Shown here one piece after another: positions 1 to 64,000 of a DNA stretch of 64,000 bases. This DNA comes from Pseudomonas sp. Root71 (GTDB taxonomy: Bacteria; Pseudomonadota; Gammaproteobacteria; Pseudomonadales; Pseudomonadaceae): positions 124,001 through 188,000 of the forward strand of contig NZ_LMHY01000027.1 in assembly GCF_001429045.1 (NCBI RefSeq). The letters are read 5' to 3'. Within the stretch, counting starts at the first letter, position 1. Every line of letters begins with the position of its first letter. The notes under the pieces are model-generated. The model was not told the DNA's origin and ran no database searches. It was given only the letters and a program-made list of their open reading frames with translations. The position numbers and the translations under genes are program-made.

Positions 1-363
1 CTGCTTACTGACATGATCCTCATACTTATTATTGATCAATGTCCAACCACAATGCTTCATGGCCTCACGATACTTCTCATGCCAGTCAATTGGCGTCAAC
101 TTAATATCTGAATTGCCGTCAGCATAGCGCTCCGCATAATGAATACTGTCTGCCGCTGCTTGTTTTTTATCTTCATCGAGATTATCTGTAAATCCGATAA
201 TCGTAGGGCTTTCTTTGCCGACCAGTACATCTTGCTCTTTTACGCCCACTTCCTCCGACTGAGTAATGACCTGAGCACGAGCAAATCTAACACTTTGTGT
301 TGCAAGCTTTGCCCCTTCAAAAAACGCCTGACTCTCTTCAAAGCTCGGCAATATAATACTCAT
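1..363 (-). CDS. hypothetical protein, 3' end cut by window edge
   Basis: An open frame reads from an ATG at 363 on the minus strand to the window edge without a stop (about 121 codons). It begins MSIILPSFEE and ends with a Trp-rich stretch containing IDWHEKYREAM and CGWTLIN. A good ribosome site (GGAGA) lies 5 bases before the ATG. I see no signal peptide or membrane segment and do not recognise the family. The DNA is AT-rich (22 G/C in the first 60 bases), unlike the GC-rich genes that follow, which suggests a laterally acquired accessory gene. Its C-terminus and downstream neighbours lie outside the window. Confidence 0.7.
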   Translation of the reverse strand, partial: MSIILPSFEESQAFFEGAKLATQSVRFARAQVITQSEEVGVKEQDVLVGKESPTIIGFTDNLDEDKKQAAADSIHYAERYADGNSDIKLTPIDWHEKYREAMKHCGWTLINNKYEDHVSKQ

Positions 364-588
364 ATAAATCTCCATATTTAAAAATAAATATCACTTGCAA
401 GACCAGCCTTGTGACTGGCGATCAAAACTTAATAAAGTTGAGGAATAATAGCCACCAAACAAACATAACACTTCATTACCCACCCCAAGATAAAAATATG
501 AAAATCAAACGCACCAGAAAAAACACAGCTGATCATCCGAGACTAATTCAAATAGTCCGCAACCAAGTTTCCAGCATTTACCGCCAGA
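364..588. other. AT-rich intergenic stretch
   Basis: AT-rich spacer between the left-edge gene, read leftwards, and the 3' end of the AsmA-like gene. It must hold the promoter of the left-edge gene, but no clear -35/-10 pair stands out. A forward frame that runs through here into the AsmA gene is not protein-like. Confidence 0.4.
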
Positions 589-2658
589 TCATCTCTCTAC
601 ACTCTTCGGCGCCTTGCCCGCCTTCATCTGCTCCAGCAATGGCGCGCATTGATTCGCCTCCCCCCCACTCGGCGCCACCAGCGCCAGCAACCCTGCCGCC
701 GGTGCGGCGATCACGCCCAGCGCCACCATCCCGGCTCCGCGCAACATCAGCGGCACGGCCTTGACCCCGGCATCGGGCTTGATGAACTTGCCGCGCACGT
801 ACAGCGGCGAGCGCAATGAAATCAGGCGCCAGCCCTTGGATTCCGGGGTGATGGTCAGGTCCAGTTGTTCGGTCGCCATGTTCGCCGTGCCATCGATGTA
901 AACAATGGCGTTCTCGGTGTCGAACACAAACAGGCGGGTACTCGCCAGGCCGGACTGGATACCGAAGTCGGCCGCCGCGCAGTTGATCTTCACTTCCTTG
1001 TCGCCAAAGATTTTGCCGACCACGTAGTTGCCGACGTTCAGGCCCGCCAGCTCCATCAACTCGCGACTGATGGCGCCATCGTTGATCAGCATTTTCAGAT
1101 TGCCATTGGCGCTGCCCAGCAGTTTGGCCACCGAATTGCCGTGCCCGCTGATATCAGCATCGCCGTTGAGTTCGCCGAAACTGGTTTTCATCGGTTCAAA
1201 GCCGGGGAACAACTGCTTGAGCTTGAAGCCTCGGGCCGTGAGTTGGGCATGACCCTCCAGTGGATCGGCGTGGCCGTTCAGGCGAATCTGCGCATCCAGC
1301 TTGCCGCCGGCCACGCCGAAACGCAGCGGTTCGAGGCTGAGTACGCCATCGGTGAGTACCAGATGGGTATAGAGGTCGTTGAACGGCAGCTTTTCGCTGT
1401 GCACGATGCGCTTGCCGGTGAACTCGACATCAGCATCCATATCGCGCCAACGATCGGTCTTGAACTCTTCGACCGGCAGCACTTTGTCCGCCGGCTGTTT
1501 GCTGTCACCGCCCCGGGCCTTCTGTTCGGCGTTGGAGTCGGCACCAATCAGCGGCGCCAGGTCAGCGAATAGCAATTGATTGGACAGCAGCGAGCCGCTG
1601 AGTTTTGGCCGTGGCTGGCTGGCCACATAGGTCAGATTGCCGTGGATGTCGCTTTCACCGATCTTGCCGTTGAATTGTTCATAGCGGAACACCGCACCAC
1701 CTGCCTCGTGCAACTTGGCGATCAGGTGGCCATCGGTGGCATAAGGTGGCGTGTCCGGCAGGATCACGCCGGTCAGCGGGTAGAGGTTGCCCAGGCTGGT
1801 GCCGGCCAGTTTCAGGCGCAAGTCCAGGGCACCCAGGTTCAGTGGATCGGTCAGGGTGCCGGCCAGTTCAACGCTGGAATCGGCGATCTTTACCTGTGCC
1901 TGAAGCGGAAACGGCCGTGCCGCGTCCTGCAACGCCAACAGCCCGCCAATCTTGCCCTGGCCCGCGAGTTTCTGGCCGTGGTACTGGCCGTTGACCTTGA
2001 GGGCGAACGCATAATCCTGGGGTGACGAGCCCTTTTCCTGCGCGGCTTTCGCCGCCTTGTCGCCGACGATATCGCTGAACGGGATCGGTTTGCCCAATGG
2101 ATCGATCAGCACGTCGAGCTGGGTCTTCAGGTTCTGGTCATCGAGGGTGACATGGCCCTTGTCGAAGCCAATCGCACCGATATCCACCACCCAGTTCGAA
2201 GGCTCGGCGTCCGGGTCCTTCGGGTCGAATTTGAAGGTCCAATTGGCGCGCCCGTCAGCCAGGCGTTGCAGTTGGGCATTGGGTTCGGTGAGATCGATAC
2301 GCGGGATCACCACCCGCTGCGCCAGCAATGCCAGGGGTGAAATACGCAGCTCCACCCGCTTGAGGGTGACCATCTGCGGTTGTTTCGACCAATCAGGATT
2401 GCCCAGGCTCAAGTCTTCGGCCACCACATGAGGCCACGGCACCCAGGCGCGCCAGCCGCTTTCATCGGGCTCGGGCTGCCAGACCACCGACAGATTGCCG
2501 TTGATGGCGAAGGCGCGGTGCAGCTCTTCGGAAACCTTGGCATTGAGCGGCGGTTTGATCCGGTTCCAGTCAAAAAACACGATGATCAGCACCAGCACCA
2601 TCAACAAGGTAAGGAAAGTGGAAAGGGTCCAGACCAACGTCTTTTGAGTGCGCGTCAT
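589..2658 (-). CDS. AsmA family protein
   Basis: 689 residues. A short cytoplasmic N-terminus (MTRTQKTLVW) is followed by one membrane anchor at about residues 9-30, then a long, beta-rich periplasmic region typical of AsmA-like proteins. These are distant relatives of bridge-like lipid-transfer proteins, linked in Gram-negatives to outer-membrane lipid homeostasis. The start at 2658 is chosen because AGGAG lies 9 bases upstream and the anchor begins directly after it; an upstream in-frame start would add 26 residues with no support. A second hydrophobic, Ala/Leu-rich stretch lies near the C-terminus (GVIAAPAAGLLALVAPSGG). It is transcribed alone, and its exact role cannot be told from sequence. 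Confidence 0.85.
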   Translation of the reverse strand: MTRTQKTLVWTLSTFLTLLMVLVLIIVFFDWNRIKPPLNAKVSEELHRAFAINGNLSVVWQPEPDESGWRAWVPWPHVVAEDLSLGNPDWSKQPQMVTLKRVELRISPLALLAQRVVIPRIDLTEPNAQLQRLADGRANWTFKFDPKDPDAEPSNWVVDIGAIGFDKGHVTLDDQNLKTQLDVLIDPLGKPIPFSDIVGDKAAKAAQEKGSSPQDYAFALKVNGQYHGQKLAGQGKIGGLLALQDAARPFPLQAQVKIADSSVELAGTLTDPLNLGALDLRLKLAGTSLGNLYPLTGVILPDTPPYATDGHLIAKLHEAGGAVFRYEQFNGKIGESDIHGNLTYVASQPRPKLSGSLLSNQLLFADLAPLIGADSNAEQKARGGDSKQPADKVLPVEEFKTDRWRDMDADVEFTGKRIVHSEKLPFNDLYTHLVLTDGVLSLEPLRFGVAGGKLDAQIRLNGHADPLEGHAQLTARGFKLKQLFPGFEPMKTSFGELNGDADISGHGNSVAKLLGSANGNLKMLINDGAISRELMELAGLNVGNYVVGKIFGDKEVKINCAAADFGIQSGLASTRLFVFDTENAIVYIDGTANMATEQLDLTITPESKGWRLISLRSPLYVRGKFIKPDAGVKAVPLMLRGAGMVALGVIAAPAAGLLALVAPSGGEANQCAPLLEQMKAGKAPKSVER

Positions 2659-3046
2659 TGCACAGGGCTCCTGATACGACTGAGCGTCCCGATTGCGACG
2701 CACATGTGAAACGGTGAGCCGCAAACGGCTCGCCATGAGAGTTACGACTGATAAAAACCCGGCAGGTTTAATCGAAAGACCGATTTCGCTGAATTCATCC
2801 AGTCAAAAGCTGACCAATCAGTCATTCAGCGTTACCGCCCCCCGCACTACTGCCTGTCGAAGATGAGTCGAAAATACCCATTTCGGGGCAGGACAACTCG
2901 CCTGAAACGCCTGGTTTAGAGCCTTCGCAGCAAACAATCAATTCCATTGATTATTACCATTGCGTTTATGAACTTTCATATCGATTTATCGAGAGTAGCA
3001 TTGCTCTCGTACCCAATTTTTCGCACCCCCGAGGAGCACAACGATC
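2659..3046. other. divergent intergenic region with a short inverted repeat
   Basis: 388 bases between the divergent AsmA-like and repeat-protein genes. It must hold both promoters. A perfect 6-bp inverted repeat with an 8-base loop (CGAGAG / CTCTCG, 2990-3009) lies about 40 bases before the repeat-protein start and could be an operator or a leader hairpin. No further gene is visible. Confidence 0.4.
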
Positions 3047-3349
3047 ATGAAACGCCAATTACTGCTTAGCCTTACACTCTCGATGCTGGCCAGCACTGCC
3101 TTTGCCCTGCCAGCCGCTGACCAGGCCACCCCACAAGTGAAACAAGACCACTCGGCGTTCAGCCAGACCGTTGCCGCCGATGGTACCGATCGTACCCCAC
3201 AAGGCCAGACCCTTGCCGCTGATGGTTCGGATCGCACCCCACAAGGCCAGACCCTCGCTGCTGATGGCTCCGACCGTACTCCACAAGGTCAAACCCTCGC
3301 TGAAGGTGGTGGTGACCGTGTGATCGAACGCAACAGCGCCGTGAGCTAA
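3047..3349 (+). CDS. small secreted protein with 14-residue tandem repeats
   Basis: 100 residues. Residues 1-20 form a clear Sec signal peptide (MKRQLLLSLTLSMLASTAFA) with an AxA-type cleavage site. After a short linker come three near-identical 14-residue repeats (T[VL]AADG[ST]DRTPQGQ, residues 41-82) and a decayed fourth (83-96). GAGGAG lies before the ATG. The mature product would be small, polar, probably disordered and periplasmic or secreted. Similar proteins in Pseudomonas genomes are, as I recall, labelled 'phage infection protein', but I know of no tested function. A strong terminator follows at once, so it is a single-gene unit. Confidence 0.75.
   Translation: MKRQLLLSLTLSMLASTAFALPAADQATPQVKQDHSAFSQTVAADGTDRTPQGQTLAADGSDRTPQGQTLAADGSDRTPQGQTLAEGGGDRVIERNSAVS
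3167..3334 (+). repeat. in-frame 42-bp tandem repeat, three full copies plus a degenerate one
   Basis: The repeat units of the small secreted protein start at 3167, 3209, 3251 and 3293. Copies two and three encode identical residues; copy four has diverged. Copy number probably varies between strains by slippage or recombination. Confidence 0.85.
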
Positions 3350-3366
3350 GCCCCATGGCCGCCCTG

Positions 3367-3397
3367 AAAAAAAGCCCAATCCCCGGATTGGGCTTTT
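3367..3397 (+). terminator. Rho-independent terminator after the repeat protein
   Basis: The arms AAAGCCCAATCC and GGATTGGGCTTT form a perfect stem with a minimal loop, flanked by A- and T-rich runs. It can work in both directions. Confidence 0.9.
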
Positions 3398-3521
3398 GAC
3401 TTTTCAGCGGTCCGCTTGATAGATGCGGCACTTCTCCCGCTTGATCCCCCACAGTCGTTCGACGCCGGCAAAGCCGATTTGCTAGAGTGCGCCGCGTCCC
3501 TGTCCAGAAAACGCCCTTGCG

Positions 3522-4154
3522 ATGCTGCCCCGCGCCGAACAGAAACAACAAACCCGTAATGCCCTGATGGACGCTGCTAGGCGCCTGATGGATGGCGGCC
3601 GAGGATTCGGCAGCCTGAGCCTGCGCGAAGTCGCGAAAACCGCCGGGATCGTACCGACCGGTTTCTATCGGCATTTTGCCGATATGGATGAATTGGGCCT
3701 GGTGCTGGTCAGCGAAGTCGGCCAGACATTCCGCGAAACCATTCGCCTGGTACGACACAACGAATTCGTGATGGGCGGCATCATCGATGCCTCGGTGCGG
3801 ATCTTTCTCGACGTAGTCAGCGCCAACCGATCGCAGTTCCTGTTTCTCGCACGCGAGCAATACGGCGGTTCGCTACCGGTGCGCCAGGCCATCGGCCGTT
3901 TGCGTGAAAACATCAGCTCGGACCTGGCGGCGGATTTGTCACTGATGCCGAAACTGCAGCATCTGGGCATCGCCGACCTCAGCGTCATGGCGGACCTGAT
4001 CGTCAAGAGCGTGTTCGCTACTCTGCCAGACATCATCGACCCGCCAACCGAGGCCTTGCCCGAGCACCTGACGCCCCAGGCAAAAATCACCCAGCAGTTG
4101 CGATTCATCTTTATCGGCCTCAAGCATTGGCAAGGGCTTGGAAGTACTGAGTAA
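3522..4154 (+). CDS. desT: TetR-family regulator, DesT/FabR-like
   Basis: 210 residues. The N-terminal helix-turn-helix (about residues 10-55, with SLREVAKTAGIVPTGFYRHF) closely matches FabR and DesT, repressors that sense the acyl-CoA or acyl-ACP pool and control unsaturated fatty-acid synthesis. Position supports DesT: in P. aeruginosa desT also directly precedes ureE. There desT sits beside the desaturase genes desC and desB, which are absent here, so its targets must lie elsewhere. No Shine-Dalgarno sequence is visible before the ATG at 3522, and the codon context MLPRAEQKQQ fits the family N-terminus. The assignment rests on family resemblance and synteny. Confidence 0.75.
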   Translation: MLPRAEQKQQTRNALMDAARRLMDGGRGFGSLSLREVAKTAGIVPTGFYRHFADMDELGLVLVSEVGQTFRETIRLVRHNEFVMGGIIDASVRIFLDVVSANRSQFLFLAREQYGGSLPVRQAIGRLRENISSDLAADLSLMPKLQHLGIADLSVMADLIVKSVFATLPDIIDPPTEALPEHLTPQAKITQQLRFIFIGLKHWQGLGSTE

Positions 4155-4311
4155 CGCCCCTCGTTTCAGACTGCTCCAAAACCCACATTGAGCTTGATCG
4201 CTTCAACCTGGTGCAAAAATCAAAAACAACGCACCAACTTCAACCAAAAAGCTCACCCCATCGTCGCGCATCCCACATCTCCGTCAGCCATTTCCTACGC
4301 ATCATGTCGAT

Positions 4312-4327
4312 TGGCAAGCCCCTTGCT
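4312..4327 (+). promoter_or_regulatory. sigma-54 promoter upstream of ureE
   Basis: TGGCAAGCCCCTTGCT matches the sigma-54 consensus TGGCACGN4TTGCW at all but one fixed position, with GG (4313-4314) and GC (4325-4326) at -24 and -12. It lies 37 bases before the ureE ATG. GGTGC and GCACC half-sites at about 4210 and 4231 could be remnants of an NtrC enhancer. The inference is nitrogen-limitation control of the urease accessory genes. Confidence 0.75.
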
Positions 4328-4363
4328 CTAGCCTGAGCATTGTCCATTGCTGGAAGCCTTCCG

Positions 4364-4864
4364 ATGCTGGTGATTCATCGCAGAATCGACCCTCAACCCG
4401 CCTGGGCTGCCGAACTGCACCTGACGTTCGAAGCCCGCAGCAAAAGCCGTTTGCGCTGTTTCAGTGCCGAAGGCGAAGACGTCGGGTTGTTTTTGGAGCG
4501 CGGCCAGCCGCCATTGCATGATGGCGAATGCCTGCAAGCCGAAGACGGGCGAATCGTGCGCGTTTGCGCCCGCCCCGAACAACTGCTGCACGTCACCTGC
4601 GCCAGTGCCTTCGAATTAACCCGGGCGGCCTATCACCTGGGCAATCGCCATGTTGCCCTGCAGGTCGGCGACGGCTGGTTGCGCCTGCTCGACGATTACG
4701 TTCTCAAGGCCATGCTCGAACAACTCGGTGCCGTTGCCGTGAACATCGAGGCGCCGTTCCAGCCGGAACATGGCGCCTACGGCGGTGGTCATCATCATTC
4801 TCGCCACGGCGATGAAGACTTCAACTACGCGCCGAAACTGCACCAGTTCGGCGTACGCACATGA
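4364..4864 (+). CDS. ureE: urease accessory protein UreE
   Basis: 166 residues. UreE is the nickel metallochaperone that delivers Ni(II) to the UreDFG-apourease complex. The N-terminal peptide-binding domain starts MLVIHRRID; the metal-binding domain includes LHDGECL and TRAAYHLGNRHV, with the conserved dimer-interface His. The C-terminal tail (GGGHHHSRHGDED) is His-rich, as in nickel-storing UreE. The start at 4364 is taken because MLVIHRR matches the family; an in-frame extension 8 codons upstream has no support. It overlaps ureF by 4 bases (ATGA), so the two are translationally coupled. The structural genes ureABC are not in this window. Confidence 0.95.
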   Translation: MLVIHRRIDPQPAWAAELHLTFEARSKSRLRCFSAEGEDVGLFLERGQPPLHDGECLQAEDGRIVRVCARPEQLLHVTCASAFELTRAAYHLGNRHVALQVGDGWLRLLDDYVLKAMLEQLGAVAVNIEAPFQPEHGAYGGGHHHSRHGDEDFNYAPKLHQFGVRT

Positions 4865-5535
4865 ACCCGGCCTGGGCGCTGCTGCGCCTGGCCAGTCCAC
4901 AACTGCCGATTGGCGGCTACAGCTACTCCCAAGGGCTGGAAATGGCTGTGGATAACGGCCGTGTTCACGACCCCGACAGTGCGCGACGCTGGATCAGCGA
5001 TCAGTTGCTGCTGAATCTGGCGCGCTTCGAAGCGCCGCTGTTGCTCGCCCATTGCGTGGCCGCCAGCGAGGAAAACTGGGACGAGTTGCTGCAGAACTGT
5101 GAAGCGCATCGCGCCAGTCGCGAAACTCGCGAGCTGCATCAGGAGAGCCGGCAGATGGGCTACTCGTTGCAGCAATTGCTCAATGGCTTGCCGGAACTCG
5201 ACGCGCCGGCCCGTGCCTTCCTCGATCAACGCAGCGAGCCGCATCTGGCCCTGGGTTGGGCCTTGGCCGCACGCGCCTGGCAGATCAGCCCGCAGGACGC
5301 CCTGGCCGCATGGCTCTGGAGCTGGCTGGAAAATCAGTTGGCCGTGCTGATGAAGACCCTGCCCCTGGGTCAGCAGGCCGCCCAACGCCTGACCAGCGAA
5401 CTGTTGCCACTGCTTCAACAAGCGCAACAGAACGCCACCCGAATCGATCCCGATCACTACGGCAGCGCCGCTTTCGGCCTGTCCCTGGCGTGTATGGCAC
5501 ACGAGCGCCAGTACAGCCGTCTGTTCCGTTCCTAG
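4861..5535 (+). CDS. ureF: urease accessory protein UreF
   Basis: 224 residues, all-helical. UreF acts with UreD and UreG to open apourease and gate GTP-dependent nickel insertion. Family marks include [19 protein letters not shown] near the N-terminus and the Glu-rich helix [14 protein letters not shown] near the centre. The start overlaps the ureE stop, and ureG follows after 22 bases. Length is normal for the family. Confidence 0.95.
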
Positions 5536-5557
5536 GGCCCCTATTTTGGAGAATCAC

Positions 5558-6172
<615 letters not shown>

Positions 6173-6201
6173 TCAAGACTTATCAACAAGGAAGCTTATC
6201 C

Positions 6202-6774
6202 ATGACACTCAAACGCATTCTCGGCGCCCTGGCCCTGCTGCTGGCCCCGACCCTCGCCTTCGCCCATCCGGGGCATGGCGACAACGGCTTGATCGCCGGC
6301 ATCAGCCATCCGCTTGGCGGCCTCGATCACTTGCTGGCGATGCTCGCCGTCGGCCTGTGGGCGGCGCAGCAGCAAGGTGCTGCGCGTTGGGCGCTGCCGT
6401 GCGCCTTTGTTGGCACTATGTTGATTGGCGGGCTGTTGGGTTTTGAAGGATTGAACCTGCCGGGACTGGAAGGCGCAATTGCCGCTTCCGTGTTGGCTTT
6501 GGGGTTGGCGGTTGCCTTGGCGGTGCGTCCACCGTTGGTGATGGCGGTGGGTGCGACTGCGTTGTTTGCGCTGTTCCATGGCGTGGCCCATGGTCTTGAG
6601 CTACCGGACATGTCGAGTCCCTGGACCTATGCCGTCGGGTTTGTGGTGGCGACAGCGGTGTTGCATGCGGCGGGTTATGCAGTCGTGCGGGTGTTGCCGC
6701 AAGCAGCTGCGCCACTGGTTCGACTGGCAGGCGCGGCTTCGGCGGCGACCGGGGTGTGGTTGCTGGCGGGCTAA
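6202..6774 (+). CDS. hupE: HupE/UreJ family nickel transporter
   Basis: 190 residues. A signal-peptide-like N-terminus (MTLKRILGALALLLAPTLAFA) is followed by HPGHGD, the conserved His-rich metal motif of HupE/UreJ, then about six hydrophobic segments with LGGLDHLLAMLAVGLWAAQ and FHGVAHGLELP. Members are thought to move nickel (or cobalt) across the inner membrane or into the periplasm to feed urease or hydrogenase. It lies 29 bases after ureG with a good AAGGA site, so it ends the accessory operon. The true start is the ATG at 6202, not the long frame running back through ureG. Confidence 0.9.
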   Translation: MTLKRILGALALLLAPTLAFAHPGHGDNGLIAGISHPLGGLDHLLAMLAVGLWAAQQQGAARWALPCAFVGTMLIGGLLGFEGLNLPGLEGAIAASVLALGLAVALAVRPPLVMAVGATALFALFHGVAHGLELPDMSSPWTYAVGFVVATAVLHAAGYAVVRVLPQAAAPLVRLAGAASAATGVWLLAG

Positions 6775-6784
6775 CCCCCTCCCT

Positions 6785-6866
6785 GTAGGAGCTGCCGCAG
6801 GCTGCGATCTTTTGATCTTGCATTCAAAATCCACATCAAAAGATCGCAGCCTGCGGCAGCTCCTAC
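6785..6866. repeat. REP doublet (GTAGGAGCTGCCGCAGG type)
   Basis: Two inverted copies of GTAGGAGCTGCCGCAGGCTG, each followed by CGATCTTTTGAT, separated by a short spacer, can fold into one long hairpin. This is a REPIN-like element, directly after the ure/hupE operon. Confidence 0.9.
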
Positions 6867-6940
6867 GAGGATCGCATCCGTCGAGTCAGCCTCTCTGCTA
6901 ACATGTCGCGCAATCGCCCCTGCCGTGACGACGCCAGCCA

Positions 6941-8074
6941 ATGCCGCCTGTTTCCCGCTCCGCCTCTCAGCCCGAATTGACCGCCCTGTTCGCCTCGGTG
7001 CAACAGCACTTCCTGAACGTCATCGTGCCGCTCTGGCAAGGTCCGGGCTGGAACGCCGACATGGCGTTGCCCTACGAGGCGCTGGATGCCGAACACCAAC
7101 CGCTGCCAGCGCAACGCTACCGAGCCATGGCCTGTGCGCGGCAGTTGTATCTGTTTGCCGGCCTGATCGGTCAGGTGCCGGGCGCCGAAGAGCGTGCCGC
7201 CGCGTTGTTCCGCTCGATGCAGCGGCACTTTCACGATGCCGAGCACGGAGGTTGGTTCTACAGCGTCGATGCACAAGGTGCGCCGCTGGATCAGCGCAAG
7301 GACCTCTACACCCACGCCTTCATCCTGTTCGCTTGCGCCCATTATTGGGACAAGGTCCGCGAGCCGCTGGTGGAGTCGGTGCTCAACGCCTCGCTGGAAG
7401 TGGTCGCGCAGCGCTTCGCCACGGACGACGGCCTGTACGAAGCCACGCTCGAGCGCGACTGGTCGTCGCTGGACAGCGGCCCATTGCAAAACCCGCTGAT
7501 GCACCTGGCCGAAGCTTTCCTCGCCACCCTGTCGGTGCGCGAAGACCCCGACGTGCAACAGGCGCTCGTCGAGTTATGCACAGCCATGCACGCGCGCTTC
7601 ATCGATCCGCAGCACGGCGTGTTGATGGAGAAGCCGCTGGGGTCTGTGGATAACTGGTTTGAACCGGGGCATCAGTTCGAGTGGTATTTCCTGCTGGAAT
7701 CCTCGGCGCTGTTACGCAATTCGACGCTGCATGCCGATCTGGAGCGGGCTTTTGCCTTTACCGAGCAAGCGGGCGTCGATCAGCAGACGGGTGCCGTGCG
7801 GGCGATGCTCGACTTCGCAGCGCAGGGCGGCGTGCGGGATGCCACGCAGCGTATCTGGGCCCAGGCCGAGTACTTGCGCGCATTGACGCTGCGTCCGGAC
7901 AGCGAAGTGGCTGTACTGCGTCAATTGCAAGCCTTGCAGCAGCGCTCGCTGCATGCCGGCGGCTGGTACGAATGCCGTGACGAGCACGGTGAAGTCAGCC
8001 GCCGCGACATGCCTTCGACCACGCCCTATCACCTGGCGACCTGTTATCGCGGGCTGGCGCAATATCTCGGCTGA
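6941..8074 (+). CDS. AGE family epimerase/isomerase
   Basis: 377 residues of the N-acylglucosamine 2-epimerase (alpha6/alpha6 barrel) family. Typical motifs are present: RYRAMACARQLYLFA, HGGWFYSVD, KDLYTHAFILFACAHY, LQNPLMHLAEAFLA, NWFEPGHQFEWYFLL and a C-terminal GWYECRD. Conserved His and Glu residues in the barrel (TH, NPxMHLxEA, EPGHxFEW) match the catalytic set of mannose isomerase/cellobiose epimerase-type members. The sugar substrate cannot be told from sequence; mannose-fructose isomerisation is the usual guess. No ribosome site is evident before the ATG. It stands alone between a REP doublet and a convergent gene. Confidence 0.85.
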   Translation: MPPVSRSASQPELTALFASVQQHFLNVIVPLWQGPGWNADMALPYEALDAEHQPLPAQRYRAMACARQLYLFAGLIGQVPGAEERAAALFRSMQRHFHDAEHGGWFYSVDAQGAPLDQRKDLYTHAFILFACAHYWDKVREPLVESVLNASLEVVAQRFATDDGLYEATLERDWSSLDSGPLQNPLMHLAEAFLATLSVREDPDVQQALVELCTAMHARFIDPQHGVLMEKPLGSVDNWFEPGHQFEWYFLLESSALLRNSTLHADLERAFAFTEQAGVDQQTGAVRAMLDFAAQGGVRDATQRIWAQAEYLRALTLRPDSEVAVLRQLQALQQRSLHAGGWYECRDEHGEVSRRDMPSTTPYHLATCYRGLAQYLG

Positions 8075-8097
8075 CTTTGTGGCGAGGGGGAGTCCAA

Positions 8098-9003
8098 TCA
8101 CTCAATCCACTTGCGATCGCCGGTAAAGCTGATGGTCAGCCATCGCGCGGCATCCGGCTCGCCAAGCTTCGCGGAAATTTCCTCGCGCAAACTGTCCAGT
8201 TGCCCCACACCGTCGAGCCAGTAATCCTTCGGCAATACGATGTGAATCTCGATAAAACAGGCCCTGCCGTGTTTCTGCACGTAGGAAATGTAATCGTCGA
8301 AACCATGCTCGACCTTCGCCACCTCCATCACCTGACGCACCTTGTCGTCCAGTTGATCCGGGACGATCCCCAGCACATCGCGCAAGGCCGGTCCGAGGAT
8401 TTTGAACGCCGGGGGGAGCATGCCCAGGGCCAGCAGGATCAGGATCATCGGGTCGACATACACCGCCCACTTGTCATAACCCTGAGTCTTGAGCAGCAGC
8501 GCGATGAGAAAACTCACCAGCAGGCCCGCCGACAGCATCGCGTCCACCAGCCAACTGATGTTGTCGAACTGGATCAGCGATGAGTTGAGTGTGCGATTGC
8601 GTTGGCGGACGTAGAAAAAATAAATGAGCTCAACGACAGTGAAGAACGCCGCGTAGAAAATCACCAGCCCCAGTTCGACCTCGCGGCCACCACTGATGAT
8701 GCCGAACACACCGTTGAGAAAGGCATAAACGGCGACCAGGAAAATGAAGCTGCCCTCGATCACCAGCACCATGGGCTCCAGGTGCCAGGATCCGAACTGG
8801 AAGCGCTGGTTGCTTTCCTTGGCGATCAGCCGGGCGGTAATCAGCATCAGGACCTTGATGAAGGCCGCGATCAACGAAAAGAAGCCATCGAACAGGATGG
8901 ATTGGGCGCCCGAAACAAACCCGGTGATGATCCCGGCGAATGTCACGGCAAGCATCAGGAAGGTCGATTGTTTGAGCAGCGACTGCTCGCCTCGATTACT
9001 CAC
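8098..9003 (-). CDS. cation diffusion facilitator family membrane protein
   Basis: 301 residues with six predicted membrane segments and a C-terminal cytoplasmic ferredoxin-like domain (from about residue 205), the CDF exporter layout. The start is a GTG at 9003 with GAGGAG before it. The canonical transport site (Asp-x3-Asp in helix 2, His/Asp-x3-Asp in helix 5) is incomplete. I read D39 then S43 in FDGFFSL, and S150 then D154 in ISWLVD. Either the metal specificity is changed or transport differs from zinc/iron CDFs. It is convergent with the AGE gene. Confidence 0.8.
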   Translation of the reverse strand: MSNRGEQSLLKQSTFLMLAVTFAGIITGFVSGAQSILFDGFFSLIAAFIKVLMLITARLIAKESNQRFQFGSWHLEPMVLVIEGSFIFLVAVYAFLNGVFGIISGGREVELGLVIFYAAFFTVVELIYFFYVRQRNRTLNSSLIQFDNISWLVDAMLSAGLLVSFLIALLLKTQGYDKWAVYVDPMILILLALGMLPPAFKILGPALRDVLGIVPDQLDDKVRQVMEVAKVEHGFDDYISYVQKHGRACFIEIHIVLPKDYWLDGVGQLDSLREEISAKLGEPDAARWLTISFTGDRKWIE

Positions 9004-9092
9004 TTGATCTCCTCTAATACCTCTAGACCGCCGGGTGTGGCGGAGTTGTTGGGTGAGGAGTCTAGCTGATGTCTTGCACTGCCAGTTCCGCC

Positions 9093-9118
9093 CCCTTCGC
9101 GAGCAAGCCCGCGAAGGG
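9093..9118. repeat. single REP-like hairpin
   Basis: CCCTTCGCG and CGCGAAGGG form a perfect 9-bp stem around AGCAAGCC. It resembles the inner part of the TGTGGGAGCGGGCTTG-type REP. It lies just after the stop of the minus-strand dehydrogenase and may protect its mRNA 3' end. Confidence 0.7.
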
Positions 9119-9131
9119 CCGTTACGCGGTC

Positions 9132-10543
<1,412 letters not shown>

Positions 10544-10566
10544 ATTTCCCGCAGGCATGCCAAAAC

Positions 10567-10659
10567 CCTGTGGGAGCGAGCTTGCTCGCGATGACCGGGG
10601 CACAGCTTGCATCGTGGTGACTGACACACCGCTATCGCGAGCAAGCTCGCTCCCACAGG
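10567..10659. repeat. REP doublet (TGTGGGAGCGAGCTTGCTCGCGA type)
   Basis: CCTGTGGGAGCGAGCTTGCT and its exact inverse, with CGCGAT on the inner side of each, are separated by about 40 bases. This is a REPIN-like element downstream of the liv operon. Confidence 0.9.
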
Positions 10660-10682
10660 GATTAGTGGGTTATTGGAGATGT

Positions 10683-10714
10683 AAAAAAGCCCCGGCGATT
10701 GCGCGCCGGGGCTT
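10683..10714 (-). terminator. terminator of the liv operon
   Basis: AGCCCCGGCG and CGCCGGGGCT form a GC-rich stem. Read on the minus strand it is followed by a run of six T. It lies 19 bases past the livF stop. Confidence 0.93.
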
Positions 10715-10732
10715 GTGCATGACAGAGCAGAC

Positions 10733-11449
10733 TCAGTGCCCGCCGAGATAGGCGTTACGCACATCCTCGTTGACCAACAACTCCTTGCCGGTGCCGGTCA
10801 TGCGGATTTCGCCGTTGACCATCACATACGCCCGGTCCGACAACCGCAGGGCGTGGTTGGCGTTCTGCTCCACCAGGAAGATGGTCATACCGGTCTTGGC
10901 CAGTTCCCGTAGCGTTGCAAAGATCTGCTTCACCACGATCGGCGCCAGGCCCAGGCTCGGCTCATCGAGCAGCAACAACTTGGGCCGGCTCATCAGGGCC
11001 CGGGCGATGGCGAGCATTTGCTGCTCGCCGCCGGACATGGTCATCGCCCGCTGGGTACGCCGCTCTTCGAGCCTGGGGAACAGCTCGAACATGCGCTGCA
11101 TGTCCTCCTTGGCATACTTGTCACCGATAGGGATGGTGCCCATCAGCAGGTTTTCCTCGACGGTCATGTCGGGGAACACCCGCCGCCCTTCCGGCGACTG
11201 CGCGATGCCGTTGGAGGCGATGTAGTGGGACGACTTGTGGGTAATGTCCACGCCCTGATAGAGGATCTGCCCGTCGGCTGCCCGTGGCTGGCCGAAGATC
11301 GACATCAGCAGAGTCGACTTGCCGGCGCCGTTGGAGCCGATCAGGCTGACGGTTTCCCCTTCGTTGATGTGCAGCGAGACGCCTTTAAGGGCCTGGATCG
11401 GCCCGTAGAACACGTCCAGTTCCTTGAGTTCGAGGATGGGTTGGCTCAT
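10733..11449 (-). CDS. livF: branched-chain amino-acid ABC transporter ATP-binding protein LivF
   Basis: 238 residues. Walker A GSNGAGKST is at residues 38-46, the ABC signature is MSGGEQQMLAIARAL, Walker B is LLLLDEPSLGL and the switch His is in FLVEQN-NH. It is one of the two ATPases that power Leu/Ile/Val uptake at the inner membrane. The start overlaps the livG stop by 4 bases. It is the last gene of the livK-H-M-G-F run. The set corresponds to the PA4909-PA4913-type system of P. aeruginosa rather than braCDEFG, judging from its place next to ure and desT. Confidence 0.93.
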   Translation of the reverse strand: MSQPILELKELDVFYGPIQALKGVSLHINEGETVSLIGSNGAGKSTLLMSIFGQPRAADGQILYQGVDITHKSSHYIASNGIAQSPEGRRVFPDMTVEENLLMGTIPIGDKYAKEDMQRMFELFPRLEERRTQRAMTMSGGEQQMLAIARALMSRPKLLLLDEPSLGLAPIVVKQIFATLRELAKTGMTIFLVEQNANHALRLSDRAYVMVNGEIRMTGTGKELLVNEDVRNAYLGGH

Positions 11450-12321
11450 AGCACCACTTCCTCTTCATCGGCGCCCAGGTAGGCCGCAATCACTTTCGGA
11501 TCGTTACGAATCGCATCGGGTCCGCCCTCGGCGATGACGATGCCGTGGTCCAGCACCACGATATGATCGGAGATACTCATTACCATGCCCATGTCGTGTT
11601 CGATCAGCACCACCGTCAGATCATGCTCGTCGCGCAGCAGCCGGATCATCGCGCTCAGCGCTTCGGTTTCCTGAGGGTTGAGGCCGGCGGCCGGTTCGTC
11701 GAGGCAGATGATCTGCGGTCGGGTGCACATGGCACGGGCGATTTCCAGGCGGCGCTGCTGGCCGTAGGACAGTTCACCGGCCAGGCGGTTGGCACAGTCC
11801 ACCAGGTCCACCACTTCCAGCCAGTAGAACGCGTGGTCCAGTGCATCGCTTTCGGCCTTGCGATAGCCCTTGGTGTTGAGGATGCCGGCCAGCATGTTGC
11901 GGTTGACCCACATGTGCTGGGCCACCAGCAGGTTTTCCAGAACGGACATTTCCTTGAACAGGCGAATGTTCTGGAAGGTCCGCGCCAGGCCAGCACGGTT
12001 CACCAGGTGGGTGCCGCCGAATGCCTTGTAGAACAGCCGACTGGCGAAGGATTTCGGCGAAACGAAATCCGTTGGTTTGAACGGCTCGCCCAGCAACTTG
12101 ATGACGTTGGTCTGTTGCCCACGAATGTTGAGTTCGATCTTGCCGCCGGAAGCTTTGTAGAAACCGGTCAGGCAGTTGAACACCGTGGTCTTGCCGGCGC
12201 CGTTTGGGCCGATCAGGGCGAAGATCGAGTTGCGGTGCACTTTCAGGCTGACATCGCTCAACGCCTTGATGCCGCCGAAGTGCATCATCAGCTTTTCTAC
12301 ACTGAGTACGACTTCGCTCAT
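11446..12321 (-). CDS. livG: branched-chain amino-acid ABC transporter ATP-binding protein LivG
   Basis: 291 residues. Walker A GPNGAGKTT is at residues 38-46, the Q-loop region is RTFQNIRLF, the signature is LSYGQQRRLEIARAM, Walker B is IICLDEPAAGL and the switch is LIEHDMGMVM. An insertion of about 40 residues between Walker A and the Q-loop (including LLGEPFKPTDF) makes it longer than LivF, as is usual for LivG. It overlaps both neighbours by 4 bases (ATGA), showing tight translational coupling in the operon. Confidence 0.93.
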   Translation of the reverse strand: MSEVVLSVEKLMMHFGGIKALSDVSLKVHRNSIFALIGPNGAGKTTVFNCLTGFYKASGGKIELNIRGQQTNVIKLLGEPFKPTDFVSPKSFASRLFYKAFGGTHLVNRAGLARTFQNIRLFKEMSVLENLLVAQHMWVNRNMLAGILNTKGYRKAESDALDHAFYWLEVVDLVDCANRLAGELSYGQQRRLEIARAMCTRPQIICLDEPAAGLNPQETEALSAMIRLLRDEHDLTVVLIEHDMGMVMSISDHIVVLDHGIVIAEGGPDAIRNDPKVIAAYLGADEEEVVL

Positions 12322-13601
12322 GGCGCTACTCCTTTACGCGGGGTCACACCGGTACGGCTGATCCGAATCAGGCCGCGCGGTCGCCAGATCATCATCAACA
12401 CCATCAGGATGCCGAACAGCAGCACTCGGTACTCGGCAAAGCCACGCAGCAGCTCAGGGGCGACGGTCAGCACGAAGGCGGCAATCACCACGCCTATGGT
12501 CGACCCCATGCCACCCAGTACCACGATGGCGAGGATCAGGGCCGATTCGAAGAAGGTGAACGAGGTCGGATTGACGAAGCCCTGGTAGGTGGCGAAGAAC
12601 ACCCCGGCCAGACCGGCCGTCGAGGCACCAATGGTGAACGCCGAGAGCTTGACCAGCACGTGGTTCAGGCCCATGGAGCGGCAGGCGATTTCGTCTTCGC
12701 GCAGGGCTTCCCAGGCGCGGCCGACCGGCATGCGGGTCAGGCGATGCTTGATGTACAGCACGGCCAGCACCACCAGGAACAGCACCGCGTAGATGAAGTA
12801 GTACTTCACATCCGGGTTGTAGGCGATGCCAAAGAACTCATGGAACGGCACGCCGCCATCCTTGGCCCGCTTGCCGAATTCCAGGCCGAAGAAGGTCGGC
12901 AGCGGTGCCGGCATGCCGTTCGGGCCGCCAGTCAGCGACAACCAGTTGTTGAGGATCAGGCGAATGATTTCGCCGAAGCCCAGTGTCACGATCGCCAGAT
13001 AGTCACCGTGCAGGCGCAGCACCGGGAAGCCGAGAATGCAGCCGGCCAACCCCGCGGTAATCGCCGCCAGCGGCAACACCGTCCAGAAACCCAAGCCAAG
13101 GTATTGATAACCGAGCGCCAGGCCGTAGGCACCGATGGCGTAGAACGCCACATAACCGAGGTCGAGCAGGCCGGCCAGGCCGACCACGATGTTCAGCCCC
13201 AGCCCCAGCAGCACGTAGATCAGCCCGAGGATGACCACGCCCAGCAGGTAGGAGTTGGAGAAAAACGGCAGCACCACGGCGATGACGATCATCAGCGGGA
13301 TGATCCAGCGCAACCGCGACTTGTAGTCCGGCGCGAGCACATGCACCCCGGAGCCTGTCGTTTCAAAGCCTTCGAGGATTTTCAGGCCCTTGGATGTCTG
13401 CAGGAACATGCTCAGGGCAAAGCGGCCGGCCATGACGATCGCCACGATCCACGCCACCCGGGTGGTTTCCAGGTTGAAGCCATAGCCATCGAGAACGACG
13501 CCGACAATCGGCCCGAACACAATCAGGGCAATGAGGCCGGCAAGAATCGCGTCAACCAGACTTTTTTTGATATCAATGGTTTTTTTAGTGGTTGAAGACA
13601 T
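12318..13601 (-). CDS. livM: branched-chain amino-acid ABC transporter permease LivM
   Basis: 427 residues. The N-terminal third carries the extra membrane region (DUF3382) seen in proteobacterial LivM. The permease core follows, with GLAGLLDLGYVAFYAIGAYG, GGPNGM and GRAWEALREDEIACRSMG (the EAA-like coupling loop). About ten hydrophobic segments are visible. It pairs with LivH to form the transmembrane path, begins 3 bases after livH and overlaps livG. Confidence 0.93.
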   Translation of the reverse strand: MSSTTKKTIDIKKSLVDAILAGLIALIVFGPIVGVVLDGYGFNLETTRVAWIVAIVMAGRFALSMFLQTSKGLKILEGFETTGSGVHVLAPDYKSRLRWIIPLMIVIAVVLPFFSNSYLLGVVILGLIYVLLGLGLNIVVGLAGLLDLGYVAFYAIGAYGLALGYQYLGLGFWTVLPLAAITAGLAGCILGFPVLRLHGDYLAIVTLGFGEIIRLILNNWLSLTGGPNGMPAPLPTFFGLEFGKRAKDGGVPFHEFFGIAYNPDVKYYFIYAVLFLVVLAVLYIKHRLTRMPVGRAWEALREDEIACRSMGLNHVLVKLSAFTIGASTAGLAGVFFATYQGFVNPTSFTFFESALILAIVVLGGMGSTIGVVIAAFVLTVAPELLRGFAEYRVLLFGILMVLMMIWRPRGLIRISRTGVTPRKGVAP

Positions 13602-13604
13602 CGC

Positions 13605-14519
<915 letters not shown>

Positions 14520-14631
14520 AACGCAATCTCACGCAATGAGAACCTGCACATGTGGCTGTGCGGTTCTTCTAAGGAAAATACAGATTTACGTCGGAGCAAT
14601 GTCAGCCACGATCAGGCAGGCCACCACGGAC

Positions 14632-14725
14632 CCTGTGGGAGCTGGCTTGCCTGCGATAGCGGTTGAACATTCAACAAAGTTGTCGCCTGTCAGTCCGTAA
14701 TCGCGAGCAAGCTCGCTCCCACAGG
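14632..14725. repeat. REP doublet between livK and livH
   Basis: CCTGTGGGAGCTGGCTTGCC and the inverse of TGTGGGAGCGAGCTTGCTCG are paired imperfectly about 45 bases apart. Because it sits inside the liv operon it may stabilise the livK transcript end, as REP elements do in some transport operons. Confidence 0.85.
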
Positions 14726-14756
14726 AGAACTGTGGGTCAGTTGATCGAGTCAGCCC

Positions 14757-15890
14757 TTACTTCTGTTTTTCCAGCTGGTGGTATTTGCCATCCTTGTCCC
14801 ACTGGTAAACCACGTAGTCGGAGATTTTCAGGTCGCCCTTGCTGTCCCAGGTCTTCTCGCCCATGACGGTCTTGACCGGGTTCTTCTTCAGCCATGCAGC
14901 CGCTTCTTCGCCCTTGTTGGACTTCGCGCCGTTGAAGGCTGCTGCCAGGGCCTGGACCGAAGCGTAGGCGTACAGGGTGTAGCCTTCAGGCTCGGTACCG
15001 GCCTTGCGGAAGGCGTCTACCACGGTCTTGCTGTCTGGCAGCAGGCGTGGGTCGGCGCCGAAGGTCATCAGCACCCCGTCAACGAATTGCGGACCGCCAG
15101 CGGTGGTCACCAGTTCGTCGGTCACGATGCCGTCGTCGGACATGAACTTGACGTCTTTCAGACCCTGCTCACGCAGTTGACGCACCAGAGGACCGGCTTC
15201 CGGGTGCAGGCCACCGAAGTAGACGACGTCAGCGCCGGCGCCGCGAATCTTGGTCACGATGGTGCTGAAATCTTTCTCGCCACGGGTCAGGCCTTCATAC
15301 AGCACAGGCGTTACGCCGCGCTTGACCAGCTGAGCCTTGGTGGCATCCGCCAGGCCCTGGCCGTAGGTGTCCTTGTCGTGCAGCACGACCACTTTCTTGC
15401 CCTTGAGCACGTCGACGATGTAGTCGCCGGCCACGATGCCTTGCTGGTCGTCACGCCCGCACATACGGAACATGGCGCTCAGGCCGCGTTCGGTAACGGC
15501 GGGGTTGGTGGAGCCTGGAGTGATTGCGATGATGCCCGCTTCGTCGTAGATCTCGGAAGCCGGGATGGTCGACGAGGAGCAGAAGTGACCGACCACGCCG
15601 GCGACTTTCTGGTTGGTCAGGTCTTTGGCGACCGTCACAGCCTGTTTCGGTTCGCAGGCGTCATCGCCCTTGACCAGTACGATTTTTTCCCCGTTGACCC
15701 CGCCCGCCGCGTTGACCGCATCGGCCGCGGCCTGTGCACCCTTCATGTACTGTTCGCCAAATGCCGCGTTGGCGCCAGTCATGGGTCCCGCTACGCCGAT
15801 CTTGATGTCAGCCTGAGCAAACGCAGAAACACCCAGCGCAGTTGCCACTGCGAGGGCCAGAAAACCTTTCTTGTAAAACGTCTGGGACAT
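14757..15890 (-). CDS. livK: branched-chain amino-acid-binding protein LivK
   Basis: 377 residues. A signal peptide (MSQTFYKKGFLALAVATALG, cleaved after AFAQA) precedes the mature ADIKIGVAGPMTG. Type I periplasmic-binding fold with GDDACEPKQAV, the Cys/Ser ligand loop GHFCSSSTIPAS, and VLHDKDTYGQGLA. The start at 15890 is preferred because GGAG lies 10 bases upstream and it gives a proper signal peptide; starts 4 and 11 codons earlier give a poorer N-terminus. It is the first gene of the operon and is preceded by a consensus sigma-54 promoter. Confidence 0.93.
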   Translation of the reverse strand: MSQTFYKKGFLALAVATALGVSAFAQADIKIGVAGPMTGANAAFGEQYMKGAQAAADAVNAAGGVNGEKIVLVKGDDACEPKQAVTVAKDLTNQKVAGVVGHFCSSSTIPASEIYDEAGIIAITPGSTNPAVTERGLSAMFRMCGRDDQQGIVAGDYIVDVLKGKKVVVLHDKDTYGQGLADATKAQLVKRGVTPVLYEGLTRGEKDFSTIVTKIRGAGADVVYFGGLHPEAGPLVRQLREQGLKDVKFMSDDGIVTDELVTTAGGPQFVDGVLMTFGADPRLLPDSKTVVDAFRKAGTEPEGYTLYAYASVQALAAAFNGAKSNKGEEAAAWLKKNPVKTVMGEKTWDSKGDLKISDYVVYQWDKDGKYHQLEKQK

Positions 15891-15945
15891 GAGGTGGTGC
15901 TCCATGGTTTTTTTAATTGGCACTGCGACTTCACTGAATGCTCAG

Positions 15946-15961
15946 AGCAAGGGCCGTGCCA
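15946..15961 (-). promoter_or_regulatory. sigma-54 promoter of the liv operon
   Basis: On the minus strand TGGCACGGCCCTTGCT matches TGGCACGN4TTGCW at every fixed position. Transcription would start near 15935, giving a leader of about 45 bases before livK. Confidence 0.85.
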
Positions 15962-16159
15962 TCGGTTTTTTATTCTGAAAAAAGTCGCTGCTTTCTTGTT
16001 ATTTCGACTGTTTCGATCCCATTTTCATTGGGCGTGCAACCGTCTAAACCGCTGAAGGTAGTACCATTATTTTTTTGAGGCGCAACCCGACTGCGCCATC
16101 ATTGCAACCGCGGCTTTAAACGACGTGCAACCAGCCTGTAACAACGTGCGTCACCGAAG

Positions 16160-16175
16160 TGCACACTGCTGGTGC
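16160..16175. promoter_or_regulatory. NtrC-type enhancer site
   Basis: TGCACACTGCTGGTGC fits the NtrC pattern TGCAC-N6-GGTGC. It lies about 215 bases upstream of the liv sigma-54 promoter, a usual enhancer distance. Together they imply nitrogen control of branched-chain amino-acid uptake. The site lies near the amaA 3' end, so it is not expected to serve amaA. Confidence 0.65.
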
Positions 16176-16252
16176 GAGACTGCTACAACCCGCACCACTA
16201 CAGGCTAGCCGCAGATCGAAAAAGCGCCGCTCCCCACTGCAAAAAACAACCT

Positions 16253-17536
16253 TCAGATCACGATCCGCAGGCACTGGCCTGCGTGATACAGCGAGAATCC
16301 CGCCTCATACAGACAGCTGCGCAACCCTACCCCGGCCAATGGCTGCATGGGCGCGAAAGGAATCGGAAGCGCTTGAGGATTTCCGTTACACAGGTAATCG
16401 GCAAAGGCCTTGCCGACCACTGTTCCCGTGGTCACGCCCCGGCCGTTGTAACCGGTGACTGCCACTAAACCGGGCGCCGGTTCGAACAGGCGCATCAAAT
16501 GATCGGGGGTAAAGGCGATGCAACCGGTCCAGGTGCACTCCCATTCCACCGGTTTCAGGTAAGGGAAGTAATGTTGCTGCACCCGGTCGGCCCAGGCCTT
16601 GAGGAACCAGGCCGGTTTCTGATTGCCATTACCCAGGCTGCCAAGCAGCAGGCGACCGTCCTTGTCTCGACGGATACTGCTGAGCACCTGTCGGGTGTCC
16701 CAGGAACCCTGTCCTCCGGGCAGAATTTGCCGGGCGGCCTCTTCGGTCAGCGGGGCCGAGGCCACCTGATAGTAATAACCGGGGAAGAAATTGCGCCGCA
16801 GTTCCGTCCAGTCGCCCTCGGTGTAGGCATTGGAGGCAATCACCACTTTCTCGGCCATGACCGAGCCTTGGGCGGTTTGCACAGACCAGCGTTGGCCCTG
16901 ACGCTCGAGTCGGGTGACCGGGGAATGATCGAATAATTGACCGCCCAGGCCGATGGCCGCCTTGGCCAGCCCCGTGGTGTAGGCCATCGGGTTGAGCGTG
17001 CCGGCGCGGCGATCGAGCAGCGCGGCGGCGATCTTTTTCGTGCCGGTGGCTTGTTCGCAGGCCTGGCCGGTGAGCAATTCCACCGGCGCACCGCGTCGTT
17101 TCCATTGTTCTTCACGACTGCGCAAGTCGGCTTCGCCACGGGCGTTGTGCGCCATGTGCAGCGTGCCTTCGCGGCGCAACTGGCAATCGATGTTGTACTT
17201 GTCCACAAGGCTGAACACCAGGGAAGGCGCCGCCCCCAGCATGCGGTTGAGCTGGCTGCCGACCGCCTCGCCAAACCCGGCTTCGATCTCGTCCGGGGGA
17301 ATCCACATCCCGGCATTGACCAGCCCGACGTTGCGCCCCGAACCACCATGGCCGGCACGATGGGCCTCCAGCACACAAACGGACTTGCCCTGCTCCAGCA
17401 GATGCACCGCCGCCGACAAACCGGTAAATCCGGCGCCGATGACGCAGACATCTACTGAAACCTCACCCTTGAGGGCCGAATTGTCCGGCCTTTGCGGCGT
17501 CAGTTTTTCCCACAGACACTCTTCGCGTAACGGCAT
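16253..17536 (-). CDS. amaA: FAD-dependent oxidoreductase, L-pipecolate oxidase AmaA
   Basis: 427 residues of the DAO-type flavin oxidoreductase family. The dinucleotide motif GAGFTGL is at residues 34-40, followed by GRNVGLVNAGMW. The C-terminal FAD site includes TGYNGRGVTTGTVVGKAFADYL. In Pseudomonas putida this family member next to amaB oxidises L-pipecolate to delta-1-piperideine-6-carboxylate in lysine catabolism. Substrate is inferred mainly from the neighbour amaB; related proteins act on other amines. The start at 17536 has GGAG upstream. It is separated from amaB by a REP doublet. Confidence 0.78.
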   Translation of the reverse strand: MPLREECLWEKLTPQRPDNSALKGEVSVDVCVIGAGFTGLSAAVHLLEQGKSVCVLEAHRAGHGGSGRNVGLVNAGMWIPPDEIEAGFGEAVGSQLNRMLGAAPSLVFSLVDKYNIDCQLRREGTLHMAHNARGEADLRSREEQWKRRGAPVELLTGQACEQATGTKKIAAALLDRRAGTLNPMAYTTGLAKAAIGLGGQLFDHSPVTRLERQGQRWSVQTAQGSVMAEKVVIASNAYTEGDWTELRRNFFPGYYYQVASAPLTEEAARQILPGGQGSWDTRQVLSSIRRDKDGRLLLGSLGNGNQKPAWFLKAWADRVQQHYFPYLKPVEWECTWTGCIAFTPDHLMRLFEPAPGLVAVTGYNGRGVTTGTVVGKAFADYLCNGNPQALPIPFAPMQPLAGVGLRSCLYEAGFSLYHAGQCLRIVI

Positions 17537-17580
17537 TGCCAGACTCCAACAGAAACCTAACCCACCTCGTTGTCGCCGCC

Positions 17581-17661
17581 AAAAGATCGCAGCCTGCGGC
17601 AGCTCCTACAAAATCGCAGCCAGCCACAGTCCCGTAGGAGCTGCCGAAGGCTGCGATCTTT
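17581..17661. repeat. REP doublet between amaB and amaA
   Basis: Two inverted GTAGGAGCTGCCG-type arms end in CGATCTTT. It lies between two co-directional genes of one pathway and may reduce readthrough from amaB into amaA. Confidence 0.88.
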
Positions 17662-17680
17662 CCAGCTTCACAATCAATAC

Positions 17681-19171
17681 TTAATCGAAGGTGATGCCCT
17701 GCGCCAACGGCAACTCCAGCGAATAGTTCACGGTGTTGGTCTGGCGGCGCATGTAGCCGCGCCATGCATCGGAGCCGGACTCACGACCGCCGCCGGTTTC
17801 TTTCTCGCCACCGAACGCGCCGCCGATTTCCGCGCCGCTCGGGCCGATGTTGACGTTGGCGATGCCGCAGTCACTGCCCACCGCCGACATGAACTGCTCG
17901 GCTTCACGCACGTCGGTGGTGAAGATGCACGAGGACAGGCCTTGTGGCACGGCGTTGTTCAGGCGCAGGGCTTCCTGGAAGTCGCTGTAACCGACCACGT
18001 ACAGGATCGGGGCGAAGGTTTCGTGGCACACCACATCGCTCTGCTCGGGCATTTCGACGATGGCCGGTGAAACGTAGTAGGCATTCGGGAACTTGTCTTG
18101 CAGCTGACGCTCACCGCCAAACACCCGGCCGCCTTCGCTCAAGGCCTGCTCCAGCGCATCCTGCATGTTGTCGAAACTTTGCTTGTCGATCAGCGGGCCG
18201 ATCAGGTTTCCTTCCAGCGGATGGCCGATACGCACTTTCGAGTACGCCGCTTTCAGGCGGGTGACGATTTCCTCTTTCACCGACTCATGGGCGATCAGGC
18301 GACGCAGGGTGGTGCAGCGCTGACCGGCGGTGCCGACGGCGCTGAACAGGATCGCGCGAACGGCCATGTCCAGGTCGGCGCTTGGACCGAGGATCATTGC
18401 GTTGTTGCCGCCCAGTTCCAGGATGCTGCGGGCGAAACGTGCGGCGATTTTCGGTGCCACTTCACGGCCCATGCGGGTGCTGCCGGTGGCGCTGACCAGC
18501 GCGACACGCGGATCATCGACCAGGGCTTCGCCGGCATCGCGACCGCCAATGATCACTTGGCTCAGGTACGGTGGGGCATCGCTGAAGTTCTTCAGCACGC
18601 GATCGAACAGCGCCTGGCAAGCCAGTGCGGTCAGCGGGGTCTTTTCCGACGGTTTCCAGATCACCGGGTTGCCGCAGACCAGCGCCAGCGTGGCGTTCCA
18701 GGCCCATACCGCGACCGGGAAGTTGAATGCACTGATCACCCCGACAACGCCCAGCGGATGCCAGGTTTCGCGCATGTGGTGGCCAGGACGCTCGGAGGCG
18801 ATGGTCAAACCGTACAACTGGCGTGACAGGCCGACGGCGAAGTCGCAGATGTCGATCATTTCCTGAACTTCACCCAGGCCTTCCTGGGTGATCTTGCCGG
18901 CTTCCCAGGACACCAGCTCGCCGAGGTCGGCCTTGTATTCGCGCAGGATGTCACCCAGTTGCCGTACCAGCTCGCCACGGCGCGGCGCCGGGACCTTGCG
19001 CCACAGTTCGAACGCATGATCCGCGCGACTGATGTGCTGCTCGACTTCAGCAGCGCCCTCCCAGTTCACGGCGGCAATCGTGCTGCCATCGATCGGCGAA
19101 TGCACCGGCACTTTGCCGTTCTGGTACAGGGCCGGGTTCACACCTAGACGATCAAGCAATGCGGCAACCAT
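17681..19171 (-). CDS. amaB: L-piperidine-6-carboxylate / aminoadipate-semialdehyde dehydrogenase AmaB
   Basis: 496 residues, ALDH7-type aldehyde dehydrogenase. Catalytic Cys286 is in TAGQRCTTLRR, the general base Glu252 is in LELGGNN, and FNFPVAVWAWN and KPSEKTPLTA are cofactor-site motifs. Close resemblance to antiquitin-type enzymes indicates oxidation of delta-1-piperideine-6-carboxylate (aminoadipate semialdehyde) to 2-aminoadipate with NAD, the step after AmaA. GAGGAG lies 7 bases before the ATG. A LysR regulator is transcribed divergently from 19347. Confidence 0.88.
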   Translation of the reverse strand: MVAALLDRLGVNPALYQNGKVPVHSPIDGSTIAAVNWEGAAEVEQHISRADHAFELWRKVPAPRRGELVRQLGDILREYKADLGELVSWEAGKITQEGLGEVQEMIDICDFAVGLSRQLYGLTIASERPGHHMRETWHPLGVVGVISAFNFPVAVWAWNATLALVCGNPVIWKPSEKTPLTALACQALFDRVLKNFSDAPPYLSQVIIGGRDAGEALVDDPRVALVSATGSTRMGREVAPKIAARFARSILELGGNNAMILGPSADLDMAVRAILFSAVGTAGQRCTTLRRLIAHESVKEEIVTRLKAAYSKVRIGHPLEGNLIGPLIDKQSFDNMQDALEQALSEGGRVFGGERQLQDKFPNAYYVSPAIVEMPEQSDVVCHETFAPILYVVGYSDFQEALRLNNAVPQGLSSCIFTTDVREAEQFMSAVGSDCGIANVNIGPSGAEIGGAFGGEKETGGGRESGSDAWRGYMRRQTNTVNYSLELPLAQGITFD

Positions 19172-19346
19172 GGGTCACTCCTCAAGCAAAAGACAGAACA
19201 CGTGCAGCCGGAAATTCACGGCTGATCAGACCTGTAGTTTTAGCTGCCCGGAGGTTACTCAACAAACGACCATTAAGAGAGATATCATTCCGTTTATTCA
19301 TGCTGTGCATTGCTGGCAATAAAGAGACAAGAACCAAGGACCGCCC

Positions 19347-20258
19347 ATGCTGAATAAACGCTACTTGCCATCGATCGCTGCGTTGCAGTGCTTCGAGGCC
19401 GTCACCCGGCATTTGAGCTTCACCCGGGCCGCCGAAGAGTTGAACCTGACCCAGAGCGCCGTGAGCAAACAGGTCGCACAACTCGAAGAGCTGTTGCAGC
19501 ACCTGCTGTTTCGCCGGGTGCGCCGACGCCTGCAGATGACGCCGGCTGGCGACCTGTACCTGGTTGAGGTGCGAAAAATCCTCACGCAGGTCGAGATGTC
19601 GACCCATTACCTGCGTTCCTACGGCGGCGAGACTGAAGTCCTGCGCGTCTCGACACCGCCGACCTTCGGCGCACGCTGGCTGGTGCCGCGCCTGAAAGGC
19701 TGGCGCCTGCGGCATCCGTCGATCCACCTGGACCTGTGCAGCGAACAGGAAGCCGACGACTTGCTGCAAGGTCGCAGCGACCTGGCGTTCTATTTCGGCC
19801 AGGGTTCGCGGCCGGGTTCCGAATGCCTGAAGCTGTTCGGCGAAGAGCTGGTGCCGGTGTGCGCCCCGGGCAGCCTGCCGGACACACCGTTTACCGATCC
19901 GACGCAACTGACGGACCTGGTCCTGCTGCAAAACGCTTCCCGCCCCCAGGCCTGGCATGACTGGTTCGACCATCAGGGCTACCACACCGAGCACAGCTAC
20001 CACGGCCCGCGCTTCGAAACCTTTTATATGTGCATCCGCGCCGCTCAGGTCGGTTGCGGCGTAGCGTTGTTGCCGCGTTTTCTGGTGGAGGAAGAACTGG
20101 CTGACGGCAAGCTGGTCATTCCCTGGCAGCATGCAATGCCCAGCACCGACGCCTATTACCTTGCATACCCGGAGCACTCGGCGGAAGTGCCCAAGGTGCG
20201 GGACTTTGTGAAGTGGATGCTGGAGCAGATCGATAGCCCGGAGGCGGTGCAACATTAA
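19347..20258 (+). CDS. LysR-family regulator divergent from amaB
   Basis: 303 residues. The N-terminal winged helix-turn-helix (about residues 8-65, SFTRAAEELNLTQSAVSKQV) is followed by a LysR substrate-binding domain. The GcvA-like group pattern (LPSIAALQCFEAVTRHLSFT) is clear. By position it probably controls amaB/amaA in response to a lysine-pathway metabolite. The 175-base divergent spacer should contain its operator, but I could not single out one T-N11-A motif. Confidence 0.87.
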   Translation: MLNKRYLPSIAALQCFEAVTRHLSFTRAAEELNLTQSAVSKQVAQLEELLQHLLFRRVRRRLQMTPAGDLYLVEVRKILTQVEMSTHYLRSYGGETEVLRVSTPPTFGARWLVPRLKGWRLRHPSIHLDLCSEQEADDLLQGRSDLAFYFGQGSRPGSECLKLFGEELVPVCAPGSLPDTPFTDPTQLTDLVLLQNASRPQAWHDWFDHQGYHTEHSYHGPRFETFYMCIRAAQVGCGVALLPRFLVEEELADGKLVIPWQHAMPSTDAYYLAYPEHSAEVPKVRDFVKWMLEQIDSPEAVQH

Positions 20259-20377
20259 GCCCCTGCACAATCCCTGTGGAATCCGCTGCGTTCCAAGAAA
20301 TCGCTGGCATTCCTTGCTACTGATATGCGCCACTAGCGCCACCGATCAATACCGCTGCAACGCTGGAGATTCCCGTT

Positions 20378-21604
20378 ATGAGCGAGAGTGTGTTTGCCGA
20401 TCGCATCGTGCAGAACCTGCTCGACACCGACTTCTACAAACTGACGATGATGCAGGCGGTGCTGCACAACTACCCGAACGTCGAAGTCGAATGGGAGTTT
20501 CGGTGCCGTAACGGCGAGGACTTGCGCCCGTATCTGGCGGAAATCCGCTTCCAGATCGAGCGCCTGTCCGAACTGAGCCTGAGCGCCGACCAGTTGAGCT
20601 TTCTGGAGCGCATCAGCTTCCTGAAGCCGGACTTCCTGCGTTTTCTCGGTTTGTTTCGCTTCAACCTGCGCTACATCCACACCGGCATCGAAAACGGTGA
20701 GCTGTTTATCCGCCTGCGTGGCCCCTGGCTGCATGTGATCCTGTTCGAAGTGCCGCTGCTGGCCCTGGTCAGCGAGGTGCGCAACCGCTATCGCTACCGC
20801 GAAGTCGTGCTGGAGCAGGCCCGCGAGCAGCTCTACCGCAAGTTCGACTGGCTGAGTGCCAACGCCAGCAGTGATGAATTGTCGGAATTGCAGGTGGCCG
20901 ATTTCGGCACCCGCCGTCGCTTCTCGTATCGGGTGCAGGAAGAAGTGGTGAACGTGCTCAAGCACGATTTCCCCGGACGCTTCGTCGGCACCAGCAACGT
21001 GCATCTGTCCCGGGAACTGGACATGAAACCCTTGGGCACCATGGCCCACGAATGGATCATGGCGCACCAACAACTCGGCCCGCGGCTGATCGACAGCCAG
21101 ATCGCCGCCCTCGATTGCTGGGTCCGCGAATACCGTGGCCTGCTGGGGATTGCCCTGACCGACTGCATCACCATGGATGCCTTCCTCGGCGATTTCGATC
21201 TGTTTTTCGCCAAGCTTTTCGACGGTTTGCGCCACGATTCAGGCGATCCGGTGGTCTGGGCGGAAAAAGCCATCGCCCACTATCACAAGCTCGGCATCGA
21301 CCCGATGAGCAAGACGCTGACCTTCTCCGACAGCCTGACATTGCCCAAGTGCCTGGAAATATTCCGGGCGCTGCGCGGTCGGATCAATGTCAGCTTCGGC
21401 ATCGGCACCAACCTGACCTGTGATATTCCGGGTGTCGAACCGATGAGCATCGTGCTTAAAATGGCCGCCTGCAACGGCCAGCCGGTGGCGAAGATCTCCG
21501 ACGAGCCAGGCAAGACGCACTGCAAAGACCCGAATTTCGTCGCTTACTTGCGACACGTTTTCCAGGTTCCTGCCACCCTTTCAAGTACATCAAGCAAGGA
21601 GTGA
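20378..21604 (+). CDS. pncB: nicotinate phosphoribosyltransferase
   Basis: 408 residues, normal for proteobacterial PncB. It converts nicotinate and PRPP to nicotinate mononucleotide in NAD salvage. Family motifs are [13 protein letters not shown] near the N-terminus, [22 protein letters not shown] with the regulatory His that is phosphorylated during the ATP-coupled cycle, and [11 protein letters not shown] in the phosphate site. It lies 4 bases before nadE, so the two form one operon covering the first and last steps of the salvage route. Confidence 0.96.
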
Positions 21605-21608
21605 ATTC

Positions 21609-22436
21609 ATGCAAGCCGTACAGCGTGAGATTGCTGAACAGCTCAAGGTCCAGCCGCCATTCGCCGACGAAGCCGCCCTTGAGGCCGAAGTCGCCCGGCG
21701 GGTGACCTTCATTCAGGACTGCCTGGTCAACTCCGGGCTCAAGACCCTGGTACTGGGCATCAGTGGTGGTGTCGACTCCCTGACCGCTGGCCTGCTGGCC
21801 CAAAGGGCCGTCCGTGAACTGCGCCAGCGCAGCGGTGATGCCGCCTACAAGTTCATCGCCGTGCGCCTGCCCTACGAAACCCAGTTCGATGAGCACGACG
21901 CCCAGGCTTCGGTGGATTTCATCAAGCCGGACGAGCGCCACACCGTGAACATCGGCGCGGCGGTCAAATCCCTGGCCAATGAAGTGGCGGCCTTCGAAGG
22001 CAAACATGCGGTGTCGGTGGACTTCGTGCTCGGCAACACCAAGGCGCGCATGCGCATGGTCGCCCAGTACACCATCGCCGGCGCGGCCCATGGCCTGGTG
22101 ATCGGCACCGATCACGCGGCGGAAGCGGTGATGGGTTTCTTCACCAAGTTCGGTGACGGCGCCTGCGATCTGGCGCCACTGAGTGGCCTGGTGAAAAACC
22201 AGGTCCGCGCCATCGCCCGCAGCTTCGGCGCGCCGGAGTCGCTAGTGGAGAAAGTCCCGACCGCCGACCTTGAAGACCTGTCGCCGGGCAAACCGGACGA
22301 AGCCTCCCACGGCGTGACCTACACCGAGATCGACGCCTTCCTGCACGGCGAACCGGTGCGTGAAGAGGCGTTCAAGATCATTGTTGATACGTACAACAAG
22401 ACCCATCACAAGCGGGTGATGCCGTTTGCGCCGTAA
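21609..22436 (+). CDS. nadE: ammonia-dependent NAD synthetase
   Basis: 275 residues. It amidates nicotinate adenine dinucleotide to NAD using ATP and ammonia. The PP-loop motif [12 protein letters not shown]/NaAD-site residues in [19 protein letters not shown], and [15 protein letters not shown] are all present. There is no N-terminal glutaminase domain, so it is the short, NH3-dependent class. The GGAG-containing end of pncB provides its ribosome site. Confidence 0.96.
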
Positions 22437-22455
22437 CGCCTGCGCGCAGGAGCGT

Positions 22456-22534
22456 GTAGGAGCTGTCGAGTAAAACGAGGCTGCGATCTTTTGATGTTCA
22501 AGATCAAAAGATCGCAGCCTGCGGCAGCTCCTAC
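22456..22534. repeat. REP doublet with one degenerate arm
   Basis: The left arm GTAGGAGCTGTCGAGTAAAA has diverged, while its CGATCTTTTGAT end and the right arm are intact. It lies directly after nadE. Confidence 0.82.
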
Positions 22535-22540
22535 AAGTGC

Positions 22541-22571
22541 AAAAAAAGCGTCCACTAAGGACGCTTTTTTT
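22541..22571. terminator. bidirectional terminator between nadE and azu
   Basis: A7-GCGTCC / GGACGC-T7 with a 5-base loop works for both converging genes. Confidence 0.95.
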
Positions 22572-22586
22572 ATGACTGCGATTCGA

Positions 22587-23033
22587 TTACTTCAGGGTAA
22601 CCGTACCTTTCATCATCGAGATGTGGCCCGGGAACGAGCAGAAGAAACCGTACTTTTGAGCCGCATCCAACTTGGACACATCGAAGGTCACCGAGTCTGT
22701 CTCGCCAGCGCCGATGACCTTGGTGTGGGCAATCACGCGGGCGTCGCCTTCCTTCAGGTAGTTCTTGTCGATGCCGGCGCTCAGGCCGTCGGTGGCGATC
22801 GGCTGCATGTCGGCTTCTTTACTCAGCACCCAGTTATGGCCCATGACGTTCTTCGGCAAGCTGCCGGAGTGCTTGAGTTCCACGGTAAACGTCTTGCAGC
22901 TCTTGTCGATTTCAATGGCCTTCGTGTCGAAAGACATCTGGTCGGTGGAGTCGACAGTGACTTTGCACTCTGCAGCCATCAATTGGCTGCTAGCCAGTGT
23001 CAACAGGGATACCGCAACAAGTTTGGCAAACAT
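22587..23033 (-). CDS. azu: azurin
   Basis: 148 residues: a 20-residue signal peptide ([20 protein letters not shown]) and a mature 128-residue cupredoxin beginning [16 protein letters not shown]. Type 1 copper ligands are all present: His in GHNWV, and Cys, His and Met in [14 protein letters not shown]. The Cys pair forming the N-terminal disulfide is also there. It is a periplasmic electron carrier associated with denitrification and redox stress. The start at 23033 has GGAG upstream; the longer frame would bury the signal peptide. Confidence 0.97.
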
Positions 23034-23122
23034 GGTGAATCTCCAAGGCAGGGTTAACGAAATCGCGAATAAACAGAAGACTGCCTGAAAACCTCGCAAG
23101 TTCATATGACTTGAATCAAAAA

Positions 23123-23132
23123 TTGTATACAA
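23123..23132. promoter_or_regulatory. perfect 10-bp palindrome TTGTATACAA upstream of azu
   Basis: TTGTATACAA lies 90 bases before the azurin ATG. Such NTGTATACAN palindromes are typical operators of FCD-type GntR regulators, but it could also be an AT-rich promoter element. No ANR box (TTGAT-N4-ATCAA) is seen here. Confidence 0.3.
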
Positions 23133-23227
23133 CTTTCGCGCTATGACACCGATGCGAAATATCTACCGGCCAAGCGTCTGGCCCGGGCCTATCATCAGAC
23201 CGTCCCCCTTCAAATGGAACGTCTGTC

Positions 23228-23317
23228 ATGTCAATCAACAGCCTGTTGTGCAGTTTGCTCGCCGCCTATGCCTGCGGCGCCAGCGGTACGTACGAAACTC
23301 CGGAACAACAAGTCTAG
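23228..23317 (+). CDS. possible 29-residue small hydrophobic peptide
   Basis: A short frame reads MSINSLLCSLLAAYACGASG and ends TYETPEQQV. It has a hydrophobic, Cys-containing N-terminal half like a small secreted or membrane-attached peptide. GGAACG lies 7 bases before the ATG. It is in the spacer between azu (divergent) and the LOG gene and could be a leader peptide. Support is limited to composition and position. Confidence 0.35.
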   Translation: MSINSLLCSLLAAYACGASGTYETPEQQV

Positions 23318-23377
23318 CCCTTGGAGTGCCGTGCGCCTGCCTTTACTCTGTGGCCCTGATCGACCATGGAGCAAGGC

Positions 23378-23965
23378 ATGTCTTTAATATCCGTTTGTGT
23401 ATTTTGTGGTGCCAGCACCGGCACCAACCCGGCTTACCGCGAAGCAGCCGTGGCCCTTGGCCGGGCGTTGGCCGAGCGCAAGCTGACCCTGGTGTATGGC
23501 GGTGGCGCCGTGGGCCTGATGGGCATCGTCGCCGATGCGGCCCTGGCGGCCGGCGGTGAAGTGATCGGCATCATCCCGCAAAGCCTCAAGGACAAGGAAA
23601 TCGGCCACAGCGGCCTGACTCGCCTGGAAGTCGTCGATGGCATGCACGCGCGCAAGGCCCGGATGGCCGAGCTAAGCGATGCCTTTATCGCGCTGCCCGG
23701 TGGCCTTGGCACCCTCGAAGAACTGTTCGAAGTCTGGACCTGGGGCCAGCTCGGCTACCACGGAAAACCGCTGGGTTTGCTGGAAGTGAACGGTTTCTAC
23801 AGCAAATTGACGTCTTTTCTTGATCACATCGTCGGCGAAGGCTTCGTTCGCGGGCAGCACCGTGACATGCTGCAAGTGAGCGAATCGCCGCAAACCCTGC
23901 TCGATGCTCTGGATGCCTGGCAACCGTCCGTAGCGCCAAAATGGGCCGAGCAAAAACCCAGCTAA
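23378..23965 (+). CDS. LOG family protein (TIGR00730)
   Basis: 195 residues of the Rossmann-like LOG/YvdD family. The motifs [11 protein letters not shown] and [21 protein letters not shown] (the PGGxGTxxE nucleotide-binding signature) are intact. Members release free bases from cytokinin riboside 5'-monophosphates or AMP-like substrates; the bacterial role is often purine-nucleotide 5'-monophosphate phosphoribohydrolase. The start at 23378 follows GGAGCAAGGC; an ATG four codons earlier overlaps the ribosome site and is less likely. Confidence 0.88.
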
Positions 23966-24033
23966 CGGCTCGGCACCGATACAAGGCAGAATATGCGCCG
24001 CTCAACCTCACCTTCGACCCCAGAGGATCGCCC

Positions 24034-24213
24034 ATGGCTAAACCTAATTATTCCTTCGCCAAACGTCAGAGAGACTTGGCCAAGGAGCAGAAGAAAGAGG
24101 AAAAGCTTCAGCGCAAGAAAGCTACAGCTGAAGAAGCGGCACTGAACCCTGAGGGTGAAGTGGCGGCAGAAGACGATGTTGATGCACCGAAAGACTCGGC
24201 GCCTGACGCCTGA
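24034..24213 (+). CDS. small charged conserved hypothetical protein
   Basis: 59 residues. The N-terminal half is strongly basic and probably helical (SFAKRQRDLAKEQKKEEK), and the C-terminal half is acidic (DVDAPKDSAPDA), with no hydrophobic core. AGAGGA precedes the ATG. Similar short KRQRDLAKxxK proteins are widespread in proteobacteria without known function. It lies 68 bases after the LOG gene and may share its transcript. Confidence 0.75.
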   Translation: MAKPNYSFAKRQRDLAKEQKKEEKLQRKKATAEEAALNPEGEVAAEDDVDAPKDSAPDA

Positions 24214-24335
24214 GAACCTCCGGGCCCGATAACCTGATCAGGCCCACCGGATCTGTGTCCAGGGTTGGCAGCTTTGCTGTCGACCCTCACAGGCCAGTCT
24301 GAAATACCCCTTTCCAGAAACCACTGCACACCCCC

Positions 24336-24425
24336 TGTGGGAGCGGGCTTGCTCGCGAAAGCGCAGTGTCAGGCAACATCCTTGTTGAATATGAAATTGC
24401 TTTCGCGAGCAAGCCCGCTCCCACA
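24336..24425. repeat. REP doublet with 27-bp perfect arms
   Basis: TGTGGGAGCGGGCTTGCTCG continues to CGAAAGC on the left; the exact inverse is on the right, with about 35 bases between. It is one of the best-conserved doublets in the window and lies between convergent genes. Confidence 0.92.
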
Positions 24426-24437
24426 TTTTGACCTGCG

Positions 24438-25328
24438 TTAATCCAGTGGCATCACGGTCACACGCACTTCCGGATCATGGTTGCCCCCACCCAGAATCAC
24501 CCCCCGCAACGGCGACACATCGGAAAAATCCCGGCCCCAGGCCAGGATGATGTGCTCCAGTGCCGGTTGCACATTGTTGGTCGGATCGAAATCCACCCAC
24601 CCCAGCACCGGACAAAACACCGAGACCCAGGCGTGGGACGCATCGGCGCCGATAAGCCGAGGCTGGCCCGGGGGTGGCTGAGTCAGCAAGTAGCCGCTGA
24701 TGTAGCGCGCCGCCAACCCTCTGGAACGTACGCAAGCGAGCATCAGGTGGGCAAAGTCCTGACAGACCCCGCGCCGACGCTCCAGCACCTCCACCAGCGG
24801 CGTCGCCACCTGGGTCGCCTCGGCATCGAAGGTGAACTCGCTGAAGATTTTCTCCATCAGCGCCTGCACGCCGAGCAATAACGCTCGACCGGGCGGAAAA
24901 CAGCTTTGCGAGAACTCGACGAAGTTTTTCTTCAAATGCACATACGGCGATTCAAACCGGTATCGGCAGGCTTCGAGTAGCTCGGGCGACAGCGGCTGGC
25001 TGCTGTAGGTCAGCGCGCTACGGGTCTGTTCCCACGCGGGTGACCGATTGAAGTCCAACGCAGGCCGGGGCAGCACTTCAATGGTCAGGCTGGCGTTGAC
25101 CAGCAATTCATCATGAGGACGCTCGAACGCCAGCCGGGTCAGCGGATTACCGAACACATCCAGTTCATCCCGACGCGAGGTCGGCTCGGGGCTGATCTGC
25201 AATTGCCGGTCGGTGCAGCGCTGCCAGGCACAAGGCCGCGGCCACAAATGCGCCAGTTGCTGGGCCAGGGACACCGGGCTGTCGTAGTGGTAATGGGTGT
25301 CGTGGAAAATCTGGTAATGAGCACTCAT
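24438..25328 (-). CDS. transglutaminase-like cysteine protease family protein
   Basis: 296 residues. An N-terminal beta-sandwich (bacterial transglutaminase-like N domain, residues 1-85, starting MSAHYQIFHDTHYHYDSP) precedes a transglutaminase core. The catalytic triad is intact: Cys189 in RRGVCQDFAHL, His232 in ASHAWVSV and Asp248 in DFDPTNN. Fused neighbours suggest it cuts or remodels a peptide or isopeptide bond made by the ATP-grasp partner. The stop of the upstream ATP-grasp gene shares one base with its ATG (TGATG), so the two are co-translated. It is the third gene of the cluster. Confidence 0.87.
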   Translation of the reverse strand: MSAHYQIFHDTHYHYDSPVSLAQQLAHLWPRPCAWQRCTDRQLQISPEPTSRRDELDVFGNPLTRLAFERPHDELLVNASLTIEVLPRPALDFNRSPAWEQTRSALTYSSQPLSPELLEACRYRFESPYVHLKKNFVEFSQSCFPPGRALLLGVQALMEKIFSEFTFDAEATQVATPLVEVLERRRGVCQDFAHLMLACVRSRGLAARYISGYLLTQPPPGQPRLIGADASHAWVSVFCPVLGWVDFDPTNNVQPALEHIILAWGRDFSDVSPLRGVILGGGNHDPEVRVTVMPLD

Positions 25329-27814
25329 CAGACGGACACCGTGCGTTGGCTGACATCATCGACATGGGCGAAATGCCGCAGCGCCAGGCGATCGGAAACC
25401 TGCCCGCTGGCGTCGGCGATCTCTTGCAGCAGCGCGGCCAGCCCCTCGATGGCGGCGCGAACACTGGCGTCGCCGAACAGCGGGTTTTCCAGGCAGCCCA
25501 GATCGAATCGCGCCAGACGCTCGACCAATTGTGGCAACGCGGCTTCACGCGGCACGCCAAAGTCATCGTTGAGACGTTTGAGGGTGCGGGTCACCAGTTT
25601 CAACTGGAACAACACGGCATGAGGGTTCTGCTCGTCGAGCAAAAGCAGGTCGAGCACCGGGATCAACTGTGCCACCGCCAGGTATCGAGAACGGTAGGTG
25701 ATGCTGCTGTTGCCCAGTTCCAGCAGCCATTCCAGCCCGGCCTGGTCAAAAGCCCCGGCGCCCCGCAGGAACGCCGCCAGGCTGCCGCTGAGAAATTGCA
25801 GGCGCTCGATCCGTCGGCCAATCATCAGGAAACGCCAGCCTTCGTCCCGGGTCATGTCGTCCAGTGCAAAGCCGGACAGCGCCGCCAGGGACATCACCAG
25901 ACGGTTGAGGAAATCCAGCAGCTCGCCGAAATCCGGCTCTTCGGTTTCCAGCTCCATGGCTTCGCGCTGCAACTCCACCAGCGCCTGCCAGTTTTCCCGC
26001 GAGAGCTTGCCGCGCACCTGCGAAGCAGCCCACTGCAAGCGCTGAAGGTTGGAGCGCAGGCTGAACGGCCAGTCATCACCGAGCAACGCCGCCAACAGGC
26101 GCTCCTGCAACTCGCCCTCCTCGGGCAGCAATATCAGCCGTTCGCCGAGGTCCACAGCGGCCTGCAGGGCTTGCGGGTCGTCGCCGTCGACATAGCGCGC
26201 CAGCATGATGCGCAGCAAACGGGCACTGTCGTCGCAACGCTCGCAGTAACGACCGAACCAGAACAGGTTTTCCACGACTCGCGACGGCAGGTACGGATCG
26301 CGCCGCACCAGATCGTGAACGCCGATGTTGCGCTGGGCCTTCCATTGTTCGCCACTGGGCGCACGCTCGCCCAACACCCAGGTATCCTTGCTGGCGCCGC
26401 CGCGCTGCATCGACACCACTTCGGCATCGGCTTGGGCGGCGACCCGGGTCAAGCCACCGGGCAATACCCGATATCCCACGCGACTGGCCACCGCATACAC
26501 GCGCATGCCGATGGCGCGGGGTTGCAATTGACCGTCTTCGGCTTGCCAGATCGGCGCTTGGGACAACTGCGCGAGTTCTTGCGCCACATAGGCGTAGGGC
26601 CGAGCCTGCATGCGCTCGGCGAGTTCCTGGCGCTGTTTTTCACTCAAATCCCGGCCAAATACCGGAGCAAAGCTCTGGGACGGAAACGCCGGCTTGATCA
26701 GCAGTTCCGGCAGTTTCTCCAGGGCCTGGGCCAGAACCGGCGCTTCGCCACACCACCAGGTGGCGATGGACGGCAGGACCAGTTCTTCGCCAAACAGGAA
26801 TTGATTGATCTTCGGCAGGAAGCCCAACAAACCGGGCGACTCCAGCACTCCGCTGCCGAGGGCGTTGGCCACCAGCACCCGCCCCTGCCGCACGGCTTCC
26901 AGCAGGCCCGGCACGCCGAGGGCTGAGTCGGTACGCAGTTCCAGCGGGTCGCAGAAATCGTCATCAAGCCGACGCATGATCGCGTGAACCCGACGCAGGC
27001 CACTCAGGGTTTTCAAGTAGACCGTGGCGTCGCGCACCGTCAGGTCGCCGCCCTCCACCAGCGGATAACCGAGCTGGCGAGCCAGATACAAATGTTCAAA
27101 ATAGCTTTCGTTGAAACGCCCCGGTGTCAGCAGTATCACCAACGGCGCGTCCCCGTCACTCGGGGCCTGACGGGCAAGGGTTTCCTGCAAGGTGCGGAAG
27201 AACCCGGCCAGGTGCTGCACTTTCAAATCGCGGTACAACTCGGGAAAGGCCCGGGACACAATCGTGCGGTTTTCCAGCGCATACCCGGCTCCCGAAGGCG
27301 CCTGGGTGCGATCCGCCGTCACCCACCAGCGGCCATCGGGTGTGCGCGCCAGATCCACGGCATACAGATGCAGAAAGGCCCCGTCGGGCGGGCTGATACC
27401 CTGGCAGGGCCAAAGGAAGTTGTTGTGACCGAACACCAGCTCGGCGGGCAGCAGACCTTCGGCAATCAGCCGTTGCGGACCGTAAAGGTCAGCCAGCACG
27501 GCATTGAGCAAGCGCGCCCGCTGAGCGATGCCCGCCGACAACTGTTGCCACTCATCAGCCGCGATGACATGGGGCAGCAGGTCCAGCTCCCACGGCCGGT
27601 CCGCGCCCTTGGGATCGGCATAGACGTTATAGGTAACGCCGTTTTCCTGAATCTGCCGGGTCAGCAGGGCCTGACGCTGCACCAGCTGCGCCGGCGTGCT
27701 GCGTTGCAACTGCTCGAACAGCCGGCACCAGTGCGGGCGCACGGCGCCACTGTCGTCGAGCAGTTCGTGATAGGTGCCCGCCGTCAGCGGGTAGCGGTCT
27801 AGCAGGTCAGGCAT
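25328..27814 (-). CDS. circularly permuted ATP-grasp plus alpha-E domain protein
   Basis: 828 residues. The N-terminal part (to about 480) is the circularly permuted ATP-grasp type (CP_ATPgrasp), with GVTYNVYADPKGADRPWELD, GFLPKINQFLFGEELVLPS and a Gly/Arg-rich end (PRAIGMRVYAV). The C-terminal part (about 520-820) is an alpha-E helical domain (VVENLFWFGRYCERCDDSAR, DEGWRFLMIGRRIERLQFL). Comparative genomics has placed such proteins in predicted amidoligase systems that build or attach small peptides. The ATG at 27814 is chosen; a TTG seven codons upstream is possible. Both domains are often separate genes, so this is the fused form. Confidence 0.85.
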   Translation of the reverse strand: MPDLLDRYPLTAGTYHELLDDSGAVRPHWCRLFEQLQRSTPAQLVQRQALLTRQIQENGVTYNVYADPKGADRPWELDLLPHVIAADEWQQLSAGIAQRARLLNAVLADLYGPQRLIAEGLLPAELVFGHNNFLWPCQGISPPDGAFLHLYAVDLARTPDGRWWVTADRTQAPSGAGYALENRTIVSRAFPELYRDLKVQHLAGFFRTLQETLARQAPSDGDAPLVILLTPGRFNESYFEHLYLARQLGYPLVEGGDLTVRDATVYLKTLSGLRRVHAIMRRLDDDFCDPLELRTDSALGVPGLLEAVRQGRVLVANALGSGVLESPGLLGFLPKINQFLFGEELVLPSIATWWCGEAPVLAQALEKLPELLIKPAFPSQSFAPVFGRDLSEKQRQELAERMQARPYAYVAQELAQLSQAPIWQAEDGQLQPRAIGMRVYAVASRVGYRVLPGGLTRVAAQADAEVVSMQRGGASKDTWVLGERAPSGEQWKAQRNIGVHDLVRRDPYLPSRVVENLFWFGRYCERCDDSARLLRIMLARYVDGDDPQALQAAVDLGERLILLPEEGELQERLLAALLGDDWPFSLRSNLQRLQWAASQVRGKLSRENWQALVELQREAMELETEEPDFGELLDFLNRLVMSLAALSGFALDDMTRDEGWRFLMIGRRIERLQFLSGSLAAFLRGAGAFDQAGLEWLLELGNSSITYRSRYLAVAQLIPVLDLLLLDEQNPHAVLFQLKLVTRTLKRLNDDFGVPREAALPQLVERLARFDLGCLENPLFGDASVRAAIEGLAALLQEIADASGQVSDRLALRHFAHVDDVSQRTVSV

Positions 27815-27902
27815 GGAAAGCTCGGCAGACAGCAATGAACGGTCAGACTAACGCAGGCTCGTGACGCCCGGATATACGAAAAATCCGAGCGTCGCGTACG
27901 GT

Positions 27903-30900
27903 TTAGAAACGTCGCAAATCGAGTGTCATAGGTAGCTCGTCATTAATTTCCACATTGGGTACAGGAAGTTTTCCCGGCGTGTGTCCGATGCGGAAGAACC
28001 GCGCCATTCGCCGGCTCTCCGCTTCATTGGCATTGACCGGCAAGCTGTCGTAGTTGCGCCCGCCCGGATGGGCCACGTGGTACTGGCAACCGCCCAGCGA
28101 GCGCTGCATCCAGGTGTCGAGCAGGTCGAACACCAGCGGCGCGTGCACCGGGATGGTCGGTTGCAGGCAGTTGGCCGGTTGCCAGGCGCGAAATCTCACG
28201 CCCGCGACGAATTCGCCTACACGTCCGGTGGGCTGCAAGGGCACCGGAATGCCGTTGCAGGTCAGCAGATAACGCTGGGGCGGCAAGCCGCTGAGCTTGA
28301 CCTGCAAGCGCTCCAGCGACGAATCCACGTAACGCACCGTACCGCCCATGGCGCCCTCTTCGCCCAGCACGTGCCAGGGTTCGAGCGCCTGGCGCAGTTC
28401 CAATGCAATGCCGCTGACGGCGTAGTCGCCAACCTTGGGGAAACGGAACTCCAGATGCGCGGCGAACCATTCCGCCCGCACCGGATAACCGGCGGCGTTG
28501 AGGTCGACGATGACATCGGCGAAGTCTTGCTCGATAAAGTGCGGCAACAGGAAGCGATCGTGCAGCTCCGTGCCCCAGCGCGCCAGTTTCGGCGGTGCAT
28601 AGGGCTCGCGCCAGAACCGCGCGACCAGCGCCCGCAGCAACAGCTGTTGCGCCAGGCTCATTCGGGCATGGGGCGGCATCTCGAACGCACGCAGCTCCAG
28701 CAACCCCAGGCGCCCGGTGGCACCGTCCGGCGAATAGAGTTTGTCGATGCAGAACTCGGCACGGTGGGTATTGCCGGTCACATCGATCAGCAGATTGCGC
28801 AGCAGCCGGTCCACCAACCATGGCGGACATTCTTCACCCGGTTCAGGCATCTGTGCGAAGGCAATTTCCAACTCGTACAAGGCATCGTTGCGCGCTTCGT
28901 CGACACGGGGCGCCTGGGACGTCGGGCCGATGAACAATCCGGAAAACAGGTAGGACAGCGACGGATGGTTGTGCCAGTAGCTGATCAGGCTGCGCAGCAG
29001 ATCCGGGCGACGCAAAAACGGCGAGTCCCCCGGCGTCGCGCCACCCAGCACGAAGTGGTTACCGCCGCCCGTGCCGGTGTGTCGGCCGTCGATCATGAAT
29101 TTCTCGGTGGTCAGCCGGGTCTGGCGCGCTTCTTCGTAGAGGAATTCTGTGCGCTCGACCAACTCATCCCAGGTCGCGGACGGCTGCACGTTGACCTCGA
29201 TCACCCCCGGATCCGGGGTGATGCGGAAATTGCTCAGGCGTGGATCGCTCGGCGGCTCGTAGCCTTCCAGCAACACCGGGCACATCAGCTCTTCGGCGGT
29301 GGCTTCGATGGCAGCGACCAGTTCGAGATAGTCCTCGACCCGTTCCAGCGGCGGCATGAACAGGTACAACCGACCCGCCCGCGCCTCGGCGCAGAAGGCG
29401 GTACGGGTCAGCCAGTCGGCGGACTCGTCGATCTTCGGTGCGCGTTCCTGCACCTCGGCAGCTTCGCTTTGGCTTTGCAGTTGCGTGGTGTCGGGCAGCG
29501 GCGGGAAGTCTTGATTCGGGTCTTGCGGATGAATGAACGGATATTCCGCCGCTTTCACCCAGGGTTGCGAACCCAGCGGCAAGCGATAGCCCAGCGGCGA
29601 GTCCCCTGGCACCAGTCGGCAGTGCTCGTCGCGCAAATACCAGCGGCCGCTCTGCCATTGATCGCCCTTGGCAGTGCGCGCCAATGGAAGGACCTGGCCA
29701 ATCACCTTGTCCAGGCCTTGGCTGAATACTTTGCGCAGGCGCGCACGCTCCAGAGGTTCTTCCAGGCGCGAGTCTTCGGCGCTGACGTTTTGCGGCAGCA
29801 TCCCTTCGCGCCAGAGGTAATAGAAATTGTCTTCGTAGGCCGCAAAAACAAAGCGTGTCGGAATTTTCAGGCGTTCGGCGACACTCGCCAGAAAACGCCC
29901 GGCCAGTGCTCCGTCGGCGCCGTAGTCTTCCTGCTCGTCGGCGATCAGCGCGCTGTTGTGCCAGATCGGCACGCCGTCACGGCGCCAGTAGCAATTGAGC
30001 GACCAGCGCGGCAGTTGCTCGCCGGGGTACCACTTGCCCTGCCCGAAATGCACCAGCCCCTGGGGCGCGTAGTGTTTACGCATGCGTTGGAACAGTTCGG
30101 AGGACAACCGTCGTTTATCCGGCCCCAATGCCGCGGTATTCCATTCGGCGCCGTCCGGGTCATCGATGGACACGAAGGTCGGCTCGCCGCCCATGGTCAG
30201 GCGTACATCACCCTCCAGCAGGTCGGCATCGATCTGCCGGCCCAGGGCCTGGATCGCCAGCCACTGGTCGTCGGTGTAGGGCTTGGTGACCCGTGGTGCC
30301 TCCCAAATCCGCTCCACGGACATTTCGTGGCTGAATTCGCACTCGCAGGGTTCCACCAGGCCACTGATCGGCGCCGCTGAGGACGGATCGGGACTACAGG
30401 CCAAAGGAATATGTCCTTCACCGGCAAACAGCCCGGAAGTCGCATCCAGGCCGATCCAGCCAGCACCGGGCAAGTACACCTCGCACCAGGCGTGCAGGTC
30501 GGTGAAATCCACTTCGGTGCCGGACGGCCCGTCGAGACTTTTGACGTCGGCGGTCAGCTGGATGAGGTAACCCGACACAAAACGCGCCGCCAGCCCCAGG
30601 TTGCGCAGCAATTGCACCAGCAACCACGCGGAGTCGCGGCACGAACCGGAGGCCTGGTCGAGAGTGTGCTCAGGTGTTTGTACGCCGGGTTCCATGCGGA
30701 TCAGGTAGTCGATGTCTTCGCTCAGGCGCTGGTTGAGCGCGACGAGAAAGTCCACGGCAGGCAACGGAGTGCGGTCGATGCCGTCCAGGTAGGCCTTGAA
30801 CTTCGGCGTCAGTGGCAGGGTTTCCAGGTACGGCGCCAGCTCCTTGCGCTCATCCGCGGCATAGGTGAAGGGGATTTTTTCCGCGTAGGGTTCGAGGAAG

Positions 30901-31178
30901 AAGTCGAACGGATTGAAGATCGCCATTTCGGCCAGCAGATCGACTTCGATTCGCAATTCTTCGGTTTTTTCCGGGAACACCAGCCGCGCCAGGTAATTGC
31001 CCTGAGGGTCCTGCTGCCAGTTGATGAAGTGCTGTTCGGGGGAGACTTTCAGCGCATAGGACAGAATCCGCGTGCGGCTGTGGGCAGCGGGACGCAGGCG
31101 AACAATCTGCGGGCCGAGCTCGACAGCGCGGTCATAGCGGTAATGCGTGACGTGGTGCAATGCGACATGAATCGACAC
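27903..31178 (-). CDS. transglutaminase-DUF2126 protein
   Basis: 1091 residues. The N-terminal part (1-300) is a second transglutaminase-like unit with triad Cys180 (SGSCRDSAW), His229 (DLHAWCEV) and Asp245 (GLDATSG). The remainder is DUF2126 (COG4196), with RLTMGGEPTFVS, WYPGEQLPRWSL, ESPDAVYYLWREG-like YYLWREG, EVNVQPSATWDEL and HTGTGGGNHFVLGG. The last motif and the Glu/Asn-rich stretches suggest a glutamine-synthetase-like nucleotide site. The start is a GTG at 31178 with a full AGGAGG 8 bases upstream. It heads the three-gene cluster; the 88-base gap to the next gene shows no terminator. Confidence 0.87.
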   Translation of the reverse strand: MSIHVALHHVTHYRYDRAVELGPQIVRLRPAAHSRTRILSYALKVSPEQHFINWQQDPQGNYLARLVFPEKTEELRIEVDLLAEMAIFNPFDFFLEPYAEKIPFTYAADERKELAPYLETLPLTPKFKAYLDGIDRTPLPAVDFLVALNQRLSEDIDYLIRMEPGVQTPEHTLDQASGSCRDSAWLLVQLLRNLGLAARFVSGYLIQLTADVKSLDGPSGTEVDFTDLHAWCEVYLPGAGWIGLDATSGLFAGEGHIPLACSPDPSSAAPISGLVEPCECEFSHEMSVERIWEAPRVTKPYTDDQWLAIQALGRQIDADLLEGDVRLTMGGEPTFVSIDDPDGAEWNTAALGPDKRRLSSELFQRMRKHYAPQGLVHFGQGKWYPGEQLPRWSLNCYWRRDGVPIWHNSALIADEQEDYGADGALAGRFLASVAERLKIPTRFVFAAYEDNFYYLWREGMLPQNVSAEDSRLEEPLERARLRKVFSQGLDKVIGQVLPLARTAKGDQWQSGRWYLRDEHCRLVPGDSPLGYRLPLGSQPWVKAAEYPFIHPQDPNQDFPPLPDTTQLQSQSEAAEVQERAPKIDESADWLTRTAFCAEARAGRLYLFMPPLERVEDYLELVAAIEATAEELMCPVLLEGYEPPSDPRLSNFRITPDPGVIEVNVQPSATWDELVERTEFLYEEARQTRLTTEKFMIDGRHTGTGGGNHFVLGGATPGDSPFLRRPDLLRSLISYWHNHPSLSYLFSGLFIGPTSQAPRVDEARNDALYELEIAFAQMPEPGEECPPWLVDRLLRNLLIDVTGNTHRAEFCIDKLYSPDGATGRLGLLELRAFEMPPHARMSLAQQLLLRALVARFWREPYAPPKLARWGTELHDRFLLPHFIEQDFADVIVDLNAAGYPVRAEWFAAHLEFRFPKVGDYAVSGIALELRQALEPWHVLGEEGAMGGTVRYVDSSLERLQVKLSGLPPQRYLLTCNGIPVPLQPTGRVGEFVAGVRFRAWQPANCLQPTIPVHAPLVFDLLDTWMQRSLGGCQYHVAHPGGRNYDSLPVNANEAESRRMARFFRIGHTPGKLPVPNVEINDELPMTLDLRRF

Positions 31179-31362
31179 GGCGTGCCTCCTGCGAGCCTTG
31201 AGCGTTTGGGAAAGCGCGCAAGACTTATGCCATCCAGCAGCACTGGCGCTTTCTTCGGTTGCCTGAGGCAGTACAGCACCAAAATCGGGCGATGCAGGGA
31301 AATGGTTTGACGCAGGTGCACATAAATGTGGCGATCAGACAGAAATTAGTTGGCAGTTCCGG

Positions 31363-31463
31363 CCTCTTCGCGGGCAAGCCCGCTCCCACAGGGTTTTGCT
31401 GTGAACACAAAACTGCGGGCAACCCCAATAACCTGTGGGAGCGGGCTTGCCCGCGAAGGGGCC
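31363..31463. repeat. REP doublet with GGCC-ended arms
   Basis: CTTCGCGGGCAAGCCCGCTC and its inverse CGGGCTTGCCCGCGAAG flank about 40 bases. It fills most of the 364-base spacer upstream of the DUF2126 gene. Confidence 0.9.
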
Positions 31464-31496
31464 AGTGGCTCCAACAAACCTTTCAGCCTTGAATGC

Positions 31497-31522
31497 AAAA
31501 CGCCAACCCGAAGGTTGGCGTT
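31497..31522 (-). terminator. terminator of ygiQ
   Basis: ACGCCAACC and GGTTGGCGT form a 9-bp stem with a 4-base loop. On the minus strand it is followed by TTTT, 20 bases past the ygiQ stop. Confidence 0.88.
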
Positions 31523-31542
31523 CTGTTCAGCTCAAGCGAGGT

Positions 31543-33846
<2,304 letters not shown>

Positions 33847-33946
33847 GTCGATAACCGGTGTTGGCTTTCATTGAATTTCGCGGGCGCGGAATATAGCACA
33901 AATTTTGACCAATTCCGACGGCTGTGGTCGGAAATTGCGGTGACCC

Positions 33947-34012
33947 CATCGCGAGCAAGCTCGCTCCCACAGGTTCAATGTGATCCCTGTGGGAGCGAGC
34001 TTGCTCGCGATG
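33947..34012. repeat. REP doublet with short spacer
   Basis: CATCGCGAGCAAGCTCGCTC and its exact inverse, 12 bases apart, can form a 27-bp stem. It lies between ygiQ's start region and the dnaB stop. Confidence 0.92.
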
Positions 34013-34034
34013 AGGACCGATCAGTCGCTACAAA

Positions 34035-35432
34035 TTACTCGTCATCATCAAAATTGTAGCTACCCGGCGCCAGGTTCTCGAAGCGGGTGTACTTACCGAT
34101 GAAGGCCAGGCGAATAAAGCCGATCGGCCCGTTCCGCTGCTTGCCGATGATGATTTCGGCAATGCCCTTGTGCTCGGTCTCGGGGTGATACACCTCGTCG
34201 CGATACACGAACATGATCACGTCGGCGTCTTGCTCGATCGCTCCGGATTCCCGCAAGTCGGAGTTCACCGGGCGCTTGTTCGGGCGCTGTTCCAGGGAAC
34301 GGTTGAGCTGGGAAAGTGCCACCACCGGGCAGTTGAATTCCTTGGCCAGGGCTTTCAGGGATCGGGAGATCTCGGAAATCTCGTTGGTCCGGTTGTCACC
34401 GCTGGAACCCGGGATCTGCATCAGTTGCAGGTAGTCGATCATGATCAGGCCGACTTCGCCGTGTTCACGCACCAGACGGCGGGTCCGCGCGCGCATTTCC
34501 GACGGGCTGATGCCGGCGGTATCGTCGATGAACAGCTTGCGGTCGTTGAGCAGGTTGACCGCCGAGGTCAGGCGCGGCCAGTCGTCGTCTTCAAGCTGAC
34601 CGGAACGGACCTTGGTCTGGTCGATACGGCCAAGGGAGGACAGCATACGCATGATCAGCGATTCGCCTGGCATCTCGAGGGAGTAAACCAGGACGGCCTT
34701 CTCGCTGCGCAACACGGCGTTTTCCACCAGGTTCATCGCAAAGGTGGTTTTACCCATCGATGGACGGCCGGCGACGATGATCAGGTCGGACGGTTGCAGG
34801 CCGCTGGTTTTCTCGTCGAGGTCGGTGTAACCCGTGGACAGGCCGGTAATGGCGTTGTCAGTGTTGAACAAGGTGTCGATGCGGTCGATGGCCTTGGTCA
34901 GCAGGTCGTTGACGCCCACCGGGCCACCGGTTTTTGGCCGGGCCTCGGCGATCTGGAAGATCTGCCGTTCGGCTTCGTCAAGAATCTCGGCGGCGGTGCG
35001 ACCTTCAGGGTTGAACGCACTGTCGGCGATTTCGGTACTGATACCAATCAGCTGGCGCAACGTCGCCCGCTCGCGAACGATCTGCGCATAGGCCTTGATG
35101 TTGGCGACGGACGGGGTGTTTTTCGCCAGTTCGCCCAAGTAACCGAGCCCGCCGACCTGAGAAGTCTGACCTTCCTTGTCCAGTTGCTCGGACAGGGTCA
35201 CGACGTCGATCGGCATGTTCTGATCGGCCAGCTTGGCGATCGCACGGAAAATCAGGCGGTGGTCATGTCGATAGAAATCGCCGTCGGAGACTTGATCGAG
35301 CACACGCTCCCAGGCGTTGTTGTCCAGCATCAGACCACCGAGTACAGCCTGTTCGGCTTCGATGGAATGCGGCGGCACTTTCAGCGCGGCGGTTTGCAGA
35401 TCGTATTGCTCAGGAGCGGAGATATCGTTCAT
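34035..35432 (-). CDS. dnaB: replicative DNA helicase DnaB
   Basis: 465 residues. The N-terminal helicase-loader/primase-binding domain (about 18-120) is followed by a RecA-like motor with Walker A AGRPSMGKTT (221-230), Walker B IMIDYLQLM, and the arginine-finger region LRESGAIEQDADVIMFVYR. It is a hexameric helicase that opens the fork. The ATG at 35432 matches MN-ISAPEQYDLQ of relatives. No Shine-Dalgarno precedes it; a GTG two codons upstream is the only alternative. No intein is present. Confidence 0.97.
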   Translation of the reverse strand: MNDISAPEQYDLQTAALKVPPHSIEAEQAVLGGLMLDNNAWERVLDQVSDGDFYRHDHRLIFRAIAKLADQNMPIDVVTLSEQLDKEGQTSQVGGLGYLGELAKNTPSVANIKAYAQIVRERATLRQLIGISTEIADSAFNPEGRTAAEILDEAERQIFQIAEARPKTGGPVGVNDLLTKAIDRIDTLFNTDNAITGLSTGYTDLDEKTSGLQPSDLIIVAGRPSMGKTTFAMNLVENAVLRSEKAVLVYSLEMPGESLIMRMLSSLGRIDQTKVRSGQLEDDDWPRLTSAVNLLNDRKLFIDDTAGISPSEMRARTRRLVREHGEVGLIMIDYLQLMQIPGSSGDNRTNEISEISRSLKALAKEFNCPVVALSQLNRSLEQRPNKRPVNSDLRESGAIEQDADVIMFVYRDEVYHPETEHKGIAEIIIGKQRNGPIGFIRLAFIGKYTRFENLAPGSYNFDDDE

Positions 35433-35459
35433 GGCCACTTGAAATTGGAGGAATCAGAA

Positions 35460-35495
35460 AGACAAAGGGCACGACCTGTAAACAGGATCGTGCCC
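35460..35495 (-). terminator. stem-loop between rplI and dnaB
   Basis: GGGCACGA-CCTGT pairs with ACAGG-ATCGTGCCC in a long near-perfect stem, followed on the minus strand by TTTGTCTTT. It ends or attenuates the rpsF-rplI transcript, with some readthrough to dnaB possible. Confidence 0.75.
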
Positions 35496-35540
35496 GATGT
35501 TACCGGCAAGCACCCGAGGGTGCCAGCCGACAAGTGCTGC

Positions 35541-35987
35541 TTAAGCTGCTACCACGACAACGCGTACGGTGGCTTCAACTTCGGCGTGCAGGTGCACGGC
35601 TACGTCGAATTCGCCTACGTTGCGGATGGTGCCGTTCGGCAGACGAACTTCGCTCTTCTGCACTTCAACGCCGGAGGCGGTCAGTGCGTCAGCGATGTCG
35701 TGAGTACCGATCGAACCGAACAGCTTGCCTTCGTCGCCAGCGGTGGCAGTGATGGTCACTTCCAGCTCGGCCAGTTGGGCAGCGCGGCTTTCAGCCGATG
35801 CTTTGCGATCTGCTGCAGCTTTTTCCAGCTCAGCGCGACGCTCTTCGAACGCAGCCAGGTTGGCTGGGGTCGCAGCGGTAGCTTTGCCGTAAGGCAGCAG
35901 GTAGTTACGACCGTAACCAGCCTTAACGTTCACTTTGTCACCCAGGTTGCCCAGGTTGGTGACTTTTTCCAGAAGGATCAGTTGCAT
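35541..35987 (-). CDS. rplI: 50S ribosomal protein L9
   Basis: 148 residues. N-terminal RNA-binding domain [36 protein letters not shown], a long connecting helix (35-75) and a C-terminal globular domain ([16 protein letters not shown]). It binds domain V of 23S rRNA. GAGGATT precedes the ATG. It is the last gene of the rpsF-rpsR-DUF2232-rplI run. Confidence 0.98.
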
Positions 35988-36006
35988 GTGAAAATCCTCT
36001 TAACTT

Positions 36007-36900
36007 TTAACCTTCACCGTTCGCGTTATCGGCATCTTTCGGTGCCGAACGACCGCGAAAATCAATCAGGCTGTCGACGATGGCCAGGACCACCAGCAAC
36101 GGATAGATCAGCTGCATGAACAGCAACAGCGTCACGTACAACCCCACCAGCCAGAACCTGGCCAGTCGCTTCTGCGCCACCAGCCCATGAATCAGGGCCA
36201 GCCCGGCGAACACCAGCGGTACGCTGCACAACGGCGTCAACATGGCCATCTGTGAACCGAGATTCGGCCCCAGAAGCATGCACGCCAGCAGCAACATCGC
36301 TGGCAACAGCGGGATGCGGATGGCGCGAAACTCGCGACCAAAACCGCCCGGGTTGTACAACAACGCCTGCCAGTAACGCCCGACAAGCAGGCTCAGCAAG
36401 CTGACGATTTGCAACAACGCCGCAATCAGGCCGGTCAGGACCGGTGCAATCAGGGACGCGAAACGCGCTTGTTCGTCTACCGACAACTTCTGGTAGACAT
36501 CGCCGAGGAGCGACGGCATGACTTTGATCAAAGCCTGCGCCAGCATCTCGATCTGGGGAGCAAAAGCTGTCCCCAACACCACTGAAAACACCACTCCCAT
36601 CGCTATGCTGACCAGCAGCACGCGGTTCCAGGACTCGCTTGCGCGCAAAACCAACGCAAGGCTCGCAGACCCCAGCAGCACCAGAAGTGCCCGTGGGTCG
36701 TCGGAGTAAAGCCACCAGGCCAATGCCGGCAGCAGTCCCAGAGCAAGAACGCCCAAGGCGTCCCTCAATCCGCGCCGCAGGAGCACAAGGCATCCGGCGG
36801 CAGCACCCAACCAATACAACAACGGCAATGCCGCGCATCCAGCCACTACCAGAGTGGCCTGCATACGGCCGCGCATGATGAACTCAGCTATGGCCCGCAT
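36007..36900 (-). CDS. DUF2232 (YybS-like) membrane protein
   Basis: 297 residues with about eight hydrophobic segments and a polar C-terminus (DFRGRSAPKDADNANGEG). The family is conserved between rpsR and rplI in many bacteria and resembles the S-component type of energy-coupling transporters, but no substrate is known. Spacing of 36 bases from rpsR and 19 bases to rplI places it in the same operon. Confidence 0.85.
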   Translation of the reverse strand: MRAIAEFIMRGRMQATLVVAGCAALPLLYWLGAAAGCLVLLRRGLRDALGVLALGLLPALAWWLYSDDPRALLVLLGSASLALVLRASESWNRVLLVSIAMGVVFSVVLGTAFAPQIEMLAQALIKVMPSLLGDVYQKLSVDEQARFASLIAPVLTGLIAALLQIVSLLSLLVGRYWQALLYNPGGFGREFRAIRIPLLPAMLLLACMLLGPNLGSQMAMLTPLCSVPLVFAGLALIHGLVAQKRLARFWLVGLYVTLLLFMQLIYPLLVVLAIVDSLIDFRGRSAPKDADNANGEG

Positions 36901-36936
36901 GCATTCAATCCTTTGCTACGTGTCGACTGCCCGGTC

Positions 36937-37167
36937 TCAGCGGCCGTGGCTGTCGGTGTAGGCCAGCAGGGCCAGGAAGCGGGCGCGCTTGATAGCGGTG
37001 GCCAGCTGACGCTGATAACGAGCTTTGGTACCGGTGATGCGGCTTGGAACGATTTTGCCGGTCTCGGATACGTAGGCTTTCAGAGTGTTGAGATCTTTGT
37101 AATCGATCTCTTTCACGTCTTCAGCGGTGAAGCGGCAGAATTTACGACGACGGAAGAAACGTGCCAT
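36937..37167 (-). CDS. rpsR: 30S ribosomal protein S18
   Basis: 76 residues, [25 protein letters not shown]. It binds with S6 on the 30S platform. Lys/Arg-rich ends and the [29 protein letters not shown]-type C-terminal stretch are typical. It lies 28 bases after rpsF. Confidence 0.98.
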
Positions 37168-37195
37168 GTAATTGGCTCCTTAAAAGGTCCGTGGA

Positions 37196-37618
37196 TTACT
37201 CGTCAGCGTTATCGCTGTTGTCGCTGTCATCACTATCAGCGCTTTCAGCGCCTTCGTGCTCAGGACGGTCGCGACGCTCACGGCGCTCACTGCGGTTTTC
37301 TTCAGCCTTGAGCATCTCGGACTGGCCGGTAACGGCTTCGTCGCGACGGATGACCAGGTTACGGATCACTGCATCGTTGTAGCGGAAGTTGTCTTCCAGC
37401 TCGGCCAGGGCCTTGCCAGTGCACTCAACGTTCAGCATCACGTAGTGAGCCTTGTGAACATTGTTGATTGCGTAGGCCAGTTGACGACGGCCCCAATCTT
37501 CCAGACGGTGGATTTTGCCGCCGTCTTCTTCGATCAGCTTGGTGTAACGCTCAACCATGCCGCCGACTTGCTCGCTTTGATCCGGGTGGACCAAAAAGAT
37601 GATTTCGTAATGACGCAT
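37196..37618 (-). CDS. rpsF: 30S ribosomal protein S6
   Basis: 140 residues. The S6 fold begins [19 protein letters not shown] long acidic/basic tail follows, with an Asp/Ser-rich end ([13 protein letters not shown]). Such Glu-rich C-termini are substrates of RimK glutamylation in E. coli, but here the tail ends in Asp/Ala/Asp/Glu. It is the first gene of the operon; AAGGAG precedes the ATG. Confidence 0.98.
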
Positions 37619-37730
37619 GAATGCTCCTTACGGGTTGTAGCCTGCCGCTCAAAAGCGGTCAGACAAGGAGTGAATGACACTTATGGACTTGCGGACGCTA
37701 GACACGTTGGTGCCTGCCATCGCAGCAAGG
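37619..37730 (-). promoter_or_regulatory. rpsF mRNA leader, possible S6:S18 autoregulatory hairpin
   Basis: The predicted leader of about 110 bases contains a hairpin with CCGCTTTTGAGCGG close to the rpsF ribosome site. In E. coli and others an S6:S18 complex binds a leader hairpin with a CCG element and represses the operon. The match here is judged by position and the CCG-bearing stem only. Confidence 0.35.
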
Positions 37731-37736
37731 GGCGCA

Positions 37737-37765
37737 ATTGTAGAGAAGGGGCGAGGGAGGTGCAA
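37737..37765 (-). promoter_or_regulatory. sigma-70 promoter of the rpsF operon
   Basis: On the minus strand TTGCAC (-35, 37765-37760), 17-base spacer, TACAAT (-10, 37742-37737), followed by a GCGCC discriminator. This fits a strong, growth-rate-controlled ribosomal protein promoter. Confidence 0.75.
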
Positions 37766-37815
37766 GGTAATTGGTGATTATTTGAACAATCACCTCAACC
37801 ACATGCCGAACACCT

Positions 37816-37892
37816 GTAGGAGCTGCCGAAGGCTGCGATCTTTTGACTTTGATTTTCAAGATCAAAAGATCGCAGCCTTCGGCAGCTCCTAC
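37816..37892. repeat. REP doublet between rlmB and rpsF
   Basis: Inverted GTAGGAGCTGCCGAAGGCTG arms with inner CGATCTTTTGA copies lie just past the rlmB stop. Confidence 0.92.
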
Positions 37893-37907
37893 GGGGGCCT
37901 GCGTGGA

Positions 37908-38675
37908 TCAGGATTTCTTGGCAGCAGCCTTGGCTTTGACACTGCGCTGGCGCTGCGCCTCGAACAGACAAACGCCGGTCGCCACGGAAACGTTGAGGCT
38001 GCTGACGCTGCCGGCCATCGGCAGGTTCACCAGGTAGTCGCAATGCTCGCGGGTCAGGCGACGCATGCCCTTGCCTTCAGCGCCCATGATCAGGATGGTC
38101 GGGCCGGTCAGATCCTGATCATACAGGCTGACCTCAGCTTCACCGGCCGTACCGACAACCCACAAGCCGCGCTGCTGGAGTTTTTCCAGAGTGCGCGCCA
38201 GGTTGGTCACGGCAACCAGCGGAATCACTTCCGCCGCGCCGCAGGCGATTTTTCGTACAACCGGAGTCAGGGTCGCCGACTTGTCCTTCGGCACGATCAC
38301 CGCCAGCGCACCCGCCGCATCGGCGGAACGCAGGCAGGCGCCGAGGTTGTGCGGATCGGTCACGCCGTCGAGCACCAGCAACAACGGCGCGCCGTCGGTG
38401 CGATCGAGCAACTCGTCGAGCATCGCCTCGCCCCAGACCTGGCTCGGACTCACGTCCGCGACCACACCTTGGTGCACGCCTTCAACCCAGGCGTCCATTT
38501 CACGGCGCTCGGCCTGGCCGACCTGGACCCGGTTTTCGTTGGCCAGTTCGATCAGCGTCTGGACCCGAGGGTCATTGCGACCTTCGGCCAACCAGATCTG
38601 CTTCACGCGTTTCGGGTGGTGACGCAACAACGCTTCTACAGCATGTACGCCGTAGATCTTTTCCAACTGACTCAT
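37908..38675 (-). CDS. rlmB: 23S rRNA (guanosine-2'-O)-methyltransferase RlmB
   Basis: 255 residues. An N-terminal L30e-like substrate domain (IYGVHAVEALLRHHPKRV) and a SPOUT knot domain with LDGVTDPHNLGACLRSADAAG, MGAEGKGMRRLTREHCDYLV and IPMAGSVSSLNVSVATGV-like MAGSVSSLNVSVA. It methylates G2251 of 23S rRNA with SAM. Its ATG overlaps the rnr stop by 4 bases, so it is coupled to rnr. Confidence 0.96.
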   Translation of the reverse strand: MSQLEKIYGVHAVEALLRHHPKRVKQIWLAEGRNDPRVQTLIELANENRVQVGQAERREMDAWVEGVHQGVVADVSPSQVWGEAMLDELLDRTDGAPLLLVLDGVTDPHNLGACLRSADAAGALAVIVPKDKSATLTPVVRKIACGAAEVIPLVAVTNLARTLEKLQQRGLWVVGTAGEAEVSLYDQDLTGPTILIMGAEGKGMRRLTREHCDYLVNLPMAGSVSSLNVSVATGVCLFEAQRQRSVKAKAAAKKS

Positions 38676-41299
38676 GGCTTGGCCTTAGGTTTACGCGCCC
38701 CGCCACTCTTGGCTGGAGCCGAGCCCGCTTTTGGCGGACCTTTACGATGTTTGCTCGGTTTGGCTGGCTTGCCGCCGACGGCCTTGTCAGGCGTCGACCG
38801 ACTGGTCTTTCCCCCAGACGCCGCTTTACCGCCGCTTTTCGCACCGGCCAGCAACGCCTGCTTCATTTCACGGCTTTTGCGCACTTCGGCGTTTTTCGCC
38901 GCCGCATCGCTCGGACGATAGGCTTCTACAGCCTTTTCCTTGGCAGGACGACGACCGGTTTTTGCCGGGGCCGGTTCTGCTTCGACTTTCGCTGCGGGTG
39001 CGGTGCTTTCGGTGCCACGCTTCTTGCGGCCGATCGGCGCGCTAATGGTTTTCTCGGCCATCTCGAAGTCGATCTTGCGTTCGTCGAGGTCGACGCGCAT
39101 GACCCGCACTTCCACGGTATCGCCCAGGCGGAAGCTGCGACCGGTACGCTCACCGGCCAGGCGGTGGTGCACAGGATCGAAGTGGTAGTAATCGCCCGGC
39201 AGCGCGGTGACGTGCACCAGGCCTTCGACATAAATGTCTGTAAGCTCGACGAACAGACCAAAACCGGTCACGGCGGTGATCACACCCGGGAACGATTCGC
39301 CCACGCGGTCTTTCATGAACTCGCACTTGAGCCAGTTCACTACGTCGCGGGTCGCTTCGTCGGCACGGCGCTCGCTCATCGAGCACTGCTCGCCGAGTTG
39401 CTCCAGGGCCGCTTCGTCGTACGGATAGATGCGCGCTTTCGGAATGGTCATCGCACCGGCACGGCGAACGTGCGGGGTGTTCTGCTTCGAATGGATCACG
39501 CTGCGAATCGCCCGGTGCGTGAGCAAGTCCGGGTAGCGACGGATCGGCGAAGTGAAGTGGGTGTACGCCTCGTAATTCAGGCCGAAGTGGCCCTGGTTAT
39601 CGGCGCTGTACACCGCCTGGCTCAACGAACGCAGCATGACGGTCTGGATCAGGTGGAAATCCGGACGATCCTTGATACCGGCCAGCAATGCCTGGTAATC
39701 CTTCGGCGACGGACCGTCCTTGCCTTTGTGCAGGGACAGGCCGAGCTCGCCGAGGAAGGCGCGCAGCTTTTCCAGACGCTCCGGTGGCGGACCATCGTGG
39801 ACACGATACAGCGCCGGGATTTCGTGCTTTTTAAGGAACTCGGCGGTGGCCACGTTGGCCGCCAGCATGCATTCCTCGATCAGCTTGTGCGCATCGTTGC
39901 GCACGGTCGGACGGATTTCGGCGATCTTGCGCTCGGAACCGAAGATGATCCGGGTTTCCTGGGTTTCGAAATCGATCGCGCCACGTACGTGACGGGCCGC
40001 CAGCAACACCTTGTACAGCGAGTACAGTTGCTTGAGGTGCGGCACAACGTCGGTGTACTCACCGCGCAGCTTGCGCCCTTCGGTGGCTTTCGGCGTTTCC
40101 AGCATGGCGCTGACCTTGTTGTAGGTCAGACGGGCATGGGAGTGGATCACTGCTTCGTAGAAGCAGTAGTCGGTCATTTCGCCGGATTTGGAGATGGTCA
40201 TCTCGCAAACCATGGCCAGACGATCGACTTGCGGGTTCAGCGAGCACAAACCGTTGGACAGCTGCTCAGGCAGCATCGGGATCACGCGCTCGGGGAAATA
40301 CACCGAGTTGCCGCGAACCTGCGCTTCGGCATCCAGCGCCGAACCGAGCTTCACGTAACTGGATACGTCGGCAATCGCCACGTACAGCTTCCAGCCACCC
40401 GAGAACAGGCGCAGCTTGCCCGGACGGGCTTCGCAATAGACCGCATCATCGAAGTCGCGGGCATCTTCGCCGTCGATGGTGACGAACGGCAGATGGCGCA
40501 GGTCGATGCGCTTCTCTTTGTCTTTCTCTTCGACTTCCGGCTTGAGCTTGCCGGCTTCCTTGAGCACGGCGTCAGGCCAGACGTGAGGAATGTCGTAGGT
40601 GCGCAGGGCGACATCGATCTCCATGCCCGGCGCCATGTAGTTGCCCACGACTTCAACCACATCGCCTTGCGGCTGAAAGCGTGGCGTCGGCCAGTGAGTG
40701 ATCTTCACTTCGACGAACTGACCGATCTGCGCGTTGGCGTTACGACCTGGCGTCACCAGCACTTCCTGCTGGATCTTCGGATTGTCGGCAACCACGAAGC
40801 CGATGCCGCCCTCTTCGAAGTAGCGGCCGACGATGGTTTCGTGAGCGCGGGACACCACTTCGACGATCATGCCTTCGCGGCGACCGCGACGGTCCAGGCC
40901 AGATACACGGGCCAGGGCACGGTCACCATCGAACACCAGACGCATCTGCGCCGGGCTCATGAACAGGTCATCGCTGCCGTCGTCCGGCACCAGGAAGCCG
41001 AAGCCGTCGCGGTGACCGCTGATGCGACCCAGGATCAGATCAAGCTTGTCCACCGGCGCATAAGTGCCGCGACGGGTATAGATGAGTTGAGCGTCGCGCT
41101 CCATGGCGCGCAGACGGCGGCGCAGGGCTTCGATCTGGTCTTCTGTGGTCAGACCAAACTCTTCGACCAGTTGCTCGCGGTTAGCAGGCGAACCTCGATC
41201 AGCAAGATGCTGAAGGATCAATTCGCGGCTAGGAATAGGGTTTTCATATTTTTCCGCTTCACGAGCGGCCTCGGGATCGAGGGACTGCCAATCGGCCAT
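38672..41299 (-). CDS. rnr: ribonuclease R
   Basis: 875 residues, longer than E. coli RNase R because of an extended Lys/Ala-rich tail. Order: N-terminal helix-turn-helix (about 20-90), two cold-shock domains (about 90-270), RNB catalytic domain with DGEDARDFDDAVYCE (four Asp metal ligands), S1 domain (near 660-740, ITAVTGFGLFVELTDIYVEG), basic C-terminus from about 750. It is a 3'-5' exoribonuclease active on structured RNA and involved in cold adaptation and tmRNA-linked decay. A weak AAGGTG site precedes the ATG. Confidence 0.96.
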   Translation of the reverse strand: MADWQSLDPEAAREAEKYENPIPSRELILQHLADRGSPANREQLVEEFGLTTEDQIEALRRRLRAMERDAQLIYTRRGTYAPVDKLDLILGRISGHRDGFGFLVPDDGSDDLFMSPAQMRLVFDGDRALARVSGLDRRGRREGMIVEVVSRAHETIVGRYFEEGGIGFVVADNPKIQQEVLVTPGRNANAQIGQFVEVKITHWPTPRFQPQGDVVEVVGNYMAPGMEIDVALRTYDIPHVWPDAVLKEAGKLKPEVEEKDKEKRIDLRHLPFVTIDGEDARDFDDAVYCEARPGKLRLFSGGWKLYVAIADVSSYVKLGSALDAEAQVRGNSVYFPERVIPMLPEQLSNGLCSLNPQVDRLAMVCEMTISKSGEMTDYCFYEAVIHSHARLTYNKVSAMLETPKATEGRKLRGEYTDVVPHLKQLYSLYKVLLAARHVRGAIDFETQETRIIFGSERKIAEIRPTVRNDAHKLIEECMLAANVATAEFLKKHEIPALYRVHDGPPPERLEKLRAFLGELGLSLHKGKDGPSPKDYQALLAGIKDRPDFHLIQTVMLRSLSQAVYSADNQGHFGLNYEAYTHFTSPIRRYPDLLTHRAIRSVIHSKQNTPHVRRAGAMTIPKARIYPYDEAALEQLGEQCSMSERRADEATRDVVNWLKCEFMKDRVGESFPGVITAVTGFGLFVELTDIYVEGLVHVTALPGDYYHFDPVHHRLAGERTGRSFRLGDTVEVRVMRVDLDERKIDFEMAEKTISAPIGRKKRGTESTAPAAKVEAEPAPAKTGRRPAKEKAVEAYRPSDAAAKNAEVRKSREMKQALLAGAKSGGKAASGGKTSRSTPDKAVGGKPAKPSKHRKGPPKAGSAPAKSGGARKPKAKP

Positions 41300-41460
41300 T
41301 AGAGAGTTTTCACCTTGTCTATATGCGGGTTAGTTTGGCATAGGCGTAATGAAACGGGAAATTTCAGGCTAAGACGACCCATCTAAAGCCCTGTATCGAC
41401 ACCGCAAAGCAGTTTTGTAGACCACTGGCGAAATTTTCCAGGTTTTTTTGACCTCGGGGG

Positions 41461-41489
41461 TTTACAGTTAAAAAGACGCTCCGTATAGT
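41461..41489 (+). promoter_or_regulatory. sigma-70 promoter of first tRNA-Leu
   Basis: TTTACA (41461) and TATAGT (41484), 17 bases apart, followed by a GCGCGCC discriminator typical of stringently controlled stable RNA promoters. Confidence 0.8.
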
Positions 41490-41524
41490 GCGCGCCATCG
41501 ACGACGGACAACGTTGCCGATACT

Positions 41525-41611
41525 GCCCAGATGGTGAAATTGGTAGACACGCCAGCTTCAGGTGCTGGTGACCGCAAGGTCGTGGAAGTTCGAGTCTTCT
41601 TCTGGGCACCA
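41525..41611 (+). tRNA. tRNA-Leu(CAG)
   Basis: 87 bases with encoded CCA. The acceptor arms GCCCAGA/TCTGGGC pair fully. The anticodon stem CCAGC/GCTGG encloses the loop TTCAGGT, giving anticodon CAG. The variable arm is long, as in class II leucine tRNAs, and the T-arm has GTTCGAGTC. Confidence 0.97.
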
Positions 41612-41651
41612 ATTTCGAGCTTGAGATTAGTTCAATTTCAAGGCTCACACA

Positions 41652-41676
41652 AAAACCCGCGAAAGCGGGTTTTTGC
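41652..41676 (+). terminator. terminator after first tRNA-Leu
   Basis: AAACCCGC-GAAA-GCGGGTTT with a following T-run; a GNRA tetraloop caps an 8-bp stem. Confidence 0.92.
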
Positions 41677-41714
41677 ATTTTTGACCACTGGTTTATTATT
41701 TTTAGAATCAGGGG

Positions 41715-41743
41715 TTTACAGATCAAAATGCTCTCCGTATAGT
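41715..41743 (+). promoter_or_regulatory. sigma-70 promoter of second tRNA-Leu
   Basis: TTTACA (41715) and TATAGT (41738), 17 bases apart, at exactly the same 64-base distance from its tRNA as in the first copy. Confidence 0.8.
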
Positions 41744-41778
41744 GCGCCACATCAACAGCGGCAACGCTGAAGATGAAT

Positions 41779-41865
41779 GCCCAGATGGTGAAATTGGTAG
41801 ACACGCCAGCTTCAGGTGCTGGTGACCGCAAGGTCGTGGAAGTTCGAGTCTTCTTCTGGGCACCA
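41779..41865 (+). tRNA. tRNA-Leu(CAG), second copy
   Basis: Identical in all 87 positions to the first copy, displaced by 254 bases. The promoter and terminator are also repeated, so the whole unit is a tandem duplication. Confidence 0.97.
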
Positions 41866-41899
41866 ATTCAAATCCAAGGTCAAGACCTTGGATTTCACA

Positions 41900-41924
41900 G
41901 AAACCCGCGAAAGCGGGTTTTTGC
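41900..41924 (+). terminator. terminator after second tRNA-Leu
   Basis: AAACCCGC-GAAA-GCGGGTTTTT, the same hairpin as after the first copy. Confidence 0.92.
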
Positions 41925-41992
41925 GTTTCTGGCATTTGAAAACCACACACGCCCCCTGTAGGAGCTCACCTCACAAAGCGCATTTGAGAAGC

Positions 41993-42011
41993 AATATCGT
42001 TTATCATTGTT
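41993..42011 (+). promoter_or_regulatory. candidate Fur box before hitA
   Basis: AATATCGTTTATCATTGTT matches the 19-base Fur consensus at about 12 positions, best in its TATCATT half. It lies about 40 bases before the start of a ferric-iron transport gene, which makes iron repression plausible. Confidence 0.45.
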
Positions 42012-42048
42012 ACAAGTTTTTGCAATGTGACAGTGAGGAACCCTGCGA

Positions 42049-43059
42049 ATGATGTTTCGAAATACCCTGCGCCGCGGCCTGATCACCACCCTCCTCGGCC
42101 TGGCACTCGCCACTCCCCTCACCCAAGCCGCCGACCCGGTTGCCCTGACCCTCTACAACGGCCAGCACAAAGAAGTCGGCGACGCAGTCGCCAAAGCCTT
42201 CGAAGCCAAGACCGGGATCCACGTCAATGTGCGCAAAGGCAGTAGCAACCAGCTCGCCAGCCAGATCGTCGAAGAAGGCGATCGCTCCCCCGCCGACGTG
42301 ATCTACACCGAAGAATCGCCGCCACTGAACAAACTCGGCGAACAAGGCCTGCTGGCCAAGACGGATGACGCCACGCTGGCCGTTCTGCCAAAGGAATACG
42401 TCGCTGGCAACGGCACCTGGATTGGCGTGACCGCCCGGGTGCGCGTCGTTGCGTTCAACCCCAAGCTGATCGATGAAAAAGACCTGCCGACCTCGGTGAT
42501 GGAGTTCTCCGATCCGAAATGGCAAGGCAAGGTCGGTTTCGTTCCTACCAGCGGCGCTTTCCAGGAACAAGCGGTGGCGATCATCAAGGTCCACGGCATG
42601 GACGCAGCCGAAGAGTGGCTGACTGGTCTGCGCGCATTCGGCAAGACCTACAGCAACAACATGGTTGCATTGAAAGCGGTGGAAAATGGCGAAGTCGCCA
42701 CCGTGCTGGTGAACAATTACTACTGGTTCGCCCTGCAGCGTGAAAAAGGCCAGCTCGATTCGAAGCTGCATTACTTCACTGGCGGCGATGTCGGTGGGCT
42801 GATCACCGTTTCCAGCGCTGCCGTCCTGAAATCCAGCAAACATCCAAAAGAAGCCCAGCAATTGCTCGCCTACATGGCCAGTGAAGAAGGCCAGCGCGTG
42901 ATCACCCAGACCACCGCCGAATACCCGCTGCACAAAGGCATGGAATCAGATCGCGGGCTCAAGCCATTCAGCGAACTGGAAGCACCAAAAGTCACGCCTG
43001 CCGACCTCGGCAACGCCGAAGAAGCGCTGGACCTGGAACGCGATGTTGGCCTGAATTGA
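42049..43059 (+). CDS. hitA: ferric iron ABC transporter substrate-binding protein
   Basis: 336 residues. Signal peptide to about residue 27 (LATPLTQA), then the FbpA/HitA-type ferric-binding fold: LTLYNGQHKEVGDAVAKAFE, SPADVIYTEES and NNYYWFALQ, whose adjacent Tyr pair binds Fe(III). It captures ferric iron in the periplasm. GAGGAA precedes two ATGs (42049 and 42052); the first is taken. It is directly followed by the permease gene hitB. No ATPase gene follows. Confidence 0.88.
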   Translation: MMFRNTLRRGLITTLLGLALATPLTQAADPVALTLYNGQHKEVGDAVAKAFEAKTGIHVNVRKGSSNQLASQIVEEGDRSPADVIYTEESPPLNKLGEQGLLAKTDDATLAVLPKEYVAGNGTWIGVTARVRVVAFNPKLIDEKDLPTSVMEFSDPKWQGKVGFVPTSGAFQEQAVAIIKVHGMDAAEEWLTGLRAFGKTYSNNMVALKAVENGEVATVLVNNYYWFALQREKGQLDSKLHYFTGGDVGGLITVSSAAVLKSSKHPKEAQQLLAYMASEEGQRVITQTTAEYPLHKGMESDRGLKPFSELEAPKVTPADLGNAEEALDLERDVGLN

Positions 43060-44615
43060 TGGGTGCCTCACTGTCCGCGCATCACGCCTGCGCACCACGG
43101 CGCAAGCGGCCGTCTATCTGGCTGATATTGCCTGTGTTGCTGCTGGTGGCGCTCAGTCTCCTGCCTCTGCTGTATGTCGGCCTGAAAGCCTGGCAGGCGG
43201 GCTGGGCACAAGCGCTGCATTTGCTTTGGCGACCTTATGTGTTCGGCTTGCTGCGCAACACACTCGCACTGATGATTGGGGTCACCGCTGTTTGCGGGGT
43301 AATCGGCCTGTCGCTGGCCTGGTTGCTGGAGCGCAGTAATCTGCCGGGTCGACGATTGTGGGGCGTGATCCTCTGCCTGCCGTTCGCCGTTCCAGCCTTT
43401 GTCAGCAGCTTCACCTGGGTTTCCCTCAGCGCTCATTTCGAGGGACTTGGCGGGGCTATCCTGGTAATGAGCCTGTCCAAGTACCCGCTGATTTTCCTGC
43501 CCGTGGCGGCAACACTGCGCAACCTTGACCCATCCCTCGAAGAGTCCGCGCGCACGCTGGGGCAGAATCGTTGGGGCGTATTTTTCAAGGTCACCCTGCC
43601 CCTGCTCTGGCCTTCGCTGCTGGCGGGTTCGCTGCTGATTGCCCTGCACATGCTGGTGGAGTTCGGCGCCTTGTCGATCATCGGCCTGCAAACCTTCACC
43701 ACGGCGATCTATCAACAGTTCGAACTCGAGTTCAGCAATGCCAACGCGGCAATGCTCTCCGCCGTACTGCTGATGTTGTGCCTGGCACTGCTGTGGCTGG
43801 AGTTGCGCGTGCGCGGCAAGGGTCGACACGTGCGCACCGGCCAGGGTGCGGCGCGACGCGCGGAACAGGTTCAACTGGGCCCATGGGCCATGGCGGGACA
43901 GTTTTACTGCCTGCTGCTGGCAATCATTGGCAGCGGGATTCCGCTGGGCATGCTGGCCTATTGGCTTGCGGTGGGATCATCGGCAGCCTTTCCCGCGGCG
44001 GCAATTGGCGAAGCATTGCTGTCATCCCTAGCACTGTCGCTGGGTGGCGCGGCGCTGTGCCTGGTGCTGGCGGTTCCAGTCGGCCTGTTGGTCGTGCGCC
44101 ACAAAGGCCGGCTGGCGATCTGGGCCGAGCGTCTGCCGTATCTGCTGCATGCGCTGCCGGGACTGGTCATTGCCCTGACTCTGGTGTATTTCGCCCTGCA
44201 CTACGTGCCGATGCTTTACCAGACTTCGGCATTGCTGCTGATCGCCTATGCCCTGCTGTTTCTGCCACTGGCCCAGGCGCCGATCCGCACCGCCCTGAAC
44301 AAGGCGGCGCCACAACTTGAGGAGGCGGCACGCACATTGGGCGCCTCGTCATTCAGTGCTTTCTGCCGAGTGACACTGCCGATTATTTTCCCGGCGCTGG
44401 GGGCGGCTTTTGCCCTGGTGTTCCTGGATGCGATGAAGGAACTGACGGCGACCTTGCTGTTGAGTCCAACCGGACTCAACACGCTGGCGACGGAAGTCTG
44501 GGCGCATACCGCGAACGTGGAGTTTGCGGCGGCGGCGCCCTATGCGGCGTTGTTGATAGTGGTGTCGGGGTTGCCGGTCTATCTGCTGACGACCCGGATG
44601 TATCTGAGCCGCTGA
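43059..44615 (+). CDS. hitB: ferric iron ABC transporter permease
   Basis: 518 residues, a FbpB-like permease made of two fused halves with about twelve membrane segments. Each half carries an EAA loop: DPSLEESARTLGQNRWGVFF and APQLEEAARTLGASSFSAFC. The ATG at 43059 shares the last base of the hitA stop (TGATG). The partner ATPase must be encoded elsewhere, as in P. aeruginosa hitAB (recalled). Confidence 0.88.
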   Translation: MGASLSAHHACAPRRKRPSIWLILPVLLLVALSLLPLLYVGLKAWQAGWAQALHLLWRPYVFGLLRNTLALMIGVTAVCGVIGLSLAWLLERSNLPGRRLWGVILCLPFAVPAFVSSFTWVSLSAHFEGLGGAILVMSLSKYPLIFLPVAATLRNLDPSLEESARTLGQNRWGVFFKVTLPLLWPSLLAGSLLIALHMLVEFGALSIIGLQTFTTAIYQQFELEFSNANAAMLSAVLLMLCLALLWLELRVRGKGRHVRTGQGAARRAEQVQLGPWAMAGQFYCLLLAIIGSGIPLGMLAYWLAVGSSAAFPAAAIGEALLSSLALSLGGAALCLVLAVPVGLLVVRHKGRLAIWAERLPYLLHALPGLVIALTLVYFALHYVPMLYQTSALLLIAYALLFLPLAQAPIRTALNKAAPQLEEAARTLGASSFSAFCRVTLPIIFPALGAAFALVFLDAMKELTATLLLSPTGLNTLATEVWAHTANVEFAAAAPYAALLIVVSGLPVYLLTTRMYLSR

Positions 44616-44622
44616 GACCGCC

Positions 44623-44718
44623 ATCGCGAGCAAGCTCGCTCCCACAGTAGTCCTCTGTCGAACACAAATATGATGTTCACGAAGAGCCAATGTGGGAGCG
44701 GGCTTGCTCGCGAAGGGG
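44623..44718. repeat. REP doublet with mixed arms
   Basis: Left arm ATCGCGAGCAAGCTCGCTCC; right arm TGTGGGAGCGGGCTTGCTCG, followed by CGAAGGGG. The two arms differ at several bases, showing independent drift. It lies between hitB and the convergent chemoreceptor. Confidence 0.88.
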
Positions 44719-44735
44719 CCGGCACAGACAATAGA

Positions 44736-46670
44736 TCAAGCCCTGAACTGCCCCAGGCTCGCCTTCAACTGCGCCGCCAGACCATCGAGCACCTTACCGC
44801 TCGCCGTGGTCTCCACCACTGCCTGCGCCGCCTTCTCGGCCTGGGCGTGAATGGTCTGGACCCGCCCCCGCACTGCCTGCGCGCCCTGCGCCTGATGCGC
44901 CGCCGCCTGGGTGGCCAGACCGATCGCCGCATGGACCTGCTCGACCGATGCCTGCACCGACTGCTGCAACCGCGCACTGTCGCGCAGCACCAGCAAACCC
45001 TCATTGGCCTGGCGCCCGGCCTGACCAATCGCCGCCACCGCTTCACGCGCGCCTTGCTGCAACGCGACGATGTGCGCCTGAATATCGCCGGTGGAGCTTT
45101 GTGTCTTGCTCGCCAGCGCCCGTACCTCATCGGCCACCACGGCAAACCCGCGCCCGGTCTCGCCGGCACGCGCCGCTTCAATCGCCGCGTTCAGCGCCAG
45201 CAGGTTGGTTTGCTCGGCGATACCGTGAATCACTGTCAGCACCACCTCAATCTGCTCACTTTGCTGCGCCAGACGCTCGATCACCTGGGCGCCAGTGTTG
45301 ACCTGACCCGCCAACGCCTCGATCAGGCTGCCGACTTTCGCCGAGGTCCGGGTGTTTTCGTCAGTCGCCTGACGAATATCCACCACCTGTTTCAGCGCCG
45401 CCTGCATGGCGTGGCTTTCCGACTGGGCTTCATCAGCCATTTGCGACAGCGCACGCAAACTCTCCGCCACTTCATCACGCTGCATGCCAGCCGCCGCATC
45501 CGCACCGGCGTTGCGCAAAGTCATGGCACCGATTTCCACGCCGGTACGCTGGGCTACATCACCCGCCTCGCGCACGATCGGCTGCAACTTATCCACAAAG
45601 CGATTGACCGCCGAGGCCATGTCGCCGATTTCATCCTTGCTGTTGATCTGCACACGCTTGGTCAGATCACCCTCGCCCGCCGCCAGGTCATCCATGGCAA
45701 CGATCAGCATTTTCAGGCGATTGACCACTCGGCGACCGAGTACCACCGCCAACAACAGCAGGACACCAAAACCCACCACCGCCAGACACACGCCGATGCG
45801 CCAGCGCAATGTCGTAGCGGCTTCCTGCACGGTGCTGGTGGTATTGGCCTTCATTTCAGCCGCCGTGGACTGCGCCGACTGCAGGCGCGAGCGCATGGCC
45901 GTGGCGCTGTCGGCGGCCGCGCCCTTGAGGCTGTCGCCCACCAGTTGATCGCTGCTGGCGATCAAGGCCGAGAAGCGCTTGTCGAGGGCCGCCAGGTCAG
46001 TCTCCACCGAAGCGGTCGAGACCCCCATCAGGACTTTGCCGATTTCTACGCCGTTAGGATTGATCGGGGCCTCGATGTAGAACACCGAAGGATCGTTCTT
46101 CGCCGCATCCAGCACCTTGTCCAGCGCACGCTCGCCCTGGCCTTTTTCCAGCAACGCCTTGTTGATCGGGTTTTCCCGGTTGAGGTAGCGCGTCAGGTGC
46201 TGGCCGGTGGCGTCGTCATACACCACGAACAGCACGTTGGGATTGCGCTGGGCGCGGCGAGCGAACTCGGAAAGTGTCGGAACGTCGTTGTCCCACATGG
46301 CGCGGGGCGCGACGGAAGCCAGAAGCTGCGCCATGTCGCCGGCGGAGTCCTTCAGGTCTTTTTCCAGCGTTGCGCGCAACTGCGCCTGCTCGTCCTTCAG
46401 TCGCGAGGACAAACCGGCCGTCAGGCGCTGGCGGGTACTGGTGGAGAGACTGTCGAGGCTCGACGTGACTTCGCGCCCCGCCTGCTCAAGCTCAGCGGAA
46501 AGCTTTTGGCTGTCCGCACCCAGGCGCATGCCCAGATCAGCCTCCAGCGCGGTCACCGTGCTCCGGGTCAGAGCGACAGCTACCAGCACCTGCACCAAAA
46601 GGGCGATACCAAGGGTAACGAACACGGGCCGCAACAAACGGCTTTGTAACAATGAGAGAACGGCCGACAC
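44736..46670 (-). CDS. methyl-accepting chemotaxis protein
   Basis: 644 residues. TM1 about 14-34, a periplasmic sensor of about 255 residues with a single-Cache-like core ([21 protein letters not shown]; [20 protein letters not shown] [10 protein letters not shown]), TM2 about 292-312, a HAMP domain, then a signalling domain with the conserved tip [19 protein letters not shown]. The start is taken as GTG at 46670, with GAGGG 8 bases upstream. An in-frame start 25 codons earlier adds a poor N-terminus. Ligand unknown. Motility genes are not adjacent. Confidence 0.88.
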
Positions 46671-46775
46671 TTGATATCCCTCTGCAAAAGCGCCATTAAA
46701 TTGATGGCACGCCAAAAGTGACGTTTTAGGCAAAGCTAATAGCAAAGGTCATGCCGTCCAACAGGCATAAACGAC

Positions 46776-46799
46776 AAAGGCCCCAATTAAGGGGCCTTT
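46776..46799. terminator. bidirectional terminator between purA and the chemoreceptor
   Basis: AAAGGCCCC-AATTAA-GGGGCCTTT, a perfect 9-bp stem, located just past the purA stop. Confidence 0.88.
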
Positions 46800-46820
46800 G
46801 TGTTTTACATCAACAACTTA

Positions 46821-48164
<1,344 letters not shown>

Positions 48165-49352
48165 TCAAGAAGCCAGTGGCGATACTTGCCAAAGCCCGTT
48201 CTGCTGAATCAATTGCCGGTCGCAGTCCGCTTCACGGGCGGCGGCCAAAGGTTGTCCAGGCAAGGCCTGAACGACACGCTGACCCTCACTGCGCAACTGG
48301 CAAACCTGCTGCCAGAGTGCCGCATCCGTACTGTCAGGCATCCAGATACCGCCAGACGGTAGCTCGATCTCAGCACGCCCCAGGGTCACCAGGGTTTTCA
48401 AATCGGTGGAGAAGCCGGTTGCCGGACGGGCGCGACCGAAGTCGGCGCCGATGTCGTCGTAGCGACCGCCCTGGGCAATGGACTGGCCAACACCCGGCAC
48501 GAACACGGCGAACACCACACCGGTGTGGTAGTGGTAGCCACGCAGCTCGCCCAAGTCGAAATACAGCGGCAGCTCAGGGAAACGCACGGACAGCCGCTCG
48601 GCAATCGCCAGCAAGTCGTCCAGCGCGGCCAGAACAGGTGCCGGCGCCTTGGCCAGACGCTCGCGGGCTGCAGCCAGCACTTCACGACCGCCACACAGGT
48701 CGACCAGCGCCCGCAGCATGCCCGACAGATCGGCAGGCAAGCCTTCGGTCAAGGTAATGACCTCGTCGATGGCCTTACGTTGCAAGGCATCGAACAACTG
48801 CTGCTCGACTTCACCGGACAAACCGGCGGCACGGGCCAGGCCACGGTAGATACCGACATGGCCGAGGTCCATGTGCACATCCGGCACATCGGCCAGTTGC
48901 AGCATGGCCAGCATCAGGCTGATGACTTCGACGTCGCTGCTCGGACTGCCGTCGCCGTACAACTCGGCACCCAGTTGAATCGGGCTGCGCGAGGACGACA
49001 AGGCGCGAGGCTGAGCGTGCAGGACACTACCGGCATAGCACAGGCGGCTTGGACCTTCACGACGCAGGGTATGCGCATCGATGCGCGCCACTTGCGGCGT
49101 GATGTCGGCACGGAAACCCATCTGACGGCCCGATTGCGGGTCGATGACCTTGAAGGTGCGCAGATCCAGGTCCTGGCCTGCGCCGGTCAGCAGGGATTCC
49201 AGGTACTCGATATGGGGAGTCACGACAAACTCGTAACCCCAGCCCTGGAACAGATCCAACACCTGACGACGCGCGACTTCAATGCGCGCAGCTTCCGGTG
49301 GCAGTACTTCTTCGATGCCATCTGGCAGAAGCCAGCGGTCTACCGTTGCCAT
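48165..49352 (-). CDS. hisZ: ATP phosphoribosyltransferase regulatory subunit
   Basis: 395 residues, HisRS-like class II fold without tRNA-binding ability. [48 protein letters not shown] and [14 protein letters not shown] match HisZ. It associates with the short-form HisG to give feedback control of histidine synthesis. The ATG at 49352 has GGAAGG upstream, whereas the 44-residue extension is not protein-like. The hisZ-purA order is conserved in Pseudomonas. Confidence 0.94.
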
Positions 49353-49664
49353 TACGCCTTCCCCTATCTCCGGGCGACCAGCCTGTCGGCGAGCCTTGAG
49401 TGAAGCAGAAAATGATCGGCTTGCGCACAAACCACGCGCATGAGCGACGGAGCGAAAAGCCCTTCTACCGGCTTCGCCAACCACTTTCCTCGAAAAACTG
49501 TCGAGCCAATCGGCCCGGCATCTGCTTTAAAACAGCAATCAAACATGCAGACGCAAAAAAGCCGGGAATTTCCCGGCTGCCGCATCATACACACGTTTTC
49601 CCAAAGGATCACCCCGCCAGAGGTTTTAGCCGCCCGGCGGGGGATAAATCAGGTCAACGCCGTA
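49353..49664. other. hflC-hisZ intergenic region
   Basis: 312 bases. It contains the hflC terminator (49555-49577) and a second inverted repeat CCCCGCC/GGCGGGG at 49612-49642 that could pair across a 17-base loop. The part below 49554 must hold the hisZ promoter; no clear -35/-10 pair stands out. No gene seen. Confidence 0.5.
49555..49577 (-). terminator. terminator of the hfq-hflXKC run
   Basis: GCCGGGAA and TTCCCGGC form an 8-bp stem and are followed on the minus strand by TTTTTT, about 90 bases past the hflC stop. Confidence 0.88.
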
Positions 49665-50534
49665 TCAAGGCTTGGCTTTTTCCAGGTAGTGGAAGAAGTC
49701 GCTGCTTGGGTCGAGGACCAATACGTCGGATTTGTTCGCGAAGCTTTCACGGTAGGCTCGCAGGCTACGGTAGAACGCGTAGAACTCCTGATCCTGACCG
49801 TAGGCCTTGGAGTAGATCGCAGCTGCCTGGGCATCGCCGTCACCGCGAACCTCTTCGGATTCACGATAGGCTTCAGCCAGTAGCACGCGACGTTGACGAT
49901 CGGCGTCGGCACGAATGCCTTCGGCCAGCTCGTTACCCTTGGCGCGGTGCTCGCGAGCTTCACGCTCACGCTCGGTGCTCATACGTTCGAACACGCTGCG
50001 GTTCACTTCTTTGGGCAGGTCGATGGTCTTGACCCGAACATCGACTACTTCGATGCCCAGCTCTTTCTCGGCCATCTTGTTCAGCGAAGCCGTGATATCC
50101 GCCATCAGCGCATCACGCTCACCCGACACCACTTCGTGCAGGGTGCGCTTACCAAACTGGTCACGCAGTCCCGATTCCAGACGACGGGACAGACGCTCGT
50201 CGGCGATCTGCTTGAGACCGGAAGTCGCGGTGTAGTAACGCTCTGCGTCCTTCACGCGCCACTTGGCGTAGGCATCGACCATCACAGCTTTCTTTTCCAG
50301 CGTCAGGAAGCGTTGTGTCGGTGCATCCAGCGTCATCAGGCGTGCGTCGAATTTACGCACCTGGTTAACGTAAGGCACTTTCACATGCAAGCCTGGCTGA
50401 ACATCGGTCTGGACCACGCGACCGAACTGCAGCAACACCGCACGCTCGGTCTGAGCCACGATGTAGAAGCAGTTCCAGGCAGCGATCGCCACGACGACGC
50501 CGACAATAAGGGCGATCAGCGATTTATTGCTCAT
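49665..50534 (-). CDS. hflC: FtsH modulator HflC
   Basis: 289 residues. One N-terminal membrane anchor (LIALIVGVVVAIAAWN) and a periplasmic SPFH/band-7 domain. With HflK it forms the large cage around FtsH that tunes proteolysis of membrane proteins. The ATG overlaps the hflK stop (TGATG). The C-terminus after FYRSLRAYRESF is short. Confidence 0.94.
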   Translation of the reverse strand: MSNKSLIALIVGVVVAIAAWNCFYIVAQTERAVLLQFGRVVQTDVQPGLHVKVPYVNQVRKFDARLMTLDAPTQRFLTLEKKAVMVDAYAKWRVKDAERYYTATSGLKQIADERLSRRLESGLRDQFGKRTLHEVVSGERDALMADITASLNKMAEKELGIEVVDVRVKTIDLPKEVNRSVFERMSTEREREAREHRAKGNELAEGIRADADRQRRVLLAEAYRESEEVRGDGDAQAAAIYSKAYGQDQEFYAFYRSLRAYRESFANKSDVLVLDPSSDFFHYLEKAKP

Positions 50535-51709
50535 CAGCGACTCTCCCTGGTACGTGCTTGCTGTTGCTGCAGATCAGCTGCCGCACGCGCATTCGCTTCA
50601 TTGCTGGTGGCTGCCGCACTGGTCACCGGAGTGCTGGTGCTGCGACCACTTTCGACCATCTTGTCCAGCGGCAAGTACAGCAGGTTGTTCTGGCCGTTCT
50701 TGTTGCCGGTCACGAGAACCTTGCTGGTGTTGGTGAAGACTTCCTGCATGGTGTCCAGGTACAGACGCTGGCGGGTGACTTCAGGGGCCTTGCGGTACTC
50801 GGCGACCAGCTTGGTGAAGCGATCGGCCTCACCCTTGGCGCGCGAGACAGTCTCGTCACGGTAACCGTTGGCATCCTCAAGGATACGCTGGGCCTGACCA
50901 CGAGCTTCCGGCACGACGCCGTTGGCATAGGTTTCGGCCTGGTTGCGCGAACGCTGCTCGTCTTCACGGGCACGGATCACGTCATCGAAGGCTTCCTGGA
51001 CTTCACGCGGTGCCGCTGCGCTCTGTACGTTGACCTGGGTAACGGTGATACCGGTGCGATAGGTGTCCATGAAGCGTTGCAGACGCTCCTTGATCTCGCT
51101 GGCCATCAACTCACGACCCTCGGTCAGGACCTGGTCCATCGCGGTGGAACCCACCACATGGCGCAAGGCGCTGTCGGTCGCGTGCTGCAGGCTGATTTCC
51201 GGCTGATCGACGCTCAGCACGAAGTCCTGCAGGTTGCTGATCTTGTACTGCACGGTCAGCGGCACTTCGACGATGTTCTCGTCTTCAGTCAGCATCTGGC
51301 CCTGCTTGGTATAGGCACGCTCACGCGTGACGTTTTCCATGTACTTCTTGTCGATCGGCGGGAAGTAGATATTCAGGCCCGGCCCCACGGTTTCGTAGTA
51401 CTTGCCGAAGCGCAGCACTACAGCTTGCTCCTGCTCGTCGACGACATAAACCGCGCTGTACAGCCAAACGGCGGCCAACACGACCAGGCCGATGCCGAGC
51501 AGGCCGCCAAAGCCGCCACTCTTGCCCGGACCACCACCATCGTCACCACCACGTTTCTTACCGCCACCGAACAAACCGTTCAGGCTTTCCTGCAGCTTTC
51601 GGAAGGCCTCGTCGAGATCCGGTGGCCCCTTGCGATCGCCGTTGTTACGACGCTTGCCACCCCAAGGATCCTGATTATTCGAGTTGCCACCCGGCTCATT
51701 CCAAGCCAT
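50534..51709 (-). CDS. hflK: FtsH modulator HflK
   Basis: 391 residues. A Gly/Asn-rich cytoplasmic head (GGNSNNQDPWGGKRRNNG), membrane anchor at about 65-85, SPFH/band-7 domain and an Ala/Gln-rich tail (AAADLQQQQARTRESR). It partners HflC. The start at 51709 (MAWNEPGGN) has GGAG 7 bases upstream; the longer in-frame start lacks support. Confidence 0.94.
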   Translation of the reverse strand: MAWNEPGGNSNNQDPWGGKRRNNGDRKGPPDLDEAFRKLQESLNGLFGGGKKRGGDDGGGPGKSGGFGGLLGIGLVVLAAVWLYSAVYVVDEQEQAVVLRFGKYYETVGPGLNIYFPPIDKKYMENVTRERAYTKQGQMLTEDENIVEVPLTVQYKISNLQDFVLSVDQPEISLQHATDSALRHVVGSTAMDQVLTEGRELMASEIKERLQRFMDTYRTGITVTQVNVQSAAAPREVQEAFDDVIRAREDEQRSRNQAETYANGVVPEARGQAQRILEDANGYRDETVSRAKGEADRFTKLVAEYRKAPEVTRQRLYLDTMQEVFTNTSKVLVTGNKNGQNNLLYLPLDKMVESGRSTSTPVTSAAATSNEANARAAADLQQQQARTRESR

Positions 51710-51805
51710 AGCGCTCTCCATCTGATAAAGCAAAGACGCACCCACGGCGCGCCGACCAATGCTACAGAATGCCTGTCACCACGGCACAACCGCTTTCTCA
51801 GGCTT

Positions 51806-53107
51806 TTATTGCAAAGTGTGTTGCTCGATGAATTCCATCGGCTGCAATCCCTCGCGGCTTACCAGTCGATTCAACTCGACCCGGGGCAAACGAACGGCCA
51901 GCAAACTGATGCCTTCTTCGTCGTGTTCTTCTTTCTGCACCGCACCGAGTTCGAAGAACTGCGCACGCAGTCGAGCGAATCGTTGCGGCAAGCGCAAGGT
52001 ACCGACAAACAAATCACTGCCCAGTAACTCGGCAATGGCTTGCTCAAGCAATTCCAGACCACTGCCATCACGCGCCGACAGCCAGACCCGTTGGGGCTTG
52101 CCGTTTTCGTCGCGCTGGATTTGTGGCTCAACGCCTTCAAGCAAATCGAGTTTGTTATAGACCTCGAGGATCGGCAAGTCCTGAGCACCAATCTCGCCGA
52201 GCACCACCATTACCTGCTCGATCTGCAACATGCGATCCGGTTCGGCCGCATCGATCACGTGCAACAACAGATCGGAGTTGCTCGACTCTTCGAGGGTAGA
52301 CCGAAATGCTTCGACCAGCTTGTGGGGCAAGTGGCGAATGAAACCCACAGTGTCCGCCAGGACAATCGGCCCCAGGTCGTCTATATCCAGACGACGCAGG
52401 GTCGGGTCCAACGTGGCAAACAATTGGTCAGCTGCGTAGACGTCGGATTTCGTCACGTTATTGAAGAGCGTGGACTTACCGGCGTTGGTGTACCCCACTA
52501 GCGACACGGTAGGAATATCCGCACGCGATCGGCCACGGCGCGACTGTTCGCGCTGGCTGCGCACTTTCTCCAGCCGCCCCTTGATCTGCCGCAGGCGAAC
52601 CCGTAGCAAACGGCGGTCGGTTTCCAGCTGGGTTTCACCCGGGCCACGCATACCGATACCGCCACCTTGGCGCTCAAGGTGAGTCCAGCCACGAACCAGC
52701 CGGGTGCTCATGTGGTCAAGCTGGGCCAGTTCGACCTGGAGCTTGCCTTCATGGGTACGGGCGCGCTGGGCGAAAATATCGAGAATCAAACCGGTACGGT
52801 CGATCACGCGACACTCGAAAACACGTTCGAGGTTACGTTCCTGACTGGGTGTGAGGATGTGATTGAAAATCACCAGATCGGCCTGCTCGGCTTTGACCAG
52901 GTCGCGCAGTTCCTCGACCTTGCCACTGCCAATCAGGGTCTTGGCGGTTGGCCGATGACGCGGCACGTTAAAAAACGCAACGGTCTCGGCACCCGCCGAA
53001 TTAGCCAGTTCCTGAAACTCCTGCGGATCTTCGCGCGCCTCAGGGTCCTGTCCATCCAAGTGAACGAGGATGACTCGCTCACCACCACCGTGGCGCTCAA
53101 AGAACAA
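51806..53107 (-). CDS. hflX: ribosome-associated GTPase HflX
   Basis: 433 residues. N-terminal HflX domain with the Gly-rich nucleotide-binding linker (GGIGMRGPGETQLETDRR) and a TRAFAC GTPase domain with P-loop GYTNAGKST (205-213), DTVGFI and NKLD. HflX splits stalled ribosomes after stress. The start is TTG at 53107 with AGGAG 6 bases upstream. It lies 12 bases after hfq. Confidence 0.94.
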   Translation of the reverse strand: MFFERHGGGERVILVHLDGQDPEAREDPQEFQELANSAGAETVAFFNVPRHRPTAKTLIGSGKVEELRDLVKAEQADLVIFNHILTPSQERNLERVFECRVIDRTGLILDIFAQRARTHEGKLQVELAQLDHMSTRLVRGWTHLERQGGGIGMRGPGETQLETDRRLLRVRLRQIKGRLEKVRSQREQSRRGRSRADIPTVSLVGYTNAGKSTLFNNVTKSDVYAADQLFATLDPTLRRLDIDDLGPIVLADTVGFIRHLPHKLVEAFRSTLEESSNSDLLLHVIDAAEPDRMLQIEQVMVVLGEIGAQDLPILEVYNKLDLLEGVEPQIQRDENGKPQRVWLSARDGSGLELLEQAIAELLGSDLFVGTLRLPQRFARLRAQFFELGAVQKEEHDEEGISLLAVRLPRVELNRLVSREGLQPMEFIEQHTLQ

Positions 53108-53119
53108 AGGAGACTCCTA

Positions 53120-53380
53120 TCAGGCGTTACCTGGCTCAGCGTCACCTGCATCGGATTCGGTTGCGCTAGGCAGACGAATTGGACGAACCGGCACCACTGT
53201 AGAGATAGCGTGTTTGTAGACCATCTGGCTTACGGTGTTTTTCAGCAGGATAACGAACTGGTCGAAAGACTCGATCGTGCCTTGCAGCTTGATACCGTTG
53301 ACCAGGTAGATGGACACCCCAACTTTCTCTTTACGTAAAGTATTCAAGTAAGGGTCTTGTAGCGAATGCCCTTTTGACAT
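53120..53380 (-). CDS. hfq: RNA chaperone Hfq
   Basis: 86 residues. Sm1 and Sm2 motifs run through [21 protein letters not shown] to [15 protein letters not shown] is the conserved lateral/proximal RNA site. The short C-terminal tail ([14 protein letters not shown]) is typical of Pseudomonas Hfq, shorter than in E. coli. AAGGAG precedes the ATG at 53380. It is the global sRNA and catabolite-control partner (Crc) in this genus. Confidence 0.98.
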
Positions 53381-53473
53381 GTGCCGCACTCCTTTAAGGA
53401 TTCAATATAAAAAATAGGTAATCAGATGGCTTTGGCCGCCACACCCCCAAGGATAGACGGCAATTGCAAGGAC

Positions 53474-54445
53474 TCAGCTCAATATGGAGATGGTCCCAAG
53501 GTATTTCAAGGCGCGCGGCAGATTGTCGCAATCCAGACTGTCCAGCCAATGCAGATCAGTCCAACTGCGCAGCCAGGTGAACTGGCGTTTCGCCAATTGG
53601 CGCGTGGCAATGATTCCACGCTCCTGCATCTCGGCTGACGTCAGCTTGCCATCCAGGTAGTCCCAGACCTGGCGGTAGCCTACTGCACGTATAGACGGCA
53701 TCCCGGCATGCAGGTCACCTCTATTACGCAGGGCTACGACCTCGTCAATGAATCCCTGTTCCAACATTAAAGTGAATCTTTGTTTAATTCGCTCGTGAAG
53801 TACCTGACGATTTGCCGGAGCAATGGCCAAGTTCGCGACAGTATAGGGCAATTGTTGGTGTCCCGAAGCGGCTGCTTCAGTACTTTGCGCACTTTGTTGC
53901 AAACGCAGGGCAGTCATGCTCTGACCGCTGACACGATAAACTTCCAGTGCTCGACTCAAACGCTGCGGATCGTTCGGATGAATCCGCGCCGCGGAAACCG
54001 GGTCAATGACCGCCAACTGGTCGTGCAAGGCTTGCCAGCCAAGGCGCTCAGCCTCTTCTTCGATTTGCGCGCGGACCTCGGGATCGGCGGCCGGCATATC
54101 CGCCAGACCTTCAACCAAAGCCTTGTAATAGAGCATCGTGCCGCCCACCAGCAGCGGAATTTTTCCGCGCGCGGTGATATCGGCCATGGCTTCCAGAGCG
54201 TCACGGCGGAAATCCGCGGCCGAATAGCTCTCGGCCGGGTCGAGAATGTCGATCAGACGATGCGGGTATTGCGCCAGCAACTCTTTGGAGGGCTTGGCGG
54301 TGCCGATGTCCATGCCACGGTAGACCAGCGCCGAATCGACGCTGATCAACTCGCAAGGCAGGACCTTTGTGAGCTCGATGGCCAGGTCAGTCTTGCCGGC
54401 GGCGGTCGGGCCCATCAGGAAAATCGCAGGTGGGAACTGGCTCAT
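53474..54445 (-). CDS. miaA: tRNA dimethylallyltransferase
   Basis: 323 residues. P-loop GPTAAGKT (12-19), [16 protein letters not shown], and [13 protein letters not shown] match MiaA. It adds the dimethylallyl group to A37 of UNN-reading tRNAs. The start shares a base with the mutL stop (TGATG). The 93-base gap to hfq probably contains an hfq-specific start site. Confidence 0.97.
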
Positions 54446-56355
54446 CAACGACCGCGCAAGAACAGTTTGTCCAGATCGTCCAGGCCCAGTTGGGTCCAGG
54501 TCGGTCGGCCATGGTTGCATTGACCGCTGCGTTCGGTGTTTTCCATGTCACGCAGCAGACCGTTCATTTCCGGCAAGGCCAGGCGCCGATTCGCACGAAC
54601 CGCGCCGTGGCAGGCCATGGTCCCGAGCAATTCGTTCAGGTGCGCCTGAATGCGGTCACTGGTGCCGAATTCCATCAGATCAGCCAAGACGTCGGCGACC
54701 AGCCGGTTGGCCTCGGCCTGCTTGAGCAGTGCCGGGATCTGCCGGATCGCCAGGGTTTCCGGGCCCAGGCGCTGCAATTCAAAGCCCAGGCGCTGGAACC
54801 AGGCGACATGTTCCTCGGCGCAATCGGCTTCACGCTGACTGACAGCCAGGGACTCCGGCACCAGCAACGGCTGGCCGCTCAGGCCCTCACTGGCCATCGC
54901 CACCTTCAAACGCTCATACATAATCCGCTCGTGGGCGGCATGCATGTCCACCAGCACCAGTCCCTGGGCGTTTTCCGAAAGAATGTAGATGCCCTTGAGT
55001 TGGGCCAGTGCATAACCCAGCGGCGGGATGTCGTCCTGCCCCTCCGGGAGCGCGACGGCATTAGCCTCGGGCAGCGGCGCAAAAAATTCGCGATAGGCAG
55101 CCTGCGCTTCGGCGACAGGCACACCGGACTGCGGTCGCGGCGTGTATTGATACTGATAACCCGCGCCCGAACCCGAGCCCGCCGGCGTATTGAACGACGG
55201 CTGAGCCTGTGGCTGTTCCAGCAGCGCATTGGCGGCCAGGCGCATTTCGCCCTGGGGCCCGAATTCACCGGCTTCAAGGCCGGTAGGCCGGACGATGGCC
55301 GTGGCGACCGGCGCTGCCAGTTGATCGTCGGGGCGCACATCGCCCAAGGCGCGGTGCAGGGTGCCGTAGAGGAAATCGTGAACCATGCGCCCTTCACGGA
55401 AGCGCACTTCGTGCTTGGTCGGGTGCACGTTGACGTCGACGCCGGTCGGATCGACCTCGAAAAACAGCACAAACGTCGGATGCCGACCGTTGAACAGCAC
55501 GTCGCGATAGGCCTGGCGTACCGCGTGGGCCACCAGCTTGTCGCGCACCGCACGGCCATTGACGAAGAAATACTGCAGGTCGGCCTGGCTGCGGTTGAAG
55601 GTAGGCAAGCCGACCCACCCCCATAGATGCAGGCCGTTGCGCTCGATTTCGATCGGCAATGCCTGCTCCAGGAAACCCGGACCGCAGATCGCCGCCACGC
55701 GCCGGGCACGGGCCGCATCATCATGGGCCTCGTGCAGGCTGAGGATGGTCTTGCCGTTGTGGCGCAGATGGAACGCCACATCGAAGCGCGCCAGGGCCAG
55801 GCGCCTGATCACTTCTTGCAGGTGATCGAATTCGGTTTTTTCGGTCTTGAGAAACTTGCGCCGCGCTGGCGTGTTGAAGAACAGGTCGCGCACTTCAACC
55901 GAAGTGCCCACCGGGTGGGCCGCAGGCTGCACGCGGGGCGCCATGTCACGACCTTCGGTCTCGACCTGCCAGGCCTGATCGGCGTCGCGGGTGCGGGAAG
56001 TCAGGGTCAGGCGCGCAACGGAGCTGATCGATGCCAGGGCCTCGCCGCGAAACCCCAGGCTCATGACCTGTTCGAGGTCTTCCAGGTTGCGGATCTTGCT
56101 GGTGGCGTGACGGGCCAGGGCCAGCGGCAGGTCATCGGCGGAAATGCCGCTGCCATCGTCGCGCACCCGCAGCAGCTTGACGCCGCCCTGCTCCACATCG
56201 ACGTCGATGCGCTTGGCGCCGGAATCCAGGCTGTTTTCCAGCAGTTCCTTGATCACCGAAGCCGGCCGCTCGACCACCTCACCCGCGGCAATCTGGTTCG
56301 CCAGTCGCGGGCTGAGAAGCTCGATTCGCGCGCCGTTGTTCACGACCTGATTCAT
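54445..56355 (-). CDS. mutL: DNA mismatch repair protein MutL
   Basis: 636 residues. GHKL ATPase N-terminus ([30 protein letters not shown]), a Pro/Gln/Gly-rich linker (around 350-430) and a C-terminal dimerisation/endonuclease domain. The endonuclease motif reads [12 protein letters not shown], i.e. DxHAx2Ex4E with Met at the Gln position, as I recall for other pseudomonads; this fits a MutL that nicks DNA (no MutH in the genus). It overlaps both neighbours (amiB by 4 bases, miaA by one). Confidence 0.97.
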
Positions 56356-57782
56356 TCTTTGGCCGCCAGTTCAGTGCCCGGAATGGTCAGGTGCTGACCG
56401 ATCTTGAGCTCATCGTTCGACAGGTTGTTGGCGCTGCGCAGGGTCGCGGGCGAAACCTGGTAGCGCACGGCGATCATCGCCAGGGTCTCGCCCGGGTTGA
56501 CGCGGTGATCACGCGGCCCCTGCACAATCTTGCCGGAGTCGCGCAGCCAGGCAATATAAGTGCCCGGTGGCGGGTTCTGCTGGAAGAACTGGCGCACGCC
56601 GCTGCTGATTGAACGCGCCAGCGCCTGCTGGTGGCTCGACGCGGCAAGCTTGGAGGCTTCGTTGGCGTTGGAGATAAACCCGGTTTCCACCAGGATCGAC
56701 GGAATGTCCGGCGATTTCAGCACCATGAACCCGGCCTGCTCAACCCGTTGCTTGTGCAGCGGTGTCACCCGGCCGATGTTGCTCAAGACTTTCTGGCCAA
56801 CGTTCAGGCTGGAGGTCAGGGATGCCGTCATCGACAGGTCAAGCAGTACGCCGGCGAGCATGCGGTCCTTGTCATCGAGGCTGACGTTGCCGGCGCCACC
56901 GATCAGGTCGGAGCGGTTTTCGCTGTCGGCCAGCCAGCGGGCGGTCTCCGAGGTGGCACCACGGTCGGACAAGGCGAACACCGACGCACCGAATGCAGCG
57001 GCAGACGGCGCGGCGTCGGCGTGAATCGAGACGAACAGGTCGGCGCCTTTCTTGCGGGCGATTTCAGTACGGCCGCGCAACGGAATGAAGTAGTCGCCGG
57101 TACGCGTCAGTTCGGCGCGGAAGCCTTTCATGCCGTTGACCTGGCGTTGGGTTTCGCGGGCGATCTGCAGCACCACGTCTTTCTCGCGCTGGCCTCGGGA
57201 GCCGGAAGCCCCCGGATCTTCGCCACCGTGACCGGCGTCGATCACCACAATGATGTCGCGTTTGCCGGCCGGGGCTGGCGGCAATTTGATAGCAGGCTCC
57301 GTCGGCGTGACCGGTACGGCAGGCACAGTGGCGACCGACGGTGTCGGCGCTGGAGGAGGCGCGGCGTCTGCGGCGTTATCGAACAGATCGACCACCAACC
57401 GGTTGCCGTACTGGGCGTTCGGTGCCAGGGAGAAGCTTTTCGGCGTCACGGCCTTTTTCAGGTCGATGACCACCCGCAGGTCGGTCGGCGTGCGCTGGGC
57501 CGAGCGCATGGCGGTAATCGGGGTGTTCGAGGTATTGACGTTGAGCGGCGCACCGAGGGTCGCGCCATTGATGTCGATGACCAGGCGATCCGGAGCCGTC
57601 AGGGTAAAAACGCTGTGTTGCACCGGGCCGGTCAGGTCAAACACCAGTCGCGTGTTGTCCGGTGCCCGCCACAGACGAACACTGTTGACCTTCGAATCGG
57701 CCACAGCGTCGACGGTCACCGCCAAAAACAACACCCCTACGGCAGCCACCAACGCGCGAAAGCGCATACCTAACCCCATCAT
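56352..57782 (-). CDS. amiB: N-acetylmuramoyl-L-alanine amidase with AMIN and LysM domains
   Basis: 476 residues. Signal peptide (about 1-28), AMIN domain (about 30-140, [21 protein letters not shown]), Pro-rich linker, Amidase_3 catalytic domain with zinc ligands in [14 protein letters not shown], and [13 protein letters not shown], then one LysM (about 425-470). It splits septal peptidoglycan. Both an ATG at 57782 and one five codons later fit; the first directly follows the tsaE stop. The AMIN-Amidase_3-LysM order is that of E. coli AmiB. Confidence 0.93.
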
Positions 57783-58253
57783 CTATTTGGATTCCAATGC
57801 CAAAGCGGCACACCAGGCCTCGCCACGCGAGCCCTGGGATAAAATTTTCAGCGAACGCCCGCTGTCTTGCGGGCTAATGGTAATGGTCAGGTCAGGCTTT
57901 GGCAAAAAGCCTGCACCTTTATCGGGCCATTCGATCAGACACAGGGCATCGTCTTCGAAGTAGTCGCGGATACCGAGGAACTCTAGCTCTTCCGGATCGA
58001 CCAGACGGTACAAATCGAAATGGAAGGCGCGAATGTCGCCGATCTCGTAGGGCTCAACCAGGGTAAAGGTCGGGCTTTTGACTGCCCCGACATGCCCCAG
58101 ACCGCGGATGATGCCTCGGGACAACGTGGTTTTGCCCATCCCCAGGTTACCCTCAAGGAAGATCAGGCCATGGCCTTGGGTGATTCGGGCAATGCGTGCG
58201 CCAAAGTCGCTCATGGCCAGCTCATCGGCCAGATACAGGGTTACTTCAGACAC
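57783..58253 (-). CDS. tsaE: tRNA threonylcarbamoyladenosine ATPase subunit TsaE
   Basis: 156 residues. P-loop GNLGMGKTT (35-43), SPTFTLVEPYEI, FHFDLYRL, and IEWPDKG. TsaE couples ATP hydrolysis to t6A synthesis by TsaBD. The start is GTG at 58253 behind GGAGGAG, and it overlaps nnrD by 13 bases. The amiB gene follows immediately. Confidence 0.95.
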   Translation of the reverse strand: MSEVTLYLADELAMSDFGARIARITQGHGLIFLEGNLGMGKTTLSRGIIRGLGHVGAVKSPTFTLVEPYEIGDIRAFHFDLYRLVDPEELEFLGIRDYFEDDALCLIEWPDKGAGFLPKPDLTITISPQDSGRSLKILSQGSRGEAWCAALALESK

Positions 58254-59740
58254 GGTGCTTGCTCCTCCAACAATTGACGAATGGCTGGGATCAGATCACT
58301 GGCCGCCAGCCCACGGCCCGATTTTCCTTGTTGCGCCCCGGCATTGGCGTGCAGCCAGACCGCCAGGCAGGCTGCGTCGAATGGCTCCATGCCCTGGGCC
58401 AGCAATGCGCCGACCAGACCGGCCAGCACATCGCCCAAACCGGCGGTGGCCATGGCCGGGTGCCCCTGATGACACAGCGCCAGACGCCCATCGGGATGGG
58501 CGATCAGGCTGCCGGCACCTTTCAGGATGACGACAGCTGTATATTTTTTGCTCAAGGCATGGGCTGCGGCGGGACGGTCAGACTGAACGTCGGCAGTGCT
58601 CACCCCAAGCAAGCGTGCCGCTTCGCCCGGATGCGGAGTGATCACGCAATTACCGGGCAAACTCACACGCTCCTCGGCCAACATGTTCAGCGCATCGGCG
58701 TCCCAGACTTGCGGCAGCGGTGCATTGGCAGCGGCCGACAACAAGCTGCGCCCCCATCCAGCCTGGCCCAGCCCCGGGCCGACAACCAACACAGAAATTT
58801 TTTGAAGCAACCCCATCAATTGATTGGCCGACGAAGTGCCCAGCACCATCGCCTCGGGGATCCGCGCCAGCGCGGCGGACACGTGTTCGCTGCGGGTCGC
58901 CACCGACACCATGCCCGCTCCGCTGCGCAGCGCACTTTGCGCGCTCAGCAGGATCGCGCCACCCAACCCACGGTCGCCACCGATCAGCAACACATGGCCG
59001 AACTTACCTTTGTGGGAAGCCTGTGCCCGCGCCATTGGACGCGGCAGATTAGCAGCGGTCAGGCGACGGGCGGAGAAAGCAGCGCCTTCTATTAGCTGTG
59101 GGTCCGCGTGCAAGTCGTTGAACACCAGCTCACCGACCACATTGGCCGCCTCGCCGGTGAACAACCCCACCTTCAAGCCAATGAACGTGACCGTCAGGTC
59201 GGCACGCACGGCATGACCAAGGATGCGCCCCGTATCCGCACACAACCCTGACGGAATATCCACCGCCGCAACCGGCAGCCCGCTGGCATTGATCGCGACG
59301 ATGGCGCTGGCATAGGGATCACGCACGTCACCGCTCAGACCGGTGCCAAGCAAAGCATCCAGCACGATGCCGCGCAATCCGGATTGTGCCGTCCAGGGCT
59401 CGATGAGCACGTTTTCGGACACCGCCTCGGCATGGGCCAACGCCGCATCCCCCTGCAAGCGCTGCGGATCCCCCACCGCCAGCACCCGCACCGACCAACC
59501 GGCACGCTGGGCCAACACAGCCACCAGGTAGCCGTCGCCTGCGTTATTGCCATGCCCGGCCAGCACGCTCAGTTCGTTCGCGGTCGGCCATTGCCGCACC
59601 AGCGCCCGCCACGTCGCCCGCGCCGCGCGCTGCATCAATTCGAAGCCCGCTGTGCCGGCGGCGATCAGGCTCGCGTCGAGCGCTCGCACCTGGGCGGCAC
59701 TGTACAGCGCGTCGGGTAATTCATCTTTAGTGTGCGGCAT
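58241..59740 (-). CDS. nnrD: bifunctional NAD(P)HX epimerase/dehydratase
   Basis: 499 residues. N-terminal epimerase domain (NnrE-like, about 1-215) with LAGHGNNAGDGYLVA and AVDIPSGLCADTG. C-terminal ADP/ATP-dependent dehydratase domain (about 225-490) with KGKFGHVLLIGGDRGLGGA, PHPGEAARLLG, KGAGSLIA and GNPGMATAGxGD-like GHPAMATAGLGDVLAG. It repairs hydrated NADH/NADPH. The ATG at 59740 is chosen because the upstream extension is not conserved. It is divergent from queG. Confidence 0.95.
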   Translation of the reverse strand: MPHTKDELPDALYSAAQVRALDASLIAAGTAGFELMQRAARATWRALVRQWPTANELSVLAGHGNNAGDGYLVAVLAQRAGWSVRVLAVGDPQRLQGDAALAHAEAVSENVLIEPWTAQSGLRGIVLDALLGTGLSGDVRDPYASAIVAINASGLPVAAVDIPSGLCADTGRILGHAVRADLTVTFIGLKVGLFTGEAANVVGELVFNDLHADPQLIEGAAFSARRLTAANLPRPMARAQASHKGKFGHVLLIGGDRGLGGAILLSAQSALRSGAGMVSVATRSEHVSAALARIPEAMVLGTSSANQLMGLLQKISVLVVGPGLGQAGWGRSLLSAAANAPLPQVWDADALNMLAEERVSLPGNCVITPHPGEAARLLGVSTADVQSDRPAAAHALSKKYTAVVILKGAGSLIAHPDGRLALCHQGHPAMATAGLGDVLAGLVGALLAQGMEPFDAACLAVWLHANAGAQQGKSGRGLAASDLIPAIRQLLEEQAPCLK

Positions 59741-59803
59741 GCGTCTTCGGGCTCCGATGTCTGGCAGAATTATACGCACCTCAGCTCCGGTTTCTCTCGT
59801 CTC

Positions 59804-60883
59804 ATGCCCGCTATTACCACAGACCTGCCCGCCCTCGCCCAATCCATCAAGGACTGGGGCCGTGAGCTTGGCTTTCAGCAAGTCGGCATCAGCGGCCTCG
59901 ACCTGGCCGAGCATGAGCAGCACCTGGAACGCTGGCTCGAAGCTGGCTACCACGGCGAAATGGACTATATGGACGCCCACGGCAGCAAACGCTCGCACCC
60001 CGAAGAGCTGGTGCCGGGTACGTTGCGCGTGGTATCCCTGCGCATGGACTACCTGTCCGGCGACACGCAGATGGCAAAAATGCTCGCCCAACCGGAAAAA
60101 GCCTACGTCTCCCGTTATGCCCTGGGTCGCGATTACCACAAGCTGATCCGCAAACGCGTTCAGCAACTGGCAGAAAAGATTCAGGCCGAGATTGGACCAT
60201 TTGGCTTCCGCGCTTTTGTTGACAGTGCCCCGGTGCTGGAAAAAGCCATCGCCGAACAGGCGGGTCTTGGATGGATCGGCAAAAACACCCTGGTCTTGAA
60301 TCGCAAGGCCGGCAGTTACTTTTTCCTCGCTGAGCTGTTCGTCGACCTGCCACTACCAGTCGACCCGCCCCACGCCACCGAACATTGCGGGCGGTGCAGC
60401 GCCTGCCTCGACATCTGTCCGACCAACGCCTTCGTCGGCCCCTATGTGCTGGATGCCCGACGCTGCATTTCCTACCTGACCATCGAACTCAAAGGCGCGA
60501 TCCCTGAAGATTTGCGACCGTTGATCGGCAACCGGGTGTTCGGTTGCGATGACTGTCAGATCGTCTGTCCGTGGAACCGCTTCGCCCGCCCGTCCGGTGA
60601 AGGCGACTTCAAGCCGCGGCACAATCTGGACAATGCCGGACTGGCGGAACTGTTCATGTGGGATGAGGACAAATTCCTGAGCAGCACCGAAGGCTCGCCG
60701 CTACGCCGGACCGGTTACGAAAACTGGTTGCGCAACCTGGCGGTGGGGCTGGGGAATGCGCCTTCAACGATTCCGGTGCTGGAGGCGCTTAAGGCTCGTC
60801 GGGAGCACCCTTCGGAACTGGTGCGTGAGCATGTCGAGTGGGCATTGCGGCAACACGCTGAACGTCAGGCTTCGTCGTTGTAG
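59804..60883 (+). CDS. queG: epoxyqueuosine reductase
   Basis: 359 residues. A cobalamin-binding N-terminus with catalytic Asp140 (FVDSAPVLEKAIAEQAGLGW) and two 4Fe-4S clusters: Cys195, 198, 201 and 205 in CGRCSACLDIC, and Cys248, 251 and 255 in CDDCQIVC, with Cys221 as the remaining ligand. It reduces epoxyqueuosine to queuosine in tRNA. The ATG at 59804 is family-consistent; the longer frame adds 24 residues. A TATAC -10-like element lies at about 59770. Its 3' end overlaps the convergent channel gene by 19 bases. Confidence 0.95.
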   Translation: MPAITTDLPALAQSIKDWGRELGFQQVGISGLDLAEHEQHLERWLEAGYHGEMDYMDAHGSKRSHPEELVPGTLRVVSLRMDYLSGDTQMAKMLAQPEKAYVSRYALGRDYHKLIRKRVQQLAEKIQAEIGPFGFRAFVDSAPVLEKAIAEQAGLGWIGKNTLVLNRKAGSYFFLAELFVDLPLPVDPPHATEHCGRCSACLDICPTNAFVGPYVLDARRCISYLTIELKGAIPEDLRPLIGNRVFGCDDCQIVCPWNRFARPSGEGDFKPRHNLDNAGLAELFMWDEDKFLSSTEGSPLRRTGYENWLRNLAVGLGNAPSTIPVLEALKARREHPSELVREHVEWALRQHAERQASSL

Positions 60884-61476
60884 ACGAACTTCGGCATTTC
60901 CCAATGAAAACGAATCGCCAGCAAGCGCAGCAGAAAACCGCCGAACAAGGTGATCAGAATCGATTGCCCATCGGGTAATTGCAGGTAGATACACAGCATG
61001 TAACACCACGCCGCCGCAAACGAAACGCTGGCATAGAGCTCACGCCGGAAGATCAGCGGAATATCGTTGCAGAAAATGTCCCGCAGGATGCCGCCGAAAA
61101 CGCCGGTGATCACGCCACTGACGGAGGCGACCAACATGCCATGGCCCATTTCCAGGGCGGTGATGCAGCCGATCAGGGTGAAGGCTACGAGCCCCATGGC
61201 ATCGAGCACCAGGAAAAGTGAACGCAGATGGCGCATCCAGCGTGCCGTGAACACCGTGATCATGGCGGCAGCCGTGGTCAGCACCAGGTATTCAGGGTGT
61301 TTGACCCAGGTCAGCGGATAGTGCCCGAGCAGCACATCACGTACCGAACCGCCCCCCAACGCCGTGACGCAAGCGATCAGCACCACACCGAACCAGTCCA
61401 TGCCGCGACGGCCGGCAGAGAGGGCGCCGGTCATGGCTTCGGTGGTGATGGCGATCAGATAGAGCATCAGCAGCAT
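60865..61476 (-). CDS. trimeric intracellular cation channel family (YicG-like) protein
   Basis: 203 residues, seven membrane segments. Two tandem TRIC halves each carry a Gly-rich turn: LGGGSVRDVLLG and FGGILRDIFCNDIP. E. coli YicG is a glycine transporter in this family (recalled); other members conduct K+ or Na+. The substrate here is open. Convergent with queG. Confidence 0.85.
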   Translation of the reverse strand: MLLMLYLIAITTEAMTGALSAGRRGMDWFGVVLIACVTALGGGSVRDVLLGHYPLTWVKHPEYLVLTTAAAMITVFTARWMRHLRSLFLVLDAMGLVAFTLIGCITALEMGHGMLVASVSGVITGVFGGILRDIFCNDIPLIFRRELYASVSFAAAWCYMLCIYLQLPDGQSILITLFGGFLLRLLAIRFHWEMPKFVYNDEA

Positions 61477-61539
61477 GGTGGCGATCCTTGCAAAAAGGCG
61501 CGCAGTCTACTCACTTCACCAAAGCCTACAACCCCCCCT

Positions 61540-61616
61540 GTAGGAGCTGCCGCAGGCTGCGATCTTTTGACTTTGGTGTTCAAGATCAAAAGATCGCAGC
61601 CTGCGGCAGCTCCTAC
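61540..61616. repeat. REP doublet between the TRIC-family gene and orn
   Basis: Inverted GTAGGAGCTGCCGCAGGCTG arms with CGATCTTTTGA inside lie between the TRIC-family start and the orn stop. Confidence 0.92.
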
Positions 61617-61635
61617 ATAAGGACCGTGGGCCGTA

Positions 61636-62178
61636 TCAGAACTTGATGAAATGCTTGCGGTAGTGCTGCAACTCGGCAATCGATTCGCGGATGTCGTCCA
61701 GCGCCAGGTGGGTGCTGCCCTTCTTGAAGCTGTCACGCACATCCGGTGCCCAGCGCGCAGCCAGTTCTTTGAGCGTGGAAACGTCGAGGTTGCGGTAGTG
61801 GAAATAGCTTTCCAGAGATTTCATGTGGGTATAAAGAAAGCGACGGTCCTGGCAGATGCTGTTGCCGCAGATCGGCGACTTGCCCTTCGGCACCCACTTC
61901 TCCAGGAAGGCGATGGTTTCGGCTTCGGCTTGGGCCATGCTGATGCGGCTGTCGCGAACCCGCTGGGTCAGCCCGGAACCGCCGTGCTGACGAGTATTCC
62001 ACTCGTCCATGCCAGCGAGGATTTCGTCGCTGTGGTGAATGGCGATCACCGGGCCTTCGGCCAGGGTGTTCAGGTCACTGTCGGTGACGATGGTGGCCAT
62101 TTCGATGATGACGTCCGTGTCAGGGTTCAGACCGGTCATCTCCAGGTCGATCCAGATCAGGTTCTGTGGGTTTTGCAT
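61636..62178 (-). CDS. orn: oligoribonuclease
   Basis: 180 residues, DEDDh exonuclease: Exo[10 protein letters not shown] (Asp, Glu), ExoII HRRFLYTH-type [12 protein letters not shown], ExoIII HLALDDI (His, Asp). It degrades 2-5-nt RNA, and in Pseudomonas clears pGpG in c-di-GMP turnover. AGGAG precedes the ATG at 62178. It is divergent from rsgA, as in P. aeruginosa. Confidence 0.97.
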
Positions 62179-62285
62179 GTGTCGGCTCCTAGGCAATGCT
62201 GCGCAGTTTAGCCTAGGCCGGTGGCCGGGCGTGCTAAACTCGCGGCCGTTTTACCTAATCGCTGCATTCTTGATACGGAACACCC

Positions 62286-63317
62286 ATGGCCAAACGCCAA
62301 CTCAATCGTCGTCAAAACTGGCGCATCGAAAAGATTCAGGGCGAACGCGCTGCCCGCGCCGCCAAACGCGAGTCCTCGGCCGTCGAGGCGCTTGAGGGCG
62401 GCGATCTGGGCCCGGAACAGCACGGTCTGGTGATCGCGCACTTCGGTGTGCAGGTCGAAGTCGAGGCCCGTGATGGCGAACTGGCCGGCCAGGTGTTCCG
62501 TTGCCACCTGCGCGCCAACCTGCCGGCGCTGGTGACCGGCGATCAGGTGGTCTGGCGTGCCGGCAACCAGGGCATCGGCGTGATCGTGGCGCAACTGCCG
62601 CGCAACACCGAACTGTGTCGTCCTGACAGTCGCGGTCAGCTCAAGCCTGTTGCGGCCAACGTCGACATGATCGTCATCGTGTTTGCACCGCTGCCCGAGC
62701 CCCACGCCAACCTGATCGACCGCTATCTGGTCGCAGCCGAACATGCGGGCATCAAGCCGCTGTTACTGCTGAACAAATTCGACCTGATCGACGACAACAA
62801 CGCACCAGCGCTGAATGCCTTGCTCGCCGTATACCGCACCCTCGGCTACCCGGTGCTGGAAGTGTCGGCGCACCACGGCAACGGTATGGAGCAGTTGCAG
62901 ACGCAGCTGGACGGACGCATCAGCGTGTTCGTCGGCCAGTCCGGTGTCGGCAAGTCATCGCTGGTCAACAGCCTGCTGCCGGAAGTCGAAACCCGCGTCG
63001 GTCCGTTGTCCGAGCTGTCTGGCCAGGGTACCCACACCACCACCACCGCGCGGTTGTTCCACTTCCCCGGCGGCGGTGAGTTGATCGACTCCCCGGGTAT
63101 CCGCGAATTCGGTCTGGGCCACGTCAGCCGTGCCGACGTCGAAGCCGGCTTCATCGAGTTCAACGACCTCCTCGGCACCTGCCGCTTCCGTGACTGCAAG
63201 CATGACCGCGAACCGGGTTGCGCCCTGCTCAAGGCCCTGGAAGACGGCCGCGTGCAGCAGCAACGGATGAACAGCTACCGCTCGATCATCGCCAGCCTGC
63301 CGGAAAACGGCTACTAA
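62286..63317 (+). CDS. rsgA: ribosome small subunit-dependent GTPase RsgA
   Basis: 343 residues. N-terminal OB-like domain, then a circularly permuted GTPase: NKFD (163-166) precedes GQSGVGKSS (217-225) and DSPG (268-271). The C-terminal zinc-binding domain uses Cys299, Cys304, His306 and Cys312 ([14 protein letters not shown]). It assists late 30S maturation. In PAO1 it is followed by motB; here the next genes are the TIR/caspase-like pair. Confidence 0.97.
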
Positions 63318-63517
63318 ACAGACGTGCCGACCGCCCTGCCTTCAGCGGGGCGGCCGACGGCTGGATCTTCCCCCCCTCTTAAACATCAGACCTTTCTGTA
63401 AGACGTACGCACGCTCGCTTGTAGGGCATTTCTCTTTCCGCGCCGACACCTTGTGGCCGCGCTGCATTCGCCTAAGTTCAAACCCTCTTCGCACTCCAGC
63501 GACTCCGAGGGACACCC
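63318..63517. other. junction spacer between rsgA and the TIR gene
   Basis: 200 bases. A GC-rich imperfect inverted repeat (about 63326-63358, CGACCGCCC / GGGCGGCCG) could end rsgA transcription but lacks a clean T-run. The rest must contain the promoter of the TIR gene; no strong -35/-10 pair is evident. Confidence 0.4.
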
Positions 63518-63925
63518 ATGCAAACCTACCACCTGTTCATCAGCCACTCATGGAACTACTCCGACGCCCACGACAATCTCGTGCGCCTGCTCAACGCCAA
63601 GCCCGGTTTCACGTACAAGAATTTTTCGGTACCGCCGGACAACCCGATTGTCGGCGCGAAAACCGACAAACAACTTGAGGAGGCCATCGAAAACAAGATC
63701 CGCCCGTGTTCGGCGGTATTGATCATGGCCGGGATGTATTCCACCTATAGCAAGTGGATCAACAAGGAAATCGAGATCGCCAAGCGCATGGGCAAGGTGA
63801 TCATTGCGATCAAGCCGTTCGGTGCCGAGCGCATTTCCACGGTGGTACGTGACGCGGCACATGCCGAATGTGCGTGGAACACCAACAGCATCATCGATGC
63901 GATTCGCCAGCATACGGCGGTGTAA
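63518..63925 (+). CDS. TIR-domain protein (ThsB/DUF1863-like)
   Basis: 135 residues forming a single TIR-like domain. MQTYHLFISHSWNYSDAHDN is the first strand and loop (FISHSW), PVGAKTDKQ-type linker IVGAKTDKQLEEAIENKI follows, AVLIMAGMYSTYSKW is the central strand, and KWINKEIEIAKRMGKVII is the helix that carries the likely catalytic Glu84 of TIR NADases. Such small stand-alone TIRs make NAD-derived signals in Thoeris-type defence. GAGGGAC precedes the ATG. The next gene starts 2 bases after its stop, so they form a tight pair. The role as signal maker is inferred from family and neighbour. Confidence 0.85.
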   Translation: MQTYHLFISHSWNYSDAHDNLVRLLNAKPGFTYKNFSVPPDNPIVGAKTDKQLEEAIENKIRPCSAVLIMAGMYSTYSKWINKEIEIAKRMGKVIIAIKPFGAERISTVVRDAAHAECAWNTNSIIDAIRQHTAV

Positions 63926-63927
63926 CC

Positions 63928-64000
63928 ATGCGCAAGGGACTGTTTATCGGCATCAACGACTACTCCCATGTGTCACGCCTGAGCGGCTGCAGCAATGACG
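63928..64000 (+). CDS. caspase-like (peptidase C14) protein, 5' end only
   Basis: Only 24 codons are in the window. They read MRKGLFIGINDY then SHVSRLSGCSND. The strand KGLFIGINDY followed by LSGCSND is the usual opening of bacterial caspase-like/metacaspase domains (K-x-L-x-I-G-I-x-x-Y, then L-x-G-C/A-x-N-D). The catalytic His and Cys would lie beyond the window. Start spacing of 2 bases from the TIR stop implies one transcript and one system. The identification rests on a short N-terminal match. Confidence 0.65.
   Translation, partial: MRKGLFIGINDYSHVSRLSGCSND

Follow-up and report, generated by a model that had tools for sequence, protein, structure and literature searches.

Type IV Thoeris, as reportedly set out by Rousset et al. 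in Science in 2025, consists of a TIR protein and a caspase-like protease. In type I Thoeris, several ThsB genes stand beside one effector, the SIR2-type ThsA. The aligned Glu of the W-x-x-x-E motif is the catalytic residue of TIR proteins. N7-cADPR is given a role in type IV Thoeris (PMC12847820), and 12 type IV Thoeris operons are placed behind capK/capS (PMC13373217).

The operon analyzed here resembles type IV Thoeris in architecture, fold, and motif: the genes for a TIR protein and a caspase-like protease are adjacent in one operon (here on one strand, with 2-bp spacing), the effector has the caspase fold and a His/Cys dyad, and the Glu of the W-x-x-x-E motif is found in the TIR, here in both TIRs. 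It differs in having a dedicated second TIR (TIR2) as an additional third gene, in occupying a conserved chromosomal slot, and in the loss of the first TIR (TIR1) in some lineages; no type IV Thoeris model in NCBIfam or PADLOC matched the operon proteins. With type I Thoeris it shares more than one TIR per effector and a ThsB-type TIR (PF08937, PADLOC ThsB), but the effector here has a caspase fold, and the best models for TIR1 and TIR2 are PF08937 and PF13676, respectively. The EACC1-associated bacterial caspases (NF047832) likewise have a caspase domain, whereas no EACC1 partner was recognized here and a conserved C-terminal segment is present instead. Our literature search did not recognize a second TIR, or a TIR devoid of the catalytic Glu, in caspase systems, from which we do not claim absence from print. 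Judging from the sequences and by analogy, the locus is probably an immune operon on the chromosome that pairs TIR and caspase in the manner of type IV Thoeris, and in which two TIR enzymes would feed one caspase and bring about abortive infection.

The window, i.e., the whole 64-kb stretch of DNA analyzed (G000:C27:124001-188000), belongs to a genome of 6.25 Mb in 30 contigs. The closest loci are from Pseudomonas, with a caspase identity of 99%. Of the caspase gene the window contains just the initial 73 bases, and of the TIR2 gene nothing; the remainder was read from L003, a stretch reaching past the window end in which window position equals L003 position plus 60000 (Table 1). The original prediction of a stand-alone TIR frame containing WINKEI with Glu84, followed after two bases (63926-63927) by a gene whose ATG at 63928 opens MRKGLFIGINDYSHVSRLSGCSND, was located exactly as claimed. 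The operon, however, includes a third gene, the second TIR, so that the order is TIR1, caspase, and TIR2, followed by a hairpin, with motB and motA on the other strand and rsgA upstream. A promoter scan found none, which carries little weight for Pseudomonas.

Table 1. Features of the TIR-caspase operon and its borders (window positions, or L003 positions where so marked)
Feature	Position	Strand	Match or remark
rsgA (ribosome small-subunit GTPase), left border	62286..63317	+	PF03193 RsgA_GTPase, E value 3e-57
TIR1, stand-alone ThsB-type TIR, 135 aa, predicted catalytic Glu84	63518..63925 (L003:3518-3925)	+	PF08937, PADLOC
Caspase-like protease, 319 aa, His81/Cys130	63928..64000 in window; whole gene L003:3928-4887	+	Peptidase_C14
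TIR2, 163 aa, predicted catalytic Glu75	L003:4887-5378		PF13676 TIR_2; start overlaps caspase stop
Hairpin with T-run	L003:5390-5429		3' of TIR2
motB, right border of site, then motA	motB L003:5430-6476	minus

Profile comparison confirmed that TIR1 is of the ThsB kind, as had been proposed: it matches PF08937 ThsB_TIR (53.1 bits, cut-off 21.2; E value 4.6e-14) and the PADLOC model ThsB1|ThsB (E value 1.9e-14). Glu84 is present in 76 of 76 full-length sequences in an alignment which includes the window's own, and the W-x-x-x-E motif aligns with that of the B. cereus TIR. The second gene, extended beyond 64000, proved to encode the caspase-like protein that its N-terminus had announced, with the caspase fold and the His81/Cys130 dyad. 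The product matches PF00656 Peptidase_C14 above cut-off (67.1 bits; E value 2.5e-18) as well as the PADLOC 'caspase' model, and all 85 full-length sequences in the first alignment, that of the window among them, have both His81 (in AGHG) and Cys130 (in DCC). The AlphaFold2 model of the L013 caspase, which is 99% identical to that of the window, has a pLDDT of 90.3 and a caspase fold, and a Foldseek search with it returned MALT1, metacaspases, and caspases. The C-terminal segment, with CNRH...PVDAEHMYYAA, is conserved, and of five parts of the protein that were compared, positions 276–319 show the strongest constraint (omega 0.052). No NCBIfam model passes its cut-off for TIR1, the caspase, or TIR2; the caspase scores 97 bits against NF047832 caspase_w_EACC1 (cut-off 140; residues 5–206 aligned). 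The genome from which the window comes has another Peptidase_C14 match, located at G000:C25:13948-14865 within a 1213-aa open frame.

TIR2 matches PF13676 TIR_2 above cut-off (43.7 bits) and scores 13.4 bits against NF058526, Thoeris type III ThcB4, below the cut-off of 220. With the AlphaFold2 model of the L013 TIR2 (pLDDT 83.1), Foldseek returned the TIR of SARM1, the B. cereus TIR, ThsB, and nucleoside deoxyribosyltransferases. The W-x-x-x-E motif aligns with both the B. cereus TIR and BcThsB, and Glu75 is conserved in 83 of 83 aligned sequences.

In Pseudomonas, the operon occupies a conserved chromosomal position flanked by rsgA and motB. The contig search yielded 195 stretches and 96 relatives, of which the best 80 were kept, 74 from Pseudomonas and six others. 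Among these 74 Pseudomonas loci, rsgA is upstream in all 74, motB is downstream within the fetched flank in 65, a full or contig-cut caspase frame is present in 71, full-length TIR1 in 68, and TIR2 in 73, the remaining locus stopping at a contig end. Variable cargo of 1.2–3.3 kb lies between TIR2 and motB in L017, L023, L034, L038, L047, L048, L051, and L076; it includes frames of 282–319 aa with FARELQ...LGYARW that are related among L017, L023, L038, and L051, while the other cargo differs. Thus, the interval also takes up other genes, and a fixed fourth component was rejected because the cargo is variable across the ten loci read.

A check proposed with the original prediction was whether the pair recurs in defense islands. 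The pair does recur, with a ThsB-type TIR near the caspase at each of 52 distant loci, but no island was recognized by eye in the neighboring frames inspected (58–64 kb and the L003 flank). A defense island around the window was rejected, the inspected neighbors seeming by eye to be core genes, with rsgA alone scanned against models. No mobile genes were recognized by eye among the frames listed at 58–64 kb.

Relatives of the caspase were found in 52 of 72,556 plasmid records, in two of 50,697 phage records, one of which is a Salmonella contig, and at 19 viral-contig loci. In a phylum sample, seven of 398 genomes, the window's included, have the caspase at an E value of 1e-20; in a class sample, matches at 1e-10 occur in nine of 369 genomes, again including the window's, and in the eight others the match is full-length in two and partial in six. 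The distant loci comprise L087-L094, L125-L128, L133-L135, and L137-L173, leaving out L012/L132, L131, L136, and the repeats L129 and L130. In 48 of the 52 the ThsB-type TIR is directly upstream of the caspase on the same strand; our own TIR profiles were trained on 19 of these loci, so that 33 are independent. TIR2 is near eight of the 52 in the fetched stretches, and at least two more copies lie just outside. Outside the rsgA-motB site, then, the caspase has a constant partner in the ThsB-type TIR and an optional one in TIR2. No ThsB-type TIR accompanies the caspase in L131 or L012/L132; L131 is the single case in which a complete caspase frame had no TIR at the site, and its Cys130 is replaced with a Phe residue. 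On account of the E values, the conservation, and the recurrence, chance is excluded. The interpretation of the TIR-caspase pair in the original prediction is supported: of the two outcomes that would have refuted it, a second gene devoid of the fold or dyad and a pair that does not recur, neither was observed.

A gene of approximately 90 aa lies right after the caspase on several plasmids (L141:3472-3741, L143:3484-3765, L144:3495-3770, L146:3502-3783, and others) and matches the RyR domain PF02026 weakly, below cut-off (E value 0.00027 in L144, 0.015 in L143). Phage RyR-domain proteins are described as degrading or sequestering ADPR signals (PMC13232231). Taken with this role, the weak match raises the possibility that the gene could be a built-in off switch. 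A separate duplicate of the caspase tail, suggested by one E. coli plasmid, was rejected when a reading of the frames showed a broken copy, and the assignment of the small third plasmid genes to such a tail gave way to the weak RyR-domain match. An optional gene that is SLOG-like by eye occurs at L148:3460-3948, L150:3499-3948, L091:4078-4602, and L260:2522-3001; the copy in L260 has a weak match to YpsA SLOG (E value 0.0023, below cut-off) and that in L148 has none.

TIR2 is a dedicated partner of the caspase, and this partnership looks new, as do three patterns described further below: the shared Pseudomonas site with its losses of TIR1, the tie between Glu75 and the presence of a caspase, and the divergent caspase alleles of sister species. 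At an E value of 1e-12, TIR2 occurs in 16 of the 72,556 plasmid records, and at least 15 of these carry the caspase: 14 are among the 40 caspase matches listed, and KY000025 is a further one, the caspase state of KY000029 being outside the count. The chance of this overlap under random placement is about 1e-47, to be read as an order of magnitude only because several records are near-copies. In 13 loci measured, the gap between TIR2 and the caspase is 9–2421 bp, and Glu75 of TIR2 and the caspase His and Cys are present in 13 of 13. Furthermore, TIR2 was found in three of 244 genomes of the order, all three with caspase matches. In L258, a plasmid of Klebsiella pneumoniae (pTK421_2), TIR2 has 64% identity to its Pseudomonas counterpart and the caspase only 44%, which suggests that TIR2 may be shuffled between systems. 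L259, the P. aeruginosa plasmid p30Pae2-KPC, has a TIR-caspase-TIR2 locus in which the caspase match is without the first 47 residues and no gene is listed; acrE1 and acrF3, two genes annotated as anti-CRISPR, lie approximately 0.7 kb from its TIR2.

At the rsgA-motB site, the TIR lost in this lineage is TIR1 and not TIR2, which corrects the earlier picture. Approximately four losses of TIR1 among caspase carriers are placed on the species tree, three of them forced by well-supported branches, and in L008, L039, L054, L055, L060, and L086 the middle of TIR1 is gone while both ends are left. The dyad and Glu75 are intact in the TIR1-less L008, L009, L106, L117, L181, L039, L054, L055, and L060, a list that in some cases includes the same genome from two collections. 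Both proteins are under purifying selection in the TIR1-less pairs, with omega of 0.11 for the caspase and 0.04 for TIR2 in L054/L055, and of 0.12 and 0.08, respectively, in L008/L009 (dS of both pairs approximately 0.2–0.3); since L009 and L054 have the same sequence, the pairs represent three genomes. No caspase with a complete frame and dyad was seen at this site without TIR2, except at contig ends. Among the 74 Pseudomonas loci, the caspase is broken in two of the six without TIR1 (L085 and L086) and in one of the 68 with it (L079), and the loss of TIR1 may thus at times start the decay of the system. A broken frame, odd spacing, or a truncated caspase was noted in seven loci (L079, L085, L086, L135, L137, L162, and L187), so harm to single parts is not rare. 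At the rsgA-motB site of L234 (G807:C127), TIR1 with its Glu stands with a TIR2 devoid of Glu75 and no caspase; this TIR1 may act through a different effector.

Of 398 Pseudomonas genomes, a caspase match is present in 50, TIR2 in 82, and both in 47; a few of the 50 matches are fragments or lie elsewhere. In 30 genomes without a caspase, what comes after rsgA is motB in 25 (at 36–447 bp), TIR2 in three, and other DNA in two. The 35 genomes that have TIR2 but no caspase match were all read: TIR2 is beside rsgA in all of them, at 117–2420 bp, and motB is on its other side in 34, the L225 stretch being without motB. Every one of the 35 genes is an open frame of 152–166 aa, and every one has replaced Glu75, with Leu (18), Gln (8), Ser (4), Gly (3), or Ala (2). 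In the same sample, TIR2 accompanied by the caspase has Glu75 in 46 of 46 genomes, G642, in which TIR2 is on another contig, being outside the 46. Glu75 is still present beside the broken caspases of L079, L085, and L086 and the frameshifted one of L187, so its loss is not immediate. In caspase-less TIR2, Y30, D32, and S69, which are conserved beside the caspase, are changed too; many fold and C-terminal positions are still conserved, and five of five sequences tested match Pfam TIR_2, three of them below the curated cut-off.

These 35 genes do not amount to 35 independent events. In a tree of rsgA and motA from 110 chosen loci (41 full operons, five TIR1-less, two caspase remnants, 27 empty sites, and 35 with caspase-less TIR2), L187 and L234 fall together outside the other carriers, followed by L229/L230, and a clade of 32 Glu75-less TIR2 and three empty sites is next to one that contains 40 full operons (support 82). 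The caspase frame of the L187 full operon is broken at residue 67. The extra DNA of L229/L230 was rejected as a new effector; judged by eye, it encodes a LysR-type regulator and contains an aminotransferase-like gene. The TIR2 tree repeats the groups of the rsgA and motA tree, with long branches flagged, and Glu is present in nine of nine outgroup TIR2. Empty sites are mixed among the carriers. The trees fit an old operon at the site that would have suffered about three losses of caspase and Glu75. The link between the two rests on approximately three tree events and two independent pairs, and is not statistically significant (p 0.5). Median dN/dS from Nei-Gojobori counts indicates purifying selection, with omega of 0.035 for rsgA, 0.10 for TIR1, 0.08 for the caspase, and 0.15 for TIR2; in caspase-less TIR2 it is 0.20 in the Leu group (18 genes, 81 pairs), 0.24 in the Gln group (eight genes, 16 pairs), and 0.68 in the Ser group, which has five pairs only.

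The caspases of the site form two classes, A and B, which separate on the caspase tree: 53, the window's counted in, share 87–100% identity with that of the window, and 26 share 71–77%. On the species tree the classes change seven times in 43 rows, compared with a minimum of seven and a mean of 14.5 in 100 shuffles, so they are still partly clustered. An RsgA identity of at least 98.5% goes with a caspase identity below 80% in 149 locus pairs, and the DNA of two such pairs was read along the site. In L049/L068, with identical RsgA proteins, the site is 88–99% identical outside one island of 67–74%, where dense mismatches cover approximately codons 9–272 of the caspase and both the tail and the flanks match; L049/L066 has the same caspase island plus divergence in TIR2. 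It looks as if the protease body has been replaced between sister species and the C-terminal tail kept.

By analogy with published type IV Thoeris for the NAD chemistry, the signal, protease activation, and defense, we propose that phage infection would switch on TIR1, TIR2, or both, which through Glu84 and Glu75 would convert NAD+ to a cyclic ADP-ribose signal. This signal would bind the caspase, most likely helped by the C-terminal segment (approximately residues 273–319), whose conservation suggests a signal-reading role. The His81/Cys130 dyad would then turn active and cleave cell proteins, and the infected cell would stop before phage release. The TIR1-less lineages suggest that TIR2, as a dedicated second signaling TIR, may be able to run the caspase without TIR1.

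Alternatively, TIR1 and the caspase might be the whole signaling unit, as in the two-gene type IV Thoeris, with TIR2 as an accessory regulator or decoy. The ThsB-type TIR near 52 of 52 distant caspases, compared with TIR2 near eight, speaks for this, as do the faster evolution of TIR2 relative to the caspase and the commoner breakage of the caspase without TIR1. We nevertheless hold it to be unlikely, since an intact-dyad caspase has outlived about four losses of TIR1 and none was seen without TIR2 save at contig ends, and since TIR2 keeps Glu75 throughout the alignment and in the 13 other named records. It is more improbable still that the operon, proposed here as immune, is no anti-phage system but a chromosomal module for stress or cell death that has become fixed in some of the genus. 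Relatives reside on plasmids and viral contigs, the caspase occurs in only 50 of 398 genus genomes with empty sites interspersed among the carriers, the operon proteins evolve faster than rsgA (omega 0.08–0.15 against 0.035), and alleles of the protease have apparently been replaced, even though the one conserved site, the largely vertical inheritance by tree, and the neighborhood at 58–64 kb, where no mobile or defense genes were recognized by eye, would suit such a module.

For caspase-less species, it is quite possible, if just short of an even chance, that the Glu75-less TIR2 is a functionless relic on its way out, for which no new role is needed. Relaxed constraint predicts the loss of catalytic residues after the loss of the effector, the independent events are few, Y30, D32, and S69 have changed as well, and omega is high in the small Ser group; set against this are the 35 intact frames, the low omega of the Leu and Gln groups, and the conserved fold and C-terminal positions together with the TIR_2 matches. 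Our own fuller scenario is tentative and, taken as a whole, somewhat doubtful: TIR2 could replace TIR1 as an alternative signaling TIR, would about three times have become, after caspase loss, a dead TIR kept at the same chromosomal site for a new role, and the caspase body would have been swapped as two allele classes with the tail unchanged. Such a pseudoenzyme might, for example, act as a binder of a phage protein, of a TIR partner, or of an ADP-ribose signal.

If the two-TIR reading is true, two different TIR enzymes serve a single caspase-like effector, and the cell would thereby be able to detect different phages or to withstand the signal sponges of phages. At this one site, individual parts are kept, lost, or mutated in the various Pseudomonas species; these make up a natural mutant series, which bears on which TIR is needed and ties the loss of each catalytic residue to the loss of its partner. 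Among immune proteins, a TIR that is conserved yet catalytically dead would be unusual.
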